Position numbers and translations under genes: made by a program
The notes under the pieces: model-generated
What the model was told of the DNA's origin: nothing
Database searches by the model: none
Seen by the model: only the letters and a program-made list of their open reading frames with translations
Source of the DNA: a virus
Reading direction: 5' to 3' (one strand)
Virus record (IMG/VR): IMGVR_UViG_3300008261_000091
Location: 1-48,779 of that record
Length of the DNA stretch: 48,779 nt
Shown: in pieces, positions 1 to 48,779 of the stretch
How the letters are laid out: every line of letters starts with the position of its first letter
How positions within the stretch are numbered: position 1 is the first letter of the stretch

Positions 1-183
1 TCCCCTAAACAAAACGTATGGGTAAAAAAACATTTATATAAATTTTTTCTGAAAAACCAAAAAAAAATTTTTGGGGTAAAAATCTGAAAAAGGGAAAAGG
101 GGTCCATATGTAAAAAAAAAATTTCTGGATGAAAAATGTGGAATATTAAAAAAAAAACATTGTGTTTTTTTCACTATCTAAGA
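1..183. other. Gene-free AT-rich leader
   Basis: Long A- and T-runs and no credible ORF on either strand. A short ccaaaaaaaaatttttgg inverted repeat (about 57-75) is the only structure seen. The gene end left of the window is not visible. Confidence 0.5.
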
Positions 184-190
184 TATTTAT
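184..190 (+). promoter_or_regulatory. TATTTAT box, 4 nt before HNH gene
   Basis: The context is gATATTTATaaatATG. It is the first of a series of identical boxes in this window and fixes the start of the HNH gene at 195. Confidence 0.5.
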
Positions 191-194
191 AAAT

Positions 195-650
195 ATGGGA
201 TATAGTTGTGTAATATGTGGGGATAGTGAAATTTATAACTTTTACCCTAAAAGAAAAAACAAGTGTAAAGTTTGTCTCTCTAAAGAATATAAAAATAGGG
301 GGGATAAAGATGAGTATATAAAAAAACAAAAGGAGTGGAGGTCAAATAATCTAATACATTATAGAGTTATGAGTGCCAAACATAGAGCAACGAGAAAGGG
401 GTTTGTGTTTGAGATAACTGATGATGATATTGTTGAGAAATTAAAATCCCAAGACGGAAAATGTTTTATATCCAAAAAACCAATTTCAATGAATGAGAAA
501 GATTGGTATAGTTTATCTTTAGATAGATTAGATAGCGATATTGGATATACTAAGGAAAATACCATTGTAGTTACAAAATTTGTAAACATTTCAAAAAATG
601 ACTTATCTTTAGATTTATATTTAAAGTTACTTAAAGAAGTTTGTGAATAA
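195..650 (+). CDS. HNH-type endonuclease with N-terminal zinc finger
   Basis: A 151-residue protein. The N-terminus has two CxxC pairs (CVIC near residue 5 and CKVC near 24), a small zinc-ribbon-like knuckle. The C-terminal half has a DGKC element followed by SLDRLDS-x-GYT-x-EN and a later N, the pattern of phage HNH endonucleases where the Asp-Arg and Asn residues belong to the beta-beta-alpha metal site. Such proteins cut DNA and often act as free-standing homing endonucleases. I chose the ATG at 195 over one 33 nt upstream because an ATATTTAT box ends 4 nt before it. It forms a single-gene unit closed by a terminator. The family is likely; target and activity are unknown. Confidence 0.72.
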   Translation: MGYSCVICGDSEIYNFYPKRKNKCKVCLSKEYKNRGDKDEYIKKQKEWRSNNLIHYRVMSAKHRATRKGFVFEITDDDIVEKLKSQDGKCFISKKPISMNEKDWYSLSLDRLDSDIGYTKENTIVVTKFVNISKNDLSLDLYLKLLKEVCE

Positions 651-681
651 AAACCCCCTCTTTTATGTAGGGGGTTTTTTA
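651..681 (+). terminator. Rho-independent terminator
   Basis: Arms AAACCCCCT and AGGGGGTTT are separated by a 9-nt loop and followed by a T-run; it lies directly behind the HNH gene stop. Confidence 0.85.
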
Positions 682-690
682 TTTTCATTA

Positions 691-697
691 TATTTAT
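691..697 (+). promoter_or_regulatory. TATTTAT box, 6 nt before tagged gene
   Basis: TATTTATctgtatATG. The terminator T-run ends only about 10 nt upstream, so terminator and promoter form one compact intergenic unit. Confidence 0.5.
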
Positions 698-703
698 CTG
701 TAT

Positions 704-1057
704 ATGAAAATCATTCTTAACGAATCAAATAGAGATAAAATGATTGAGGGTATCCTTAACAAGAGGGGTATTGAGATTCATTATGAATATGGGCTTAGGT
801 CTTATAGCACTGATGGTGGACAATACGATGTTGTTAATGTTTGGTTTAAATATCCCAATCAAATTTACGAGCATTCAAGATTGGTAACCTTCAAAACAAA
901 AAAGGATTATATCATTAAGATGGTAAGTCATGGTGACCTTGCTAGCATTACAGATGAGTTTGAATCCATCCCCAGGGAACTTGTTAATGGTTACTTTATT
1001 GAGAGAGCAAGAGTTTATTTGGATAAGTTATTACCAATAATAAATTTTGACGATTGA
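704..1057 (+). CDS. Short-tag protein, paralogue family A
   Basis: A 117-residue protein of unknown function. It begins MKIILNE, the short hydrophobic tag ending in [I/L]-x-E shared by many genes here. The remainder resembles the protein at 5157 and the first 110 residues of the one at 3354: an EYG near residue 30, a VVNVWF-like strand and a C-terminal LVNGYF helix. It may be an internal or structural phage protein, but that rests only on the tag. The next gene starts one base after its stop. Confidence 0.8.
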   Translation: MKIILNESNRDKMIEGILNKRGIEIHYEYGLRSYSTDGGQYDVVNVWFKYPNQIYEHSRLVTFKTKKDYIIKMVSHGDLASITDEFESIPRELVNGYFIERARVYLDKLLPIINFDD

Positions 1058-1058
1058 G

Positions 1059-1475
1059 ATGAAAGTATTAATTACGGAAGATAAATTACAGTCCCTATTC
1101 AACAGTATGATGTTAGAGTTTGCTAATTTATATGAACATGAAAGGGATTATGACTATTATGATTATAATAAGAATACTTATATTGATTACTCCCCGCTTA
1201 ATTTTTATAATATTGATGATAATGATGATAATAATAGTTGGTGGGAAGATGACGATTGGGTATTTCAGTATGCTGAGAACCCCCCATACAACGAACCTGT
1301 TGATGGTTTCCAAACACCGCTATTAATTTATTCTAAATATTCTTTTAAATCTATGTTGGAAATGTTTGGTTCTAAGTTTAATGATTTATTAAAGGTTTGG
1401 TTTGAATCAACATATGATTATCCCATTAAACAAGTGATTGATGATTATTCTACCGATAAGTTTGTTCGTAGTTAA
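1059..1475 (+). CDS. Short-tag acidic protein
   Basis: A 138-residue protein of unknown function that starts MKVLITE. An ATG 12 nt upstream is in frame, but the tag and the adjoining stop of the previous gene favour 1059. The middle is rich in Asp, Tyr and Asn (runs such as DDNDDNN near residues 57-65). The C-terminus, with LLKVWFES and PIKQV, is reminiscent of the WF-helix ending of the paralogues at 2458 and 6325, so it may be a distant relative. It is co-transcribed with the gene at 704. Confidence 0.78.
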   Translation: MKVLITEDKLQSLFNSMMLEFANLYEHERDYDYYDYNKNTYIDYSPLNFYNIDDNDDNNSWWEDDDWVFQYAENPPYNEPVDGFQTPLLIYSKYSFKSMLEMFGSKFNDLLKVWFESTYDYPIKQVIDDYSTDKFVRS

Positions 1476-1504
1476 TTAGTCCCCCGTTTTTTGTTTTTAC
1501 CTAA

Positions 1505-1511
1505 TATTTAT
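1505..1511 (+). promoter_or_regulatory. TATTTAT box, 14 nt before long-tag gene
   Basis: aaTATTTATaaataaaaa. The 18 nt from 1503 recur exactly before the long-tag gene at 7816. It also contains TATAAATA, the core of T4 late promoters. Confidence 0.5.
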
Positions 1512-1525
1512 AAATAAAAATTAAT

Positions 1526-1591
1526 ATGAAAAAAGTTATAAGATTAACCGAATCAGATTTGATGAAAATCGTTAAACGAGTGATTAGTGAA
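1526..1591 (+). repeat. RLTESDL tag-coding repeat, copy 1
   Basis: About 66 nt coding for the long tag. Copies at 1834, 2865 and 7816 are very similar at the DNA level, including runs such as gttaaacgagt, while flanking coding sequence differs. Confidence 0.75.
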
Positions 1592-1837
1592 AATGAAAAA
1601 CCTCATCATAAATATGCTAAAATGAATCACGGTGAATTTATGGGTGAAATTAAATCTTTATATAAAGAGGTTGAAAATATTAAAGATTCTGAATGTGGTA
1701 AAATAAATAATATGGAAGACAAATGGAATTTATTAAATAGAGCTTTTTCCGCTCAAGAAGATGCTGAAAGGTCTGACGAATTTAATCTTTGTGGCGCAAA
1801 AATAAGAAGATTTAAAAAAAATAAATGTAAAAAATGA
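1526..1837 (+). CDS. Long-tag protein (RLTESDL type), Lys-rich
   Basis: A 103-residue protein of unknown function. Residues 1-22 are a basic amphipathic segment containing RLTESDL and KRVISE, nearly the same as in the proteins at 1834, 2865 and 7816; the segment ends in V-I-S-E. The rest is charged, mostly helical, with two cysteines and a strongly basic end (RRFKKNK). After the tag it shows no similarity to the other tagged proteins. Its stop overlaps the next start by 4 bases, so the two are translationally coupled. Confidence 0.8.
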   Translation: MKKVIRLTESDLMKIVKRVISENEKPHHKYAKMNHGEFMGEIKSLYKEVENIKDSECGKINNMEDKWNLLNRAFSAQEDAERSDEFNLCGAKIRRFKKNKCKK

Positions 1838-1899
1838 AAAAGATTGTAAGATTAACAGAATCAGAGTTAACTCGTATTGTTAGAAGGGTTATTAAAGAA
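1834..1899 (+). repeat. RLTESDL tag-coding repeat, copy 2
   Basis: Second copy of the 66-nt tag cassette. It is the most diverged of the four (ESEL instead of ESDL, RRVIKE end) and the only one without its own upstream box. Confidence 0.7.
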
Positions 1900-2385
1900 T
1901 CAAATATTTGGTCTGATGAGGAGGTCTCTGATTTTATGAATGATGTTCTTAGAACTGAACTTGGTAAAGACATTGACTTTAATTCCATGGATGAGGACAA
2001 ACAAATTAGATTTGTTAGCAATTATTCACGAGCAACCGCTGATGAAGATGTTGCACATAATTTAAAGAAATGGGCTTTAAATAAGATAAACTCAAAAGAC
2101 CTTGAATCAGAGCTTGGTGAAGGTAAAATATGGGATGCTGTTAAAAAACCATTTAAAAAAATTGGTAATTCCATAAAAAATACAATACAAAGGGAAATCT
2201 TGCATGGGGAATTGGAAGAATGGATGGAAAATTATATATTGAAAAAAATTGAGGAAATTAATCCAGAATTGGACTCTTATAATTATAGTACCCAAATTGA
2301 ACCACCATATGTTATTGTGACCATTGATAATAAAAATAAATATGAATATAACGCCACCACTGGTGAGATAAGAAATATTCGTTAA
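1834..2385 (+). CDS. Long-tag protein, 183 residues
   Basis: The protein starts with the long tag (RLTESELTRIVRRVIKE, residues 6-22). The body is hydrophilic and of unknown function: residues 25-85 are acidic and helical, about 95-115 are basic (KPFKKIGNSIKNT), and the end contains short beta strands ending TTGEIRNIR. It is coupled to the gene before it and ends at a strong terminator. A role as a packaged or structural phage protein is inferred from the tag only. Confidence 0.8.
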   Translation: MKKIVRLTESELTRIVRRVIKESNIWSDEEVSDFMNDVLRTELGKDIDFNSMDEDKQIRFVSNYSRATADEDVAHNLKKWALNKINSKDLESELGEGKIWDAVKKPFKKIGNSIKNTIQREILHGELEEWMENYILKKIEEINPELDSYNYSTQIEPPYVIVTIDNKNKYEYNATTGEIRNIR

Positions 2386-2407
2386 ATGTTTTATAAGATA
2401 TTCTTTG

Positions 2408-2436
2408 AAACCCCACCCTAACAGGTGGGGTTTTTT
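2408..2436 (+). terminator. Rho-independent terminator
   Basis: Arms AAACCCCACC and GGTGGGGTTT, followed by T6. It belongs to a set of look-alike terminators in the first 9 kb. Confidence 0.88.
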
Positions 2437-2446
2437 ATTTTTAGTA

Positions 2447-2453
2447 TATTTAT
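2447..2453 (+). promoter_or_regulatory. TATTTAT box, 4 nt before tagged gene
   Basis: TATTTATcattATG, 11 nt behind a terminator T-run. Confidence 0.5.
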
Positions 2454-2457
2454 CATT

Positions 2458-2811
2458 ATGAAAGTAATCATCTCCGAATCTAAGTACGAACAAGGAATCA
2501 TTAGATATCTTGATTTAAAATTTTACCCCGACTATAATTGGGTTGGTGATGATTATTATAGAGAAGAAGTTAATAAACATGGGGATATTAATTTTTATGT
2601 TAATGATGAACGGATGTATTATTACACAGATTGGGGTGATGGAAAATCATTAATGGTATTTAATGAAATGAGTCAAGACCTTAATAGATTGTTTCACAAT
2701 AAGTGGGTTCCCGTGGTTACAAAATGGTTTGAACAAAACACGGGACTTAAGGTTGATTGGACAAGTTATTATGATGACGATTTAAAAGCTGATGCATTTA
2801 AGAATGATTGA
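2458..2811 (+). CDS. Short-tag protein, paralogue family B
   Basis: A 117-residue protein of unknown function starting MKVIISE; an in-frame ATG 33 nt upstream lies inside the terminator and is rejected. It aligns along its length with the protein at 6325: ESKY near residue 7, a central acidic strand region with aromatic residues, then W-V near residue 85 and a KWFEQNT helix, then a Y-Y motif. The pair points to gene duplication followed by strong divergence. Confidence 0.8.
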   Translation: MKVIISESKYEQGIIRYLDLKFYPDYNWVGDDYYREEVNKHGDINFYVNDERMYYYTDWGDGKSLMVFNEMSQDLNRLFHNKWVPVVTKWFEQNTGLKVDWTSYYDDDLKADAFKND

Positions 2812-2841
2812 TATAATGTGGGAGTTTTTATTAATACAATA

Positions 2842-2848
2842 TATTTAT
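2842..2848 (+). promoter_or_regulatory. TATTTAT box, 16 nt before long-tag gene
   Basis: ataTATTTATtattaaaaaaga precedes the ATG at 2865; the 16-nt spacing matches the other long-tag genes. Confidence 0.48.
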
Positions 2849-2864
2849 TATTAAAAAAGATATT

Positions 2865-2930
2865 ATGAAAAAAGTTGTAAGATTAACAGAATCAGATTTA
2901 AAAAGAATCGTTAAACGAGTTATTAAAGAA
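2865..2930 (+). repeat. RLTESDL tag-coding repeat, copy 3
   Basis: Third DNA copy of the tag cassette, again with its own TATTTAT box upstream. Confidence 0.72.
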
Positions 2931-3176
2931 GATGATGATGAAATGGGAGGCTCATCTATAACCATTACTGTACAAGATATATTTAGAGAGGTTAAGGACG
3001 TTCTTAACGATTATGATGGTTATGATGAATCTATGAGAGACATGGCAATGGATTTGTCCGAAGAAATTTTGGGTAGATTAAAACGATTTGATTTACCTGA
3101 GCTATTGGCAAACTATATTACTGATTATTATGGGGCCGATATTCAGGATATTCTTGGTAATGAAGATGAATTTTAA
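2865..3176 (+). CDS. Long-tag acidic protein
   Basis: A 103-residue protein with the long tag at residues 1-22 (RLTESDLKRIVKRVIKE), followed by a very acidic helical body: EDDDE directly after the tag, DYDGYDESMRD in the middle and GNEDEF at the end. The tag is basic and the body acidic, so they look like separate modules. No known family is recognised. Confidence 0.8.
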   Translation: MKKVVRLTESDLKRIVKRVIKEDDDEMGGSSITITVQDIFREVKDVLNDYDGYDESMRDMAMDLSEEILGRLKRFDLPELLANYITDYYGADIQDILGNEDEF

Positions 3177-3198
3177 ATAATTTTTGAATTAAATTAAA

Positions 3199-3227
3199 TC
3201 CCCACCTCATCATAAGTGGGGTTTTTT
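3199..3227 (+). terminator. Rho-independent terminator
   Basis: CCCCAC and GTGGGG arms with a 10-nt loop, then T6. Confidence 0.8.
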
Positions 3228-3342
3228 ATGCTTATATAATTTTGGAATAAAAAAGGAGAAAAAAGATAAATTTTCGTTCACCGTGTCCGACCTTCGGTCG
3301 TTTTTCTTTTGGTCCCCGCCCGCCGCGATTTATTTTATGATA
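3228..3342. other. Intergenic segment with a GC-rich island
   Basis: No ORF is visible. After an A/G-rich stretch comes an island (3275-3328) with a CGACC-TTC-GGTCG hairpin, a pyrimidine run and then ggtccccgcccgccgcg, where 16 of 17 bases are G or C. This is unlike anything else in the window. Confidence 0.6.
3287..3310 (+). terminator. Hairpin plus T-run, possible second terminator
   Basis: CGACC (3288-3292), 3-nt loop and GGTCG (3296-3300) followed by TTTTTCTTTT. It is short but GC-rich, and may end a small transcript rather than the gene at 2865, which already has a terminator. Confidence 0.5.
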
Positions 3343-3349
3343 TATTTAT
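3343..3349 (+). promoter_or_regulatory. TATTTAT box, 4 nt before zincin gene
   Basis: TATTTATtggtATG; it sets the start at 3354, not at the in-frame candidate at 3309. Confidence 0.5.
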
Positions 3350-3353
3350 TGGT

Positions 3354-4706
3354 ATGAAGATTATTATCTCAGAAGAACAGACAAGTGGTGCAATGGAGAA
3401 ACTCCTAAAGATGAAGAACATTGAGTACGAAATTGAATATGGTGCAAAAACTTATGATGTTGTCGGGAGAGTTTATGATGGTGTTAATATTTGGTTCACC
3501 ATTAATGGTCGTAAATTTAAATTGCCATTTCGTTATTGGTATGTTGTTCGTGGTGTGGATAATATTGGTAAACTTGATTATTATGATGATGTTCGGACAA
3601 TAGATGAGTTTTCATTTCTCCCTAAAGATATTGTCAATGGTTATTTTATTAAGAAAACAAGACAATTTCTTGAGGATATGTATGAGGAAAGGCGTCGCAA
3701 CCCAAAATGGTGGGTTACCGATGATAATATTAACGAAGGTGTATTGGGGGATTTCTTAAAATTATTTTCTAGAGGTACTAAAGAAACAAAACCAATATTA
3801 AGTTATGTTAATACGTTAAAACCGATTTATATTAAAAGATTTGGTAAAGAATCATATGATAAACTTGTGCAAAGTTTTTTAAGTAAAAAAATTGATAGGA
3901 AGAAATTTTTGAGTTCTTTAGAGTCCTCAAAAACCGCAAAACCTAATATGGCGAATTTTGTTTCTAAATTTGGGGTTAAATTTACTAAAGATGAAATATC
4001 TCAAATTCATAAAATAACTTCACAAGTAAAAAATATACCATCATCCGCAACTAAAGCATTAACTTTAAGGAAATATATTAAACCATTACGACATTCAGTA
4101 AAGGTTACAACAAAGACGGGTGTTAAAAATGTCCCTGTATTATTTATAACATCTGATGATGCCGTTAGATGGTGGGGTGAAAATTACCGTAGTAGCTACG
4201 GGTTTGCGGTGGATGATTATTTATTGTTTAGTATAGATAACGTAAAGAAAATGTCACCTACCGATATTGACCAATTGTTCTATCATGAATTGGCACATAT
4301 TAAAGACCCATCATCCGTTAGTTCAAAATTAATGAAAAAATATAAATCAGGTACTAAAAGATATAGTGATGAATATTTTTCTAACTCATATTATTTTCAC
4401 CCAAGAGAACTTGTTGCTAATACCTCCAAAATATTAAATGGTATTAGTACTAATACAAAAAAATATATGAAAAGTTTAGGTAAAGAGGTGACCATTAAAA
4501 CTTTGGACGATATAATTAATTGGGGTAAAGGTGTTAAAAAAGATATAACACCTAACATGAAAAAACTTTTGGGTTATGATGAAAAATTCGTGAAAGAACA
4601 TTTTGACATTCTATCTTCAAAAAACCCAACCGAGTATAAAAAATTGTTAACAAAAATTGTACAACAATCTGATTATTTAAAATCACAGGTTAAAATTGCA
4701 TTATAA
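3354..4706 (+). CDS. Short-tag, family A and HExxH metallopeptidase fusion
   Basis: A 450-residue multidomain protein. Residues 1-7 are the tag MKIIISE. Residues 10-112 match family A (as at 704 and 5157). Then comes a basic and Trp-rich linker with D-N-I-N-E at 124-128, and a C-terminal domain of about 300 residues with HELAH at 311-315 followed by RELVAN (Glu352), a zinc-metallopeptidase signature with a plausible third ligand. An I-N-E between the modules could be a second processing site. The protein may deliver a protease in the virion, but its substrate is unknown. Zincin fold assignment is by motif only. Confidence 0.78.
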   Translation: MKIIISEEQTSGAMEKLLKMKNIEYEIEYGAKTYDVVGRVYDGVNIWFTINGRKFKLPFRYWYVVRGVDNIGKLDYYDDVRTIDEFSFLPKDIVNGYFIKKTRQFLEDMYEERRRNPKWWVTDDNINEGVLGDFLKLFSRGTKETKPILSYVNTLKPIYIKRFGKESYDKLVQSFLSKKIDRKKFLSSLESSKTAKPNMANFVSKFGVKFTKDEISQIHKITSQVKNIPSSATKALTLRKYIKPLRHSVKVTTKTGVKNVPVLFITSDDAVRWWGENYRSSYGFAVDDYLLFSIDNVKKMSPTDIDQLFYHELAHIKDPSSVSSKLMKKYKSGTKRYSDEYFSNSYYFHPRELVANTSKILNGISTNTKKYMKSLGKEVTIKTLDDIINWGKGVKKDITPNMKKLLGYDEKFVKEHFDILSSKNPTEYKKLLTKIVQQSDYLKSQVKIAL

Positions 4707-4713
4707 AAAATAT

Positions 4714-4737
4714 CCCATCTCATCAGGTGGGTTTTTT
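4714..4737 (+). terminator. Rho-independent terminator
   Basis: CCCATC-tcatca-GGTGGG with one T-G pair, then T6. Its loop is the same as in the terminator at 7757. Confidence 0.82.
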
Positions 4738-4754
4738 ATTTCATATTAATTTTA

Positions 4755-4762
4755 TATCTTTG
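4755..4762 (+). promoter_or_regulatory. TAnnTTTG promoter (TATCTTTG)
   Basis: TATCTTTG, the Bacteroidetes -7 element, ends exactly 4 nt before the ATG at 4767; the mRNA would be leaderless or almost so. Confidence 0.6.
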
Positions 4763-4766
4763 TTTT

Positions 4767-5135
4767 ATGGAAGATAAAAACATACCAATGATTAAGAAGT
4801 TGTTTGAATCTCTTTATAAGGGATTGACCTGCACCGTTACAAAGTCCGACTATAACCACCTTCTTTATAATTCAGTTACCAAAATAGATAATAGGGTAAT
4901 ATATGATGTCCAAATTAACGAAGAATGGAAGATATTTTACAGTCCAATGGATTTTACTCCAAGATACAAATTCTATAAAATTGTGGACGGTGAAGAAAAA
5001 TTAACACATGTCATTGAGGAGGACCTATCATCAATTAGAGATTTGTTATGTCAGTTTATGGCCCATCTTGATTTTGTTGTTAGCGTGAAAGAAAAAAATC
5101 TAACAACCAATTTTACATACGAAGGTAATTTTTGA
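4767..5135 (+). CDS. Untagged hypothetical protein, 122 residues
   Basis: Function unknown. The protein is soluble, alternating helices and strands, with no signal peptide and without the N-terminal tag seen in its neighbours. Its promoter is of the TAnnTTTG type, not the TATTTAT type. That agrees with a different expression class and a role in the infected cell rather than the particle, though this is inference. The start is fixed by the promoter 4 nt upstream. Confidence 0.72.
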   Translation: MEDKNIPMIKKLFESLYKGLTCTVTKSDYNHLLYNSVTKIDNRVIYDVQINEEWKIFYSPMDFTPRYKFYKIVDGEEKLTHVIEEDLSSIRDLLCQFMAHLDFVVSVKEKNLTTNFTYEGNF

Positions 5136-5144
5136 TAAAGATTG

Positions 5145-5151
5145 TATTTAT
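5145..5151 (+). promoter_or_regulatory. TATTTAT box, 5 nt before tagged gene
   Basis: gTATTTATcatatATG. It lies within about 10 nt of the previous stop codon, with no terminator between. Confidence 0.48.
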
Positions 5152-5156
5152 CATAT

Positions 5157-5507
5157 ATGAAAGTCCTAATTACAGAAAAAACATCTAAAGAAATCATTGA
5201 CAGGTTACTAGAGATTGGTAATATTGAGGTCACACCTGAGTATGGATATAAGAACGAAGATACAATGCGTAGAGAATACTATGTGGTGTATCTTTGGTTT
5301 AATATTGAAGGCCGTAAAAGAAGGATTGAATATGTCTTTTATATTGATAAAAAAGGTAATATCCCTGAGAAAGGAATTAATGTATCTTGGCCTAGTCCAC
5401 ACGACATAACACCATTTAATATGGTTCCCCCCGATATTGTGCAAGATTATTTTATGAATGTTGCAAGGAAACATCTCGTCAATAGAATTCAAGATAAGTT
5501 TAGGTAA
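5157..5507 (+). CDS. Short-tag protein, paralogue family A
   Basis: A 116-residue protein starting MKVLITE. It shares with the proteins at 704 and 3354 the early I-x-V-x-x-EYG element, a central VVYLWF strand and a C-terminal PPDIVQDYF helix. Identity is low, so the copies are old or fast-evolving. Function is unknown. The next gene follows 17 nt later with its own TATTTAT box. Confidence 0.8.
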   Translation: MKVLITEKTSKEIIDRLLEIGNIEVTPEYGYKNEDTMRREYYVVYLWFNIEGRKRRIEYVFYIDKKGNIPEKGINVSWPSPHDITPFNMVPPDIVQDYFMNVARKHLVNRIQDKFR

Positions 5508-5513
5508 CGGAGA

Positions 5514-5520
5514 TATTTAT
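5514..5520 (+). promoter_or_regulatory. TATTTAT box, 4 nt before GTG start
   Basis: gaTATTTATtattGTG. The same 4-nt spacing with a GTG supports the non-ATG start of the gene at 5525. Confidence 0.48.
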
Positions 5521-5524
5521 TATT

Positions 5525-6313
5525 GTGAAAGTCGTAATTACAAAAAAACAATATAAGAATGTGGCGTATAAACTCCTAAAAACTATTTTGGGTGAGTTAA
5601 GATACGAGAATATGTATGAAAATGATGAAAGAACGATACAATCAATATATATTTATGGTAAAAGTAATATCCTTGACGATATTTCACCAATGACAATATG
5701 GTTTCCTCCCACCATGGCAAACGAAGGATGTAAAAGAGATTTAACTTTGGATGGTGAGTTTTCTCATATGTTGGAGAGATTTATTCCGTTGTTTAAAACA
5801 AAGTTATTCTCAAAGGTTTTGGTTCAGTATGTATACGATGAACTTGGTATTAAATGCGATTGTGTTCAGTATGATTATGACTTTATTCATGACCCTGGCC
5901 AAAGCGATGATGAAAATGCTTTTTATACTAGTAAAACGAACAAATATAATGTTAAGAAGAAAAAGAACATTAAAGAAAGTTTTTTAATTGAATCAAAATT
6001 AAAAAATCTTATCATTGACAGGTTGGGTGTTGACTTAACAGGTATGATTGAAAGAATTAATGATAGATATGATTTACCAATAGAATTTGATAATCTAATA
6101 AATCCTCGTATTTTGGATGTCTATATTAATAAGTATGGACCATTATATCTAATCAAAACCAATGAAAAAAACCTACTATATCAAAATAGAGATGGTAATA
6201 AAGTTATTGGTGATTATATGAATAGAACTTATTCGGAATCAAAAGTAATTGAACTTTTGGGATTACCCCCTATTGGATTATCAATAGATGATATTATATC
6301 CGCCTTTGTATAA
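5525..6313 (+). CDS. Short-tag variant protein, probable two-module fusion
   Basis: A 262-residue protein with a GTG start. The tag is altered: MKVVITK, with Lys where all relatives have Glu. Residues 1-130 contain a W-F-P and a helix-strand pattern like other short-tag proteins. Around residue 150 a basic stretch (KKKKNIKE) leads into SFLIES and a second module with helix NLIIDRLGVDLTGMI that resembles the start of the protein at 6995. It reads as a fusion of two phage modules with an internal L-I-E. Function is unknown. Confidence 0.72.
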   Translation: MKVVITKKQYKNVAYKLLKTILGELRYENMYENDERTIQSIYIYGKSNILDDISPMTIWFPPTMANEGCKRDLTLDGEFSHMLERFIPLFKTKLFSKVLVQYVYDELGIKCDCVQYDYDFIHDPGQSDDENAFYTSKTNKYNVKKKKNIKESFLIESKLKNLIIDRLGVDLTGMIERINDRYDLPIEFDNLINPRILDVYINKYGPLYLIKTNEKNLLYQNRDGNKVIGDYMNRTYSESKVIELLGLPPIGLSIDDIISAFV

Positions 6314-6324
6314 TATATATTAGT

Positions 6325-6684
6325 ATGAAATTAATAATAACAGAATCCAAATATACTTTAGCTGTCAAATCTTATCTTGATAGTCTATATACCCCTGATG
6401 GTGGTTTTGAAAAGGCAATTGATTATCGTAATATGATGGATAAATTCGGGGCAATTGACTTTGATATTGATGGGGATGGTGCTTATGAATATTGGTCTTT
6501 GAATAAGAATAATAATGAGGAGGACACATTATGGATTTTTGGTAGGGTGTCAAATACCTTAACTCAAACTTTTGGTGAAAATTGGGTTGATATATTTGTT
6601 GAGTGGTTTACTCATAATACCCGACTTAATGTGGGTAGAGTTTATTACTATATTAACGGTGAACGACATTTTAAAGATTATTGA
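6325..6684 (+). CDS. Short-tag protein, paralogue family B
   Basis: A 119-residue protein starting MKLIITE. It pairs with the protein at 2458: ESKY, Y-L-D, an acidic centre (DIDGDGAYEYW), W-V-D then VEWFTHNT and VYYY. The Asp/Asn/Gly-rich DIDGDG stretch could bind a cation but is not a complete EF loop. The box upstream is degenerate (taatatatattag), and the gene starts 11 nt after the previous stop, so it may be read through. Confidence 0.78.
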   Translation: MKLIITESKYTLAVKSYLDSLYTPDGGFEKAIDYRNMMDKFGAIDFDIDGDGAYEYWSLNKNNNEEDTLWIFGRVSNTLTQTFGENWVDIFVEWFTHNTRLNVGRVYYYINGERHFKDY

Positions 6685-6691
6685 TATTTAT
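6685..6691 (+). promoter_or_regulatory. TATTTAT box, 14 nt before holin-like gene
   Basis: gaTATTTATtaataaaaacaact leads to the ATG at 6706. Confidence 0.48.
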
Positions 6692-6705
6692 TAATAAAAA
6701 CAACT

Positions 6706-6918
6706 ATGAAAAATTTATTTGAAAGATGGAATGCTAAGACCCCTGACTTTTGGAAAAAAGTTCAGAAAGTAGGGTTAACTGCGGGAGCTCTTGGAGCGGC
6801 TTTGGTAGCGGCACCTGTTGCATTACCAGCGGCACTTGTTACTTTGGGTGGTTATTTAATCGCGGTTGGCGGGGTTACCGCAACATTATCACAACTTACG
6901 GTAGAAAGTCCGAAGTAA
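6706..6918 (+). CDS. Small membrane protein, holin-like
   Basis: A 70-residue protein. After a charged, Trp-containing N-terminus (residues 1-20) come two hydrophobic Ala/Gly/Val segments, about 23-43 and 46-65, with AALVAAPVALPAALV between and a polar end. Size, two membrane spans and positive N-terminus are those of class II phage holins, and I recall similar proteins in Bacteroidetes phages. It does not sit beside an endolysin here; the nearest hydrolases are more than 20 kb away. It could also be a small inner-membrane or virion protein. Confidence 0.6.
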   Translation: MKNLFERWNAKTPDFWKKVQKVGLTAGALGAALVAAPVALPAALVTLGGYLIAVGGVTATLSQLTVESPK

Positions 6919-6946
6919 GCATTTTATTCATTAAAACTTTATTACT

Positions 6947-6972
6947 CCCCATCTTCACAGGTGGGGTTTTTT
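6947..6972 (+). terminator. Rho-independent terminator
   Basis: CCCCATC and GGTGGGG arms with one T-G pair, T6. Confidence 0.85.
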
Positions 6973-6982
6973 ATTTATAATA

Positions 6983-6989
6983 TATTTAT
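6983..6989 (+). promoter_or_regulatory. TATTTAT box, 5 nt before gene at 6995
   Basis: taTATTTATcatatATG. The gene it serves has no canonical short tag, so box and tag do not always go together. Confidence 0.48.
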
Positions 6990-6994
6990 CATAT

Positions 6995-7498
6995 ATGGAA
7001 CACCCAATCGCGGCAATTGAAAAAATACTTAATACTCTTGGTAGTAAGATTATCAAAGACAGATATGGTCTTGACTTGAAGTTTGAGGTTGATAAAGTAA
7101 ATGAACACCACTTCAAATCAAGAGACACCACTGATTATGTTATTCGTGTAAATGCTATTGGGGATAAGGTACCTTTTTTGATTAAAGATTTAAGTTATGA
7201 TGATACAATGTGGGATGAAGGTAGGTATGATGTCCCGTCTCATCTTGAAGAAATACTAACAAGTGCGGCTAACTACATTGATTTAAATTATAGTGTGGTG
7301 TTTAATAATGTTAGAAATCCGTACAAACATAAATGTGACGAATATATAATTCTAAAAAGTGTTGGAACAAAAATTTGTAAGGAATCAGGAATGACTGATG
7401 ACTCTTATTTTGGTGGTTTACCTGATATTGATAATGATGAATGGTGGAATGCTTTGAGTGATGAAGACAAAGAAATATTAAAATCTTTGTTTGGTTAA
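6995..7498 (+). CDS. Hypothetical protein, 167 residues
   Basis: Function unknown. The N-terminal helix (EKILNTLGSKIIKDRYGLDL) is followed by alternating strands and helices, and an acidic end with DNDEWWNALSDEDKEIL. It lacks the MK-hydrophobic tag but uses the same promoter box and spacing as the tagged genes. The helix is similar to the second module of the 5525 protein. The final helix could be a partner-binding segment. Confidence 0.75.
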   Translation: MEHPIAAIEKILNTLGSKIIKDRYGLDLKFEVDKVNEHHFKSRDTTDYVIRVNAIGDKVPFLIKDLSYDDTMWDEGRYDVPSHLEEILTSAANYIDLNYSVVFNNVRNPYKHKCDEYIILKSVGTKICKESGMTDDSYFGGLPDIDNDEWWNALSDEDKEILKSLFG

Positions 7499-7509
7499 AA
7501 TATTTTGTA

Positions 7510-7517
7510 TATATTTG
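7510..7517 (+). promoter_or_regulatory. TAnnTTTG promoter (TATATTTG)
   Basis: It ends 4 nt before the ATG at 7522, the same spacing as six other promoters of this type in the window. Confidence 0.55.
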
Positions 7518-7521
7518 TCTT

Positions 7522-7746
7522 ATGAAAAATAGTTTGATTTTATATTTTGTGTATGGGGTTATGGGTCTCATCTTACTTGGTATTAGTTTGGAGTTTACCA
7601 TTAAATCTGTGATTGAGGTAGATTATCTTGGTGTTTTGTTGTGGTCATTCATTTTATGTGTTGATTTGAATGACATGATTGACAGACATCGTAATTTTAC
7701 CAAGTATTACCCTCATTTTGAGGATAAATGGTTATATTTCTTATGA
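7522..7746 (+). CDS. Small membrane protein, 74 residues
   Basis: Two hydrophobic segments are visible, about residues 4-25 (YFVYGVMGLILLGISLEF) and 33-50, followed by a charged C-terminal tail (DRHRNFTKYYPHFEDKW). Function is unknown. The TAnnTTTG promoter separates it from the surrounding TATTTAT-box genes. It could modify the host envelope or act as an antiholin-like factor; nothing in the sequence decides this. Confidence 0.68.
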   Translation: MKNSLILYFVYGVMGLILLGISLEFTIKSVIEVDYLGVLLWSFILCVDLNDMIDRHRNFTKYYPHFEDKWLYFL

Positions 7747-7756
7747 TGTATTAATT

Positions 7757-7780
7757 CCCACCTCATCAGGTGGGTTTTTT
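7757..7780 (+). terminator. Rho-independent terminator
   Basis: CCCACC-tcatca-GGTGGG, then T6. It is the cleanest member of the recurring terminator set. Confidence 0.87.
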
Positions 7781-7792
7781 ATTTTTATATAA

Positions 7793-7799
7793 TATTTAT
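7793..7799 (+). promoter_or_regulatory. TATTTAT box, 16 nt before long-tag gene
   Basis: aaTATTTATaaataaaaa, identical over 18 nt to the box at 1505. Confidence 0.5.
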
Positions 7800-7815
7800 A
7801 AATAAAAAATAGAAC

Positions 7816-7884
7816 ATGGCAAAAAGAGTTATAAGATTAACAGAATCTGATTTGATGAGAATCGTTAAACGAGTTATCAATGAA
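7816..7884 (+). repeat. RLTESDL tag-coding repeat, copy 4
   Basis: The fourth copy, closest to copy 1; the similarity extends upstream through the promoter box, so the repeated unit is promoter plus tag. Confidence 0.75.
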
Positions 7885-8130
7885 GGTAAAAAATTTGGTT
7901 CATTTGACGATGAGGAATGGTACGATGAATCAGATAGAAGAGCTAGCTTTGATGATATGGGTGATGAAGACTTTGATGAAGAAAAGTTTGAGGACTTTGA
8001 AGATTTTGAATCTAAGCACGGAGAAGACACTAAATGGTTTGGTCGTGGAGAACACGGTAAAAAAATGTTTGACAAATATAGAGAAGTTAAACAAAGACCA
8101 TTTAAAGTAAGAACAAGAAGAGGTATGTAA
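7816..8130 (+). CDS. Long-tag, very acidic protein
   Basis: A 104-residue protein. Residues 1-23 are the long tag (RLTESDLMRIVKRVINE at 7-23). Residues 30-65 are extremely acidic (repeated DDEE, DEDFDEEKFEDFEDF) and the tail is basic (KVRTRRGM). The two-charge design resembles a nucleic-acid or nucleic-acid-mimic domain joined to a carrier peptide. No known family is recognised. Confidence 0.8.
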   Translation: MAKRVIRLTESDLMRIVKRVINEGKKFGSFDDEEWYDESDRRASFDDMGDEDFDEEKFEDFEDFESKHGEDTKWFGRGEHGKKMFDKYREVKQRPFKVRTRRGM

Positions 8131-8152
8131 TACCGAAACAAATTATGTTAAC

Positions 8153-8176
8153 CCCATCTTTTTAGGTGGGTTTTTT
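8153..8176 (+). terminator. Rho-independent terminator
   Basis: CCCATC-tttttа-type loop and GGTGGG arm at 8165-8170, then T6. Confidence 0.8.
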
Positions 8177-8187
8177 ATTTTAAATGA

Positions 8188-8194
8188 TATTTAT
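8188..8194 (+). promoter_or_regulatory. TATTTAT box, 14 nt before annexin-like gene
   Basis: gaTATTTATataaaaaaaatatt precedes the ATG at 8209. Confidence 0.48.
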
Positions 8195-8208
8195 ATAAAA
8201 AAAATATT

Positions 8209-8937
8209 ATGAAACATATATTAAACGGTTTAAGTGATGAAGAAAAGAATGGTATTCTTGAACAATATGGTGCGGAAATAAAAATTAATGCTGAACGTTT
8301 TAAATCATTAATGGAGTCTGAGTTGGGTAACGTTAAACCGTTACTGAATGAAAATTACGACGAACAAAAATATAACTTGTTATACCAATCCGTTAAAGGT
8401 GCTGGAACTAATGAAGATGCGTTTTTTAAGGCTCTATATTCTATTAAAGACAAAAATGAGTATGGTAGAATTGATGCTATCGCAAAATCAAAAGGTGAAG
8501 ATATTGCAACTTTATTTAAAGGTGACTTTAGTGATGTCCCATCAACTGAAAAATTTTGTGGTCATTTAAATTACATTGGTGTTAATATGCCCAAAAACGT
8601 TTGTTTAGGACAATTAGGATGGATTTTACCTAAAAAAGTCCAAAGTGGTGGGGTAGTAAGAGAACAGCATCAATTCCCTACAACAGGGGATAATAAAAAT
8701 GTTCCCGCAACTCCTGTGACTACAGGAACGGCATCTACTGATAAAGTAATAACTCACAAAATAAATCCTAACGAATATCAAGAACTTAAAAAAACAATTT
8801 TAGGATATGTAAATGACGGTACTAAATTAACAATCACGATTAATGGAGGTACCTCTACAATTGATGGTATCACCAATCAAAGTGGTAGTCATAGACTTAT
8901 ATTACCAACCGATGGTTTAAAACTTATTACACCCTAA
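8209..8937 (+). CDS. Tagged protein with an annexin-like repeat
   Basis: A 242-residue protein. The N-terminus has LSDEEKNGILEQYG (residues 8-21), related to the start of the protein at 11511, and PLLNE at 44-48. Residues 57-108 follow the pattern of one annexin repeat: KGAGTNE at 63-69 (annexins have KGxGTDE), then alternating helices ending near LFKGDFS. The rest has two cysteines, a Thr/Pro-rich linker (about 160-180) and a beta-rich end. Annexin repeats bind calcium and phospholipid; one copy alone may only be a helical protein-protein module. A role as a virion-delivered protein is inference. Confidence 0.72.
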   Translation: MKHILNGLSDEEKNGILEQYGAEIKINAERFKSLMESELGNVKPLLNENYDEQKYNLLYQSVKGAGTNEDAFFKALYSIKDKNEYGRIDAIAKSKGEDIATLFKGDFSDVPSTEKFCGHLNYIGVNMPKNVCLGQLGWILPKKVQSGGVVREQHQFPTTGDNKNVPATPVTTGTASTDKVITHKINPNEYQELKKTILGYVNDGTKLTITINGGTSTIDGITNQSGSHRLILPTDGLKLITP

Positions 8938-8961
8938 AAAAACATAAAATGATTTAATTTA

Positions 8962-8988
8962 CCCACCCCCCAAACAGGTGGGTTTTTT
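8962..8988 (+). terminator. Rho-independent terminator
   Basis: CCCACC and GGTGGG arms with a 9-nt loop, T6; last of the look-alike set. Confidence 0.83.
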
Positions 8989-8998
8989 ATTTTCATTA

Positions 8999-9005
8999 TA
9001 TTTAT
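8999..9005 (+). promoter_or_regulatory. TATTTAT box, 5 nt before tagged gene
   Basis: taTATTTATgtaatATG. It heads the run of overlapping genes from 9011 to 11382. Confidence 0.5.
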
Positions 9006-9010
9006 GTAAT

Positions 9011-9340
9011 ATGAAATATCTTATAACTGAAGACAGATTAGAAGGGACAATTGAGCGATTCATTAAAACTTCATTTCCTGAAGTAATTACCGTTTCCTTT
9101 AATACCAAACCTGTTATGCTGGCTAGCCGTAATGATGAAATAATACAAAGGAAAACTATTGAGATTACAATGGACCCTCATAATATTTTAACAGGAGGTG
9201 AATCGGTTAATTATGATGTTGTTGCGAAGTTAAAAGGGAGTATCAAGGTTGGTCTTGATTCTATGTTTGGTTTAGGTTTGCAAGAATATGGAAGTAAATG
9301 GGAGGTTAGAATATACGTTTTAAAAAGGGTTGAGGCATAA
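9011..9340 (+). CDS. Short-tag protein, 109 residues
   Basis: It starts MKYLITE; an earlier in-frame ATG at 8978 lies inside the terminator and is rejected. The body is beta-rich with basic ends (KWEVRIYVLKRVEA) and no recognised family. It is the first gene of a tightly packed operon in which each stop overlaps the next start, so the following four proteins are probably made in matched amounts. Confidence 0.78.
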   Translation: MKYLITEDRLEGTIERFIKTSFPEVITVSFNTKPVMLASRNDEIIQRKTIEITMDPHNILTGGESVNYDVVAKLKGSIKVGLDSMFGLGLQEYGSKWEVRIYVLKRVEA

Positions 9341-9726
9341 TGAAAGTATTAATTACCGAAAATAAAATGGTTAATCTATATCAATCATTAATTGATAAGT
9401 GTGTGTCTGAATTGATTAGTATTGATGGTCCTGATAATGTTCCTGATTGGGTTGACCCTCGTGTTTTAGATGATATTGAAAGTGTTGATAGTATTAAGGT
9501 TACTAATGTTGATATTTACGATGAAACTTACCCTGGTGCAAATATTATGGTGGTTAACATTCATGTTAATATAGTTTTGGACTCAATTAAATTTTTTGAC
9601 ACATCTAATCTATTGTTTCATTTAGAGTATTATGTTAAGGGACTTACATTTGGAAGAGATAGGGGTGTCAAACTTAAAATAATAGAAGACAATGTGGACC
9701 TAAAAAATGAAAATCCCCAATGGTAA
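9340..9726 (+). CDS. Short-tag protein, 128 residues
   Basis: It begins MKVLITE with a start overlapping the previous stop by one base (taATG). The protein is acidic with beta strands such as NIMVVNIHVNIVL and a helix containing FHLEYYVKGL. It resembles the proteins at 9011, 10205 and 16684 in layout (strands, helix, strand) but not clearly in sequence. Function unknown. Confidence 0.77.
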   Translation: MKVLITENKMVNLYQSLIDKCVSELISIDGPDNVPDWVDPRVLDDIESVDSIKVTNVDIYDETYPGANIMVVNIHVNIVLDSIKFFDTSNLLFHLEYYVKGLTFGRDRGVKLKIIEDNVDLKNENPQW

Positions 9727-10208
9727 TGAGAATAGTAGTCACAGAAGAACAAAAAAAAGGTATTAGTCATAAACTAATGGGTATGATTGATAATAATGGA
9801 TTATTAAATACCATTAAGTTCATGGGAGGGTACGATAATTTCATAACTCTTTTACCCGATTACTTTGATTCAAGAGAAAGTAAGATAGATTTAATTAAAG
9901 AAATAATTGGACTTGATGAACAACATCCTGTTTATGGTGGCGGGGGTAGAATCTATTTATCTGAAGTAGATTCCGATATTTTGTATGACGAATTTGATGG
10001 TGATGATGGCCACACATTTGAATCTTATATTGATTTTATTGAGAATTATAATGACAACTTATTCGCCCATGTTACGGTATGGGAATTTGATGAAGATGGT
10101 CAGATGTATGACGAATATTTTGATGATTATGATGTTCGTGTTAACAAATTGGAAACTAAATACTTAAATAAACTATTTGAAATGTTAGTGAATAATTATT
10201 TATCGTGA
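9726..10208 (+). CDS. Short-tag acidic protein, 160 residues
   Basis: The tag is MRIVVTE. The ATG at 9726 overlaps the upstream stop by one base and is preferred to the one 6 nt earlier. The central and C-terminal parts are acidic (DEFDGDDGH, DEYFDDYD) with a final helix KYLNKLFEMLVNNYL. A GGGGR loop lies near residue 75. Function unknown. Confidence 0.77.
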   Translation: MRIVVTEEQKKGISHKLMGMIDNNGLLNTIKFMGGYDNFITLLPDYFDSRESKIDLIKEIIGLDEQHPVYGGGGRIYLSEVDSDILYDEFDGDDGHTFESYIDFIENYNDNLFAHVTVWEFDEDGQMYDEYFDDYDVRVNKLETKYLNKLFEMLVNNYLS

Positions 10209-10519
10209 AAGTTATAATTAATGAAAATACCGAGAATAAATTACATTCATTTTATCAAAATAAAATTGATGATGAATGGAATGTGTTAAAACAAAGATAT
10301 AAAGATGAAGAAGTGTCTTCGGGTAATTGGTATTTATCATATATAAATGTAATAGATAGAATCAAAGTCACAATGGTTAAAGTTATGTCACACCGAGTAT
10401 TAATTTTTGTTGATGTTTATGGTAACCGAGTTGATTCCGACCATTTGAGATTTGTTAACGAGTATTTTACACATGTCTTAGAACCATTTGGTAAACCTAC
10501 AGTAATACCTGTTGAATGA
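10205..10519 (+). CDS. Short-tag protein with GTG start
   Basis: A 104-residue protein with tag MKVIINE. The GTG start overlaps the upstream stop by 4 bases (GTGA). A TATTTAT lies one base before the start but inside the upstream gene, and is probably coincidental. The body has strands (VLIFVDVYGNRV) and a helix with FVNEYFTHVL. Function unknown. Confidence 0.75.
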   Translation: MKVIINENTENKLHSFYQNKIDDEWNVLKQRYKDEEVSSGNWYLSYINVIDRIKVTMVKVMSHRVLIFVDVYGNRVDSDHLRFVNEYFTHVLEPFGKPTVIPVE

Positions 10520-11082
10520 TGAAAGTAATTATAAGAGAAAATCAAAATTCGGTTATTGAAGCTCAAAAAAATATGTTGTTTAGACTTTGGGATAAACAGG
10601 GGTACGCCAATTACGATATGACTAAAATCAAATTATTTGGATTATTTTTTCACCAATACACAACAATACAACATTGGGTATTAGAATGGAACAAAAAAAA
10701 TGGTGTTGACCCCCTTAAATACCTAAAAGCTGATTTTACATTATTTGAGGTAAGACCTGGTTTATATTTAACAGACGAAACTGATAGTGGTAGAAAATTA
10801 CGATTTGAGTGGAATAATATTTCTTTTTTGGTAACACTATGGGAAATTGAGGTTAGCGTTCCAAATCAATATGTTCATATGAGAATGGAGATTGACTTGG
10901 ACTCAATTACTGAGAATGGTAGAAGTATTTATGATGATTTATATGACGATGACCCAAACTATGACGATGAGTTCTTTAACCTTGTTGAGGATTATAGGGA
11001 TGAAGTAATATCAATTGTTAATAAAGTATTACAAGAGAAATATACCGATAAAATGGGGTATGACTTGGAGACTGAATTTTAA
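10519..11082 (+). CDS. Short-tag protein, 187 residues
   Basis: It starts MKVIIRE. Two consecutive ATG codons occur (10516 and 10519); the second restores the tag register and overlaps the upstream stop. Residues 35-70 are aromatic and helical (LFGLFFHQYTTIQHWVLEW). The C-terminal part is acidic (DDLYDDDPNYDDEFF) followed by a helix. No known family is recognised. Confidence 0.77.
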   Translation: MKVIIRENQNSVIEAQKNMLFRLWDKQGYANYDMTKIKLFGLFFHQYTTIQHWVLEWNKKNGVDPLKYLKADFTLFEVRPGLYLTDETDSGRKLRFEWNNISFLVTLWEIEVSVPNQYVHMRMEIDLDSITENGRSIYDDLYDDDPNYDDEFFNLVEDYRDEVISIVNKVLQEKYTDKMGYDLETEF

Positions 11083-11088
11083 TGTTAT

Positions 11089-11382
11089 ATGAAAAACGAT
11101 TTAGTCCCACAACTTAGTAAGATACTTAATACAATTATTATTAAGAAATATCCATTTATTGATAAAATCGTAGTTAACTCAGATAATATTGATAATGAGG
11201 CGTTTTATTATAGTATTATGATTGTTACGGGGAAATATAATATTGAAATAATTGATTTAGAATTAGAAAACGAAATAGAAGATAATATAAGAGATTTGTC
11301 CAACATGGTATTCCAATCTAATTACGATGAGTTTATTTTTAGGAAAATATATAGTATTGGTTGGGGAACTATTGATAATTGA
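11089..11382 (+). CDS. Hypothetical protein, 97 residues, untagged
   Basis: Last member of the 9011 operon, starting 6 nt after the previous stop. Helix SKILNTIIIKKY is followed by strands (KIVVNSDN, YYSIMIVTG), then an acidic segment. It lacks the MK tag. Its layout resembles the proteins at 6995 and 16684. Function unknown. Confidence 0.72.
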   Translation: MKNDLVPQLSKILNTIIIKKYPFIDKIVVNSDNIDNEAFYYSIMIVTGKYNIEIIDLELENEIEDNIRDLSNMVFQSNYDEFIFRKIYSIGWGTIDN

Positions 11383-11384
11383 GA

Positions 11385-11391
11385 TATTTAT
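11385..11391 (+). promoter_or_regulatory. TATTTAT box, 19 nt before small basic gene
   Basis: gaTATTTATtagaaataaatatatagtt leads to the ATG at 11411. Confidence 0.45.
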
Positions 11392-11410
11392 TAGAAATAA
11401 ATATATAGTT

Positions 11411-11527
11411 ATGGCAAAGGCTAGAAAAGAAGGTAAAGGTAAGAAAAATAGACGAAATCTTAAAAAAAGATTGGATATTATAAAAAATAACATAAAATTA
11501 ATTCAGAATTATGAAAAGAATAGTTGA
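11411..11527 (+). CDS. Very small basic protein, 38 residues
   Basis: Starts MAKARKEGKGKKNRRNLKKR: 13 of the first 20 residues are Lys or Arg. A helical segment follows. The size and charge fit a nucleic-acid or ribosome-binding peptide. It has its own TATTTAT box and overlaps the next gene by 17 bases in another frame. Existence is supported by the promoter and spacing; function is unknown. Confidence 0.55.
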   Translation: MAKARKEGKGKKNRRNLKKRLDIIKNNIKLIQNYEKNS

Positions 11528-11777
11528 AATATCTCAAGATGAGAAAAAATCCATTTTGGAAAAATACTCTATAATAAAAGAAGACCAACTACCTCTTGAG
11601 GAGTGTTCATTATTTGACCTTAAAAAAATTAGAGACTCATATGAAGGTGGGAATCCTTTAAGTATTGATATTAATGCTTTATCAGATAAAGAACTAATGG
11701 TGATAAAATCATCTTCTTTGGGTGATAAAAAGATGTGTTTGGCTAAAAAGGCGGATATAATGAAACATTTAAATTAA
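11511..11777 (+). CDS. Tagged protein (SxDEKKxILExY type)
   Basis: An 88-residue protein starting MKRIVEISQDEKKSILEKYS, related to residues 1-21 of the 8209 protein (S-D-E-E-K-x-x-I-L-E-x-Y). It continues IIKEDQ, again an I-x-E. The rest is helical with two cysteines. Unknown function. The next gene starts 3 nt after its stop. Confidence 0.75.
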   Translation: MKRIVEISQDEKKSILEKYSIIKEDQLPLEECSLFDLKKIRDSYEGGNPLSIDINALSDKELMVIKSSSLGDKKMCLAKKADIMKHLN

Positions 11778-11780
11778 GCG

Positions 11781-13019
11781 ATGAAACAAAATTTATTAAA
11801 CGAAGAAATTAGACGTATTAAAAATATGATGGGTTTGCAAGAGCAAACAAATCCCGCTTTTAAAAAGTTCTCAAACTTAACGTTTAAGTTAGATGCATTA
11901 CCCGCAGGCATTGCAAATTATAATCCATCTATAGGTTATATCAGAATTGATGGTGGCAATGAATGGTTAGCATCTAATAGAGCCATTTCATTAAAAAATT
12001 ACCTTTTATCTCAATTTAAAGGGAGTATTGAAGAACAAAATGTTAGAGTTAATGAAACAAAAGTTTTAGGTGCTGGTGATGCGAACCAATATGTTATTGG
12101 GACTTTTTATGGTAAAATGAAAAAGGAACCTGAAAAACAAGAGATGTACCCTTATACAATACTTTATAATTTTTATGAGATTGGGGGAGTTCCACACATA
12201 TTGGTAACACAACTAGGTAAAGGTTCTCCTGAAAAACTTGATTCTACTAAAGGTAGTACAACGTGGGTAAACAGATTTAATAAATATTTAGAAAAAATAC
12301 CAGCCGAGTATAATGCGAAGATTGTTAATCAAACTGTCGGAGGTGGAAGTGCCGAAGGTCCTAATAGAGCTGAAACGATATATGGGATTATGATTCCGAT
12401 TACCCAAGAAAAATTTGGTTACACCGCTAGAGAAAAAAGTAGAGTTCATTTTGACGCCAATAATGTGGATAAATTTAAAGAGATGGCTAACTTTATCGCC
12501 GATTATACTGCGGATGATTTCAGGACCGACGAATCATTAAAGAACCCAAATGCAAGACAACACAACTTCACAAGCTCTACAGGTGGTGCGGGTAATTACA
12601 TATTTGGTGATTTAGGTACGGGTAGAAAAGGTAAAATATTATCGGTAAATAACCCTAATGGTACTGATATTGTAATTAAACGAATGGAGCCAAGTGTTGA
12701 GGGTGTTGTACCAGGAGCCGTTAAATCTGGTTCTACTGAAGAATGGTTTGACTTGGGTTCATATAAATTGGATGACAATTTTTTTAAGGATAATATGATT
12801 TCAATTAAACCTGAAACGTATAAACAATTATTTGATGGTATTAATAATTTAATGAAAGCTAAAAAAATTGAGGATTTTCGTTTAGTTGAGTTAGGAGCAA
12901 ACATCAGTGGATATGCGAGTTCCGATAATGCTACTAATCGTTTACCTGAAGGGACAAAAGTACCCGACCACACATATGGTAATCGGGTACCTGCAGATAA
13001 ATGGGTTCAGAGAGATTAG
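11781..13019 (+). CDS. Large tagged protein (LLNEEIRRIKNMMG type)
   Basis: A 412-residue protein. It opens with NLLNEEIRRIKNMMGLQEQ (residues 3-21), a helical tag similar to that of the protein at 16375. Residues about 65-110 contain SNRAISLKNYLLSQFKG, reminiscent of the 'RA..V..YL' helix of OmpA-like peptidoglycan-binding domains, and near residue 385 ISGYASSDNATN recalls the strand before such a helix; this is weak. Many Gly/Asn-rich loops suggest a beta-rich structural or adhesin-like protein. The 3' end overlaps the convergent CAP gene by 4 bases. Confidence 0.7.
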   Translation: MKQNLLNEEIRRIKNMMGLQEQTNPAFKKFSNLTFKLDALPAGIANYNPSIGYIRIDGGNEWLASNRAISLKNYLLSQFKGSIEEQNVRVNETKVLGAGDANQYVIGTFYGKMKKEPEKQEMYPYTILYNFYEIGGVPHILVTQLGKGSPEKLDSTKGSTTWVNRFNKYLEKIPAEYNAKIVNQTVGGGSAEGPNRAETIYGIMIPITQEKFGYTAREKSRVHFDANNVDKFKEMANFIADYTADDFRTDESLKNPNARQHNFTSSTGGAGNYIFGDLGTGRKGKILSVNNPNGTDIVIKRMEPSVEGVVPGAVKSGSTEEWFDLGSYKLDDNFFKDNMISIKPETYKQLFDGINNLMKAKKIEDFRLVELGANISGYASSDNATNRLPEGTKVPDHTYGNRVPADKWVQRD

Positions 13020-13564
13020 TATTGAAAGATAACGGTGAAATAAGTGTTGTTAACTACGTTATATTTTTCACCTCCATGAACATATATTCCTGACGTATTT
13101 TCTTGGACTCCGATACCAAATGTTTTAAGTTTAGGGTCCAATAACGCATTTCTATGCGCTTCAGAGTGCATCCATTGTTTAACCGCACATCCCGCATTTT
13201 CTTTATGTGAACAAACCTCAATACTATTTATGCGATTTATTACCTCAACATAATTTAATCCTGAGTGTTTGTAGTTCGCCCATCTGGCCATATAATCACT
13301 ATGTTTTTGAGCTATACCCATTAGTTTTTTATCCATAACTAATGGATTAAGACCGTGAGATTTTCTTTCCTCGTTAATATAAAGGAGGACCAATTTTACA
13401 TATGTATCCATATTGTAAAAAGTCTTAGTGTGAAGACTGTCAGCAAATGGTATTGTATCGGTAGATACATTTGGGTAGTGATTAATTTCAAGCAAACTGT
13501 TTTGACCAAAAACATTCAGACCCAACACCATTACCAATATTACAATTACATTTTTCATATCCAT
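13016..13564 (-). CDS. Secreted CAP-domain (SCP/PR1-like) protein
   Basis: A 182-residue protein. Residues 1-21 are a signal peptide ending NVFGQ, typical of Bacteroidetes. The CAP fold follows: NEERKSHGLNPL (64-75), a first site histidine in KHSG (His100), KENAG (Glu122) and WMHSEAHRNALL (His133, His137). In bacteria CAP proteins act outside the cell, some as proteases or lipid binders. Starts at 13564 and 13558 are both possible. A TATATTTG box lies 13 nt upstream. It is the only minus-strand gene in the first 27 kb, and looks host-derived. Confidence 0.85.
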   Translation of the reverse strand: MDMKNVIVILVMVLGLNVFGQNSLLEINHYPNVSTDTIPFADSLHTKTFYNMDTYVKLVLLYINEERKSHGLNPLVMDKKLMGIAQKHSDYMARWANYKHSGLNYVEVINRINSIEVCSHKENAGCAVKQWMHSEAHRNALLDPKLKTFGIGVQENTSGIYVHGGEKYNVVNNTYFTVIFQY

Positions 13565-13577
13565 TAGTTTTATAAAA

Positions 13578-13585
13578 CAAATATA
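13578..13585 (-). promoter_or_regulatory. TAnnTTTG promoter for the CAP gene
   Basis: Read on the minus strand it is TATATTTG, 13 nt before the start at 13564. It lies back to back with the TATTTAT box at 13623 on the plus strand. Confidence 0.6.
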
Positions 13586-13622
13586 ATAAAAATAGTTCTT
13601 ATATTTGAAAACAAATACAAGA

Positions 13623-13629
13623 TATTTAT
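13623..13629 (+). promoter_or_regulatory. TATTTAT box, 5 nt before tagged gene
   Basis: gaTATTTATaaataATG. It also forms TATAAATA with the next bases. Confidence 0.5.
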
Positions 13630-13634
13630 AAATA

Positions 13635-14003
13635 ATGAAAGTGATTTTAACTGAAGAGCAATACAATAAGGCGAAATATAAAATATATGATAAGTTTATT
13701 GATATGCTTGTTAGGGATACTGAAATTTTTGGTTTTATGAAATATGATTATAATAAATATAGTTATGCTGCCCATATGAAATTCCCATATACCGATAATT
13801 TTTATAATTTAGCGTTTAATAACCCTAACGAGTTTACTTTCACCTCACCCGCTAGATATAATTTAAAAAGTTTCTTTATGTTAGTGGGTGTTGATATGGA
13901 CGAGGAACCAAAAAAGGCCGAAAACTTATGGAATGAATATTTGGATAAACTTGAGGTTAAAGTTAAAAAGTCCATTAAAAAATTTTTAGATAATGAAAAT
14001 TAA
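13635..14003 (+). CDS. Short-tag protein, 122 residues
   Basis: It starts MKVILTE. The middle is rich in Tyr and Asn (YDYNKYSYAAH), and the C-terminal 45 residues form a Lys/Glu-rich helix (KLEVKVKKSIKKFL). Function unknown. The stop region overlaps the next start by 11 bases, indicating an operon of two. Confidence 0.77.
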   Translation: MKVILTEEQYNKAKYKIYDKFIDMLVRDTEIFGFMKYDYNKYSYAAHMKFPYTDNFYNLAFNNPNEFTFTSPARYNLKSFFMLVGVDMDEEPKKAENLWNEYLDKLEVKVKKSIKKFLDNEN

Positions 14004-14301
14004 TAAAGAACATCTAATCAAGGCCGTTGATTCAGTGTTTGATACTGTATATTCAGATATTGACCGTATTAGTGACAGTAATCTTGATAGATATATGAAT
14101 TATTACAGTCAGGATAATATCAGATTACAAGTTAGAGAACATTATGGTAAAAATTACCTGCAGTATCGTAAAAAAGACCGAGACTCCATCCAACGAATGA
14201 TGCCTATTAGTAATTATATGTTTGATAAGGTAATAGAGAAATGGTTTACCAAAAAATATAATATGGAAATTGATGGAGTGTTATTACCAAGAAAAAATTA
14301 A
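13993..14301 (+). CDS. Hypothetical protein, 102 residues
   Basis: It starts MKINKEHLIKAVDSVFDTV. The C-terminus (FDKVIEKWFTKKYNMEIDGV) resembles the WF-helix end of family B proteins at 2458 and 6325, so it may be a truncated or diverged relative without the tag. The middle has basic and Tyr-rich stretches. Function unknown. Confidence 0.72.
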   Translation: MKINKEHLIKAVDSVFDTVYSDIDRISDSNLDRYMNYYSQDNIRLQVREHYGKNYLQYRKKDRDSIQRMMPISNYMFDKVIEKWFTKKYNMEIDGVLLPRKN

Positions 14302-14359
14302 TAACAATTTCTTAAAGATTACATAACATCCTTTTAGTTATTTTATTATACCTATTGAT

Positions 14360-14440
14360 ATGATACCATTGTTTTTAATTTTATCGGGTTCTTTCTTAGT
14401 TATTACCGTAATAAGAGATAGAAGAAATTATTATAAATAA
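14360..14440 (+). CDS. Possible 26-residue membrane peptide
   Basis: ATG at 14360 opens a short frame with one hydrophobic segment (IPLFLILSGSFLVITVI) and the tail RDRRNYYK. It lies between the gene ending 14301 and a terminator. One-span small peptides also occur at 19801 and 20303. No clear promoter is visible, so it remains tentative. Confidence 0.35.
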   Translation: MIPLFLILSGSFLVITVIRDRRNYYK

Positions 14441-14446
14441 TTAAAG

Positions 14447-14477
14447 TTACTTCACCCCGTAGGGTGGGTAATTTTTT
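14447..14477 (+). terminator. Rho-independent terminator
   Basis: TTAC..CACCC and GGGTG..GTAA pair around a short loop, followed by T6. Confidence 0.75.
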
Positions 14478-14485
14478 AATCTTGA

Positions 14486-14512
14486 CCCCAATCTATTGAT
14501 TGGGGATTTTTT
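14486..14512 (+). terminator. Second rho-independent terminator
   Basis: CCCCAATC-tatt-GATTGGGG, perfect 8-bp arms followed by a T-run. Two terminators stand in tandem. Confidence 0.85.
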
Positions 14513-14518
14513 ATTTAT
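14512..14518 (+). promoter_or_regulatory. TATTTAT box, 12 nt before gene at 14531
   Basis: ttTATTTATtatcatttgatt runs straight out of the terminator T-run into the ATG at 14531. Confidence 0.42.
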
Positions 14519-14530
14519 TATCATTTGATT

Positions 14531-14920
14531 ATGATACCTCACGAAGTTTTAATACAAAGAATTTTTGAAACCTTTTTTAAGGGTGTAGAATACGTAATTG
14601 AACCAGAACTAAGTTTAAAATATCTGTATAACATTAAACTAACCAATATAAAGAGGGCATTCTACGGACAACATAGTTTTGTACCTGAATTTGAATTTGA
14701 TGGGACTAATAACACATATAGTGAAGATGATTTCGCATTTACTCTTAGACACTTTGCACCTAATATAGGCGGTTATATATTGGTGTACACATTCATTAAT
14801 AATAGAGATAGAGTTATAGTCACACCCGACCAAATTCGTATTGAGAATTATGGGATAGTGTCAAGAATTAAAGACCCATATAAAAATAGATTTGAAAAAA
14901 CTTGGGGAAGTTTGGAATAA
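14531..14920 (+). CDS. Hypothetical protein, 129 residues
   Basis: Starts MIPHEVLIQRIFETFFKG; a TTG six bases upstream is less likely. Helix first, then strands (YNIKLTNIKRAF, YILVYTFINN) and a basic end. It has a helix-then-strand layout like the protein at 4767. No family or tag is recognised. Confidence 0.72.
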   Translation: MIPHEVLIQRIFETFFKGVEYVIEPELSLKYLYNIKLTNIKRAFYGQHSFVPEFEFDGTNNTYSEDDFAFTLRHFAPNIGGYILVYTFINNRDRVIVTPDQIRIENYGIVSRIKDPYKNRFEKTWGSLE

Positions 14921-14933
14921 TAAAAAAATTAAT

Positions 14934-14941
14934 TATATTTG
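14934..14941 (+). promoter_or_regulatory. TAnnTTTG promoter (TATATTTG)
   Basis: It lies 36 nt before the ATG at 14978, so here the mRNA would have a leader of about 30 nt, with an agtaag just before the start. Confidence 0.52.
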
Positions 14942-14977
14942 TATCATTATTAATCATCTAAAAAATAAAAGTAAGTT

Positions 14978-15226
14978 ATGGCAACAAAATCAGGACAAAA
15001 AGGACGTTACATTTGCAAAGTAGGATTCTATGATATCTACGCTAAGGATTCATTTAAACCTAAAAAAGAATCTAAGTTTAAATTTACCAAACCAGATGTC
15101 GCATCTACGGTATATAATGTATACCACGCTAAGAAATTGGTTGAGAAAGGATATAAAACCAAAGATGAGGCGGTTGATGTTGCAAAGTCCCTTTTAGGTG
15201 ATAAAGTGGTTATTTATGGTTTATAA
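14978..15226 (+). CDS. Small basic hypothetical protein, 82 residues
   Basis: Begins MATKSGQKGRYICKVGFYDIYAK. Basic, with two strands and a helix-turn-helix-like end (AKKLVEKGYKTKDEAVDVAKSLLG). No family is recognised. The TAnnTTTG promoter and lack of tag suggest action in the infected cell. Confidence 0.7.
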   Translation: MATKSGQKGRYICKVGFYDIYAKDSFKPKKESKFKFTKPDVASTVYNVYHAKKLVEKGYKTKDEAVDVAKSLLGDKVVIYGL

Positions 15227-15253
15227 AAAATAAACTTATATTATTATTATAAT

Positions 15254-15439
15254 ATGAATAATGACCAAAAAGCCGCATATTACGGACAACTTCTAAATGA
15301 ACATACGAGGTTGCAAAATCAAATCGCTTCAATTAAAGGAGAATCTATTGACTTGAATCAACAACAGTTAAACAAGATAAAAGAATTACAACAAAGACAA
15401 TTGAAGGTAATGAACGAGATAAATCGTTTATTAAGTTAG
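15254..15439 (+). CDS. Small coiled-coil protein, 61 residues
   Basis: Almost entirely Gln/Lys/Leu-rich helix with heptad spacing (LLNEHTRLQNQIASIKGE and LNKIKELQQRQLKVMNEINRLL), so it probably oligomerises. Function unknown. It is followed by a perfect terminator. Confidence 0.7.
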   Translation: MNNDQKAAYYGQLLNEHTRLQNQIASIKGESIDLNQQQLNKIKELQQRQLKVMNEINRLLS

Positions 15440-15442
15440 GTT

Positions 15443-15468
15443 AAAACCCCCGAATTCGGGGGTTTTTT
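15443..15468 (+). terminator. Rho-independent terminator
   Basis: AAAACCCCCGAA and TTCGGGGGTTTT form a perfect palindrome followed by T-run. Confidence 0.9.
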
Positions 15469-15478
15469 ATTTCACGAA

Positions 15479-15485
15479 TATTTAT
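15479..15485 (+). promoter_or_regulatory. TATTTAT box, 4 nt before tagged gene
   Basis: aaTATTTATtgatATG. Confidence 0.5.
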
Positions 15486-15489
15486 TGAT

Positions 15490-15873
15490 ATGAAACTTAT
15501 AATCAGTGAGAATCAATATAAACAAATCTGTGAGTTGGAAAGGACTTGGGATGAAGTTGAAGATGAAGAACAATTTGACAGGGTTAAAGACAGATTAGTC
15601 CCAAAGGTTATGAAATTGTTTAAATCTTACGGAAAAACAAAAGAAGGTAAAATATTACTTTTTGGTGGTAAGGATGGTGAGGCTTTAATCAGTTATCATC
15701 CTGAATCTAAAATTTTGTACTATGATAGGTCCATATCTGAATTATTTGAGAAAATATTACCACATCCAATTTGGTATGTTCATGGAAAATTTTTAATCTA
15801 TGAATCCTTTAAAAAATTCTTTCCTGATTATGAAGTTAAAAGAGTTTATTCAGCAAATATCGCTATTTATTAA
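15490..15873 (+). CDS. Short-tag protein, 127 residues
   Basis: Tag MKLIISE. A charged helix (residues 15-45) is followed by beta strands (KILLFGGKDGEALISY) and a C-terminal helix with KKFFPDYEVKRVY. Function unknown. Its last bases contain the promoter box of the next gene. Confidence 0.77.
   Translation: MKLIISENQYKQICELERTWDEVEDEEQFDRVKDRLVPKVMKLFKSYGKTKEGKILLFGGKDGEALISYHPESKILYYDRSISELFEKILPHPIWYVHGKFLIYESFKKFFPDYEVKRVYSANIAIY
15864..15870 (+). promoter_or_regulatory. TATTTAT box inside upstream gene end, 4 nt before tagged gene
   Basis: TATTTATtaatATG. The box encodes the last Ile-Tyr of the preceding gene, so promoter and coding sequence share bases. Confidence 0.48.
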
Positions 15874-15874
15874 T

Positions 15875-16366
15875 ATGAAAATAATAATATCTGAAACACA
15901 ATATTTGAGATTAATGGAGAATAATGAAGTAATTGACGCTATATTAGATAAAATTTCTAGAAAAGAAAAGTTATTCATTGATGAAAAGAAATGTTTGGAC
16001 GCTTACTCTGAACATATGAGAAACGGTGGTAATCCTGATGAATTTAAATGTCCTGAACCTGAATATGATGAAAGAGAAGGACGAGTGTTTGAATCAAGCT
16101 TTCCTAATTTACCCATGATTAAATTTACTTTTTCGGAAGAATTAAAAAATGAAAATGAGATTCAATACTTCGGGGAGATTCAATTTGAAGGTGAGGAGTA
16201 TTTGGGGGTTATTATAACGGATAAGAGAGGGTTTTTGACAGGGTATGATTTCTATAACGTAAGTGACGAACTAAATGACTACAGTTTCAATGATGAGACA
16301 AAAGGGTTAGAACATGAGATTGGGGTTTTCTTTCAAGACGAGGTAATTCCCGAATTAAGAAGATAA
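15875..16366 (+). CDS. Short-tag protein, 163 residues
   Basis: Tag MKIIISE. Longer in-frame starts lie inside the preceding gene and lack the tag, so 15875 is preferred. Residues 30-60 carry KKCLDAYSEHMRNGGNPDEFKCPEPE with two cysteines, then strands including EEYLGVIITDKRGF. Function unknown. Confidence 0.77.
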   Translation: MKIIISETQYLRLMENNEVIDAILDKISRKEKLFIDEKKCLDAYSEHMRNGGNPDEFKCPEPEYDEREGRVFESSFPNLPMIKFTFSEELKNENEIQYFGEIQFEGEEYLGVIITDKRGFLTGYDFYNVSDELNDYSFNDETKGLEHEIGVFFQDEVIPELRR

Positions 16367-16374
16367 TTATAAGT

Positions 16375-16653
16375 ATGATTAACGAAGAATTAGATAAAAT
16401 AAAATATTTGTTTGGGTATAAGAAGGGTGTTGTGATAAGTGAACAAACAACACCAACTAGTGGTGGTACTACAGGTGACACCACAACACAAACAACCACA
16501 ATTCCACAAAAAATAGACCTTGATGGGTTAAAAAGATGTTCAGGATTTAAATCTGATGGTAAATTAATTAAAGGTGAAGAAAAAGGTGAGTTTATTATTT
16601 TTAATGATGATAAAGGGACACCTATTTGTAAAAAACCTAAAGAAACCCCTTGA
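16375..16653 (+). CDS. Tagged protein (INEELDKIKYLFG type), Thr-rich
   Basis: A 92-residue protein. Residues 2-23 (INEELDKIKYLFGYKKGVVISE) pair with the NEEIRRIKNMMG tag at 11781 and end in V-I-S-E. A Thr/Gly-rich linker (about 25-42) leads to a small domain with two cysteines. The stop codon lies within the terminator stem. The layout is tag, linker, small payload. Confidence 0.72.
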   Translation: MINEELDKIKYLFGYKKGVVISEQTTPTSGGTTGDTTTQTTTIPQKIDLDGLKRCSGFKSDGKLIKGEEKGEFIIFNDDKGTPICKKPKETP

Positions 16654-16670
16654 TAACAAAGGGGTTTTTT
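16643..16670 (+). terminator. Rho-independent terminator overlapping the stop
   Basis: AAACCCCTT-gataac-AAGGGGTTT then T-run; the upstream arm encodes the last residues of the preceding gene. Confidence 0.85.
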
Positions 16671-16683
16671 GTTAATCTTATGT

Positions 16684-17007
16684 ATGGATGGGATTTCAGA
16701 CATATATATTAAGATTAATAAGTTGGTTATACCAAAGTTTCCGCAAATTAAAAATGTAAATGTGACGTGTGAACATCGTCCTGGGGTTATCTTAAGACCA
16801 TGGGTCACCACACATGGGACGGAGTATGAGGATATTTTGGTTTTTGATGTCCAATTTGATGAAAATATGAAATTCATACCAAACTTACTAACGGATATAG
16901 GTAACACTATTTTTTTACTTATAAAGATGATATACCCAAATGATTATATAAAAACCAGGGTCAATTTTAATAGTTTAATTGCTCAATCATCATTTATAAA
17001 CTACTAA
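16684..17007 (+). CDS. Hypothetical protein, 107 residues
   Basis: Starts MDGISDIYIKINKLV, choosing the ATG over a TTG 15 nt upstream. Strands (NVNVTCEHR, ILVFDVQFD) are followed by a helix (LLTDIGNTIFLLIKMIY) and a last strand, a layout like the proteins at 6995, 9011 and 11089. Function unknown. Confidence 0.7.
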   Translation: MDGISDIYIKINKLVIPKFPQIKNVNVTCEHRPGVILRPWVTTHGTEYEDILVFDVQFDENMKFIPNLLTDIGNTIFLLIKMIYPNDYIKTRVNFNSLIAQSSFINY

Positions 17008-17008
17008 C

Positions 17009-17015
17009 TATTTAT
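17009..17015 (+). promoter_or_regulatory. TATTTAT box, 19 nt before coiled-coil gene
   Basis: acTATTTATaaaaaatacttcaaagatt leads to the ATG at 17035; it overlaps the end of the previous gene. Confidence 0.42.
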
Positions 17016-17034
17016 AAAAAATACTTCAAAGATT

Positions 17035-17217
17035 ATGGACAACGTAACTGAAAGACAAATTAATGACATTCAAAAACTAATTAAATTCTATAGTGACTTG
17101 GGTGAGACAAATAAACATATTGAAAATTATGTTAAAGAGCTACACGTCCAATTGGAGGAATTAAAAAATCCAAAGGAAACAATCTCAGATGAAGGACAAG
17201 ATAAAAGTCAGGTTTAA
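17035..17217 (+). CDS. Small helical protein, 60 residues
   Basis: Glu/Lys/Asn-rich, nearly all helix (DIQKLIKFYSDLGETNKHI, YVKELHVQLEEL), with a polar tail. It overlaps the start of the next gene by 29 bases in another frame. Function unknown. Confidence 0.65.
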   Translation: MDNVTERQINDIQKLIKFYSDLGETNKHIENYVKELHVQLEELKNPKETISDEGQDKSQV

Positions 17218-17557
17218 TTTAGGTAGGGGTAAAAATTATCGTAAATGGAAGATAGAGTACCCCAATTCTGAACTAAAATACCTTAACCCTGATGAGGTTA
17301 ATCTTATTATGGAAGGTTGTCTACTAAAAAACTATAAAAAGACGGCACAGAGGATATATGAAGGGGCAAATAAGACCGTGTGTTCTTGGATAATTTGTGA
17401 TAATGTTATAATTAACTCACCAAAACCTCATCTTGGGGGTAAATCGGTATCTTATAACCCAAGAATCAGACCACATTGGGTGTATGACGGAGATGATGCA
17501 GATAATTTCACATTCAGTACATTAATATCCAATGGTAGAGAAATATATTCGGCGTAA
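17189..17557 (+). CDS. Conserved-looking hypothetical protein, 122 residues
   Basis: It has a basic N-terminus (KDKIKVRFNLGRGKNYRKWK) followed by compact Trp-, Cys- and Gly-containing blocks (KTVCSWIICDNVII, NPRIRPHWVYDG) that look like a folded enzyme-like or binding domain under strong constraint. I recall similar proteins among large phages but cannot name a function. It overlaps the preceding small gene. Confidence 0.7.
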   Translation: MKDKIKVRFNLGRGKNYRKWKIEYPNSELKYLNPDEVNLIMEGCLLKNYKKTAQRIYEGANKTVCSWIICDNVIINSPKPHLGGKSVSYNPRIRPHWVYDGDDADNFTFSTLISNGREIYSA

Positions 17558-17564
17558 TATTTAT
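17558..17564 (+). promoter_or_regulatory. TATTTAT box, 4 nt before tagged gene
   Basis: taaTATTTATcattATG, immediately after the previous stop; same 11 nt as at 2447-2457. Confidence 0.5.
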
Positions 17565-17568
17565 CATT

Positions 17569-18051
17569 ATGAAATTAATCATCACCGAAGACCAAAAATT
17601 CTCCATAATTAAGAAATATTGGGATAAGTTATCCTCACAAGGTAAGGAACCATCTATTGGTGATACTGTATTGTCATTATTCCATGTAGAACATAACGAT
17701 TTACCTGATTTACAGGACTTTTTAGTTGAGTATTTGGGCGGTTATGAGGTTGCGATTAAGAAAACAATAAAAATGTTAGAAAACCTACCCCCAATTGACC
17801 TTGATACGGACGATATCCTATCAAAATGGAAATATGTTCAGGTAAATAGAGTATTTACAACATCTTTTGGAATTGATATTGTTGTTTTTGGTAAAAATGT
17901 TCAAGATACGGTTAAAGATATGGATATGTCCGAGTATTTTGATTTCAGTGACTATATTAATGACCAAGTAGGCAGTGATTTATATGAGTTAGTAACCACA
18001 AAAACGGGTATTGATATATATGTTGGTAGCATTGACTACTCAAACGAATAA
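17569..18051 (+). CDS. Short-tag protein, 160 residues
   Basis: Tag MKLIITE followed by DQKFSIIKKYWDKL. Layout and length recall the protein at 9726 (helix, then GDTVLSLFHVEH, acidic core, final strands). A KWKYVQVNRV strand pair and an acidic end are visible. Function unknown; a distant paralogy with 9726 is possible. Confidence 0.77.
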   Translation: MKLIITEDQKFSIIKKYWDKLSSQGKEPSIGDTVLSLFHVEHNDLPDLQDFLVEYLGGYEVAIKKTIKMLENLPPIDLDTDDILSKWKYVQVNRVFTTSFGIDIVVFGKNVQDTVKDMDMSEYFDFSDYINDQVGSDLYELVTTKTGIDIYVGSIDYSNE

Positions 18052-18088
18052 TATTTGATATTCCGCTTCATTTCCCTTAATTTTATGT

Positions 18089-18322
18089 ATGAGACAAGAG
18101 TTAGTTGAGGTATTTATAAAAAAAATGTACCCTGACAGTGAATTTAATATTGTTAGTTACGAAAAAATGTCTAGATTTGATTTTAATGATTCAGGACAGT
18201 TTGTTGAAGGGGAATCTGCGATATTTATTGATATGAGAATTTCAGGTGTGGAAAATAACTATGAAATAACAGGAATGTTGGAAAAGTTCACGGGATTTGA
18301 GTTCAGAATTAATTTTATATAA
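18089..18322 (+). CDS. Hypothetical protein, 77 residues
   Basis: Small alpha/beta protein: helix VEVFIKKMYPDSEF, acidic strands, then GMLEKFTGFEFRINF. No tag and no recognised family. An imperfect TATTTG-like box lies about 30 nt upstream. The next gene starts 6 nt after its stop. Confidence 0.62.
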   Translation: MRQELVEVFIKKMYPDSEFNIVSYEKMSRFDFNDSGQFVEGESAIFIDMRISGVENNYEITGMLEKFTGFEFRINFI

Positions 18323-18328
18323 ACAAAA

Positions 18329-18604
18329 ATGGGAACATTAGTAGAAACGGCATACGCTAATTATTTAACACAAGTCGTAACCGATTTGACAATAGGGGAA
18401 TTTAAAAATTTATTAATTAATGATGACGCATTTAATACCGAATGGGCCAATGGGTCAACAAGAGAATTAACTTTTGATGAAAGGTATAGAATTGCAGAAT
18501 CAATTGAAAATGTTAGGATTAATAAAGTTCAGAAGTACGGAGAGGCTTACATTACTTTACATCTTAACAATTTTAATATACCAAAACGAGTTATTTTAGA
18601 GTAA
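18329..18604 (+). CDS. Hypothetical protein, 91 residues
   Basis: Mostly helical (YANYLTQVVTDLTIGEFKNLL) followed by strand pairs (YITLHLNNFNI). Function unknown. It precedes the T9SS cargo gene by 10 nt, with ggag before that gene's ATG. Confidence 0.65.
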   Translation: MGTLVETAYANYLTQVVTDLTIGEFKNLLINDDAFNTEWANGSTRELTFDERYRIAESIENVRINKVQKYGEAYITLHLNNFNIPKRVILE

Positions 18605-18614
18605 GGAGATTTAT

Positions 18615-19808
18615 ATGAAGTTAGGTTTATTTATGTTGTTGATATTCCCATATTGGTTAATATCACAAACTTGTGTAACCATATCTGATGGAACATATGG
18701 TAATTCACAAACAACACCACTAGCACCAATATATGGTTTATACGATTATAGTTGGTCCTCAAGTATATATCGGGCTGCGGATATTGGTGCGGCCAAAACA
18801 ATAGGTTCCATTGCATGGTATGTTGATGGGTTCCAATCAGGGTATTCACAAACAGGTCCGTATACCTTCAATAATGTTCAAATATATTTTGCGTATACCA
18901 CTTTATCAGGTTGGGCTAGTACAAATAATGTATCGGGGGTTAATAGACTAACAGGAGTGAATGTGGCTCAAGGAATCACCTCTTGGACAAAAGTGTTTGA
19001 CGGTTCATTTACATTCAATGCCTCAGATGCTTGGAAAACCATAACTTTAACATCCCCGTTTAGTTATGATGGTGCGACAAATCTAATTGTACATGTTGAC
19101 AATAATGACGGTTCATATGCTTCAGGATACCCAATATTTCACTACACCAACTATAATACCGCAACCTCAACAAGAACAATGAAGTACGGAGCCCAAGACG
19201 GCTCAATGGGACCTACGTCAGGTACAAGGTTATATGCAAGACCCGACATTAAATTTTGTACAACATCGGCATTACCAATTGAATTGTTAGACTTTAAACC
19301 AACATATAAAAATGGGGTGGTTAACATTAAATGGGTTACTGCATCTGAAAAAAATAATGACTATTTTACTATTGAAAAAACAATCAATGGGGTTAGTTAT
19401 GAAACCATAGATACTGTAGATGCGGTCGGAAACAGTCAGACAATATCCGATTATAACTCATTTGATTATGATTTAAATTCTTCAGTAATCTACTATAGAT
19501 TAAAACAGACGGATATTGATGGTAAAAACACGATAACTGATTGGTATTCGGTTAATATAATTGATGAAATTAAAAATATAACAGTCACACCAAACCCTTT
19601 TAGTGATAATATTAATATAATGTTTGATTCGGATATCCGAGGACCACAAATAATCTGTATTACCGATTTAATGGGGAAAGTATTACATCAAGAAGAAATT
19701 AATATATCTATGGGAAGTAACTACTTCAACATAAAGTTGGAAAATTTTGATAAAGGAATTTATCTATTGAATTTTAATAAAATTATCTTTAAAATTGAGA
19801 ATGAATAA
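18615..19808 (+). CDS. Secreted protein with type IX secretion sorting domain
   Basis: A 397-residue protein. Residues 1-18 are a signal peptide ending WLISQ. Residues 20-210 form a Ser/Thr/Tyr/Gly-rich beta domain. Residues about 213-305 are the Bacteroidetes module that starts ALPIELLDF and contains EKNNDYFTIEK and YYRLKQTDIDG. Residues about 315-397 match the type A C-terminal sorting domain: VTPNPFSDNINI, then LMGKVL and DKGIYLLNF. The host T9SS would export and anchor it on the cell surface. It is a cellular-type gene, clearly host-derived. It might alter adhesion or superinfection; that is inference. Confidence 0.88.
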   Translation: MKLGLFMLLIFPYWLISQTCVTISDGTYGNSQTTPLAPIYGLYDYSWSSSIYRAADIGAAKTIGSIAWYVDGFQSGYSQTGPYTFNNVQIYFAYTTLSGWASTNNVSGVNRLTGVNVAQGITSWTKVFDGSFTFNASDAWKTITLTSPFSYDGATNLIVHVDNNDGSYASGYPIFHYTNYNTATSTRTMKYGAQDGSMGPTSGTRLYARPDIKFCTTSALPIELLDFKPTYKNGVVNIKWVTASEKNNDYFTIEKTINGVSYETIDTVDAVGNSQTISDYNSFDYDLNSSVIYYRLKQTDIDGKNTITDWYSVNIIDEIKNITVTPNPFSDNINIMFDSDIRGPQIICITDLMGKVLHQEEINISMGSNYFNIKLENFDKGIYLLNFNKIIFKIENE

Positions 19809-19911
19809 TCTTGAAAAGATAATGAACAATATGGATAATGATGATAAAATCTTTATCCTGTTATACTTCATTTCGGTTTCAATTATTGGAATTATTACAT
19901 TTTTTATATAA
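19801..19911 (+). CDS. 36-residue single-span membrane protein
   Basis: Starts inside the end of the T9SS gene (8-base overlap). A polar N-terminus (MNNLEKIMNNMDNDDK) is followed by one hydrophobic segment IFILLYFISVSIIGIITFF. Function unknown. Confidence 0.5.
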   Translation: MNNLEKIMNNMDNDDKIFILLYFISVSIIGIITFFI

Positions 19912-19919
19912 AATAAATT

Positions 19920-20306
19920 ATGACAGAACAAGAAATGAATGATTACCTAAAATCTATAGGTGGTTTAAAAAATGCGTGGGGTGTTTATGAAAGAACAGTT
20001 GATAATTGTAAATTTTTTAGTGTCAATTCTGGTTGGTACCCAATAATAAAAGACCTTATTAACGACCTGATTGGTATGGGTTGGGATAAGAATTTAATTC
20101 AGTGTAAAGAAAAATTTGGGGGTCTTAGATTTTATATTGATGAAGGTTCTGATGAAATGCATAAAAGAATTATGGATGCGGAAATAAATAGTTACCGTAC
20201 TTGTGAAACCTGTGGAAAAGAAGGTGAAGTAAGACGAGATATTGGTTGGCATTTGACTTTGTGTGATGAACATTATAAACTTAAGAATAAAATAGAAAAA
20301 GTATGA
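19920..20306 (+). CDS. Conserved phage protein with C-terminal zinc knuckle
   Basis: A 128-residue protein with a well-conserved-looking block GWYPIIKDLINDLIGMGWDK and EKFGGLRFYIDEGSDE, then CETCGKEGEVR and LCDEH, together a probable zinc-binding Cys/His site near the end. I recall this family among phages and bacteria, without a known function. The start overlaps nothing; the stop overlaps the next small gene by 4 bases. Confidence 0.72.
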   Translation: MTEQEMNDYLKSIGGLKNAWGVYERTVDNCKFFSVNSGWYPIIKDLINDLIGMGWDKNLIQCKEKFGGLRFYIDEGSDEMHKRIMDAEINSYRTCETCGKEGEVRRDIGWHLTLCDEHYKLKNKIEKV

Positions 20307-20404
20307 AAAAATTTATAGAAGATTATAACGAGAAATGGTATTTTCTCGGTACACTGGTTGGGATAATGGCTGGTATAACCATTGGTTGGGTGTTATTTAA
20401 ATAA
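20303..20404 (+). CDS. 33-residue single-span membrane protein
   Basis: ATG overlaps the previous stop (ATGA). A charged N-terminus (MKKFIEDYNEKW) precedes one Gly-rich span, FLGTLVGIMAGITIGWVLF. GxxxG spacing suggests it packs against itself or another helix. Function unknown. Confidence 0.55.
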   Translation: MKKFIEDYNEKWYFLGTLVGIMAGITIGWVLFK

Positions 20405-20420
20405 ATAAAATAAATAAATT

Positions 20421-20666
20421 ATGGAAACATTTTATATTAAAGAAGAAAAGCTTGATAACGGAAAAAGTAGATACTATCCGATTAAAAAAATACAGGATAA
20501 TATTTCTTATTGGAATGAAGAATATATCCTAAAAAAATGGTACCCCGCTGAAAAGCATGATTATTGTGATAGTTATAATTTAGCTCTTTCGTCAATTGAA
20601 AGGGAAAAGGAATACCAATTAAATACTTACCCAAGTGTAACCGAAACAATAATCCACGAAATATAA
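20421..20666 (+). CDS. Hypothetical protein, 81 residues
   Basis: Charged and aromatic (METFYIKEEKLDNGKSRYYP, WNEEYILKKWYPAEKHDYCD), ending in a helix and VTETIIHEI. No family is recognised. It sits in a run of small plus-strand genes with 4-20 nt gaps. Confidence 0.65.
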   Translation: METFYIKEEKLDNGKSRYYPIKKIQDNISYWNEEYILKKWYPAEKHDYCDSYNLALSSIEREKEYQLNTYPSVTETIIHEI

Positions 20667-20670
20667 TTAA

Positions 20671-20877
20671 ATGAAAAAACTATTACTAATTTTACCGTTA
20701 CTTATCTCCTGTAAAACAACTAAGAAAGCTGAATGTGACGCCTATGGAATGGTGACTGTGTGTGACACAATTATTTTTGATGAACAACACATCCACTCAA
20801 GATTCAATAATAAGTGGGAATGTTATGAATTTCCGTCAGATACTTTAGAAATTGACAGAGTTTTAAGTTTAAAATAA
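20671..20877 (+). CDS. Small predicted lipoprotein, 68 residues
   Basis: MKKLLLILPLLISCKTTKK: a signal peptide with lipobox LISC, cleavage before Cys14. The mature part has further cysteines and a short alpha/beta region. It would be anchored in the envelope. Phage lipoproteins often block superinfection or act as spanin subunits; neither can be decided here. Confidence 0.72.
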   Translation: MKKLLLILPLLISCKTTKKAECDAYGMVTVCDTIIFDEQHIHSRFNNKWECYEFPSDTLEIDRVLSLK

Positions 20878-20883
20878 AACGTT

Positions 20884-21081
20884 ATGAAATTGATTAAAAG
20901 AAAATTGGCCAAACCTATAATGACATCATTTGTTTGGTCTATACCCGCAATAACATATATTATTTTGAAAATTTATAAAATTGTGGATTTTAATACTGAA
21001 TGGATATGGTGGGTTACTTTACCAACTTTACTAAGTTCTTGGGTGACTCTAAATTTTGAAATTAAAATAGAACAAAAATGA
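20884..21081 (+). CDS. Small membrane protein, 65 residues
   Basis: Two hydrophobic spans (about 14-32 and 39-57; SFVWSIPAITYIILKIY and WIWWVTLPTLLSSWVTL) with basic N-terminus KLIKRKLAKP. The stop overlaps the thyA start by 4 bases (ATGA). Function unknown. Confidence 0.65.
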   Translation: MKLIKRKLAKPIMTSFVWSIPAITYIILKIYKIVDFNTEWIWWVTLPTLLSSWVTLNFEIKIEQK

Positions 21082-22376
21082 ACACGTTAGATAAATCTTA
21101 CCAAGCGCTCCTACAAGACATCCTAGATAATGGCATTCGCAAGGAGGATAGAACGGGTACAGGAACACTATCAGTATTCGGAAGACAAATCAGACACAAG
21201 ATGTCAGAAGGATTTCCTTTACTCACAACAAAGAAAATGTATTTCAAAGGAATTGTAACAGAATTGTTATGGTTCTTGAGTGGTGATACAAACATCAAAT
21301 ACCTTGTTGATAATGATTGTCATATTTGGGATGGCGATGCGTATAAGAATTATCTTACCAAAGGTGCTAAACTAAATGAAGAATTAGGTGGAGTACCAGA
21401 TTACTACACACAAGAAGAATTCATTAACAAAATCAAAACAAATGATGAGTTTGCTAATAAGTGGGGTGAATTAGGTCCCGTGTATGGGAAGCAATGGAGA
21501 AAGTGGGATGTACCTAAAATTCTAACAATAGAAAGAGGTAAAATAGAAAATAGTATTGGAACTGAATGGGGAAGTTGGGAAAGAAACCCGATAGACCAAA
21601 TCCAAAATTTAATCAACGACCTTAAAACAAACCCAGACTCAAGACGACTAATGGTTTCAGCTTGGAATGTAGGTGAATTGGACCAAATGACACTTCCACC
21701 TTGTCATTATGGATTTCAAGTTTATACAAGAGAGTTGAGTTGGTACGATGACTTAGATAAAATTAAAGAAATCTATGTTAATTGGAGTTTAGCAAAAAGT
21801 TCTGGTGGATATGCTGGAGACATTAAAACTGACACTATAGAATCAGCTAATCAAATATTTGTCAATGGGTGGCAAAATAATAAAGACCCATACACAGGTA
21901 AGCCTTTAATTGAACTTGAATGTTTTTCATCAATACCTAAACGAGCAATCTCATTAATGTGGAACCAACGTTCAGTGGATACATTCTTAGGTTTACCATT
22001 CAACATTGCTTCTTATGGTTTACTACTTGAAATAATTGCAAAAGAAGTTAATATGGTTCCTGATGAATTGATTGGTAATTTAGGTGATACTCACTTGTAC
22101 TTGAATCACATTGAGCAAGCAAAGGAACAGATTGGTCAACCTATATTTGAAGAATCACTGACACTATATCCAAATGGTCCTATGAATGAAGGTATTAAAA
22201 AACAAATAATAATTGGACATACAAGAGAACCATATCCGTTACCAAAATTAATGATATGTGAGGATATGAGAAGAACTGATGGATTTAAAGTTCCATTTGA
22301 TGAATTAGATTATAGTTTAATTAAATTAATAGATTATCAATCACACCCAAGTATTAAGGCACCATTAAGTAATTAA
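21078..22376 (+). CDS. thyA: Thymidylate synthase
   Basis: A 432-residue ThyA that converts dUMP to dTMP with methylene-tetrahydrofolate. Visible are DRTGTGTLSVFG (24-35), the catalytic PPCH (Cys209), RSVDTFLGLPFNIASYG, GDTHLYLNH and the C-terminal HPSIKAP. The usual bacterial enzyme is about 264 residues. Here there are insertions: about 96-170 and a large one at about 221-288 between the catalytic strand and the RSVD block. All core motifs remain, so it should be active. It supports dTTP supply for an AT-rich phage genome. Confidence 0.95.
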   Translation: MNTLDKSYQALLQDILDNGIRKEDRTGTGTLSVFGRQIRHKMSEGFPLLTTKKMYFKGIVTELLWFLSGDTNIKYLVDNDCHIWDGDAYKNYLTKGAKLNEELGGVPDYYTQEEFINKIKTNDEFANKWGELGPVYGKQWRKWDVPKILTIERGKIENSIGTEWGSWERNPIDQIQNLINDLKTNPDSRRLMVSAWNVGELDQMTLPPCHYGFQVYTRELSWYDDLDKIKEIYVNWSLAKSSGGYAGDIKTDTIESANQIFVNGWQNNKDPYTGKPLIELECFSSIPKRAISLMWNQRSVDTFLGLPFNIASYGLLLEIIAKEVNMVPDELIGNLGDTHLYLNHIEQAKEQIGQPIFEESLTLYPNGPMNEGIKKQIIIGHTREPYPLPKLMICEDMRRTDGFKVPFDELDYSLIKLIDYQSHPSIKAPLSN

Positions 22377-22383
22377 TTAAGTT

Positions 22384-22593
22384 ATGATTAAAATTGATAA
22401 TAAGTTTAATATCGGAGATATTGTTTATTTAAAAACAGACAAGGACCAAGAAGAACGAATTGTTTGTGGAATAACGATTTACAATAAAGGTGAATTAATG
22501 TATAAATTAAGTTGTGGAGTGGACGACTCAAGTCACTATGAATTTGAATTAACACTACAAAAAAATGTATTAAAGAGTATAATGTCAAATTAA
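22384..22593 (+). CDS. Small beta-barrel-like conserved protein, 69 residues
   Basis: IGDIVYLKTDKDQEERIVCGI and YKLSCG with SSHYEFELT: a short SH3-like beta protein of a kind I recall as common in Bacteroidetes and their phages. Function unknown. It follows thyA by 7 nt and is probably co-transcribed. Confidence 0.68.
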   Translation: MIKIDNKFNIGDIVYLKTDKDQEERIVCGITIYNKGELMYKLSCGVDDSSHYEFELTLQKNVLKSIMSN

Positions 22594-22599
22594 AAAACT

Positions 22600-22854
22600 A
22601 TGTTAAAATTTAGAATAGTTCAGTTATGTCACGATTCACATTCAAACGACAGGAAGATTGAGTGGGTTATTGAGGAAAAGAAGTTTTGGGGTTGGAGACA
22701 AATATATCGTAATGAAGGCCCTAAACACGTTGAGGTAACACATAGTAGTTATGATGAAGCGGAACAATATCTGTTTAAACATTATACGGGACACGGAATA
22801 TGTAAAAGATATGGTAGTTATTACACATTTGAATATTATAGTTATTCCTATTAA
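22600..22854 (+). CDS. Hypothetical protein, 84 residues
   Basis: Aromatic and basic small domain (WVIEEKKFWGWRQIYRNEGP) with a Tyr-rich end (YYTFEYYSYSY). No family is recognised. It starts 6 nt after the previous stop. Confidence 0.65.
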   Translation: MLKFRIVQLCHDSHSNDRKIEWVIEEKKFWGWRQIYRNEGPKHVEVTHSSYDEAEQYLFKHYTGHGICKRYGSYYTFEYYSYSY

Positions 22855-22906
22855 TGTAAAATAGTTTTGACAAAAACACATAAAAATGTAAAAAGTAATT
22901 AAAGTT

Positions 22907-23452
22907 ATGACAAAAGAAATCACACAAGAAGAAATCCAAGAGATTGAAAGATTAACTGGTGGGAAGATTGGGACACACACATTTGGACCAAACAACGAAC
23001 ATACATTAGAGAATTCATTTTTATCACCCGATGGTACATATATCGGTAGTATTGAGGAAGCTAGATGGTATGTTAATAATGAAATGATGGTAGATGAAGA
23101 ATATCCACACGGTGTGGCTGCCGTAATCACTAAAGAAACTTATGGAACTGATAACCCTATTATTGAAGGGATGTATGGTTATACTCACAGAGGTGGTAGT
23201 ATGTTTAGAATTGGTGACAGATTGTTCGATTCAAAATATAAACCAGTTAAAGAAGATTATCCTGAAGATGAATGGAATGGATATGAAACAAGATTCAATG
23301 AATTATATGAAGATGAAGATGAACTTGGTAAAAAGTGGATGGATGACGATGGTATATCATATGTCATACCATTTAGATTAAGAGGTTCAAAAATTATTGA
23401 AACAATGGAAGAGGCGTTTGATGCCGCTAAAAATATGTCAAATTATTTATAA
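22907..23452 (+). CDS. Hypothetical protein, 181 residues
   Basis: Acidic soluble protein. N-terminal helix with QEEIQEIERLTGG, then Gly/His-rich strand regions (YGYTHRGGSMFRIGDRLFDSKY) and a very acidic segment (LYEDEDELGKKWMDDDG). No tag or signal. Function unknown. Confidence 0.7.
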   Translation: MTKEITQEEIQEIERLTGGKIGTHTFGPNNEHTLENSFLSPDGTYIGSIEEARWYVNNEMMVDEEYPHGVAAVITKETYGTDNPIIEGMYGYTHRGGSMFRIGDRLFDSKYKPVKEDYPEDEWNGYETRFNELYEDEDELGKKWMDDDGISYVIPFRLRGSKIIETMEEAFDAAKNMSNYL

Positions 23453-23456
23453 TATT

Positions 23457-23963
23457 ATGAGTGATAAACAAACATACGACTACGGATGTGTAATGTTATA
23501 TTTTGATTTCCCCGAAATTAAAAATCTACATTCACTAATTGATGAAGATGATATCTACACCGCAGAAGGTGATAGAAGTTTTGGTTTAGAAGATGAACCA
23601 CACACTACATTACTTTATGGGTTACACAATGATGTAACTGAAGATGATGTAAAAGGGGTTATTGATAATTTTGATTATGGAACTTGTAGAATCACAAATC
23701 CATCATTATTTGAAAATGAAATGTATGATGTATTAAAGTTTGATACAAGTGGACCAAACCTTCACGAAACAAATAAGGAACTTACAAAGTTTCCACACAC
23801 GACATCATTTCCTGACTACCATCCACATTTAACAATCGGGTATTTAAAACCAGGTATGGGTAGAAAATACGCAAATAAACTAAAAGGTATTCAATTCAAA
23901 TTGGAACCAACCCATGTTGTTTATTCTATGGCAAATGGGGATAAAATAAATTATGAATTATGA
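23457..23963 (+). CDS. 2H phosphoesterase (RNA ligase/cyclic phosphodiesterase family)
   Basis: A 168-residue protein with both family motifs: HTTLLYG (His49, Thr51) and HPHLTIGYL (His124, Thr126). 2H enzymes open 2',3'-cyclic phosphates in RNA or degrade 2'-5' oligonucleotides and cyclic nucleotides; some phage members disarm host cyclic-oligonucleotide defence. The ATG at 23457 lies 5 nt after the upstream stop; a longer in-frame start inside that gene is rejected. The end overlaps the next start by 4 bases. Confidence 0.87.
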   Translation: MSDKQTYDYGCVMLYFDFPEIKNLHSLIDEDDIYTAEGDRSFGLEDEPHTTLLYGLHNDVTEDDVKGVIDNFDYGTCRITNPSLFENEMYDVLKFDTSGPNLHETNKELTKFPHTTSFPDYHPHLTIGYLKPGMGRKYANKLKGIQFKLEPTHVVYSMANGDKINYEL

Positions 23964-24277
23964 AAAGTAAAAAAATAAATGACCTAATCAAAAAGGGTGA
24001 AGAATTAGCAAAAAAACACGAGGAAATCAGAAATGAATTACCACAGGAAATTAAAGACAAAATGGGGTGTATAGCTGATTCCATTGCGGAGGACAATAAA
24101 ATTGTTACTGATATAATGAGAAAAATAAAAAAATCATTTGATGAAACTTATAATGAAAATGTTATTATAACTCCGATTATGTATAACCCTGAAAACTTTA
24201 TGCCTGTATTAGGTGTGTTGGTTAAAACAGATACGGGTGCATATCATAAAAAATATACAATATCAATATCTGAATAA
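23960..24277 (+). CDS. Hypothetical helical protein, 105 residues
   Basis: Lys/Glu-rich helical N-terminal half (INDLIKKGEELAKKHEEIRNEL, continuing to about residue 60), then strands ending in YHKKYTISISE. Function unknown. It is coupled to the 2H gene by ATGA overlap and lies 2 nt before the P-loop kinase gene, so the three may work together. Confidence 0.7.
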   Translation: MKSKKINDLIKKGEELAKKHEEIRNELPQEIKDKMGCIADSIAEDNKIVTDIMRKIKKSFDETYNENVIITPIMYNPENFMPVLGVLVKTDTGAYHKKYTISISE

Positions 24278-24279
24278 TT

Positions 24280-24702
24280 ATGAAAACAAAAGTATATTCA
24301 GCATTCCCTGGTGTAGGGAAAACAACTTATTTCAAAACAACAGATAAAAATGTTTTGGATAGTGACAGCTCAAAGTTTGATAAAAAGAACTTCCCCGCAA
24401 ATTACATTGAACATATTGAAAGAAACATTCAAGACCCCAAGGTTGACAAGATTTTGGTTTCATCCCATAAAGATGTAAGAGACGCTCTTGTAAAAAGAGG
24501 AATACCTTATGTTCTTGTTTATCCTGACAAAAACATTAAGGACGAATATATCCAACGATATAAAGACAGAGGAAATAATGACACATTTGTTGACTTATTA
24601 AATAATAATTGGGATAATTGGATGAAAGAGATGGAGGACCAAGAGGGTTGTGAAAAAATAACTTTAGGTTCTGGACAATACTTAGCTGATGTAATAAATT
24701 AA
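24280..24702 (+). CDS. P-loop nucleotide-kinase-like protein
   Basis: A 140-residue protein with Walker A at residues 9-17 (FPGVGKTTY), then LDSDSSKF, which fits the acidic phosphate-acceptor site of small kinases, and VYPDKNIKDEYIQRYKDRG as a lid-like region. It probably phosphorylates a nucleotide or nucleic-acid end. The substrate is not evident. It lies next to the 2H phosphoesterase, suggesting nucleotide or RNA metabolism. Confidence 0.78.
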   Translation: MKTKVYSAFPGVGKTTYFKTTDKNVLDSDSSKFDKKNFPANYIEHIERNIQDPKVDKILVSSHKDVRDALVKRGIPYVLVYPDKNIKDEYIQRYKDRGNNDTFVDLLNNNWDNWMKEMEDQEGCEKITLGSGQYLADVIN

Positions 24703-24706
24703 ACAA

Positions 24707-25075
24707 ATGAAAAAACTTATCCTAACTTTAATAATGTTGTTGACCACATTAGTGTCAAATGCTCAAATTGGTGTTATAACCATAAAGAAAAATCAAACTG
24801 TTCCACTTAATATGTGGTACACTATCCATGAAAAAGATAGAGAAAATAATATCTACATTACATTTGAGAATGAAGATTTGGCGGTCTACACACTTGAGAA
24901 TTTATTAGGTCAATTTGATATGGATATTGAGTTACCAAACGATAAAGATGTTGATGGTGACCCCTATTGGAGTGTAGAACAAGAAAATGGTTTTATTAGT
25001 GACATTTATTACATTAAAGAAAAAAACTTTCCATTATACACAATAACAATCGTCTCGGCTTGGGGTGGAGAATAA
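24707..25075 (+). CDS. Secreted hypothetical protein, 122 residues
   Basis: Signal peptide at residues 1-20 (KLILTLIMLLTTLVSNAQ), with the Ala-Gln end common in Bacteroidetes. The mature part is an acidic alpha/beta protein. No family is recognised. It is the first of two adjacent exported proteins. Confidence 0.72.
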   Translation: MKKLILTLIMLLTTLVSNAQIGVITIKKNQTVPLNMWYTIHEKDRENNIYITFENEDLAVYTLENLLGQFDMDIELPNDKDVDGDPYWSVEQENGFISDIYYIKEKNFPLYTITIVSAWGGE

Positions 25076-25085
25076 TTTAAAGGTT

Positions 25086-25400
25086 ATGAAAAAGTTAATT
25101 AGTCTTTTATTTTTATTATTTTTATTTGTTGGTCATTCTCAGATTGCACCACCAAAACAACAGATAAAACTTAATTTACCACCTATTAATAATACGACCC
25201 CAAAAATAGGTATGGGACCTGCTATGATGATTGGTGGTGCAATTTTAACAACCGCAGGTTTGTTAACACCTCCATTAATGGTCGGAGGGTCAACAACTCA
25301 AAAACAGCCCTTCTATAAACAGGGGGGTAGAGCGGCAGCAATTGTTTCAGGTGCGTTAGTTTTTACCATTGGTGTGGGAGTATCAATCGGAGATTTATGA
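25086..25400 (+). CDS. Exported or membrane protein, 104 residues
   Basis: Signal peptide (KKLISLLFLLFLFVGHSQ) then a Pro-rich stretch, and two Gly-rich hydrophobic segments (MGPAMMIGGAILTTAGLLTPP and AAIVSGALVFTIGVGVSIG). ATG 25086 is chosen because the signal peptide starts there. The Gly-zipper-like segments could insert into a membrane. Function unknown. Confidence 0.68.
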   Translation: MKKLISLLFLLFLFVGHSQIAPPKQQIKLNLPPINNTTPKIGMGPAMMIGGAILTTAGLLTPPLMVGGSTTQKQPFYKQGGRAAAIVSGALVFTIGVGVSIGDL

Positions 25401-25540
25401 AAAAAGTAATGGTAAGATTTCCAAATGAAAGTTATTTCATTGAGATTGATATGGATATGTCACAATTCAAACCTGAAAAGGAATTTGATGACCAAATATT
25501 TGGGTGGTATGGGGATATATACATCTCAGTTAAAAAATAA
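25397..25540 (+). CDS. Small hypothetical protein, 47 residues
   Basis: MKKVMVRFPNESYFIEIDMD..., an acidic alpha/beta peptide ending IYISVKK. Its start overlaps the previous stop by 4 bases (ATGA), which supports it as a real gene. No function is visible. Confidence 0.6.
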   Translation: MKKVMVRFPNESYFIEIDMDMSQFKPEKEFDDQIFGWYGDIYISVKK

Positions 25541-25574
25541 ATCATCCCTCTATCGTAATATTGGGTTTTTTGAT

Positions 25575-25582
25575 TATCTTTG
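25575..25582 (+). promoter_or_regulatory. TAnnTTTG promoter (TATCTTTG)
   Basis: TATCTTTG lies 17 nt before the ATG at 25600, in a gap that follows the small gene ending 25540. Confidence 0.55.
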
Positions 25583-25599
25583 ATAAAAAATTAAGAGAT

Positions 25600-25758
25600 A
25601 TGGAAAAATTTTCAATGAACCAAGTGATTAAAGACAAATTCGGTGAATCCGAAAAAAATGTTAAAACTGCAAAATCAACTAAAAGAGCAAATAACAAAGT
25701 TGATGGGAAGTATGTGGTAAAGATTGTGGATGGTGTCAAATATATGGTATTAAAATGA
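25600..25758 (+). CDS. Small basic protein, 52 residues
   Basis: MEKFSMNQVIKDKFGESEKN..., Lys-rich middle (KTAKSTKRANNKVDGKY) and a strand end (VVKIVDGVKYMVLK). The start after the promoter is preferred over an ATG 39 nt upstream that overlaps the promoter. It overlaps the phosphatase start by 4 bases. Unknown function. Confidence 0.62.
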   Translation: MEKFSMNQVIKDKFGESEKNVKTAKSTKRANNKVDGKYVVKIVDGVKYMVLK

Positions 25759-26414
25759 GAACAGGGTTTTTTTTATTATGTTTGGTGTTGTTTGGTGTTC
25801 TACACTATTTTTTAGAACCGACCAACCAATTTGAGATTAGAAATAGTAATAAGATTACTATTAACGATACAATAAAGGATACATTAAAACCTAAACAAGA
25901 ATTTGTTAGGATTAACAATTTACCGCATAATTTTGATACTGTACCTGGCGCTAATAACGTATTTAGGTCAAGTCAACCATCTGTATCACAATTAAGAGAC
26001 ATTCTTAACAATTACGACATTGACGTGGTTATACGCATGAATGCTGAGGAAGGTACTGGTGTTTCTACCTCATCTGAAAAACAGTTGGTTGAGGGTATGG
26101 GTAAAAAATATGTTTGGGTTAACGCACATCTTGGATATGTTAAAGGTAAGGGATATACTAAATCGTTAGATACATTACAACCTTATTTACATAAAGGAAA
26201 CGTATTGATACATTGTGCTCACGGTGCTGATAGAACAGGATATCAAGTGGCAAAATATGTTCAGGATAAATTAGGTTGGGATAGAAAAGAATTGTGGTAC
26301 TATACTATCAAATATAACAATTGGGAAAAATCAATACCGAGGGGTGAAACAGGGTATATAAAGTATATGGAGGCCTTTTATCCGTATGACTTGTGGAAAA
26401 AAGAAATTGATTAA
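25755..26414 (+). CDS. Membrane-anchored/exported tyrosine phosphatase-like protein
   Basis: A 219-residue protein. N-terminal hydrophobic segment (residues 4-20, FFLLCLVLFGVLHYFL) acts as signal anchor. The domain has FRSSQPS (70-76), VVIRMNAEEG and the active site HCAHGADRTG (Cys154, Arg160; CX5R), as in dual-specificity and Siw14-like phosphatases. The catalytic part would be outside the cytoplasm, so the substrate could be a periplasmic phosphate ester or phosphoinositide rather than a cytosolic phosphotyrosine. Its stop is near the AAA+ start. Confidence 0.85.
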   Translation: MRTGFFLLCLVLFGVLHYFLEPTNQFEIRNSNKITINDTIKDTLKPKQEFVRINNLPHNFDTVPGANNVFRSSQPSVSQLRDILNNYDIDVVIRMNAEEGTGVSTSSEKQLVEGMGKKYVWVNAHLGYVKGKGYTKSLDTLQPYLHKGNVLIHCAHGADRTGYQVAKYVQDKLGWDRKELWYYTIKYNNWEKSIPRGETGYIKYMEAFYPYDLWKKEID

Positions 26415-26430
26415 TTTAATTAAAAAAAAA

Positions 26431-27399
26431 ATGAATAGAGATTTAGAAGAAGAATTGCCAACGACAATAATGGCATTAAGAACTGTTGATGGGTACAAGA
26501 GGATTGAGGATACTGATGAAGTAAGTGATTATGATACACCTTGTTGTTGGAGTAGTTTAAAGAATGATGAATATTCTCCCGCTTATCTTACAACACCACA
26601 AGTACCATCTGGTGTTTATGAAATTGCTTGGAACGGTCAACTTGGGACTCATACACTGAAGAAACAACCATTCAATACCGATGAGTTGTATGAATTACCA
26701 TCACCTGAAATAACTGATATTATTACCGATATTGAAAACTTTTGGAATAGAGTTGATGTATATAAAAAATACAACTTTGTACACAAACGAGGTATTTTAT
26801 TGTACGGAGAACCAGGGTGTGGTAAATCAGGTATAATTCAGTTACTATCAAAACAATTGATGCAAAGAAACGGTATTGTTATTAATATAAAAGATGAAGA
26901 AGATTTAGAAAAATTCACATCATTTATACCCACCTTTAGAAAGGTTGAACCTAAAAGACCGTTAACTGTGTTACTTGAAGACATTGACTCAATCGCTGGG
27001 GAGAATAGATATTCAACGTCAAGATTATTAAACATTTTAGATGGTGTTAAACAGATTGAAAACGTTGTTTACATAGCAACAACCAATTACCCTGAGAAAC
27101 TACAGGAGAGAATCACAAATAGACCTTCTCGTTTTGACAGACGTTATAAAGTTGAGTTACCAAGTGACGAAATTAGAAAATCATATATTGTTAATAAACT
27201 TAATGATGAAGACTTGGCAACAATTAACATTAATGAGTGGGTTAAGAAAACAAAAGGAATGTCATTGTCTCATCTAAAAGAAGTTGTTATCTCAACTATT
27301 ATTATGGGTAGGGATTTTGATGAAACAATTGATAACCTTGAGGGTATGAAAAAGACCCCTACGGTTAAAGACAAAAAAGAAGTAGGATTTGGTAAATAA
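26431..27399 (+). CDS. AAA+ ATPase (BCS1/FtsH-like ATPase domain)
   Basis: A 322-residue protein. N-terminal domain of 110 residues with an acidic start, then AAA+ core: Walker A GEPGCGKSG (126-134), Walker B VLLEDID (180-186), sensor-1 ATTNYPEKL (Asn219) and arginine finger region RPSRFDRR (231-238). No protease domain follows, so it is a stand-alone unfoldase or remodelling ATPase. The ATG at 26431 is preferred over one inside the previous gene. Ends at a bidirectional terminator. Confidence 0.88.
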   Translation: MNRDLEEELPTTIMALRTVDGYKRIEDTDEVSDYDTPCCWSSLKNDEYSPAYLTTPQVPSGVYEIAWNGQLGTHTLKKQPFNTDELYELPSPEITDIITDIENFWNRVDVYKKYNFVHKRGILLYGEPGCGKSGIIQLLSKQLMQRNGIVINIKDEEDLEKFTSFIPTFRKVEPKRPLTVLLEDIDSIAGENRYSTSRLLNILDGVKQIENVVYIATTNYPEKLQERITNRPSRFDRRYKVELPSDEIRKSYIVNKLNDEDLATININEWVKKTKGMSLSHLKEVVISTIIMGRDFDETIDNLEGMKKTPTVKDKKEVGFGK

Positions 27400-27401
27400 C
27401 A

Positions 27402-27430
27402 AAAAACCCCCTTATTTTTTAGGGGGTTTT
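27402..27430. terminator. Bidirectional terminator
   Basis: AAAACCCCCT and AGGGGGTTTT flank an 8-nt loop, with T-runs on both strands; it serves the AAA+ gene and the minus-strand gene at 27412. Confidence 0.85.
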
Positions 27431-27567
27431 ATTTTGTATTTATAATCAGTCTCAATTTTAGGTAACGGTTTACTTTCCATTATCTTCTGATAAAGTTCCC
27501 AATTATCTGTGGGACTTATTAATGGGTCTATTATCCACTCTGTTTTGTATTTAGGTTCTTTTTTCAT
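27412..27567 (-). CDS. Small basic protein, 51 residues
   Basis: MKKEPKYKTEWIIDPLISPT..., ending in a Lys/Pro-rich tail KIKPPKK. The start lies inside the 3' end of the zincin gene (17-base overlap). The stop is within the terminator arm. Function unknown. Confidence 0.55.
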   Translation of the reverse strand: MKKEPKYKTEWIIDPLISPTDNWELYQKIMESKPLPKIETDYKYKIKPPKK

Positions 27568-28708
27568 TTGTATTAGATTTAACATAAATTTTTCTAATGA
27601 TGTTTGAATGAGTATCTTCAGGGTCTTGGGCCATTTCATAAAGTTTACCAATCTTTTTCGCCATTTTTTCTCCTACAAAATTAAACAATTTAATTTCATT
27701 TTTATAAAAATTTAATGGGTTATTTTGATACTTTGAAAATTTTGATAAGTTTTTATAAAAATATTTACCTTTATCACTTTCAGGGTCAATCCCTCCCATG
27801 AATTCCATAAATTTTAAAAGACTGTCCTCTTCCCCCGATATTAATAAATGTTTTAACATCTCACCCTTATCGTTAGTTAAGTTTATATAACCCAACTCTA
27901 AGATTAGATTAATAATCTCATCATCACTTTCAGGGACATCAATATCACTGTCACGTAAACGAGTTTTAATAGTTTCAATATCAGATTTCAACTCTGACAC
28001 TAAGTCCTCAAACGTATAGTTTTTTAAAACCATAAATTCTTTAAAAGTTTTATCATTTAAAAGGAATTCTAAAAATTGAGTTTTATTGACATCGGATAAT
28101 ATCATTCTTGAGGCAACTTCAGTTGGTTTAACTAAAGTCTCAGTTAATGTTGCCAAATAAAGATAATGGAAAAATATTCTTAAAGGTTTAATACCAAATG
28201 CCCCGAAATTGGATGTTGTACCATAGTCAACAATATGTGTCAATGGTTTTTCAGGTTCTTTAAAATTGTCATATGCGTGTTTTAATTCGTGAGATAACGA
28301 AGGTAAAATCTCTGTTTTTTCATCTTTTAAAAATTTAATTATTTCAGACATATTAACATCCCTTTCAGGTAAATAAAGAGAAACGGAAATGTATAATTCT
28401 GAAAAATCTTGTAAAGACATACTCACAAATTTTTTAATGTTATGAGTATATCTTGGCGAAAAACCCATACCTGCCATTAAAATTTTATCGGTATCAACAA
28501 AATCCAACTCAATCCGAGCATGAACTTTTTTAATATTAAGTTCATTGATTTGTAAATTAGTACTGAACCCTATATCAAATTTACTATCCTCGTCAAATGT
28601 TTCATTTGATTCATACGATAATTGTTTTAATAAATCTTTATATAATTTCTCACCTGACAACAAAATGTTTTCAGGAACACCTAACGCCTCTAATATATAT
28701 TTTTTCAT
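27551..28708 (-). CDS. HExxH metallopeptidase-like protein with N-terminal tag
   Basis: A 385-residue protein. It starts MKKYILEALG; I-L-E fits the tag rule. HELKH at 140-144 followed by PTEVASR (Glu197) is a zincin signature. N-terminal strands (residues 45-115) and a long helical C-terminal half (200-370) flank it. It is coupled by a one-base overlap to the tagged GH19 gene upstream, so the two are probably made together. Substrate unknown. It could mature or defend the virion, or act in the host after injection. Confidence 0.75.
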   Translation of the reverse strand: MKKYILEALGVPENILLSGEKLYKDLLKQLSYESNETFDEDSKFDIGFSTNLQINELNIKKVHARIELDFVDTDKILMAGMGFSPRYTHNIKKFVSMSLQDFSELYISVSLYLPERDVNMSEIIKFLKDEKTEILPSLSHELKHAYDNFKEPEKPLTHIVDYGTTSNFGAFGIKPLRIFFHYLYLATLTETLVKPTEVASRMILSDVNKTQFLEFLLNDKTFKEFMVLKNYTFEDLVSELKSDIETIKTRLRDSDIDVPESDDEIINLILELGYINLTNDKGEMLKHLLISGEEDSLLKFMEFMGGIDPESDKGKYFYKNLSKFSKYQNNPLNFYKNEIKLFNFVGEKMAKKIGKLYEMAQDPEDTHSNIIRKIYVKSNTNEKRT

Positions 28709-29547
28709 TATGCTACTCCAAATGATTTTGATGCCTCAATGGCTTTATTTCTATGACCACTTCGTTTTTTTCTTGCGTTTTTGTCGGCAAAATAACTTGC
28801 GGCATCTTCTTTACTTGAAAATTTAGGTATACTTGATGGTGATTGACCATCTAATAAAAATGTAACCGCAATTTTTGCAGCAATGTCGTTTCTATTTAGC
28901 ATTTCAGGATTTGACTCAAGACTCACCCCTGAAAGTTGACCGTATTTTCTGTAATTACCTCTTCCAGTCAACTGATTAAATCCTCTACCTCTAAAATTCC
29001 ACCCATCACCACCTCCTTGATTACCCGCAATTTTTGCGTAAACTAAATTAAAGAACTCTTTTGCGTTACTTTTTAACTTATTTAGTTCACCATCGGAAAA
29101 TTTACTAACTCTTGAACCAAAAATTTTTCTAATTCTTGAATTATCTGTATTAGCGTATGAAACCTCACCTTTAGGTTTAAAATTGGATTCTTTTTTAACG
29201 ACAGATAACATACCTATTTGAGCTAAAGGGTCGGTTATTCCCTTTTTTTTCATTTCATCAATTAATAAAGAAATATTATTTTTTTGAATACTATCAAAGT
29301 TACCTAAAAGTTTAACTTTACCAAATGACCCTGAACCCTGAACATTTTCAGTACTATCAACAGGTTCATCTGAATTGTCGGTGGATGATGAATCGGTAGG
29401 TTCCGTTGTTTTTGCGTTCTTTATACCTTTTAGTATTAAGTTACCAATAACACTTCCTGTATCTCTATCTGTATCAATAAAATCGGATTCAATTAAAGAC
29501 TGTCTAATTAAAAACTTTTTTTGACTCTCAGTTATAACTAATTTCAT
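28708..29547 (-). CDS. Tagged GH19 (chitinase/lysozyme-like) peptidoglycan hydrolase
   Basis: A 279-residue protein. Residues 1-20 are a tag with two candidate sites, MKLVITE and RQSLIE. A low-complexity Ser/Thr/Asp linker (50-75) follows. The GH19-like domain (about 82-279) has KKESNF (Glu120) and KGEVSY (Glu128) as catalytic acids and NFRGRGFNQLTGRGNY as substrate-cleft motif. It hydrolyses peptidoglycan. Tag and linker suggest a virion-associated lysin used on entry; the 34023 protein is the more classical endolysin. The start at 29547 is fixed by the tag. Confidence 0.85.
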   Translation of the reverse strand: MKLVITESQKKFLIRQSLIESDFIDTDRDTGSVIGNLILKGIKNAKTTEPTDSSSTDNSDEPVDSTENVQGSGSFGKVKLLGNFDSIQKNNISLLIDEMKKKGITDPLAQIGMLSVVKKESNFKPKGEVSYANTDNSRIRKIFGSRVSKFSDGELNKLKSNAKEFFNLVYAKIAGNQGGGDGWNFRGRGFNQLTGRGNYRKYGQLSGVSLESNPEMLNRNDIAAKIAVTFLLDGQSPSSIPKFSSKEDAASYFADKNARKKRSGHRNKAIEASKSFGVA

Positions 29548-29564
29548 TTTTTTTATCTTTTTAT

Positions 29565-29571
29565 ATAAATA
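29565..29571 (-). promoter_or_regulatory. TATTTAT box for the tagged GH19 operon
   Basis: On the minus strand gTATTTATataaaaagataaaa precedes the start at 29547 by 17 nt. It is the one short-tag gene with the longer spacing. Confidence 0.47.
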
Positions 29572-29599
29572 CTTCCCTATCATTAAAGTTTATATAAGA

Positions 29600-29606
29600 T
29601 ATTTAT
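29600..29606 (+). promoter_or_regulatory. TATTTAT box, 7 nt before GTG start
   Basis: gaTATTTATaaaagacGTG. It is divergent from the box at 29565; the two are 28 bp apart. Confidence 0.47.
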
Positions 29607-29613
29607 AAAAGAC

Positions 29614-30000
29614 GTGAAAGTAACCATTATACATAAAAATTCGGGTATTGATAAGAATGAATATGAATTATATAATAAATTCATTAATTATCTTCAAGAT
29701 AAATTTCCTTTGAATCGGGATTTAAAAGTTATATTTTTAGGTGAGAGAAACGGTAAAATGACTACAGGTAGTAGATTACCTCAAGAAATTAGAGTTTTAT
29801 CTAAGAACAGAATGAATCGTGATATTTTAAGAACTTTGGCTCACGAGTGGGTTCATGAATATCAAATGGAGGTAGAAAAAAAGGAAATGGGTCCTGATAT
29901 TGGTGGTAAAATTGAGGATGAAGCAAATTCAGAATCAGGTGCCATTATGAAAAAATTTGAGAGAGACGTTCCTGATTCTGAAGATAAGCTTTACGATTAA
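29614..30000 (+). CDS. Small HExxH metallopeptidase-like protein
   Basis: A 128-residue protein with GTG start. LAHEWVHEYQ (His77, Glu78, His81) followed by EDEANSESGA (Glu101 or Glu103 as third zinc ligand) is a minimal zincin. The N-terminus MKVTIIHKN resembles the short tag but lacks its Glu. Preceding strands (LKVIFLGERNG) complete the fold. It may cleave a protein or peptidoglycan stem peptide. It lies between the GH19 and SLT genes on the opposite strand and abuts the latter's stop. Confidence 0.75.
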   Translation: MKVTIIHKNSGIDKNEYELYNKFINYLQDKFPLNRDLKVIFLGERNGKMTTGSRLPQEIRVLSKNRMNRDILRTLAHEWVHEYQMEVEKKEMGPDIGGKIEDEANSESGAIMKKFERDVPDSEDKLYD

Positions 30001-30558
30001 CTATAATATAGTCGGTCGTATCCATTTGTTTTGATAGTCATGATTTTTAACACAATACCTAGCGTAATCGTTAATCATTGGTCTACCTGTATTATAACAT
30101 CCGCATACTATTCCCCAATCATGATACTTGTTATATAGTTTTCGTAATAATTTCATACTAATTTCAATGTTTAGTCTGATATCATTTTTTAAAATTTCAT
30201 TTGGCACTCTACGTTTCTGTATTAGTTTAGCGGTACCTGGCATTATTTGCATGGGACCCAACGCTCCAACACAAGAAATCTGACTTGGATTGTAACCCCA
30301 ATGAAATGGTCCTTGATACCTTGTCTCCAAATAAGATATGTTGTACGCTATATACTTGGGTATATTGTATTCGGTAGAATATTTCTCAATATTTTCGTAC
30401 ATATACATAGGTATTGGTGAAACAATTTCATTATTACTTTTGAATAACTCAACTTCTTTTTTAAACTGAATTGTTGTTTTAAATGAACCCAAAGAAGTTA
30501 AAACAATCAATAACGATATTGTAAACAATGACGTTAAAATTAAATTTTTTGTATTCAT
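30001..30558 (-). CDS. Lytic transglycosylase (SLT-like), membrane-anchored
   Basis: A 185-residue protein. N-terminal hydrophobic segment at 7-24 (signal anchor). The SLT domain has the catalytic Glu78 in YLETRY, GALGPMQIMPGTA (99-110) and a C-terminal CGCYNTG. It cleaves glycan strands to anhydro-muropeptides. It may open the wall for lysis or for particle passage. The gene upstream in the same operon is a small membrane protein. Confidence 0.88.
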   Translation of the reverse strand: MNTKNLILTSLFTISLLIVLTSLGSFKTTIQFKKEVELFKSNNEIVSPIPMYMYENIEKYSTEYNIPKYIAYNISYLETRYQGPFHWGYNPSQISCVGALGPMQIMPGTAKLIQKRRVPNEILKNDIRLNIEISMKLLRKLYNKYHDWGIVCGCYNTGRPMINDYARYCVKNHDYQNKWIRPTIL

Positions 30559-30561
30559 AAT

Positions 30562-30903
30562 TTAAGGTTTAATTTTATTAATCACAGGACTATGTTGACC
30601 CCAAACATTTGCTGCGTATAGTTTAAAGATTGTATTACCGATTGAATCTTGGTACACAGTGTAATCACCTGTATTATTATTGATGATAATTAAATGATGA
30701 CTTTCATCAATGGCGATTGTTACATCATTTTTCCTAACTTTAACAATTTCTTTTTTAGAAATCACAGTTTTGTTAGTTAATTTGTGATATGTAAAACCTA
30801 CAATAAATGATGCTACCACCGAAATAACAATAATACCATAAACCATTGCGTTTTTAACAACTTCTTTAGCCGTTACTTTTCTCTTTTCTACATTCTCTTC
30901 CAT
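30562..30903 (-). CDS. Single-span membrane protein, 113 residues
   Basis: Charged N-terminus (MEENVEKRKVTAKE), one membrane span (VYGIIVISVVASFIVGF, about 20-37), then a basic linker and a beta-rich extracytoplasmic domain (VTIAIDESHHLIIINNN). Start at 30903 rather than 36 nt upstream because the N-terminus is then compact. It is co-transcribed with the transglycosylase 3 nt downstream. It might be an inner-membrane lysis partner; unproven. Confidence 0.65.
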   Translation of the reverse strand: MEENVEKRKVTAKEVVKNAMVYGIIVISVVASFIVGFTYHKLTNKTVISKKEIVKVRKNDVTIAIDESHHLIIINNNTGDYTVYQDSIGNTIFKLYAANVWGQHSPVINKIKP

Positions 30904-30979
30904 AATTTTTAAATTTAAATTGTTAATAACTCTATACAAATGTTAATCAAAAAACGGGAAATGTTCAATGAAACCCCGT

Positions 30980-31013
30980 AAAAAAAAAGAACCACCAGTT
31001 TTTAATTGGTGGT
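30980..31013 (-). terminator. Terminator for the FKBP gene
   Basis: On the minus strand ACCACCA and TGGTGGT arms are followed by a T-run (plus-strand A-run at 30980-30988). Confidence 0.82.
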
Positions 31014-31042
31014 CTCTTGACTTTTTAATTTTTTTGTTTTAC

Positions 31043-31441
31043 TCAACCGTGACAAGTTCTAAATAAAGGATGATTTGCGTCAATTATTACAACATCTTCC
31101 TTTATTTCTGCAACCCTAACATTAACAGGTCCCATAGGTCCCTGAGCTTGTAACATATCCCCAACAGAAACACCTTCAGGGATTTGTTCCTTTGGTACCT
31201 CAACAATCATTTCTGGATTAATATCTCCGTAAGCATTTGTAGGCTCAATCTCAATCGTTTTTTTGTCACCCTCATTCATTTCTAATAATCCGTCCTCAAA
31301 TCCTTTAATTAAAAGACCTTGACCTAATTGGGCTTTAAGAGGTTCTCTACCTTCAGTTAAAGATGAATCAAAAACAGTCCCATCTTCTAATCTACCCGTG
31401 TAATTAACTACAACGGTGTCACCATTTTGTACTTTTTTCAT
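31043..31441 (-). CDS. FKBP-type peptidyl-prolyl isomerase, SlyD-like
   Basis: A 132-residue protein. FKBP start (VVVNYTGRLEDGTVFDSS, 10-27), LIKGFEDGLLEMNEGDKK, then the insert-in-flap chaperone domain (AYGDINPEMIVEVPKEQIP) typical of SlyD, and DANHPL near the end. Usual SlyD proteins continue with AGKxLxFxVxVxxI after NHPL; here the protein stops after FRTCHG, so the last strand is missing. It may assist folding of phage proteins along with the DnaK at 38115. Confidence 0.9.
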   Translation of the reverse strand: MKKVQNGDTVVVNYTGRLEDGTVFDSSLTEGREPLKAQLGQGLLIKGFEDGLLEMNEGDKKTIEIEPTNAYGDINPEMIVEVPKEQIPEGVSVGDMLQAQGPMGPVNVRVAEIKEDVVIIDANHPLFRTCHG

Positions 31442-31487
31442 AAATCAGTTTTTTAATAAGTATATGTTAAAACTTTAATGAATCAAC

Positions 31488-31817
31488 TTAATACATCACA
31501 ATTTTATTCTTTTCATTATCAAAACGAATGTCATAAACATAATCATATAAATTAAGGACGTTTGTATTTTTAGTAATAAAGACATCACCACACTCAGTTT
31601 TTAATTTAGTAATTAAACTTGCTGCAAAACACCCCATACCCAAAAATGCATCTCCTAATCTTGGTGTGGTAAATGATATGGCGTCAATATATCTACCATC
31701 ATTAATAAATCTTTCTAATTTGGTTTTAAGTCTCTTACCCCCATCGTGTTGGATGTGAATACTTATAAGTAAATCATCCTTTTCATTATAAATGTTAATT
31801 AATGCGGTTGTTGCCAT
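31488..31817 (-). CDS. Conserved phage/bacterial hypothetical protein, 109 residues
   Basis: INIYNEKDDLLISIHIQHDGG and FLGMGCFAASLITKLK followed by GDVFIT and YDYVYDI match a family I recall from many phages in which the motifs read QxDGYPxGHG and GMxCLAA. The HG part is diverged here. Function unknown. A TATATTTG box lies 17 nt upstream. Confidence 0.72.
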   Translation of the reverse strand: MATTALINIYNEKDDLLISIHIQHDGGKRLKTKLERFINDGRYIDAISFTTPRLGDAFLGMGCFAASLITKLKTECGDVFITKNTNVLNLYDYVYDIRFDNEKNKIVMY

Positions 31818-31834
31818 AGAATATTATTTTTTGA

Positions 31835-31842
31835 CAAATATA
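31835..31842 (-). promoter_or_regulatory. TAnnTTTG promoter for gene at 31817
   Basis: Minus-strand TATATTTG, 17 nt before the ATG. Confidence 0.55.
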
Positions 31843-32043
31843 TTAAAAAAAATCAGGATATGTCTCATTTAACTCTTCTAGCACAGTCTCTTTTGGAATC
31901 ATTAGTTTACAGTCTATCATATATTTTTTTTGATATTCGGAAAAATGTATCCGATTAATAAGAACATAACATCCTTCACCATATAAAAGCTCAAGGTCTT
32001 TTTTAAAAACTTTATTTAGTAAAACCTCTAATGCTTTTTTCAT
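31843..32043 (-). CDS. Small hypothetical protein, 66 residues
   Basis: Helix MKKALEVLLNKVFKKDLELL, then strands (CYVLINRIHF) and an acidic helix end. The stop lies at the promoter of the next minus gene. No family recognised. Confidence 0.65.
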   Translation of the reverse strand: MKKALEVLLNKVFKKDLELLYGEGCYVLINRIHFSEYQKKYMIDCKLMIPKETVLEELNETYPDFF

Positions 32044-32066
32044 AAAAAAATGTCTTATATTTTAAT

Positions 32067-32073
32067 ATAAATA
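32067..32073 (-). promoter_or_regulatory. TATTTAT box, 23 nt before gene at 32043
   Basis: Minus-strand acTATTTATatt; a longer spacing than most, so weaker support. Confidence 0.38.
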
Positions 32074-32124
32074 GTTGAGAGTATATGGTCAATTATTTAA
32101 TTTGTTTTTAATTAAATTATTTGT

Positions 32125-32132
32125 TACATTTG
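32125..32132 (+). promoter_or_regulatory. TAnnTTTG promoter (TACATTTG)
   Basis: It ends 4 nt before the ATG at 32137. A TTTG at 32101-32104, 20 nt upstream, could be the -33 element. Confidence 0.58.
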
Positions 32133-32136
32133 AATT

Positions 32137-32322
32137 ATGAAAATATTTTTAATCATTGTTTTACTTATTGTTATCTTTATACCGTTAATATTTATGGTAT
32201 TAATGTTTTTACAAATAAAGAAACACATAAAAATTGATTTTAAAGATTTTAAAAAAATTAAGGGTATAAAAAACAACCCAAAAATTGACATTAAAGAAAT
32301 TTTAAAGAAAAAAATAAAATAA
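32137..32322 (+). CDS. Small membrane protein with basic tail, 61 residues
   Basis: One long hydrophobic segment (residues 2-27, rich in Ile/Leu/Val) and a Lys-rich cytoplasmic tail (KKHIKIDFKDFKKIKGIKNN, ending KKKIK). Function unknown. It starts 4 nt after the promoter box and is followed after 1 nt by the next gene. Confidence 0.65.
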   Translation: MKIFLIIVLLIVIFIPLIFMVLMFLQIKKHIKIDFKDFKKIKGIKNNPKIDIKEILKKKIK

Positions 32323-32323
32323 T

Positions 32324-32542
32324 ATGGATTTTTTACACGTTGAGAATGAATACAAATGGGTGTTAAAAGTGTTAAATTCTTGTTTAACAATCACTCATTT
32401 AAAAGTTGCTGATTTATTATTTAAGACTTATAAACAAAAATGGTCTTATGAGTTATCCGACATTAAGTTGTTGACAATTAATTCTGATTATGAACGACAA
32501 AAATCGTTAAGACTTGATGAGATACAAAAAAATCTGTCCTAA
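32324..32542 (+). CDS. Hypothetical helical protein, 72 residues
   Basis: MDFLHVENEYKWVLKVLNSC..., helical with HLKVADLLFKTYKQKW and a charged end. No tag. Co-transcribed with the membrane protein before it. Function unknown. Confidence 0.65.
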   Translation: MDFLHVENEYKWVLKVLNSCLTITHLKVADLLFKTYKQKWSYELSDIKLLTINSDYERQKSLRLDEIQKNLS

Positions 32543-32578
32543 TTAAGATTACAGAGTTAATTTTTTTAAAGACTCATA

Positions 32579-32585
32579 TATTTAT
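32579..32585 (+). promoter_or_regulatory. TATTTAT box without an ORF behind it
   Basis: ataTATTTATtatta is followed by no start codon before a terminator 40 nt later. Confidence 0.4.
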
Positions 32586-32589
32586 TATT

Positions 32590-32656
32590 ACTATCACTCT
32601 CATCTGAGTGCCTATATATAAGAGGGGATTGTAATTTTTTACAATCCCTTTTTTTA
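32590..32656 (+). ncRNA. Candidate small RNA
   Basis: Between a TATTTAT box and a strong terminator lies a 65-nt segment with no ORF, holding a CACTC-tcatct-GAGTG hairpin (32595-32610) and then the terminator stem. It could equally be the 3' UTR of the gene ending 32542. No known RNA family recognised. Confidence 0.35.
32625..32655 (+). terminator. Strong rho-independent terminator
   Basis: GGGATTGTAA-tttt-TTACAATCCC, perfect 10-bp arms, followed by T7. Confidence 0.9.
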
Positions 32657-32671
32657 TCCACAAAACTTTAT

Positions 32672-32679
32672 TATCTTTG
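32672..32679 (+). promoter_or_regulatory. TAnnTTTG promoter (TATCTTTG)
   Basis: It ends 4 nt before the ATG at 32684. Confidence 0.6.
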
Positions 32680-32683
32680 TCAC

Positions 32684-33274
32684 ATGGAAACAGAGAAATT
32701 AAACATATTTGAAAAGATATCACTTTGGTGGAAATTTGATGGGAAATACATGCACAAGGAATTTGCTCGTGGCGTAAAAAATCTTTGGAGATGGTTTCCT
32801 ACGATTTGGAAAGACCGTGATTGGGATGATACCTTTATATTTGAAATTCTCAGAGTTAAATTGGAGAATCAGGCAAAATATATTGGAGGTCGTGGAATCC
32901 ATGTATCAGCAAAAAGAGATGCTGAGAAAATGAGAATGGTTGCGAAGTTAATCAAATTACAACAGGATGATTTCTATCATATGGAATATATGGATTATCA
33001 AAAAAGTGAATTTGAGTTTGTACCAACCGACGAAACCAAAAAATGGTTTACAATGGAGAACACATTGATTTCTGAAAATTACGATGACTACTTTAAAAAG
33101 TACCCAAGAATCTTCAAAGAGGTGTTGTCTGAAGAAGATTTTTCTGATGAAGAACTTGTTGATGTTGAAACCAAAAGTAAAATCGCTATGAAAATGTCGT
33201 ATAGAAATCAAGACCGTTGTAGAAAATTGATTTTTAAAATAATGGAAAGTGAGATTTCTCGCTGGTGGGATTAA
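32684..33274 (+). CDS. Conserved phage hypothetical protein, 196 residues
   Basis: Trp-rich N-terminal half (ISLWWKFDGKYMHKEFARGV, LWRWFPTIWKDRDWDDTFIFE) followed by a helical middle and acidic C-terminal half, ending ISRWWD. The WFPxIWKDRDWD block is one I recall from large-phage proteins of unknown role. No catalytic motif is evident. Confidence 0.75.
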   Translation: METEKLNIFEKISLWWKFDGKYMHKEFARGVKNLWRWFPTIWKDRDWDDTFIFEILRVKLENQAKYIGGRGIHVSAKRDAEKMRMVAKLIKLQQDDFYHMEYMDYQKSEFEFVPTDETKKWFTMENTLISENYDDYFKKYPRIFKEVLSEEDFSDEELVDVETKSKIAMKMSYRNQDRCRKLIFKIMESEISRWWD

Positions 33275-33285
33275 AATAATTTTAT

Positions 33286-33293
33286 TATATTTG
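33286..33293 (+). promoter_or_regulatory. TAnnTTTG promoter (TATATTTG)
   Basis: It ends 4 nt before the ATG at 33298 and starts 12 nt after the previous stop. Confidence 0.6.
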
Positions 33294-33297
33294 TAAT

Positions 33298-33993
33298 ATG
33301 AAATACAAACTAACATTAATTTCTGACACGCATAATAAGCATAATAAGTTGAATGGGGACTTACCTGGTGGTGATATCTTACTCCATGCTGGCGACATAT
33401 CCTCTATGGGTTATGAGCATGAAATCCAAGGGTTTGCAAATTGGTATGATAAAATCAATATTTACGATTTTAAAGGTTTCATCGCTGGTAACCACGATTG
33501 GGGGTTTCAAAATAACACAGAGAAAATCAAAGGATTATTAACTGGTTATAAGACAATTGACTACATCCAAGATGAGGTTGTTGGATACCAAGATGGTGAC
33601 AAACCTGAAATAAAAATTTGGGGTAGTCCTTGGCAACCTGAGTTCTATAATTGGGCGTTTAATCTTCCTCGCAATGGTGAAGAACTTAAATCAAAATGGG
33701 ATATGATTCCTGAAGGTATTGACATTCTTATCACTCACGGACCAAGTTGGGGGATGAATGATGATGTTGAAGGACGACGAGGACAACACCTTGGATGTGA
33801 ATTACTTGCTGAAAGAATCAAACAAGTAAAACCTAAAATCTTTGTTTGTGGTCACATTCATTCAGGACACGGACACTATTTTGACGGAACTACACATTAC
33901 TTCAATGCTGCGGTTCTTGACGAGCAATATCTTTATGGTCACACACCTTGGAGTTTTGAGTGGGACCCAATCACAAATGAAATATTTTGGTAG
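33298..33993 (+). CDS. Calcineurin-like metallophosphoesterase
   Basis: A 231-residue protein with all five family motifs: SDTHNKH (Asp10, His12), HAGDIS (Asp33), GNHDW (65-68), THGPSWG (His147) and CGHIHSGHG (186, 188). The spacing and THGP motif resemble the MPPED-type branch. It hydrolyses phosphomonoesters or diesters at a two-metal centre; the substrate may be a cyclic nucleotide or nucleic-acid end. It forms a single-gene unit with its own promoter and terminator. Confidence 0.92.
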   Translation: MKYKLTLISDTHNKHNKLNGDLPGGDILLHAGDISSMGYEHEIQGFANWYDKINIYDFKGFIAGNHDWGFQNNTEKIKGLLTGYKTIDYIQDEVVGYQDGDKPEIKIWGSPWQPEFYNWAFNLPRNGEELKSKWDMIPEGIDILITHGPSWGMNDDVEGRRGQHLGCELLAERIKQVKPKIFVCGHIHSGHGHYFDGTTHYFNAAVLDEQYLYGHTPWSFEWDPITNEIFW

Positions 33994-33994
33994 T

Positions 33995-34022
33995 AAAAAA
34001 CCCCTCTTTGGAGGGGTTTTTC
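33995..34022. terminator. Bidirectional terminator
   Basis: AAAAACCCCTC-tttg-GAGGGGTTTTT between two convergent genes. Confidence 0.88.
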
Positions 34023-34841
34023 TTATTTTAAAAGATTATAAAATTCTTTAAAATGTTTTAATCTATCAGCAAGACCATTATCACCACCGTTTACTCGTTT
34101 TGTAACCGATTTAACAACCGCATCATCGGCACCTTTATCACAAATACCCCATAGACCATTCGCATCAAAGAAATAAGCTGCGGACGCTAATGGATATTTT
34201 GTTGCAACTAAATCAGGATTCGCCACACAATCTTCACCAACAAATTTACTGAAGTTTGTATAGTTATTTTTTCCTGTTAATTGTATAAACCCTCTCCCTC
34301 TAAATTTAAAACCTTCTTTTGTTGATTCATCACCATTACCCATTCTTCCACCATAAACTCTTGAAGCAATTTTTTCAGGTTGTTTCGCATATGATTCAGC
34401 TAAGTTACCTGGAAAATATTTTCCGAACACTCTTTTAAGTGCGTCCGCAGAATAATGTAGATTTTCTGAAACCGCCCTAAAATTTCCACTTTCGTGAGCA
34501 CATTGTGCTAAGAAATGTGCCAATCTTAAATTAGATGTAATATTAAATTTTTTTGCCGTCTCGTCAATCTGAGACAATACTGAATCAGGTATGTGACCTT
34601 TTAATTTACTAATGTTTAAACCACTTGTTGACGGTATAACAACATCTTCTTTAATTATTGTGGTCCCATATAGTTTTTCCAAACTTTTTTGACCTACAAT
34701 TCCATCGGCAGTTAGACCATTACTGGATTGCCATTCTTTAACTGCTTTTTCGGTACCAGGACCAAATACACCATCGGCCTTTAAGCCTAGTTTGGATTGT
34801 AATTTTTTTACATCCTCACCTGTTGAACCAATTTTTAACAT
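34023..34841 (-). CDS. GH19 endolysin with peptidoglycan-binding domain
   Basis: A 272-residue protein. Residues 2-58 are a PG_binding_1 repeat (VKKLQSKLGLKADGVFGPGT, AVKEWQSSNGLTADGIVG). A short linker leads to the GH19 domain (about 75-272): AHESGNF (Glu117), SENLHYS (Glu126), FRGRGFIQLTGKNNY and WGICDKGADD. It cleaves the sugar backbone of the wall for host lysis. It has no signal peptide, so it needs a holin. Its promoter is a TATTTAT box. Confidence 0.93.
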   Translation of the reverse strand: MLKIGSTGEDVKKLQSKLGLKADGVFGPGTEKAVKEWQSSNGLTADGIVGQKSLEKLYGTTIIKEDVVIPSTSGLNISKLKGHIPDSVLSQIDETAKKFNITSNLRLAHFLAQCAHESGNFRAVSENLHYSADALKRVFGKYFPGNLAESYAKQPEKIASRVYGGRMGNGDESTKEGFKFRGRGFIQLTGKNNYTNFSKFVGEDCVANPDLVATKYPLASAAYFFDANGLWGICDKGADDAVVKSVTKRVNGGDNGLADRLKHFKEFYNLLK

Positions 34842-34859
34842 ATCTATTTATATTTTTAA

Positions 34860-34866
34860 ATAAATA
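34860..34866 (-). promoter_or_regulatory. TATTTAT box, 18 nt before endolysin gene
   Basis: Minus strand ggaTATTTATttaaaaa. A lysis gene served by this box supports a late class. Confidence 0.5.
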
Positions 34867-34917
34867 TCCTAAACGGGGTAACAATGGGGTTGAATTAGTT
34901 TTTTTTTCATTAAATAG

Positions 34918-34924
34918 TATTTAT
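34918..34924 (+). promoter_or_regulatory. TATTTAT box, 5 nt before histidine kinase
   Basis: gTATTTATtaagtATG. It heads the three-gene signalling operon. Confidence 0.48.
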
Positions 34925-34929
34925 TAAGT

Positions 34930-36690
34930 ATGAATAAAATATCAAAAATATCGTTATTCTTTGGGATTATAGGTTTAGTTTCATTTTTAACGATGCATAC
35001 CTTAATATATACCGAATTAATGTTAGTTACGGAGAGTGTTTTAAGGTTTAGTTTTTATTCTAAAGCGTTCATTGTTTTTTGTTTAATAGTTTTTATTATT
35101 GAATACCTAAAAAGAAATAAGGTTATTGAAATAGAATCTGAATATACTAAAAAACTAATTGATGTTTTAATATCCCAATCTCATAATCCTTTGTTTTATG
35201 TTGGTAATACTATTGATGGTGCTAAAATATTAACAAATGAAGTGACTGAAACAATAAACACTGATAGATGTTCCATATGGTTATATAATGAGGATAAAAC
35301 ATCAATAATTTGTGAACAATTATTCGTTAAAAGTGAAAATAAATGGTATAGTGGAACTGAATTATTTAAAAAAGATTTTGAGTCTTATTTTACGTCATTA
35401 ATATATAATCCAATAATAATTGCCAATGATGCTGAGACTCATCAGGCGACAAATTGTTTTAAAGATAGTTACCTTAAACCATTAGGTATTAAGTCTATGT
35501 TAGACGTTCCCATAATATATGGGGGTGATATTATAGGCGTTATCTGTATTGAAAGTCTAACTAAACGAGAGTGGACTAACTTAGAAGTTAATTTTGCGCA
35601 AATTTTATCATCACTTTATTCATTTGCGTATTCAGTTAAAATATCAAATAACGTAAGTAAAAATATTAAAGACATTGAAGGATTTATTGACTATTCAGTA
35701 TTGGTTAGTAAAGCGGATAAAAATGGTAAAATAACTTATGTTAATAAGAGGTTTGAAGAAGTTTCAGGTTGGTCTTTATCTGAAGTTTTAGGTCAAGACC
35801 ATAATATTGTTAATTCAGGGGCTCACCCAAAAAAATATTGGTCCGATATGTATAAAACAATATTAGTGGATAATAAAATATGGAACAATGTCGTAACTAA
35901 TAAAAATAAAAACGGTGAATTGTATTGGGTTGATTCATATATTAAGGCCGAATTTGATAGCGACAATAACCTTACAGGATTTATGTCAATAAGATATGAT
36001 GTAACAGAGTTAATGAAAACTTTAAAAGAGATTGACAAAAAAAACACCTATTTAGAGCATGCGGCAAAAATACTAAGACACGATATGCACTCAGGGATAA
36101 ATACTTACATCCCAAGAGGGTTGAGTTCACTAGAACGACGATTAACTAATGATGATATTGAAAGGTTAAAAATTGAAGGTCCTCTTAAAATGTTGAGGGA
36201 AGGGTTAAAACATTCGCAAAAAGTATATAAGGGGGTTTATGAGTTTACTAATTTAGTTAAGAAAGATGCTGTTTTAGAAAAAACTGTTTGTAACGTAAAA
36301 GAAATATTAGATAGTTACTTATCAAGTACATCTTATAAGTCACAAGTCGTATTAGAAGAGTTACCTACATTAGAAGTTAATGAATCTTTATTTTGTACCG
36401 CAGTTGATAATCTAATTAGAAACGGGTTAAAATATAATGATAGTGATACTAAATTTGTAAAAATTTATAGTGAAGAAAGTCACATTATCATCCAAGATAA
36501 TGGTAGAGGGATAACCCAAAAAGACTTTGAGAAATTATCTCAACCGTATACTAGAAAGGAAGGACAAAAAGAATCTGGTACAGGGTTGGGTTTAAATATT
36601 TGTATTGCAATACTTAAAGAACATGGTTTTGAGATATCTTGTGAGAAGAACAAAATAGGGACCAAAATAAAAATAAAAATAAAAAATTAA
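34930..36690 (+). CDS. Membrane sensor histidine kinase (GAF-PAS-HisKA-HATPase)
   Basis: A 586-residue protein. Two membrane spans (about 7-27 and 40-60), a GAF-like domain (about 85-240; LDVPIIYGGDIIGVICIES), a PAS domain (about 255-365; KITYVNKRFEEVSGW), dimerisation helix with phospho-acceptor His384 in LRHDMHSGI, and HATPase: NLIRNGLKYND (N box), DNGRGI (G1) and GTGLGLNI (G2). It autophosphorylates and passes phosphate to the response regulator encoded 3 nt downstream. The signal is unknown. Codon use and AT content match the phage genes. Confidence 0.93.
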   Translation: MNKISKISLFFGIIGLVSFLTMHTLIYTELMLVTESVLRFSFYSKAFIVFCLIVFIIEYLKRNKVIEIESEYTKKLIDVLISQSHNPLFYVGNTIDGAKILTNEVTETINTDRCSIWLYNEDKTSIICEQLFVKSENKWYSGTELFKKDFESYFTSLIYNPIIIANDAETHQATNCFKDSYLKPLGIKSMLDVPIIYGGDIIGVICIESLTKREWTNLEVNFAQILSSLYSFAYSVKISNNVSKNIKDIEGFIDYSVLVSKADKNGKITYVNKRFEEVSGWSLSEVLGQDHNIVNSGAHPKKYWSDMYKTILVDNKIWNNVVTNKNKNGELYWVDSYIKAEFDSDNNLTGFMSIRYDVTELMKTLKEIDKKNTYLEHAAKILRHDMHSGINTYIPRGLSSLERRLTNDDIERLKIEGPLKMLREGLKHSQKVYKGVYEFTNLVKKDAVLEKTVCNVKEILDSYLSSTSYKSQVVLEELPTLEVNESLFCTAVDNLIRNGLKYNDSDTKFVKIYSEESHIIIQDNGRGITQKDFEKLSQPYTRKEGQKESGTGLGLNICIAILKEHGFEISCEKNKIGTKIKIKIKN

Positions 36691-36693
36691 AAA

Positions 36694-37131
36694 ATGATTG
36701 ATTCAATTTTGTTAGTGGATGATGAGGATTTATTCCATTTAGTATTTGAAGATGCGTGTTCTCTTTTGGACATAAGTTTATCTTTACAATCAGTTACTAG
36801 CGCAGACGAGGCCGAAAAAATGTTTAAAAAATGGTTTGAAGAAAATAATACCGAGGACAAACCTGAATGTGTGTTTGTTGATTTAAACATAGTAGGAAGT
36901 TCATTTGATGGTATTGAACTCATTAGAAAAATAAATTTTCAATATGGAAACCACGTAGTTATTGGGATAATCTCTTCATCTAACGAGTCTGAAGAGCAAG
37001 CTAAAGCAGTACATGCTGGAGCTCAATTTTGGATTATTAAATCGGATGAGATAGAACCTAGATTAGAAGAATTTAGAAATGATTACGATGGGTATAAAAA
37101 TAGAACCGCACCATTTAAAATATACAGATGA
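36694..37131 (+). CDS. Single-domain response regulator
   Basis: A 145-residue receiver: acidic pair DDED (9-12), phospho-acceptor Asp63 in VFVDLN, ISSSN (Ser94-96) and conserved Lys116 in IIKSDE. There is no DNA-binding or enzymatic output domain, so output must go through a partner, likely the next gene, overlapping by 4 bases. Confidence 0.92.
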   Translation: MIDSILLVDDEDLFHLVFEDACSLLDISLSLQSVTSADEAEKMFKKWFEENNTEDKPECVFVDLNIVGSSFDGIELIRKINFQYGNHVVIGIISSSNESEEQAKAVHAGAQFWIIKSDEIEPRLEEFRNDYDGYKNRTAPFKIYR

Positions 37132-37802
37132 TTAAAATAGATTTAAATACTAAAAAAACGTTAATTGACTTATATAATAAAAAGGGTATAGGTCTTGAGG
37201 GTAATATTACCAAACTTATTGATGGTGAGGATGATGAAGAGTTTAAAGAGTATTTAAAAACTTGTCAAACTAAAGATGAAGAAAAAAGAAAAAAACGTCT
37301 TGAAATGACAAAAAAAATTCAAAAGCAAAACGACGAATTAACTAACGCCAATAATGAAAATGAAAGAATACTTGGGGAATTACAAGAAACTTTAAGAGAA
37401 GTTGAGGAATCAAGGTTGACTTTTGAAGTCCAAAATAGAGAACTTAATGAGTGGAAACAAGATAACCTTAGATTAACTGAGGAGCTAAAAAATGAAATGG
37501 TTAAGGCCGAACAAGCTAAGATTGACGCTGAAACCGCAAAGCAAAGTGCCGAAAACGACTTAGACTTACTTCAAAAAAGAACCCAAAACCAATTAATTTC
37601 AACTATTGTTAGAGTTGCATTATGGATTATTGTAGGTGTTGGGTTTATTACAACAGGGGTTTATGTATTCACTATGCTCATGGGTAAAGACACACAAGTT
37701 ATAAGTGCCGCTTGGTCAAATATGTTTGGTATACTGTTAACTAACGCTTTCTCAATTATAGGTACTATAATGGGTATTAAATATGCATCTAAAGAGGAGT
37801 AA
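37128..37802 (+). CDS. Coiled-coil protein with two C-terminal membrane spans
   Basis: A 224-residue protein. Residues 1-50 form a small helical domain, 50-160 a long Glu/Lys coiled coil (KIQKQNDELTNANNENERIL, RELNEWKQDNLRLTEELKNE), followed by spans at about 166-188 and 196-216. It is translationally coupled to the response regulator and is probably the output or scaffold of this signalling system. It could form oligomers at the membrane, perhaps controlling lysis timing; that is inference. Confidence 0.8.
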   Translation: MIKIDLNTKKTLIDLYNKKGIGLEGNITKLIDGEDDEEFKEYLKTCQTKDEEKRKKRLEMTKKIQKQNDELTNANNENERILGELQETLREVEESRLTFEVQNRELNEWKQDNLRLTEELKNEMVKAEQAKIDAETAKQSAENDLDLLQKRTQNQLISTIVRVALWIIVGVGFITTGVYVFTMLMGKDTQVISAAWSNMFGILLTNAFSIIGTIMGIKYASKEE

Positions 37803-37820
37803 TTAAATTTTACTCCTCTT
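37792..37820. terminator. Palindromic bidirectional terminator containing both stops
   Basis: AAGAGGAGTAA (37792-37802) and TTACTCCTCTT (37810-37820) are perfect 11-bp arms around ttaaatt. The stop codons of the two converging genes lie in the arms and loop. Confidence 0.7.
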
Positions 37821-37976
37821 AACACCACCTTTTCTTTCAACCTTGTATTTTATTTCAACTTCACAAGGATTAATCATACTTTTTTTACTATCATACTTGA
37901 ATGTGATGATTGTTTCATCATCCTCAAACACTCTTTCCCACTTTTTGTGCTCTATTTCTACCTTTTTCTTTGACAT
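37803..37976 (-). CDS. Small basic protein, 57 residues
   Basis: MSKKKVEIEHKKWERVFEDD... with strands (TIITFKYDS, CEVEIKYKVERKG) and a Lys/Arg-rich end. It is divergent from dnaK, sharing an upstream region with repeated TGACA boxes. It could be a small DNA-binding regulator, but no motif proves this. The reading frame is clean up to the promoter region. Confidence 0.6.
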   Translation of the reverse strand: MSKKKVEIEHKKWERVFEDDETIITFKYDSKKSMINPCEVEIKYKVERKGGVKRSKI

Positions 37977-38009
37977 ATCACAAAATTAATAATATTTTTA
38001 ATAAAACAA

Positions 38010-38057
38010 TACTGACACAAAAAAAAATTATACTGACAATTTGTCAGGTTTTGACAT
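38010..38057. promoter_or_regulatory. Operator-like TGACA repeats and palindrome
   Basis: TACTGACA occurs at 38010-38017 and 38031-38038, 21 bp apart (two helical turns), and TTTTGACA at 38050-38057. The second copy is part of the perfect palindrome CTGACAA-T-TTGTCAG (38033-38047). This arrangement is typical of a dimeric repressor or activator site between divergent genes. Confidence 0.5.
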
Positions 38058-38083
38058 TTGGTATAATTTTTATTATATAAATA
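38051..38083 (+). promoter_or_regulatory. dnaK promoter region
   Basis: TTGACA (38051-38056) stands 17 bp before TATATA (38074-38079), a sigma70-like pair overlapping the operator. TATAAATA (38076-38083), the T4 late-promoter core, overlaps it. No TAnnTTTG box is present. Confidence 0.42.
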
Positions 38084-38114
38084 ACGAAAATAAATAAAAA
38101 TAAAAATAAAAACT

Positions 38115-39986
38115 ATGAGTAAAATTATTGGAATTGATTTAGGTACAACAAATTCGTGTGTTGCGGTAATGGAAGGTAATGAACCTATTGTTATCCCAAA
38201 CACTGAAGGTAAAAGAACTACACCATCAATTGTGGGGTATGTGAATGAAGGGGAAAGAAAAGTGGGTGACCCCGCTAAAAGACAATCTGTGACAAACCCA
38301 ACTAAAACTGTTTATTCAATTAAAAGATTTATGGGGTCAACCTACGACGAATCTAAAGACGAAGTTGGTAAAGTTCCGTATTCCGTAATTAAAGGTAAGA
38401 ATAACTCACCTAGAGTTAAAATTGATGGTAAGGAATACTCACCACAAGAAATTTCAGCAACTATCCTTCAGAAAATGAAAAAGACGGCTGAGGACTATTT
38501 GGGTACTACAGTTACTGAGGCGGTTATTACTGTTCCTGCGTACTTTAATGATGCTCAACGTCAAGCAACTAAAGAAGCGGGTGAAATTGCGGGATTAAAA
38601 GTTAGACGAATTATCAATGAACCAACCGCGGCGGCATTGGCTTACGGACTTGATAAAAAATCAAAAGATGCCGTTGTCGTTGTATTTGACTGTGGTGGTG
38701 GAACTCATGACGTTTCTATCCTTGAGTTAGGTGATGGTGTTTTTGAGGTAATGGCTACTGATGGTGATACTCATTTGGGTGGTGATGACTTTGACCAAGC
38801 AATTATTGATTATTTGGTTGGAGAGTTTAAAAAAGAACATAATATTGACCCAAGTCAGGACCCAATGGCATTACAAAGACTGAAAGAGTCTGCTGAAAAA
38901 GCAAAAATTGAGTTGTCTTCATCATCATCAACCGAAATTAATTTACCATATTTAATTCCTGTTGATGGAATCCCAAAACATTTAGTGTTAACATTAACAA
39001 AATCTAAATTTGAACAACTTGTTGATGATTTGGTTAAAAGAACTATTGAACCTTGTAAAACAGCGTTGAAAAATGCGGGTATTAAAACAACTGATATTGA
39101 TGAAATTATATTGGTTGGGGGGACAACAAGAATTCCCGCAATTCAAGAGGCGGTTAAAAACTTCTTCGGTAAAGAACCTTCAAAAGGGGTTAATCCTGAT
39201 GAGGTTGTTGCGTTAGGTGCGGCAATTCAAGGAGGTGTATTGGCTGGAGATGTTAAAGATGTCTTGTTATTAGACGTTACACCACTTTCATTAGGTATTG
39301 AGACTATGGGTGGGGTGTTTACTAAGTTAATTGAATCTAACACAACAATCCCAACTAAAAAATCTCAGGTATTCTCAACAGCAGTTGACAATCAACCAAG
39401 TGTTGATATTCATGTATTACAAGGTGAAAGAGCGATGGCCAAAGACAATAAAACTATTGGTAGATTCCAATTGACCGATATTCCACCATCACAAAGAGGA
39501 GTCCCTCAAATTGAAGTGACTTTTGACATTGACGCTAATGGTATTATTAATGTATCGGCAGTTGATAAAGGAACAAATAAAGTTCAATCAATTAGAATTG
39601 AGTCTTCATCAGGTTTATCCAAAGAAGAAATTGATAAAATGAAGGCAGATGCCGAAGCAAATGCTGAATCAGACCAAAAGGCGAGAGAAGAAGTTGAATT
39701 AATTAACAAAGCGGATTCTACAGTATTTCAATCTGAAAGGTCTTTAAAAGACTTAGAGGAAAAAATATCAGAAACTGATAAGAATGAATTAACAGAACTT
39801 ATCAGTAGTTTAAAAGAATCTGTAGATAAAAAAGAGTTAACTATTTTGGAATCTAAAATGGAAACATTAAACAATAAATTCCAATCAGTTTCTCAAAACT
39901 TGTATGAGAATTCTAATAATGAATCAACCAACGAATCAACAAATGATACTGATTTTTCAGATGTAGAATTTGAAGAAGTCAAGTAA
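38115..39986 (+). CDS. dnaK: Hsp70 chaperone DnaK
   Basis: A full-length 623-residue Hsp70: ATP-binding [13 protein letters not shown] (5-17), [35 protein letters not shown], the interdomain linker [13 protein letters not shown], the substrate-binding beta domain and a helical lid with Asn/Ser-rich tail. Two deviations: the phosphate-2 motif reads [10 protein letters not shown] instead of DLGGGTFDVS, and the end is EEVK rather than EEVD or EEVK-like bacterial tails. No DnaJ or GrpE is in the window, so it probably uses host partners for folding phage proteins. Confidence 0.97.
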
Positions 39987-40006
39987 TTGTTAATAACTCC
40001 CGTGAA

Positions 40007-40041
40007 AAAAATCTCAGGCCTTTTATGGTTTGAGATTTTTT
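40007..40041 (+). terminator. dnaK terminator
   Basis: AAAAATCTCA and TGAGATTTTT arms with inner GGCC/GGTT, followed by T-run, 21 nt after the dnaK stop. Confidence 0.8.
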
Positions 40042-40044
40042 GTG

Positions 40045-40052
40045 TATATTTG
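40045..40052 (+). promoter_or_regulatory. TAnnTTTG promoter (TATATTTG)
   Basis: It ends 4 nt before the ATG at 40057 and begins 4 nt after the terminator T-run. Confidence 0.6.
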
Positions 40053-40056
40053 TGAT

Positions 40057-40578
40057 ATGAAAAACAAACTACCATACGAAACAACAGGACGAGCAATTAA
40101 AGGATATACTGAATCTGCAATTGCTAAAGGTGAGACAAATGATTGTGTTGTAAGAGCATTTGCATCTTCATTTGAGATTTCTTATGATTACGCTCACAAG
40201 TTTGTTGCTGAGGAGTTTAAAAGACAACCAAGAAGAGGTACTTTTTTCACGGCATCTAAGATGGTTAAGTTGTCAGAATGTAATATCAAAGTAAATGGTA
40301 AAAAAGTTTGTCCTGTTGGGACACCCACAAAAAATCCTTTACTCCCTCATTCATTATCTTATCCTGTTAAAGTAAAAGTTACTGGTACTGATAAACTATA
40401 TAAAATTGTTAACAGACAAATGACCGTAGGAACTTTTGTTAAAAAGAATCCAAAAGGAACATTCTTTGTATTGGTTAAAGGTCATGCCTTTACAATCAAA
40501 GATGGTGTCGTAATTGGAAATCCTGAAGATGCGGTTAAAGCGAGACGACCAATGAGAGCGGCGTTTGAAATTAAATAA
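40057..40578 (+). CDS. Papain-like fold protein, possible cysteine peptidase
   Basis: A 173-residue protein. ETNDCVVRAFASSFEISYDYAH places Cys30 at the start of a helix; KGHAFTIKDGVVIGN supplies His143 and Asn155, the order Cys-His-Asn of papain-like folds. Many phages encode proteins of this type with no known substrate. The start is set by the promoter 4 nt upstream. It is followed 3 nt later by the first HAD gene. Confidence 0.68.
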   Translation: MKNKLPYETTGRAIKGYTESAIAKGETNDCVVRAFASSFEISYDYAHKFVAEEFKRQPRRGTFFTASKMVKLSECNIKVNGKKVCPVGTPTKNPLLPHSLSYPVKVKVTGTDKLYKIVNRQMTVGTFVKKNPKGTFFVLVKGHAFTIKDGVVIGNPEDAVKARRPMRAAFEIK

Positions 40579-40581
40579 GAT

Positions 40582-40971
40582 ATGAAAGTAAGTTTTGATT
40601 TTGATGGGACATTATCCCGAAAAGATGTTCAGGACTTTGCCAAAGAATTGATTGGTAAAGGAATTGATGTATGGATTGTTACCTCAAGGATTTCAACGGA
40701 ACCCGCATTAGAAAAAGGGTGGTATTGGATTGAAAAACAAAATGATGAGTTATACAAAGTTGCTGAGTCGGTAGGTGTAGTAAAAGATAAAATTGTCTTT
40801 ACAGAACACATAGATAAAATTGTTTTTCTAAAAGATAAAGGGTTTGAATTTCATTTAGATGACGATGAACATGAGTTAATTTTAATAATGCAAAGTAAAG
40901 ATTCTTGTGTTCCACTTAATGTTGGTCACTTTTCTTGGAAAGAAAATTGTTTAGAGGTGTTAAATAAATAA
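40582..40971 (+). CDS. HAD-superfamily phosphatase (small)
   Basis: A 129-residue protein starting MKVSFDFDGTLS: catalytic Asp6 and Asp8. Motif II is VTSR (Thr34), the Lys around 68-73, and motif IV HLDDDEHE (Asp96-98). No cap domain is evident. Its N-terminus resembles the short tag only by chance (F-D-F in place of x-E). It may remove phosphate from nucleotides or nucleic-acid ends. Confidence 0.82.
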   Translation: MKVSFDFDGTLSRKDVQDFAKELIGKGIDVWIVTSRISTEPALEKGWYWIEKQNDELYKVAESVGVVKDKIVFTEHIDKIVFLKDKGFEFHLDDDEHELILIMQSKDSCVPLNVGHFSWKENCLEVLNK

Positions 40972-40974
40972 GTT

Positions 40975-41493
40975 ATGAAAGTATTATTTTTAGACCACGA
41001 TGGAGTTATTTGTTTGTCAAATAATTGGGGTGGTCGTTATAAAAAGAAAGGGTTTGATAGCAACCCTGAAACACCAATGGATATCCGAATGGATAATTTT
41101 GATGTGAAGGCGGTTAAAATTCTTAAAGAAATTATTGATGAAACAGGGTGTGAACTTGTTATATCATCTGATTGGAAATTACACGGGACTTTAGACCAAA
41201 TGAAAGAAATGTACATCACTCGTGGTATTAAACCTCCTATTGATTACACTCCCAATATGAAAGACTTTGATGAGACTGGCCACGCTATGTTACATTGGAA
41301 GGGATTTAGTGAAAGTATCCGTGTTTATGAGGTCAATGAATACTTAAAGAATCATCCTGAAGTAACTCATTGGGTTGCGGTTGATGACCTGAATTTGTCA
41401 TCACTTGAGAATTTTGTAAGAACAACCAAACCTTATAATGAGGGAATTAAACAGTCAGGTGTTAAGGATAAAATCCTGAAATATCTGAAATAA
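40975..41493 (+). CDS. HAD phosphatase of the Swiss-army-knife RNA-repair type
   Basis: A 172-residue protein: MKVLFLDHDGVICLS gives Asp7 and Asp9, VISSDWKLHGT is motif II and VAVDDLNLSS motif IV. The layout with ISSDWK is the one seen in HAD domains of phage RNA-repair proteins. It is in one operon with the previous HAD gene (3-nt gap). A separate P-loop kinase lies 1.1 kb downstream on the other strand. Confidence 0.82.
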   Translation: MKVLFLDHDGVICLSNNWGGRYKKKGFDSNPETPMDIRMDNFDVKAVKILKEIIDETGCELVISSDWKLHGTLDQMKEMYITRGIKPPIDYTPNMKDFDETGHAMLHWKGFSESIRVYEVNEYLKNHPEVTHWVAVDDLNLSSLENFVRTTKPYNEGIKQSGVKDKILKYLK

Positions 41494-41494
41494 A

Positions 41495-41522
41495 AAAGGG
41501 GATGGTAGCGAACCTCCCCTTT
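41495..41522 (+). other. Hairpin with GGTAGCGAACC loop
   Basis: AAAGGGGA (41495-41502) and TCCCCTTT (41515-41522) form an 8-bp stem; inside, GGT and ACC pair around AGCGA. GGTAGCGAA is also a universally conserved 23S rRNA segment. It may be a terminator without a good T-run. Confidence 0.6.
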
Positions 41523-41529
41523 AGTTGTT

Positions 41530-41552
41530 ACCATAACGATAACGGTCCTAAA
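41530..41552 (+). other. 23S rRNA helix 69-like sequence
   Basis: TAACGATAACGGTCCTAA (41534-41551) differs by one base from TAACTATAACGGTCCTAA of bacterial 23S rRNA helix 69 and the following strand. It lies downstream of GGTAGCGAA, so the order is permuted relative to rRNA. Confidence 0.4.
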
Positions 41553-41578
41553 AGTCCTCTGTAAAGAGGATTATTTTT
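41553..41578. terminator. Terminator
   Basis: AGTCCTCT-gtaa-AGAGGATT followed by ATTTTT on the plus strand. The downstream arm overlaps the stop of the minus-strand gene. Confidence 0.7.
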
Positions 41579-42077
41579 CTTTTACTAACTGTAAACATCT
41601 TTTTAAATATTCTTTGGCTCTTGACGATGGGTCAGGATGAGAAAGAACTTTTTCAATATCTTTCACTAATTCTTCACCGTGTTCATTTTCTTTATAAAGC
41701 TCAAGTACTTTATCCATGGCACTGTGACAATTACCTGTTGTCTCATCTAAATAATTTTTACCACGAAATGTGTTAAGATGATTCATTAAATCGTAAGATA
41801 AATGTTCACCAGCATCTGTAACATCAGGGTGTAATCTTATGGTTCTTAAAATATCCAAAGCGTCTACCATACCTCTAATACCACCACTTCTTTTATACAA
41901 CTTTGAAGTGTAGTTTTTAAACCCATCATTTAAACCGACAATTTCATCCAAACTAACTGTGTTAGTTGTAAGGCATCTTTGTTTTCCTTCATTAGGTTCT
42001 TGAGTTGAGTCTGACTCAAGAATATGCTGTCTAATTGCTTTACGAAGTTTATTTTCGTCAATTATGTATTTTTTCAT
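41571..42077 (-). CDS. Tagged protein, 168 residues
   Basis: It starts MKKYIIDENKLRKAIRQHILE (residues 1-21, ending I-L-E), a basic amphipathic tag like the long RLTESDL type. The body is helical with RSGGIRGMVDALDILRTIRL, HPDVTDAGEHL and two cysteines. No family recognised. The start is set by the tag. A TATTTAT box stands 20 nt upstream. Confidence 0.75.
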   Translation of the reverse strand: MKKYIIDENKLRKAIRQHILESDSTQEPNEGKQRCLTTNTVSLDEIVGLNDGFKNYTSKLYKRSGGIRGMVDALDILRTIRLHPDVTDAGEHLSYDLMNHLNTFRGKNYLDETTGNCHSAMDKVLELYKENEHGEELVKDIEKVLSHPDPSSRAKEYLKRCLQLVKEK

Positions 42078-42097
42078 ACTAAATGTTATTTATATAG

Positions 42098-42104
42098 ATA
42101 AATA
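42098..42104 (-). promoter_or_regulatory. TATTTAT box, 20 nt before tagged gene
   Basis: Minus strand aaTATTTATcta. It overlaps the outer arm of the inverted repeat at 42102. Confidence 0.45.
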
Positions 42105-42148
42105 TTAATATAAATCAAAATAACTCAACATTTGGTTTATATTAATAT
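42102..42148. repeat. 18-bp inverted repeat between divergent genes
   Basis: 42102-42119 and 42131-42148 are inverted copies with one mismatch (G-U in RNA) around an 11-nt loop. The arms are AT-only except for two positions, and contain ATATTAATAT. Confidence 0.65.
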
Positions 42149-42193
42149 TCGTAATTTTTTATTACATAAATGTTAAATTAACATATATGGACG

Positions 42194-42412
42194 ATGATGA
42201 ATCGAATCAAGACGTGGAGACAAATATTTTTGGGGAATCTTTCAATAAAGTTCCTTATGTTGGCAATGTTCTTCAATCCATTTGGATTCGATGCAGTTCA
42301 ATATTATCTGATTGTTACGACAGGGAGTTTATTTTATGCAAATTTAATTTTGTATTGCGTATCGGGACTATTTTTTGGTCTTTATTTCTTATTTCGGAAA
42401 TACTCTAAATAA
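42194..42412 (+). CDS. Small membrane protein, 72 residues
   Basis: Spans at about 19-40 and 48-67 (FLMLAMFFNPFGFDAVQYYLI, NLILYCVSGLFFGLYFLF) with basic ends. The FNPFGFDAVQY block looks conserved among phage membrane proteins I recall. An overlapping frame from 42187 lacks such features. The start could also be 42197. Confidence 0.65.
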   Translation: MMNRIKTWRQIFLGNLSIKFLMLAMFFNPFGFDAVQYYLIVTTGSLFYANLILYCVSGLFFGLYFLFRKYSK

Positions 42413-42415
42413 TAA

Positions 42416-42625
42416 TCATTCATCACTATCCGATTTTTCTTCAGGTGCTGGTATTTGGGTTAAAACCCAAATATCAAAAATCAATAAATAAATCCACCAA
42501 GTTAATGATGAAACATCATATTTCTCAGGATATAAACTTGTTTGTAAAAACAATAGTAATAGTTTTAAAACTATAAAAATTCTAAAAAATAAGATTAATG
42601 CAGCTAGTAAAGGGGAGTACTTCAT
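42416..42625 (-). CDS. Small membrane protein, 69 residues
   Basis: Two hydrophobic segments (about 5-29 and 40-57; LAALILFFRIFIVLKLLLLFL and TWWIYLLIFDIWVLTQI) and an acidic tail (APEEKSDSDE). Start overlaps the kinase stop by 4 bases. Function unknown. Confidence 0.68.
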   Translation of the reverse strand: MKYSPLLAALILFFRIFIVLKLLLLFLQTSLYPEKYDVSSLTWWIYLLIFDIWVLTQIPAPEEKSDSDE

Positions 42626-43014
42626 AGGTTAAATTCAAATCGGGTTTTCATTGAGTCAATAATATTATCAGGAACATTGTGTACATTCTTACCACCGTGT
42701 CTATTTTCCACAATTATTGTAAAAACTTTATACCCAAATTCTTTAGCAATGTTGAAATAATATTCCATCTCCCATTCTTGGGTGAATGTATTTGACACGG
42801 CAATTTTTGGAATAGATGATTCCATGGCGTATTTTACATTATCTTGACAATCTTTATGAGCGTCTTTGATTTTTGTAAAATCAAATTTGTATTCACCATT
42901 TTCATCAATAAAATATTGGTCCGCCTCAAATACGTTTGAGGTTAATTGTCTTGCAAAAGTTGATTTACCTGAACCTGGTACTCCCCTAACGATATATAAA
43001 ACTTTTTCATTCAT
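42622..43014 (-). CDS. Polynucleotide-kinase-like P-loop protein
   Basis: A 130-residue AAA_33-type kinase: Walker A GVPGSGKST (11-19), FEADQYF with the acidic residue near 32, AVSNTFTQEWEM and a C-terminal RFEFNL. Members phosphorylate 5' ends of nucleic acid or small molecules. T4 Pnkp fuses such a kinase to a HAD phosphatase; here they are separate genes. The TATATTTG promoter is 4 nt upstream. Confidence 0.82.
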   Translation of the reverse strand: MNEKVLYIVRGVPGSGKSTFARQLTSNVFEADQYFIDENGEYKFDFTKIKDAHKDCQDNVKYAMESSIPKIAVSNTFTQEWEMEYYFNIAKEFGYKVFTIIVENRHGGKNVHNVPDNIIDSMKTRFEFNL

Positions 43015-43018
43015 AACA

Positions 43019-43026
43019 CAAATATA
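43019..43026 (-). promoter_or_regulatory. TAnnTTTG promoter for the kinase
   Basis: Minus-strand TATATTTG ending 4 nt before the start at 43014. The plus-strand TATTTAT box at 43031 lies 4 bp away. Confidence 0.6.
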
Positions 43027-43030
43027 GGGA

Positions 43031-43037
43031 TATTTAT
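43031..43037 (+). promoter_or_regulatory. TATTTAT box, 18 nt before tagged gene
   Basis: ggaTATTTATttaaataaaaaag leads to the ATG at 43056. Confidence 0.48.
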
Positions 43038-43055
43038 TTAAATAAAAAAGAAGTT

Positions 43056-43679
43056 ATGAAAAATTTAGATTTATTAATAGAATCAGTTTTACGTGAATAT
43101 AAAAACCCACCTATGAAATTAAAAAGAGGTGTTGACGTTTCTCCTGAGTTAAAATATCATTTAGAAAATAAAGTTAGTTTAAGTGAAAACGTTTTTAGAA
43201 TATATTCATCAAAATATTTTGATTTGATTAATGAAGCTAGAGAACTTTATAATCAAAATTTGTTATCATTAAACGAAAATGATATATGGTTAGTTGAATC
43301 TGATTTAGGAAAAAAAGTTATCCTTGAAAATGGGGATGAGGTTTATTTGGACGCACCTATTTATGAAAATGACCTTGAGGATGTTTTAAATGAAGCGATA
43401 CACCGTGGTAAAAAAGTTAAATTAGGTAGTCCATTTAGAACACCTGGCGGACCAAAAAAATTCGCAGTTTATGTTAAAACCCCAAAAGGTACAGTAAAAA
43501 AAGTTACATTTGGGGACCCAAATTTAAGAATTAAAAATGCTAGTAAAGGCAGGGCAAAATCATTTAGAGCGAGACACAAATGTGACCAAAAGAAAGATAG
43601 AACAACTGCTGGATATTGGTCTTGTAATGTGTCAAGATATAGAAAAAAATTAGGTTTAAAATCGTCAAGAAGCTGGTAA
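43056..43679 (+). CDS. Tagged protein with C-terminal Cys/Arg motif
   Basis: A 207-residue protein. N-terminal tag MKNLDLLIESVLREY with L-I-E at 7-9. The middle is helical with LSENV, YNQNLLSLNE. From residue 118 a conserved-looking domain: KLGSPFRTPGGPKKFAVYVK, VTFGDPNLRI, then SFRARHKCDQKKDRTTAGYW and SCN. I recall this last block from virion-linked proteins of T4-like marine phages, with the two cysteines conserved. It may bind metal or form a disulphide. The next gene starts 1 nt after its stop. Confidence 0.78.
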   Translation: MKNLDLLIESVLREYKNPPMKLKRGVDVSPELKYHLENKVSLSENVFRIYSSKYFDLINEARELYNQNLLSLNENDIWLVESDLGKKVILENGDEVYLDAPIYENDLEDVLNEAIHRGKKVKLGSPFRTPGGPKKFAVYVKTPKGTVKKVTFGDPNLRIKNASKGRAKSFRARHKCDQKKDRTTAGYWSCNVSRYRKKLGLKSSRSW

Positions 43680-43680
43680 T

Positions 43681-44268
43681 ATGAACAAACGTTTAAACGT
43701 GTTAAATGAAAATAAAGTCAAAGAATTTTTCAATAAACACAAAGAATCAATAAAAAAAACATTCTTAGAAGAACTTAAAAATTCAAGTGATGATGCTAAA
43801 TCAGCATATTCTAATTTAATTAAATTGGTTAATAGTGGGGAATCAATTAGTGAAGAAGAACGTGAAAAAATTGGTAATGAACTTAAGAGTGTATTTAAAA
43901 GAACTTTAACTAAATTAGGTATGGCGGGTATATTTTTGTTACCTGGTGGTACTATATTTTTAATATTAATGAAACTATTTAAAAAGAAAAAATCAAAAGT
44001 TAATGATTTACCATTTGACGAAATAAATGAGGGTAATAAAAAAATTCGTGTGTTTAGTGAAAATACCGAATCTGATGAATTAAAATGGCACAGAGATAGA
44101 GAGGATAGATTAGTCACAGTCCTTGAAGGTCAAGGATGGGAAATACAAATGGATAACGAATTACCAAAAAGTCTTACAAAAGGCCAAAAATATATAATAC
44201 CTGAAGGTGTATATCACAGAATAATTAAAGGACAAGGTAATTTAAAAGTATCCATAGAATTTATTTAG
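43681..44268 (+). CDS. Tagged LPGG-membrane and cupin-like protein
   Basis: A 195-residue protein. Start MNKRLNVLNENKVKEF with V-L-N-E; helical region to 75; one hydrophobic segment MAGIFLLPGGTIFLILMKLF (81-100) resembling the LETM1-type LPGG span; and a C-terminal cupin-like domain with WHRDREDRLVTVLEGQGW (136-153), LPKSLTKGQKYIIPEGVYHR. His137 and His174 would be metal ligands. Such domains are seen in phage structural proteins I recall. Overlaps the convergent GMP reductase gene by 8 bases. Confidence 0.72.
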   Translation: MNKRLNVLNENKVKEFFNKHKESIKKTFLEELKNSSDDAKSAYSNLIKLVNSGESISEEEREKIGNELKSVFKRTLTKLGMAGIFLLPGGTIFLILMKLFKKKKSKVNDLPFDEINEGNKKIRVFSENTESDELKWHRDREDRLVTVLEGQGWEIQMDNELPKSLTKGQKYIIPEGVYHRIIKGQGNLKVSIEFI

Positions 44269-45283
44269 AAAACCTTTTTAACGCATTCTCAGTGATAAAA
44301 ACATATTGGGATTCTCTAAACTCAGATAAAGTCCTTGAATTAGTGTAGGACATTGCTGATTTAAGATAATCCTCAAAGTTTTCAACCCAAGAACTTAATT
44401 TATATTCAACCTTATTAAATTTAGATATCCCTTCAGAAGTTTTTAATACTGGTCTATTCCATTTTCTTTGAACTTCTTTGGTTGACATACCCCTAAAATT
44501 TTTATACATGTGTTTTCTAAGGTACGGACACTTATCCCAAATTTTAACTGAAGTTTTATAACTGATTGGGATTTTTTTGAATAGTTTAGTTTGAGAACAA
44601 GACTCTAAAGTTTGATTTAATAATCCTCCTAACATAACATAATCGGCACCTAACATAATCGCTTTAATTATGTCATCGTAATTCCTAAACCCACCATCGG
44701 CAACTATGTTTGTAGTGTAATTAGATAATTGTTTAATCCAAAAACATTCACTTATTAATGATGCCATCGGATAATGAACACCTGTATTTGCTGAGGTTAA
44801 ACAACCACTACCACCACCAATGCCAACTCTAACATAATCAACACCAATCTCACAAAAACGTTTAAATGTTTCAGGATTAGCAATATTCCCAACCATAAGT
44901 TTGTGAGAATCGGTCGGTCTCATTTCAATAAACCTTTTAGATAAAGTGTGGATTTTTTCCATATGACCATTTGCAATGTCCACCAAAATATTTTTTGGTT
45001 CGGTCTTTTCAGGTAATAACTCTAAGTACCACTCAAATTCATCCAAAGACAGTGAAAAAAACGAATTAGTGTCAACACTTTTAACACCTCTAGGTAAACA
45101 AACAACTAAATTATTTTTAGTAAAAATTTCTTGATTATCGTAATCAATTACAGTATCCATTGGGGAAACAATAATTGGTAATTTATTGTTTTCATCTTTA
45201 ACATTAATCTCACTTCTTGAATTTATTGATGAAATTGATTCTGGAATAATTGTAATGTCTTTAAAATCAAATTTTTGTTCCAT
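44261..45283 (-). CDS. guaC: GMP reductase / IMP dehydrogenase family enzyme
   Basis: A 340-residue TIM-barrel enzyme: VSPMDTV (39-45), VGIGGGSGCLTS with catalytic Cys161, a flap-like region NTGVHYPMASLISECFW, ADGGFRNYDDIIKAIMLGAD and GMSTKEVQRKW. The length and lack of CBS domains fit GMP reductase (GMP to IMP, NADPH) more than IMPDH. Start at 45283, one base after the thioesterase stop. It would rebalance purine pools during infection. Confidence 0.82.
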   Translation of the reverse strand: MEQKFDFKDITIIPESISSINSRSEINVKDENNKLPIIVSPMDTVIDYDNQEIFTKNNLVVCLPRGVKSVDTNSFFSLSLDEFEWYLELLPEKTEPKNILVDIANGHMEKIHTLSKRFIEMRPTDSHKLMVGNIANPETFKRFCEIGVDYVRVGIGGGSGCLTSANTGVHYPMASLISECFWIKQLSNYTTNIVADGGFRNYDDIIKAIMLGADYVMLGGLLNQTLESCSQTKLFKKIPISYKTSVKIWDKCPYLRKHMYKNFRGMSTKEVQRKWNRPVLKTSEGISKFNKVEYKLSSWVENFEDYLKSAMSYTNSRTLSEFRESQYVFITENALKRFSK

Positions 45284-45284
45284 A

Positions 45285-45707
45285 TTAGTTTTTTGTTTCT
45301 TCGTTTTTAATTGAGTCAATCATAGTTGTTATACGTTTAATTGATTTTTCTTTTAATGGTAATGGCGCTCCATCTTCATCAATATACACAAATTTAGTGT
45401 GAGTTTTTAATACAATATATTGTTTTCCTGTTCTAACATTATGCGCTCTGGCCTCAATATATAAAGTCACAGATGTGGTTCCAATAGATGATGGCCACCC
45501 AAATATTTTTAATAACTGACCTTCTTTTGACGGTTTTTCAAAAACGCATTTATCTATAGATACTGTAACCATTCTAGGGGTGTCACATAATTGCATTGCG
45601 TAGGCCACAGCAGATGCATCTAACCACGCCAAAAGTTTCCCACCAAACAAATTTCCGTGAAATCCTAAATCAGATTTTTTAATAGGGTGGGTGTTTAATA
45701 ATTCCAT
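45285..45707 (-). CDS. Acyl-CoA thioesterase (YciA-like hotdog fold)
   Basis: A 140-residue protein: GFHGNLFGGKLLAWLDASAV with Asn and the helix Asp as active site of the hotdog fold, then VTVSIDKCVFEKP and TVTLYIEA-like strands. It hydrolyses acyl-CoA esters. A start 18 nt earlier (45725) would overlap the upstream gene; 45707 is 2 nt past that stop. It lies between DUF2452 and GMP reductase in one operon. Confidence 0.85.
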   Translation of the reverse strand: MELLNTHPIKKSDLGFHGNLFGGKLLAWLDASAVAYAMQLCDTPRMVTVSIDKCVFEKPSKEGQLLKIFGWPSSIGTTSVTLYIEARAHNVRTGKQYIVLKTHTKFVYIDEDGAPLPLKEKSIKRITTMIDSIKNEETKN

Positions 45708-45709
45708 TT

Positions 45710-46105
45710 CTAAATTTTTAACCATTTATTATCGCTATTTAACTTAAAACTCCCTACGTATTTTTTATTCCATTCGTTAGGACCAATTAATGATAAGAAA
45801 ACACTTTCATCATTTCCATAGTAAAGGTGATATATTTCACCAACAACTGGCTCAAAAGTAAATTTAGAGTTATAAATCATCTCGTTCCATAAAAATTCCT
45901 CCATTAATAAATCATAGTCTTTTTTCATTTCCTCAAATTTTGATTTAAACTGATGATTTACTTTTTGTAATTTAGATGCCTTCCATCCGTCAACATTTTC
46001 TATACTAATACTTGGGGCCCCCACATTAGAACCATAGGGTAATAAACCTGGATTATCGGCAACATTGTCAGGTTTTTTATTTTTTCGTATATTTATTATT
46101 TCCAT
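45710..46105 (-). CDS. DUF2452-like protein
   Basis: A 131-residue protein with LPYGSNVGAPSI (22-33), EEFLWNEMIYNSKFTFEPVV and LYYGNDESVFLSLIGPNEWN, the pattern I know as DUF2452, found in Bacteroidetes and their phages. Function unknown. The ATG at 46105 is preferred over one 18 nt upstream. Its presence supports a Bacteroidetes host. Confidence 0.82.
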   Translation of the reverse strand: MEIINIRKNKKPDNVADNPGLLPYGSNVGAPSISIENVDGWKASKLQKVNHQFKSKFEEMKKDYDLLMEEFLWNEMIYNSKFTFEPVVGEIYHLYYGNDESVFLSLIGPNEWNKKYVGSFKLNSDNKWLKI

Positions 46106-46122
46106 AAAGTAAAAATAAAACA

Positions 46123-46129
46123 TATTTAT
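46123..46129 (+). promoter_or_regulatory. TATTTAT box, 20 nt before zincin gene
   Basis: caTATTTATtagtatataaagagtctccc leads to the ATG at 46150. Confidence 0.44.
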
Positions 46130-46149
46130 TAGTATATAAAGAGTCTCCC

Positions 46150-47151
46150 ATGCAAGAACACGGTTATAGAATTGAATTCATTAGTAGATTACTGAAAAGA
46201 AAAGTGTTTCAGTATTCAGGTGATTTTTATCAATTCCCTAACCCAAGAAAAGAAGGTATTACATATGAATTCAAATACCGAGTTAAAAAAGTTAACGACA
46301 TCAAAATGATGATTCATACTGGTGATTGGAAACCTGTCATATTTTTGGAGGTTGAGCTTTTTGATTTTGATGATGAAATGGATTATACTTTTAAAAATCT
46401 TTTAAAGGCATTAAGGGGTTCTGATAATGTGGAAGGACTTTTAGATATTGTTGCAAAACCCACATTATGGGAAATAAAAGGAGAAATCAGGGAATATTTG
46501 ATGTCTGCAATAGGGTTTGAGGGGACTATCGCGGTTACTAAAACCGACATACAATTCAAAGAAACCGAGAGTATTAATGAAACTAAGGCACACAGATTAC
46601 CAATTCAAAAAATGATTAAAGACGTTGTTTCTATATTAAAGAAAAATCAAGAGGGTGAATTTTATTTACCTGAAGATATTAATGATGAAATGGTATATAA
46701 TTTTACGAATGTTAAAGATATTTCAGTTGAGTTAACCGTTAGAAAAGATGACGACATAAAAAGATTTGCTGTTAATGGAAATTATGTTAAAGACCAAGAT
46801 GTTATTGAAGTTTTAGTTGTTGTTAATCCTGATGAAAATATTAATAAATTACTTTACGATATTATTGGCGAACTAAATGATTTGTTTGCTCACGAATTAG
46901 AACACTACAGACAATATAAATCGGGAGAGTTTGAGTTAGGGGGTAATGCGGATATTGAAGACCCATTAGAATATTACACAAGACCTGAAGAAATTAAAGC
47001 ACAATTAAAAGGGTTTAAACGATTATCAAAAATTCGTAGGATACCTTTAAATGCAACAATTAGAAATTGGTTTGAAACTCATGAAGATATTCACCATTTA
47101 AATAATAAAGATAAGGAAAAAGTGATAAACACTTTGTTACAAAACGCTTAA
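46150..47151 (+). CDS. HExxH metallopeptidase-like protein, two modules
   Basis: A 333-residue protein. Residues 1-135 form a beta-rich domain without tag (MQEHGYRIEFISRLLKRKV). An E-S-I-N-E at 140-144 marks the module border, followed by a basic helix. The second domain has AHELEHYRQYKSGE (His248, Glu249, His252) and YYTRPEEIKAQ (Glu280 or 281 as third ligand). Zinc peptidase is likely by motif. It converges with the gene at 47148 with a 4-base overlap. Confidence 0.75.
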   Translation: MQEHGYRIEFISRLLKRKVFQYSGDFYQFPNPRKEGITYEFKYRVKKVNDIKMMIHTGDWKPVIFLEVELFDFDDEMDYTFKNLLKALRGSDNVEGLLDIVAKPTLWEIKGEIREYLMSAIGFEGTIAVTKTDIQFKETESINETKAHRLPIQKMIKDVVSILKKNQEGEFYLPEDINDEMVYNFTNVKDISVELTVRKDDDIKRFAVNGNYVKDQDVIEVLVVVNPDENINKLLYDIIGELNDLFAHELEHYRQYKSGEFELGGNADIEDPLEYYTRPEEIKAQLKGFKRLSKIRRIPLNATIRNWFETHEDIHHLNNKDKEKVINTLLQNA

Positions 47152-47777
47152 TTTTGTAATTTACTAATTAGTTTCTTAAAAAATTCACTTAAAACTTTAC
47201 CTGATAAAGTAATTAATTTTGACATCCCGATTGACGAAACAAATAACATAGTATCGTCATATGTAACTTGACCTGTTTGCACTAAGTTTATAATTGGTCC
47301 TAGTGATGGTATCATAAAGGCGTAAGATAACATTGTCACCATACTACCAACATTAATATCAATTGATTTTAAAAATGAAATAAAAGTTTTCTTTAAATTT
47401 TTAGATTTATTAAGTGCGATTTTAAATACATCAAACAAACCTTTTTCTTTAATTTTATCAATAATATCACCAATAAAAGTTCTATTATTCATAAAAATAG
47501 TTCCTACAATACCTAATAAAATTAATGTCGTATCTCTATCACTTAATTCAGGATACTCGCCTGATAAAAAATCATTAACTGGTTTCATAAAACCACCAAT
47601 ACCCGCTCCCCAAGTAATTAAAAATCCAAGATTGTTTGAAAACTCATCTTTAGAAAATTCTGTAATTCGTTTAAAAAGATTATAGTTTTGTTTCACATCA
47701 TCTTCTATTTCGTTATTAAGAGACTCAACAATAAGTTTTCTTTTTTGTTCTTCAGTAATTAAAATTGTGGTTTTCAT
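47148..47777 (-). CDS. Tagged multi-span membrane protein
   Basis: A 209-residue protein. Start MKTTILITEEQKRKLIVES, the short tag with two extra residues and a second basic helix as in the GH19 tag. Then four or so hydrophobic segments (about 49-68, 83-98, 140-165, 170-195) with Gly/Ser-rich packing. A targeting peptide on a membrane protein is unusual for a capsid protein; it could be an injected channel or a structural membrane-active protein. Confidence 0.72.
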   Translation of the reverse strand: MKTTILITEEQKRKLIVESLNNEIEDDVKQNYNLFKRITEFSKDEFSNNLGFLITWGAGIGGFMKPVNDFLSGEYPELSDRDTTLILLGIVGTIFMNNRTFIGDIIDKIKEKGLFDVFKIALNKSKNLKKTFISFLKSIDINVGSMVTMLSYAFMIPSLGPIINLVQTGQVTYDDTMLFVSSIGMSKLITLSGKVLSEFFKKLISKLQN

Positions 47778-47783
47778 ATTAAT

Positions 47784-47790
47784 ATAAATA
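47784..47790 (-). promoter_or_regulatory. TATTTAT box, 6 nt before tagged gene
   Basis: Minus strand gaTATTTATattaatATG. It is back to back with the box at 47799. Confidence 0.48.
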
Positions 47791-47798
47791 TCTTGTTA

Positions 47799-47805
47799 TA
47801 TTTAT
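47799..47805 (+). promoter_or_regulatory. TATTTAT box, 18 nt before gene at 47824
   Basis: taTATTTATtaataaatattttatatc leads to the ATG. Confidence 0.45.
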
Positions 47806-47823
47806 TAATAAATATTTTATATC

Positions 47824-48609
47824 ATGTTTAAACCAAAATTACAAGAAAAGGATAGAATTAGATTATTAAATATGGAAGGTGAAACCAAACCTTACCCTGG
47901 TTGTTATGGTGTAGTTAGAGGTGTATTTAGAGACCCTGACGATGGTTCTGAAGCTTACTATGTTAATTGGGATGATGGTGATAAAGAAAATATTGGTAAC
48001 ATCATATCAACCAATAATCTATTCTCAACTACAGACAGATGGATGTTAATTAACAGAGCAAAATCCCCAATTGAAGAGAAATGGTCTCAAAAATATAAAA
48101 AAAGTATTGATTGTAAAAACCCAAAAGGGTTCTCTCAAAAAGCTCATTGTCAAGGAAGAAAAAAAAGAAAGGTAAATGAAGACCGTGATATGGATACCTT
48201 TATTAAAAATGCCGATGTCGTTAAATACTTTAAAATGAATAATAAAAATTACCTTTTGGAATTAGTTAGATTTTTAAAATTAATTAAAAAGTCGGGTATA
48301 GTTAATATGTTTGGAGCTTCTCCGTTTTTATATATGGGTAGAGATTATATTGATAGACACTATGGTGATGGAACGATAGGCGACGATGAAGCGTTTGAGG
48401 AAGTATTAGATATGGCAGATGATGCTAGAAATATAATGATTATGGTCACAATGAATCTAATTGAAGATAAGTACAAAATTGATTCAGAAAAATTAGGTGA
48501 TGATGAAGACGAGGATTCTATGGAACAAAGTAAAATATTAAGATTGGCTAATAGACATATTAAAGATTTGGCAAGTAGAGTATTAAGAATCTATATGACA
48601 AGTTTTTAA
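47824..48609 (+). CDS. Probable virion protein with SH3-like and Cys motifs
   Basis: A 261-residue protein. Residues 5-50 look like a KOW/SH3-type beta barrel (GVVRGVFRD, YYVNWDDGDKENIG). Residues about 78-116 carry IEEKWSQKYKKSIDCKNPKG and FSQKAHCQGRKKRK, a two-cysteine basic motif I recall from structural proteins of large T4-like phages. It is followed by VNE and a long acidic helical region. The motif resembles that at 43056 in being a short Cys-containing basic block. Function unknown. Confidence 0.75.
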   Translation: MFKPKLQEKDRIRLLNMEGETKPYPGCYGVVRGVFRDPDDGSEAYYVNWDDGDKENIGNIISTNNLFSTTDRWMLINRAKSPIEEKWSQKYKKSIDCKNPKGFSQKAHCQGRKKRKVNEDRDMDTFIKNADVVKYFKMNNKNYLLELVRFLKLIKKSGIVNMFGASPFLYMGRDYIDRHYGDGTIGDDEAFEEVLDMADDARNIMIMVTMNLIEDKYKIDSEKLGDDEDEDSMEQSKILRLANRHIKDLASRVLRIYMTSF

Positions 48610-48612
48610 TTG

Positions 48613-48779
48613 TTATGGTATTGTGAGAAAAACAGGATTTTGTTCACCAGCATATAAACCAAGAATATTAAAATCGTAAAACTCAATGGCCTCAATCTCA
48701 TCCATTCCGTCCCTTTCAACTAAAACATCAATTATTTTACTTTTAGAATAAAGAATACGAGGACCGTTACCAAACTCCT
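48613..48779 (-). CDS. Partial conserved hypothetical gene at window edge
   Basis: Minus-strand open frame running off the window end; only the last 54 or so residues are visible, ending GEQNPVFLTIP. It contains ERDGMDEIEAIEFYDFNILG, a pattern I recall from conserved phage and bacterial proteins of unknown function. The start lies outside the window. It converges with the gene at 47824, with 3 nt between stops. Confidence 0.7.
   Translation of the reverse strand, partial: EFGNGPRILYSKSKIIDVLVERDGMDEIEAIEFYDFNILGLYAGEQNPVFLTIP

What the first reader, a model, noticed from the sequence alone, without database searches (positions are those of the whole stretch)
18615..19808. Phage-encoded cargo for the host type IX secretion system
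The gene has a signal peptide, a Bacteroidetes surface-protein module and a type A T9SS C-terminal domain (NPFSDNINI ... KGIYLLNF). No T9SS machinery is present, so it would use the host's. The phage may thereby display a protein on the infected cell surface, for superinfection exclusion, aggregation or altered attachment. It also predicts that hosts have a T9SS.
Basis: partly seen in the sequence, partly recalled or inferred. Interest (0 to 1): 0.72.

Follow-up and report, generated by a model that had tools for sequence, protein, structure and literature searches.

The report
Phage protein using host's secretion system
A phage of Bacteroidota-type bacteria carries a gene whose protein has both address labels (front and back) needed for the host's own type IX secretion machine to carry it out of the infected cell; this kind of gene was reported once before in a glacier phage, but it turns out to be common in large phages, which mostly use a shortened version of the back label.

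Summary
Window 18615-19808 encodes an intact 397-aa protein: signal peptide ending before Gln18, beta-sandwich domain (19-214), FN3-like module starting LPIEL (220-318), and a type A T9SS C-terminal domain (319-397). The CTD passes the curated cut-offs of TIGR04183 and PF18962, is predicted as seven strands, and keeps the loop glycine (G354) and strand-7 lysine (K393). The gene is identical in a second contig and sits among phage genes, so host contamination is unlikely. No SprA homologue was found in it or in nine other phage records; all six Bacteroidota controls have one. Export by the host T9SS is therefore the best reading. Surface display, superinfection exclusion and aggregation are untested; type A cargo can also be released.

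Phage-encoded T9SS cargo was described in 2020 (Cryophage), so the kind is known. New here: over 100 viral stretches encode relatives, including 460-640 kb phages, and about 80% of those measured carry a ~50-aa short CTD (59 of 74, against 0 of 46 cellular proteins with the same module), resembling the Prevotella intermedia short CTD. Short CTDs also occur, rarely, in cellular genomes, so they are phage-enriched, not phage-specific. The window protein is in the long-CTD minority.

The parts
18615..19808 (+). gene for the 397-aa phage-encoded T9SS cargo protein (P0001)
   Evidence: intact ORF, identical in second contig
18603..18609 (+). Shine-Dalgarno-like AAGGAGA upstream of the ATG
   Evidence: sequence; inferred role
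18615..18665 (+). Sec signal peptide, residues 1-17, cleavage before Gln18
   Evidence: pattern/hydrophobicity only
18669..19256 (+). N-terminal beta-sandwich domain, residues 19-214 (predicted effector/ligand-binding part; least confident part of the model)
   Evidence: relatives in viral contigs L003/L045/L047 and in Cloacimonadota/Bacteroidota genomes; model
19272..19568 (+). FN3-like LPIEL module, residues 220-318, common in T9SS cargo of Bacteroidota
   Evidence: found in 89 of 198 Bacteroidota genomes; FN3 folds Z about 10-11
19569..19805 (+). type A T9SS C-terminal sorting domain, residues 319-397, seven predicted strands
   Evidence: TIGR04183 and PF18962 above cut-off; strands 319-326, 332-339, 343-350, 356-364, 367-374, 381-387, 390-396
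19674..19676 (+). [quoted passage not shown]
   Evidence: motif role from PMC11285876
19791..19793 (+). Lys393 codon, middle of strand 7 (the near-invariant lysine)
   Evidence: role from PMC10994853 and PMC11285876

Best explanation
The gene is a phage 'moron' that encodes a type A T9SS cargo. In an infected Bacteroidota cell the protein would cross the inner membrane by Sec, lose its signal peptide before Gln18, be recognised through its C-terminal domain by the host SprA-PorV translocon, cross the outer membrane, lose the CTD to PorU, and end up linked to surface lipopolysaccharide or released, presenting the N-terminal beta-sandwich on its FN3-like stalk outside the cell. Shown here: intact gene, phage context, domain architecture, predicted CTD fold and key residues, wide recurrence of the architecture in phages. 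Inferred: secretion, cleavage, final location. Weakly inferred: it changes what the infected cell exposes or binds (for example by hindering later phages or by binding surface glycans); this purpose is a guess, at roughly 35-40%.
For: CTD above both curated cut-offs. AlphaFold gives seven strands in the CTD with block pLDDT about 79-89 for most of it, falling to 68 at the very end; the best PDB match is PorU, itself a CTD protein, but its alignment is loose (TM below 0.25). Gly354 and Lys393 sit where the literature places the functional motifs. Identical gene in a second contig. Flanking region holds phage genes: endonuclease VII, RNA ligase, polynucleotide kinase, Tad6 anti-Thoeris, Acb1-like, endolysins. 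Same architecture in many viral contigs; of 50 records checked, 35 carry the short CTD, 16 carry PF18962 above cut-off, and 17 carry a large-terminase match. 62 of 66 recognisable signal peptides have Gln at the expected +1 position. No SprA in the phages, with working controls.
Against: No secretion experiment. Host unknown, so a compatible T9SS is assumed; CTDs are not always interchangeable between species (PMC11285876). The window has no capsid, portal or terminase gene found; it is a fragment. The PF18962/TIGR04183 hits stop short of the last profile positions (64/75 and 59/72), so strand 7 rests on the model. N-terminal domain function is unknown and its model is only moderately confident.
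Confidence: 0.8

Rival explanations
1. Host DNA or chimeric assembly: the gene belongs to a bacterial chromosome, not the phage.
For: All the domains are also found in cellular Bacteroidota/Cloacimonadota genes.
Against: Same gene and flanks, 99.99% identical over 21 kb, in an independent contig; phage genes on both sides; gene GC 33.5% against window 30.6%; parallel cases in 460-640 kb phage genome records with terminase.
Confidence: 0.03
2. Virion protein: an FN3/Ig-type tail or capsid decoration, with the CTD resemblance being only a shared Ig-like fold.
For: FN3/Ig domains are common on phage virions; Foldseek also lists tail proteins among weak matches.
Against: A signal peptide would send it out of the cytoplasm before assembly; the CTD matches by sequence profile, not only by fold; the gene is not in a structural cluster in the window.
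Confidence: 0.06
3. Passenger gene without benefit, recently picked up from the host and decaying.
For: The window protein is among the few with the ordinary cellular long CTD, consistent with recent pick-up.
Against: Intact frame; the same architecture recurs in many divergent phages with conserved signal peptide and C-terminus.
Confidence: 0.1
4. Secretion-route decoy: the CTD protein occupies PorV/SprA and lowers secretion of host adhesins or phage receptors, giving superinfection exclusion by jamming.
For: T9SS/gliding mutations (sprA, gldM, gldN) made Flavobacterium columnare resistant to its phage (PMC9233685), so reducing T9SS output could exclude rivals.
Against: No sign of a stalled or uncleavable design; a whole N-terminal domain is kept, which a decoy would not need.
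Confidence: 0.08

Closest known systems
Cryophage T9SS-labelled cargo (PMC7468147, Nat Commun 2020)
   Same: Phage genes carrying the T9SS type A sorting domain, proposed to use the host's system, superinfection exclusion suggested.
   Different: Those are an endoglucanase, a GH39 and a PA14 protein; here the N-terminal part is an uncharacterised beta-sandwich plus FN3-like module.
TIGR04183 / PF18962 type A CTD cargo of Bacteroidota
   Same: Signal peptide, C-terminal 7-strand domain, loop glycine and strand-7 lysine, LPIEL module.
   Different: Encoded by a phage without any SprA homologue found.
Prevotella intermedia short CTDs (PMC11969387, 2025)
   Same: The majority of phage relatives end in a similar ~50-aa three-strand CTD with glycine, glycine, lysine conserved.
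   Different: The window protein has the long form; the phage short-CTD profile is its own sequence family, found strongly in only 9 of 395 genomes of one sampled class and in none of 395 sampled across the phylum.
UniProt A0A6J5M2J1 'Secretion system C-terminal sorting domain' [uncultured Caudovirales phage] and A0A6J5NL19
   Same: Phage proteins with related predicted fold; one already auto-annotated with the domain.
   Different: Not studied, low identity (A0A6J5NL19: 25%).

Membership tests
T9SS type A cargo (TIGR04183/PF18962) | C-terminal sorting domain above curated cut-off, at the extreme C-terminus | tested here: met
   25.3 > 23 and 33.6 > 27 bits; residues 324-389 of 397
T9SS type A cargo (TIGR04183/PF18962) | Seven-strand Ig-like CTD | tested here: met
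   predicted, seven strands 319-396
T9SS type A cargo (TIGR04183/PF18962) | Conserved loop glycine (L-beta3-beta4) and lysine in strand 7 | tested here: met
   G354 in loop 351-355, K393 in strand 390-396
T9SS type A cargo (TIGR04183/PF18962) | N-terminal Sec signal peptide | tested here: met
   by hydrophobicity/pattern, Gln at +1; SignalP not available
T9SS type A cargo (TIGR04183/PF18962) | SprA/PorV-dependent secretion and PorU cleavage | not testable with these tools
   needs experiment
Phage-encoded T9SS cargo | Gene lies in a phage genome | tested here: met
   phage gene content, second identical contig; no terminase or capsid gene found in this fragment
Phage-encoded T9SS cargo | Host has a T9SS | not tested
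   host not identified
Short-CTD cargo | About 50-aa three-strand CTD after the LPIEL module | tested here: not met
   the window protein has the long form; no A6 match in its sister record G001

The most novel reading that the evidence does not exclude
Large phages of Bacteroidota routinely remodel or sabotage the infected cell's exterior through the host T9SS, and have favoured a minimal three-strand CTD that lets them load varied N-terminal domains onto SprA/PorV, possibly outcompeting host cargo and blocking rival phages whose receptors depend on T9SS.
Probability: 0.15. Interest if true: 0.75.

Novelty: new member of a known kind. Interest (0 to 1): 0.5.

Why it matters
It shows that phage use of the host T9SS is not a single curiosity but recurs in many large phages, gives a strong host clue (a T9SS-bearing Bacteroidota or relative), and makes phage action outside the infected cell testable in a lab strain such as Flavobacterium johnsoniae. 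The short-CTD bias gives natural examples of a minimal T9SS signal, useful for asking what SprA and PorV really need.

Tried and rejected
Phage-specific short CTD: first suggested by 0 full matches in 395 genomes sampled across the phylum, then rejected when 22 of 395 genomes of one class matched, nine of them strongly; the eight loci read lie in ordinary-looking chromosomal surroundings. Short and long CTDs as provable homologues by profile comparison: only the motif-B segment aligned, probability 11%. Isolated phages with the architecture: none in the phage record collection, only four uncultured huge phages. No PDB chain matched by sequence; no PHROG family for the protein. Fold of the N-terminal domain: no specific match; the VIA list was filled by the FN3/CTD part for the window protein, and by FN3 and general beta-sandwich matches for L003. 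dN/dS: not possible, the one close copy is identical. Papers on phage T9SS cargo beyond Cryophage: none found in the held library.

Full report
Observation. The gene at 18615-19808 (+) is an intact 397-codon ORF. Its C-terminus passes the curated cut-offs of TIGR04183 (25.3 against 23 bits) and PF18962 (33.6 against 27), and it is the only TIGR04183 match in the record. The start MKLGLFMLLIFPYWLIS|QT fits a Bacteroidota signal peptide with Gln at +1 (pattern only).

Is it phage DNA? An independent IMG/VR contig of 61,146 bases carries the same gene at 100% and the surrounding 21 kb at 99.99%. The two records differ by at least two indels (window 7169-7353 and 48510-48720 are absent from the other), so they are separate assemblies of near-identical phages. 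The window holds endonuclease VII, RNA ligase, polynucleotide kinase, endolysins, thymidylate synthase, a metallophosphoesterase, anti-Thoeris Tad6 and an Acb1-like gene. No terminase was found in the sister record and no capsid or terminase among the PHROG hits of the window; both are fragments. Several genes have relatives in a 232 kb viral contig that has a terminase and also carries the closest architectural relative. Contamination is therefore unlikely.

Anatomy. AlphaFold on an alignment of window and fetched relatives gives mean pLDDT 77 and seven strands in residues 319-396, the count described for type A CTDs. [quoted passage not shown] both positions are reported as conserved, and the loop and C-terminal motifs as functionally relevant (PMC11285876; PMC10994853). 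The best Foldseek match in the PDB is PorU of Porphyromonas gingivalis, which itself carries a CTD, though the alignment is loose. Residues 220-318 resemble FN3 domains (Z about 10-11). Residues 19-214 form a beta-sandwich with relatives in surface-type proteins of Cloacimonadota, Bacteroidota and a Delongbacteria genome; its ligand is unknown and the model is weakest there.

Machinery. SprA_N (PF14349) gave no match in the window, its sister contig and eight larger phage records, and matched in 6 of 6 Bacteroidota genomes. If the protein is secreted through a T9SS, the machine is the host's.

How widespread. A scan of IMG/VR with the LPIEL module gave 103 related stretches, the best 80 kept. 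Of 74 non-redundant complete-start ORFs, 66 had a recognisable signal peptide and 62 of these had Gln at the expected position. Uncultured phage genome records of 462-642 kb also carry such proteins, and two of them plus a 508 kb viral contig share a ~200-aa signal peptide-plus-CTD protein.

Long and short CTDs. Measured from the end of the LPIEL module, viral tails fall into two groups, about 50-61 aa and 95-104 aa (one outlier at 138): 59 of 74 short. Of 46 cellular proteins found by the same module none was short (Fisher p about 2e-20, though the sequences are not independent; 22 further cellular hits lacked the anchor motif and were not measured). A slightly different measure gave 68 of 80 viral tails at 47-58 aa. 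Viral loci were collected by patterns in the module, and confirmation used the window sequence with a long CTD, so the search should not favour short ones. A profile of the short CTD (A6) matches phages at up to 76 bits, including a 634 kb record that was not in the alignment. It gave only partial matches of 22-26 bits in 395 genomes sampled across the phylum, but in 395 genomes of one class it matched 22, nine of them at 45-68 bits; the eight loci read look chromosomal. So the short form exists in cells but is rare there: 92 of 118 genomes carry PF18962 matches, most of them in dozens of copies. AlphaFold of the L003 relative gives three strands in the short CTD. This is how the short CTDs of Prevotella intermedia are described, and those support cleavage and glycosylation and are modelled to bind PorV like long ones (PMC11969387). 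The conserved columns of the phage short CTD are two glycines and a lysine, which I read as motifs B, D and E.

The window protein belongs to the long minority. Its N-terminal domain and module are 37-45% identical to those of L003, which has the short CTD, so the two C-terminal types can sit on the same front end.

Mechanism and purpose. Export by Sec then SprA-PorV, with CTD removal, is the best-supported route, inferred from the known system. Final location is open: type A CTDs can give anchoring or release (PMC12618676). T9SS and gliding mutations made Flavobacterium columnare phage-resistant (PMC9233685), so phages have reason to touch this surface, but nothing here shows superinfection exclusion.

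Known or new. Cryophage was reported in 2020 with three T9SS-labelled genes and the same suggestion (PMC7468147), and a phage protein in UniProt already bears the domain name. This gene is a new member of a known kind. The wider survey and the short-CTD bias were not found in the papers searched, which covers open-licence PMC papers only.

Noticed in passing
window 3354+, 9720+, 13635+, 15490+, 15875+, 17569+, 28708-29583(-), 47148-47777(-): Otherwise different proteins share an N-terminal motif like MK-[LIV]-I-[IL]-[TS]-E-x-Q; 9 of 112 ORFs in the window fit the pattern, 0 of 308 in the 232 kb relative G002. Could be a packaging or targeting tag.
   Followed up: partly
window 22907-23452: Tad6-family type I Thoeris inhibitor (PF25188, 50.7 bits), three kilobases downstream of the cargo gene.
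   Followed up: no
window, one ORF not pinned down: An ORF matches the anti-CBASS protein Acb1 (PF23474, E 1.5e-4).
   Followed up: no
window 20671-20877: Small 68-aa protein with a lipoprotein-type signal peptide (LLISC), and a membrane-like protein at 20884-21081 next to it.
   Followed up: no
window 38115-39986 and 34930-36690: Full-length DnaK/HSP70 (849 bits) and a GAF-PAS-HATPase sensor kinase in a phage.
   Followed up: no
window 44261-45319(-): IMP dehydrogenase/GMP reductase-like protein.
   Followed up: no
L216, L217, L218 (two huge phages and a 508 kb viral contig): A ~200-aa protein family with signal peptide, small beta domain and full type A CTD recurs in separate records.
   Followed up: partly
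window 7169-7353 and 48510-48720: Stretches absent from the near-identical sister contig G001.
   Followed up: no
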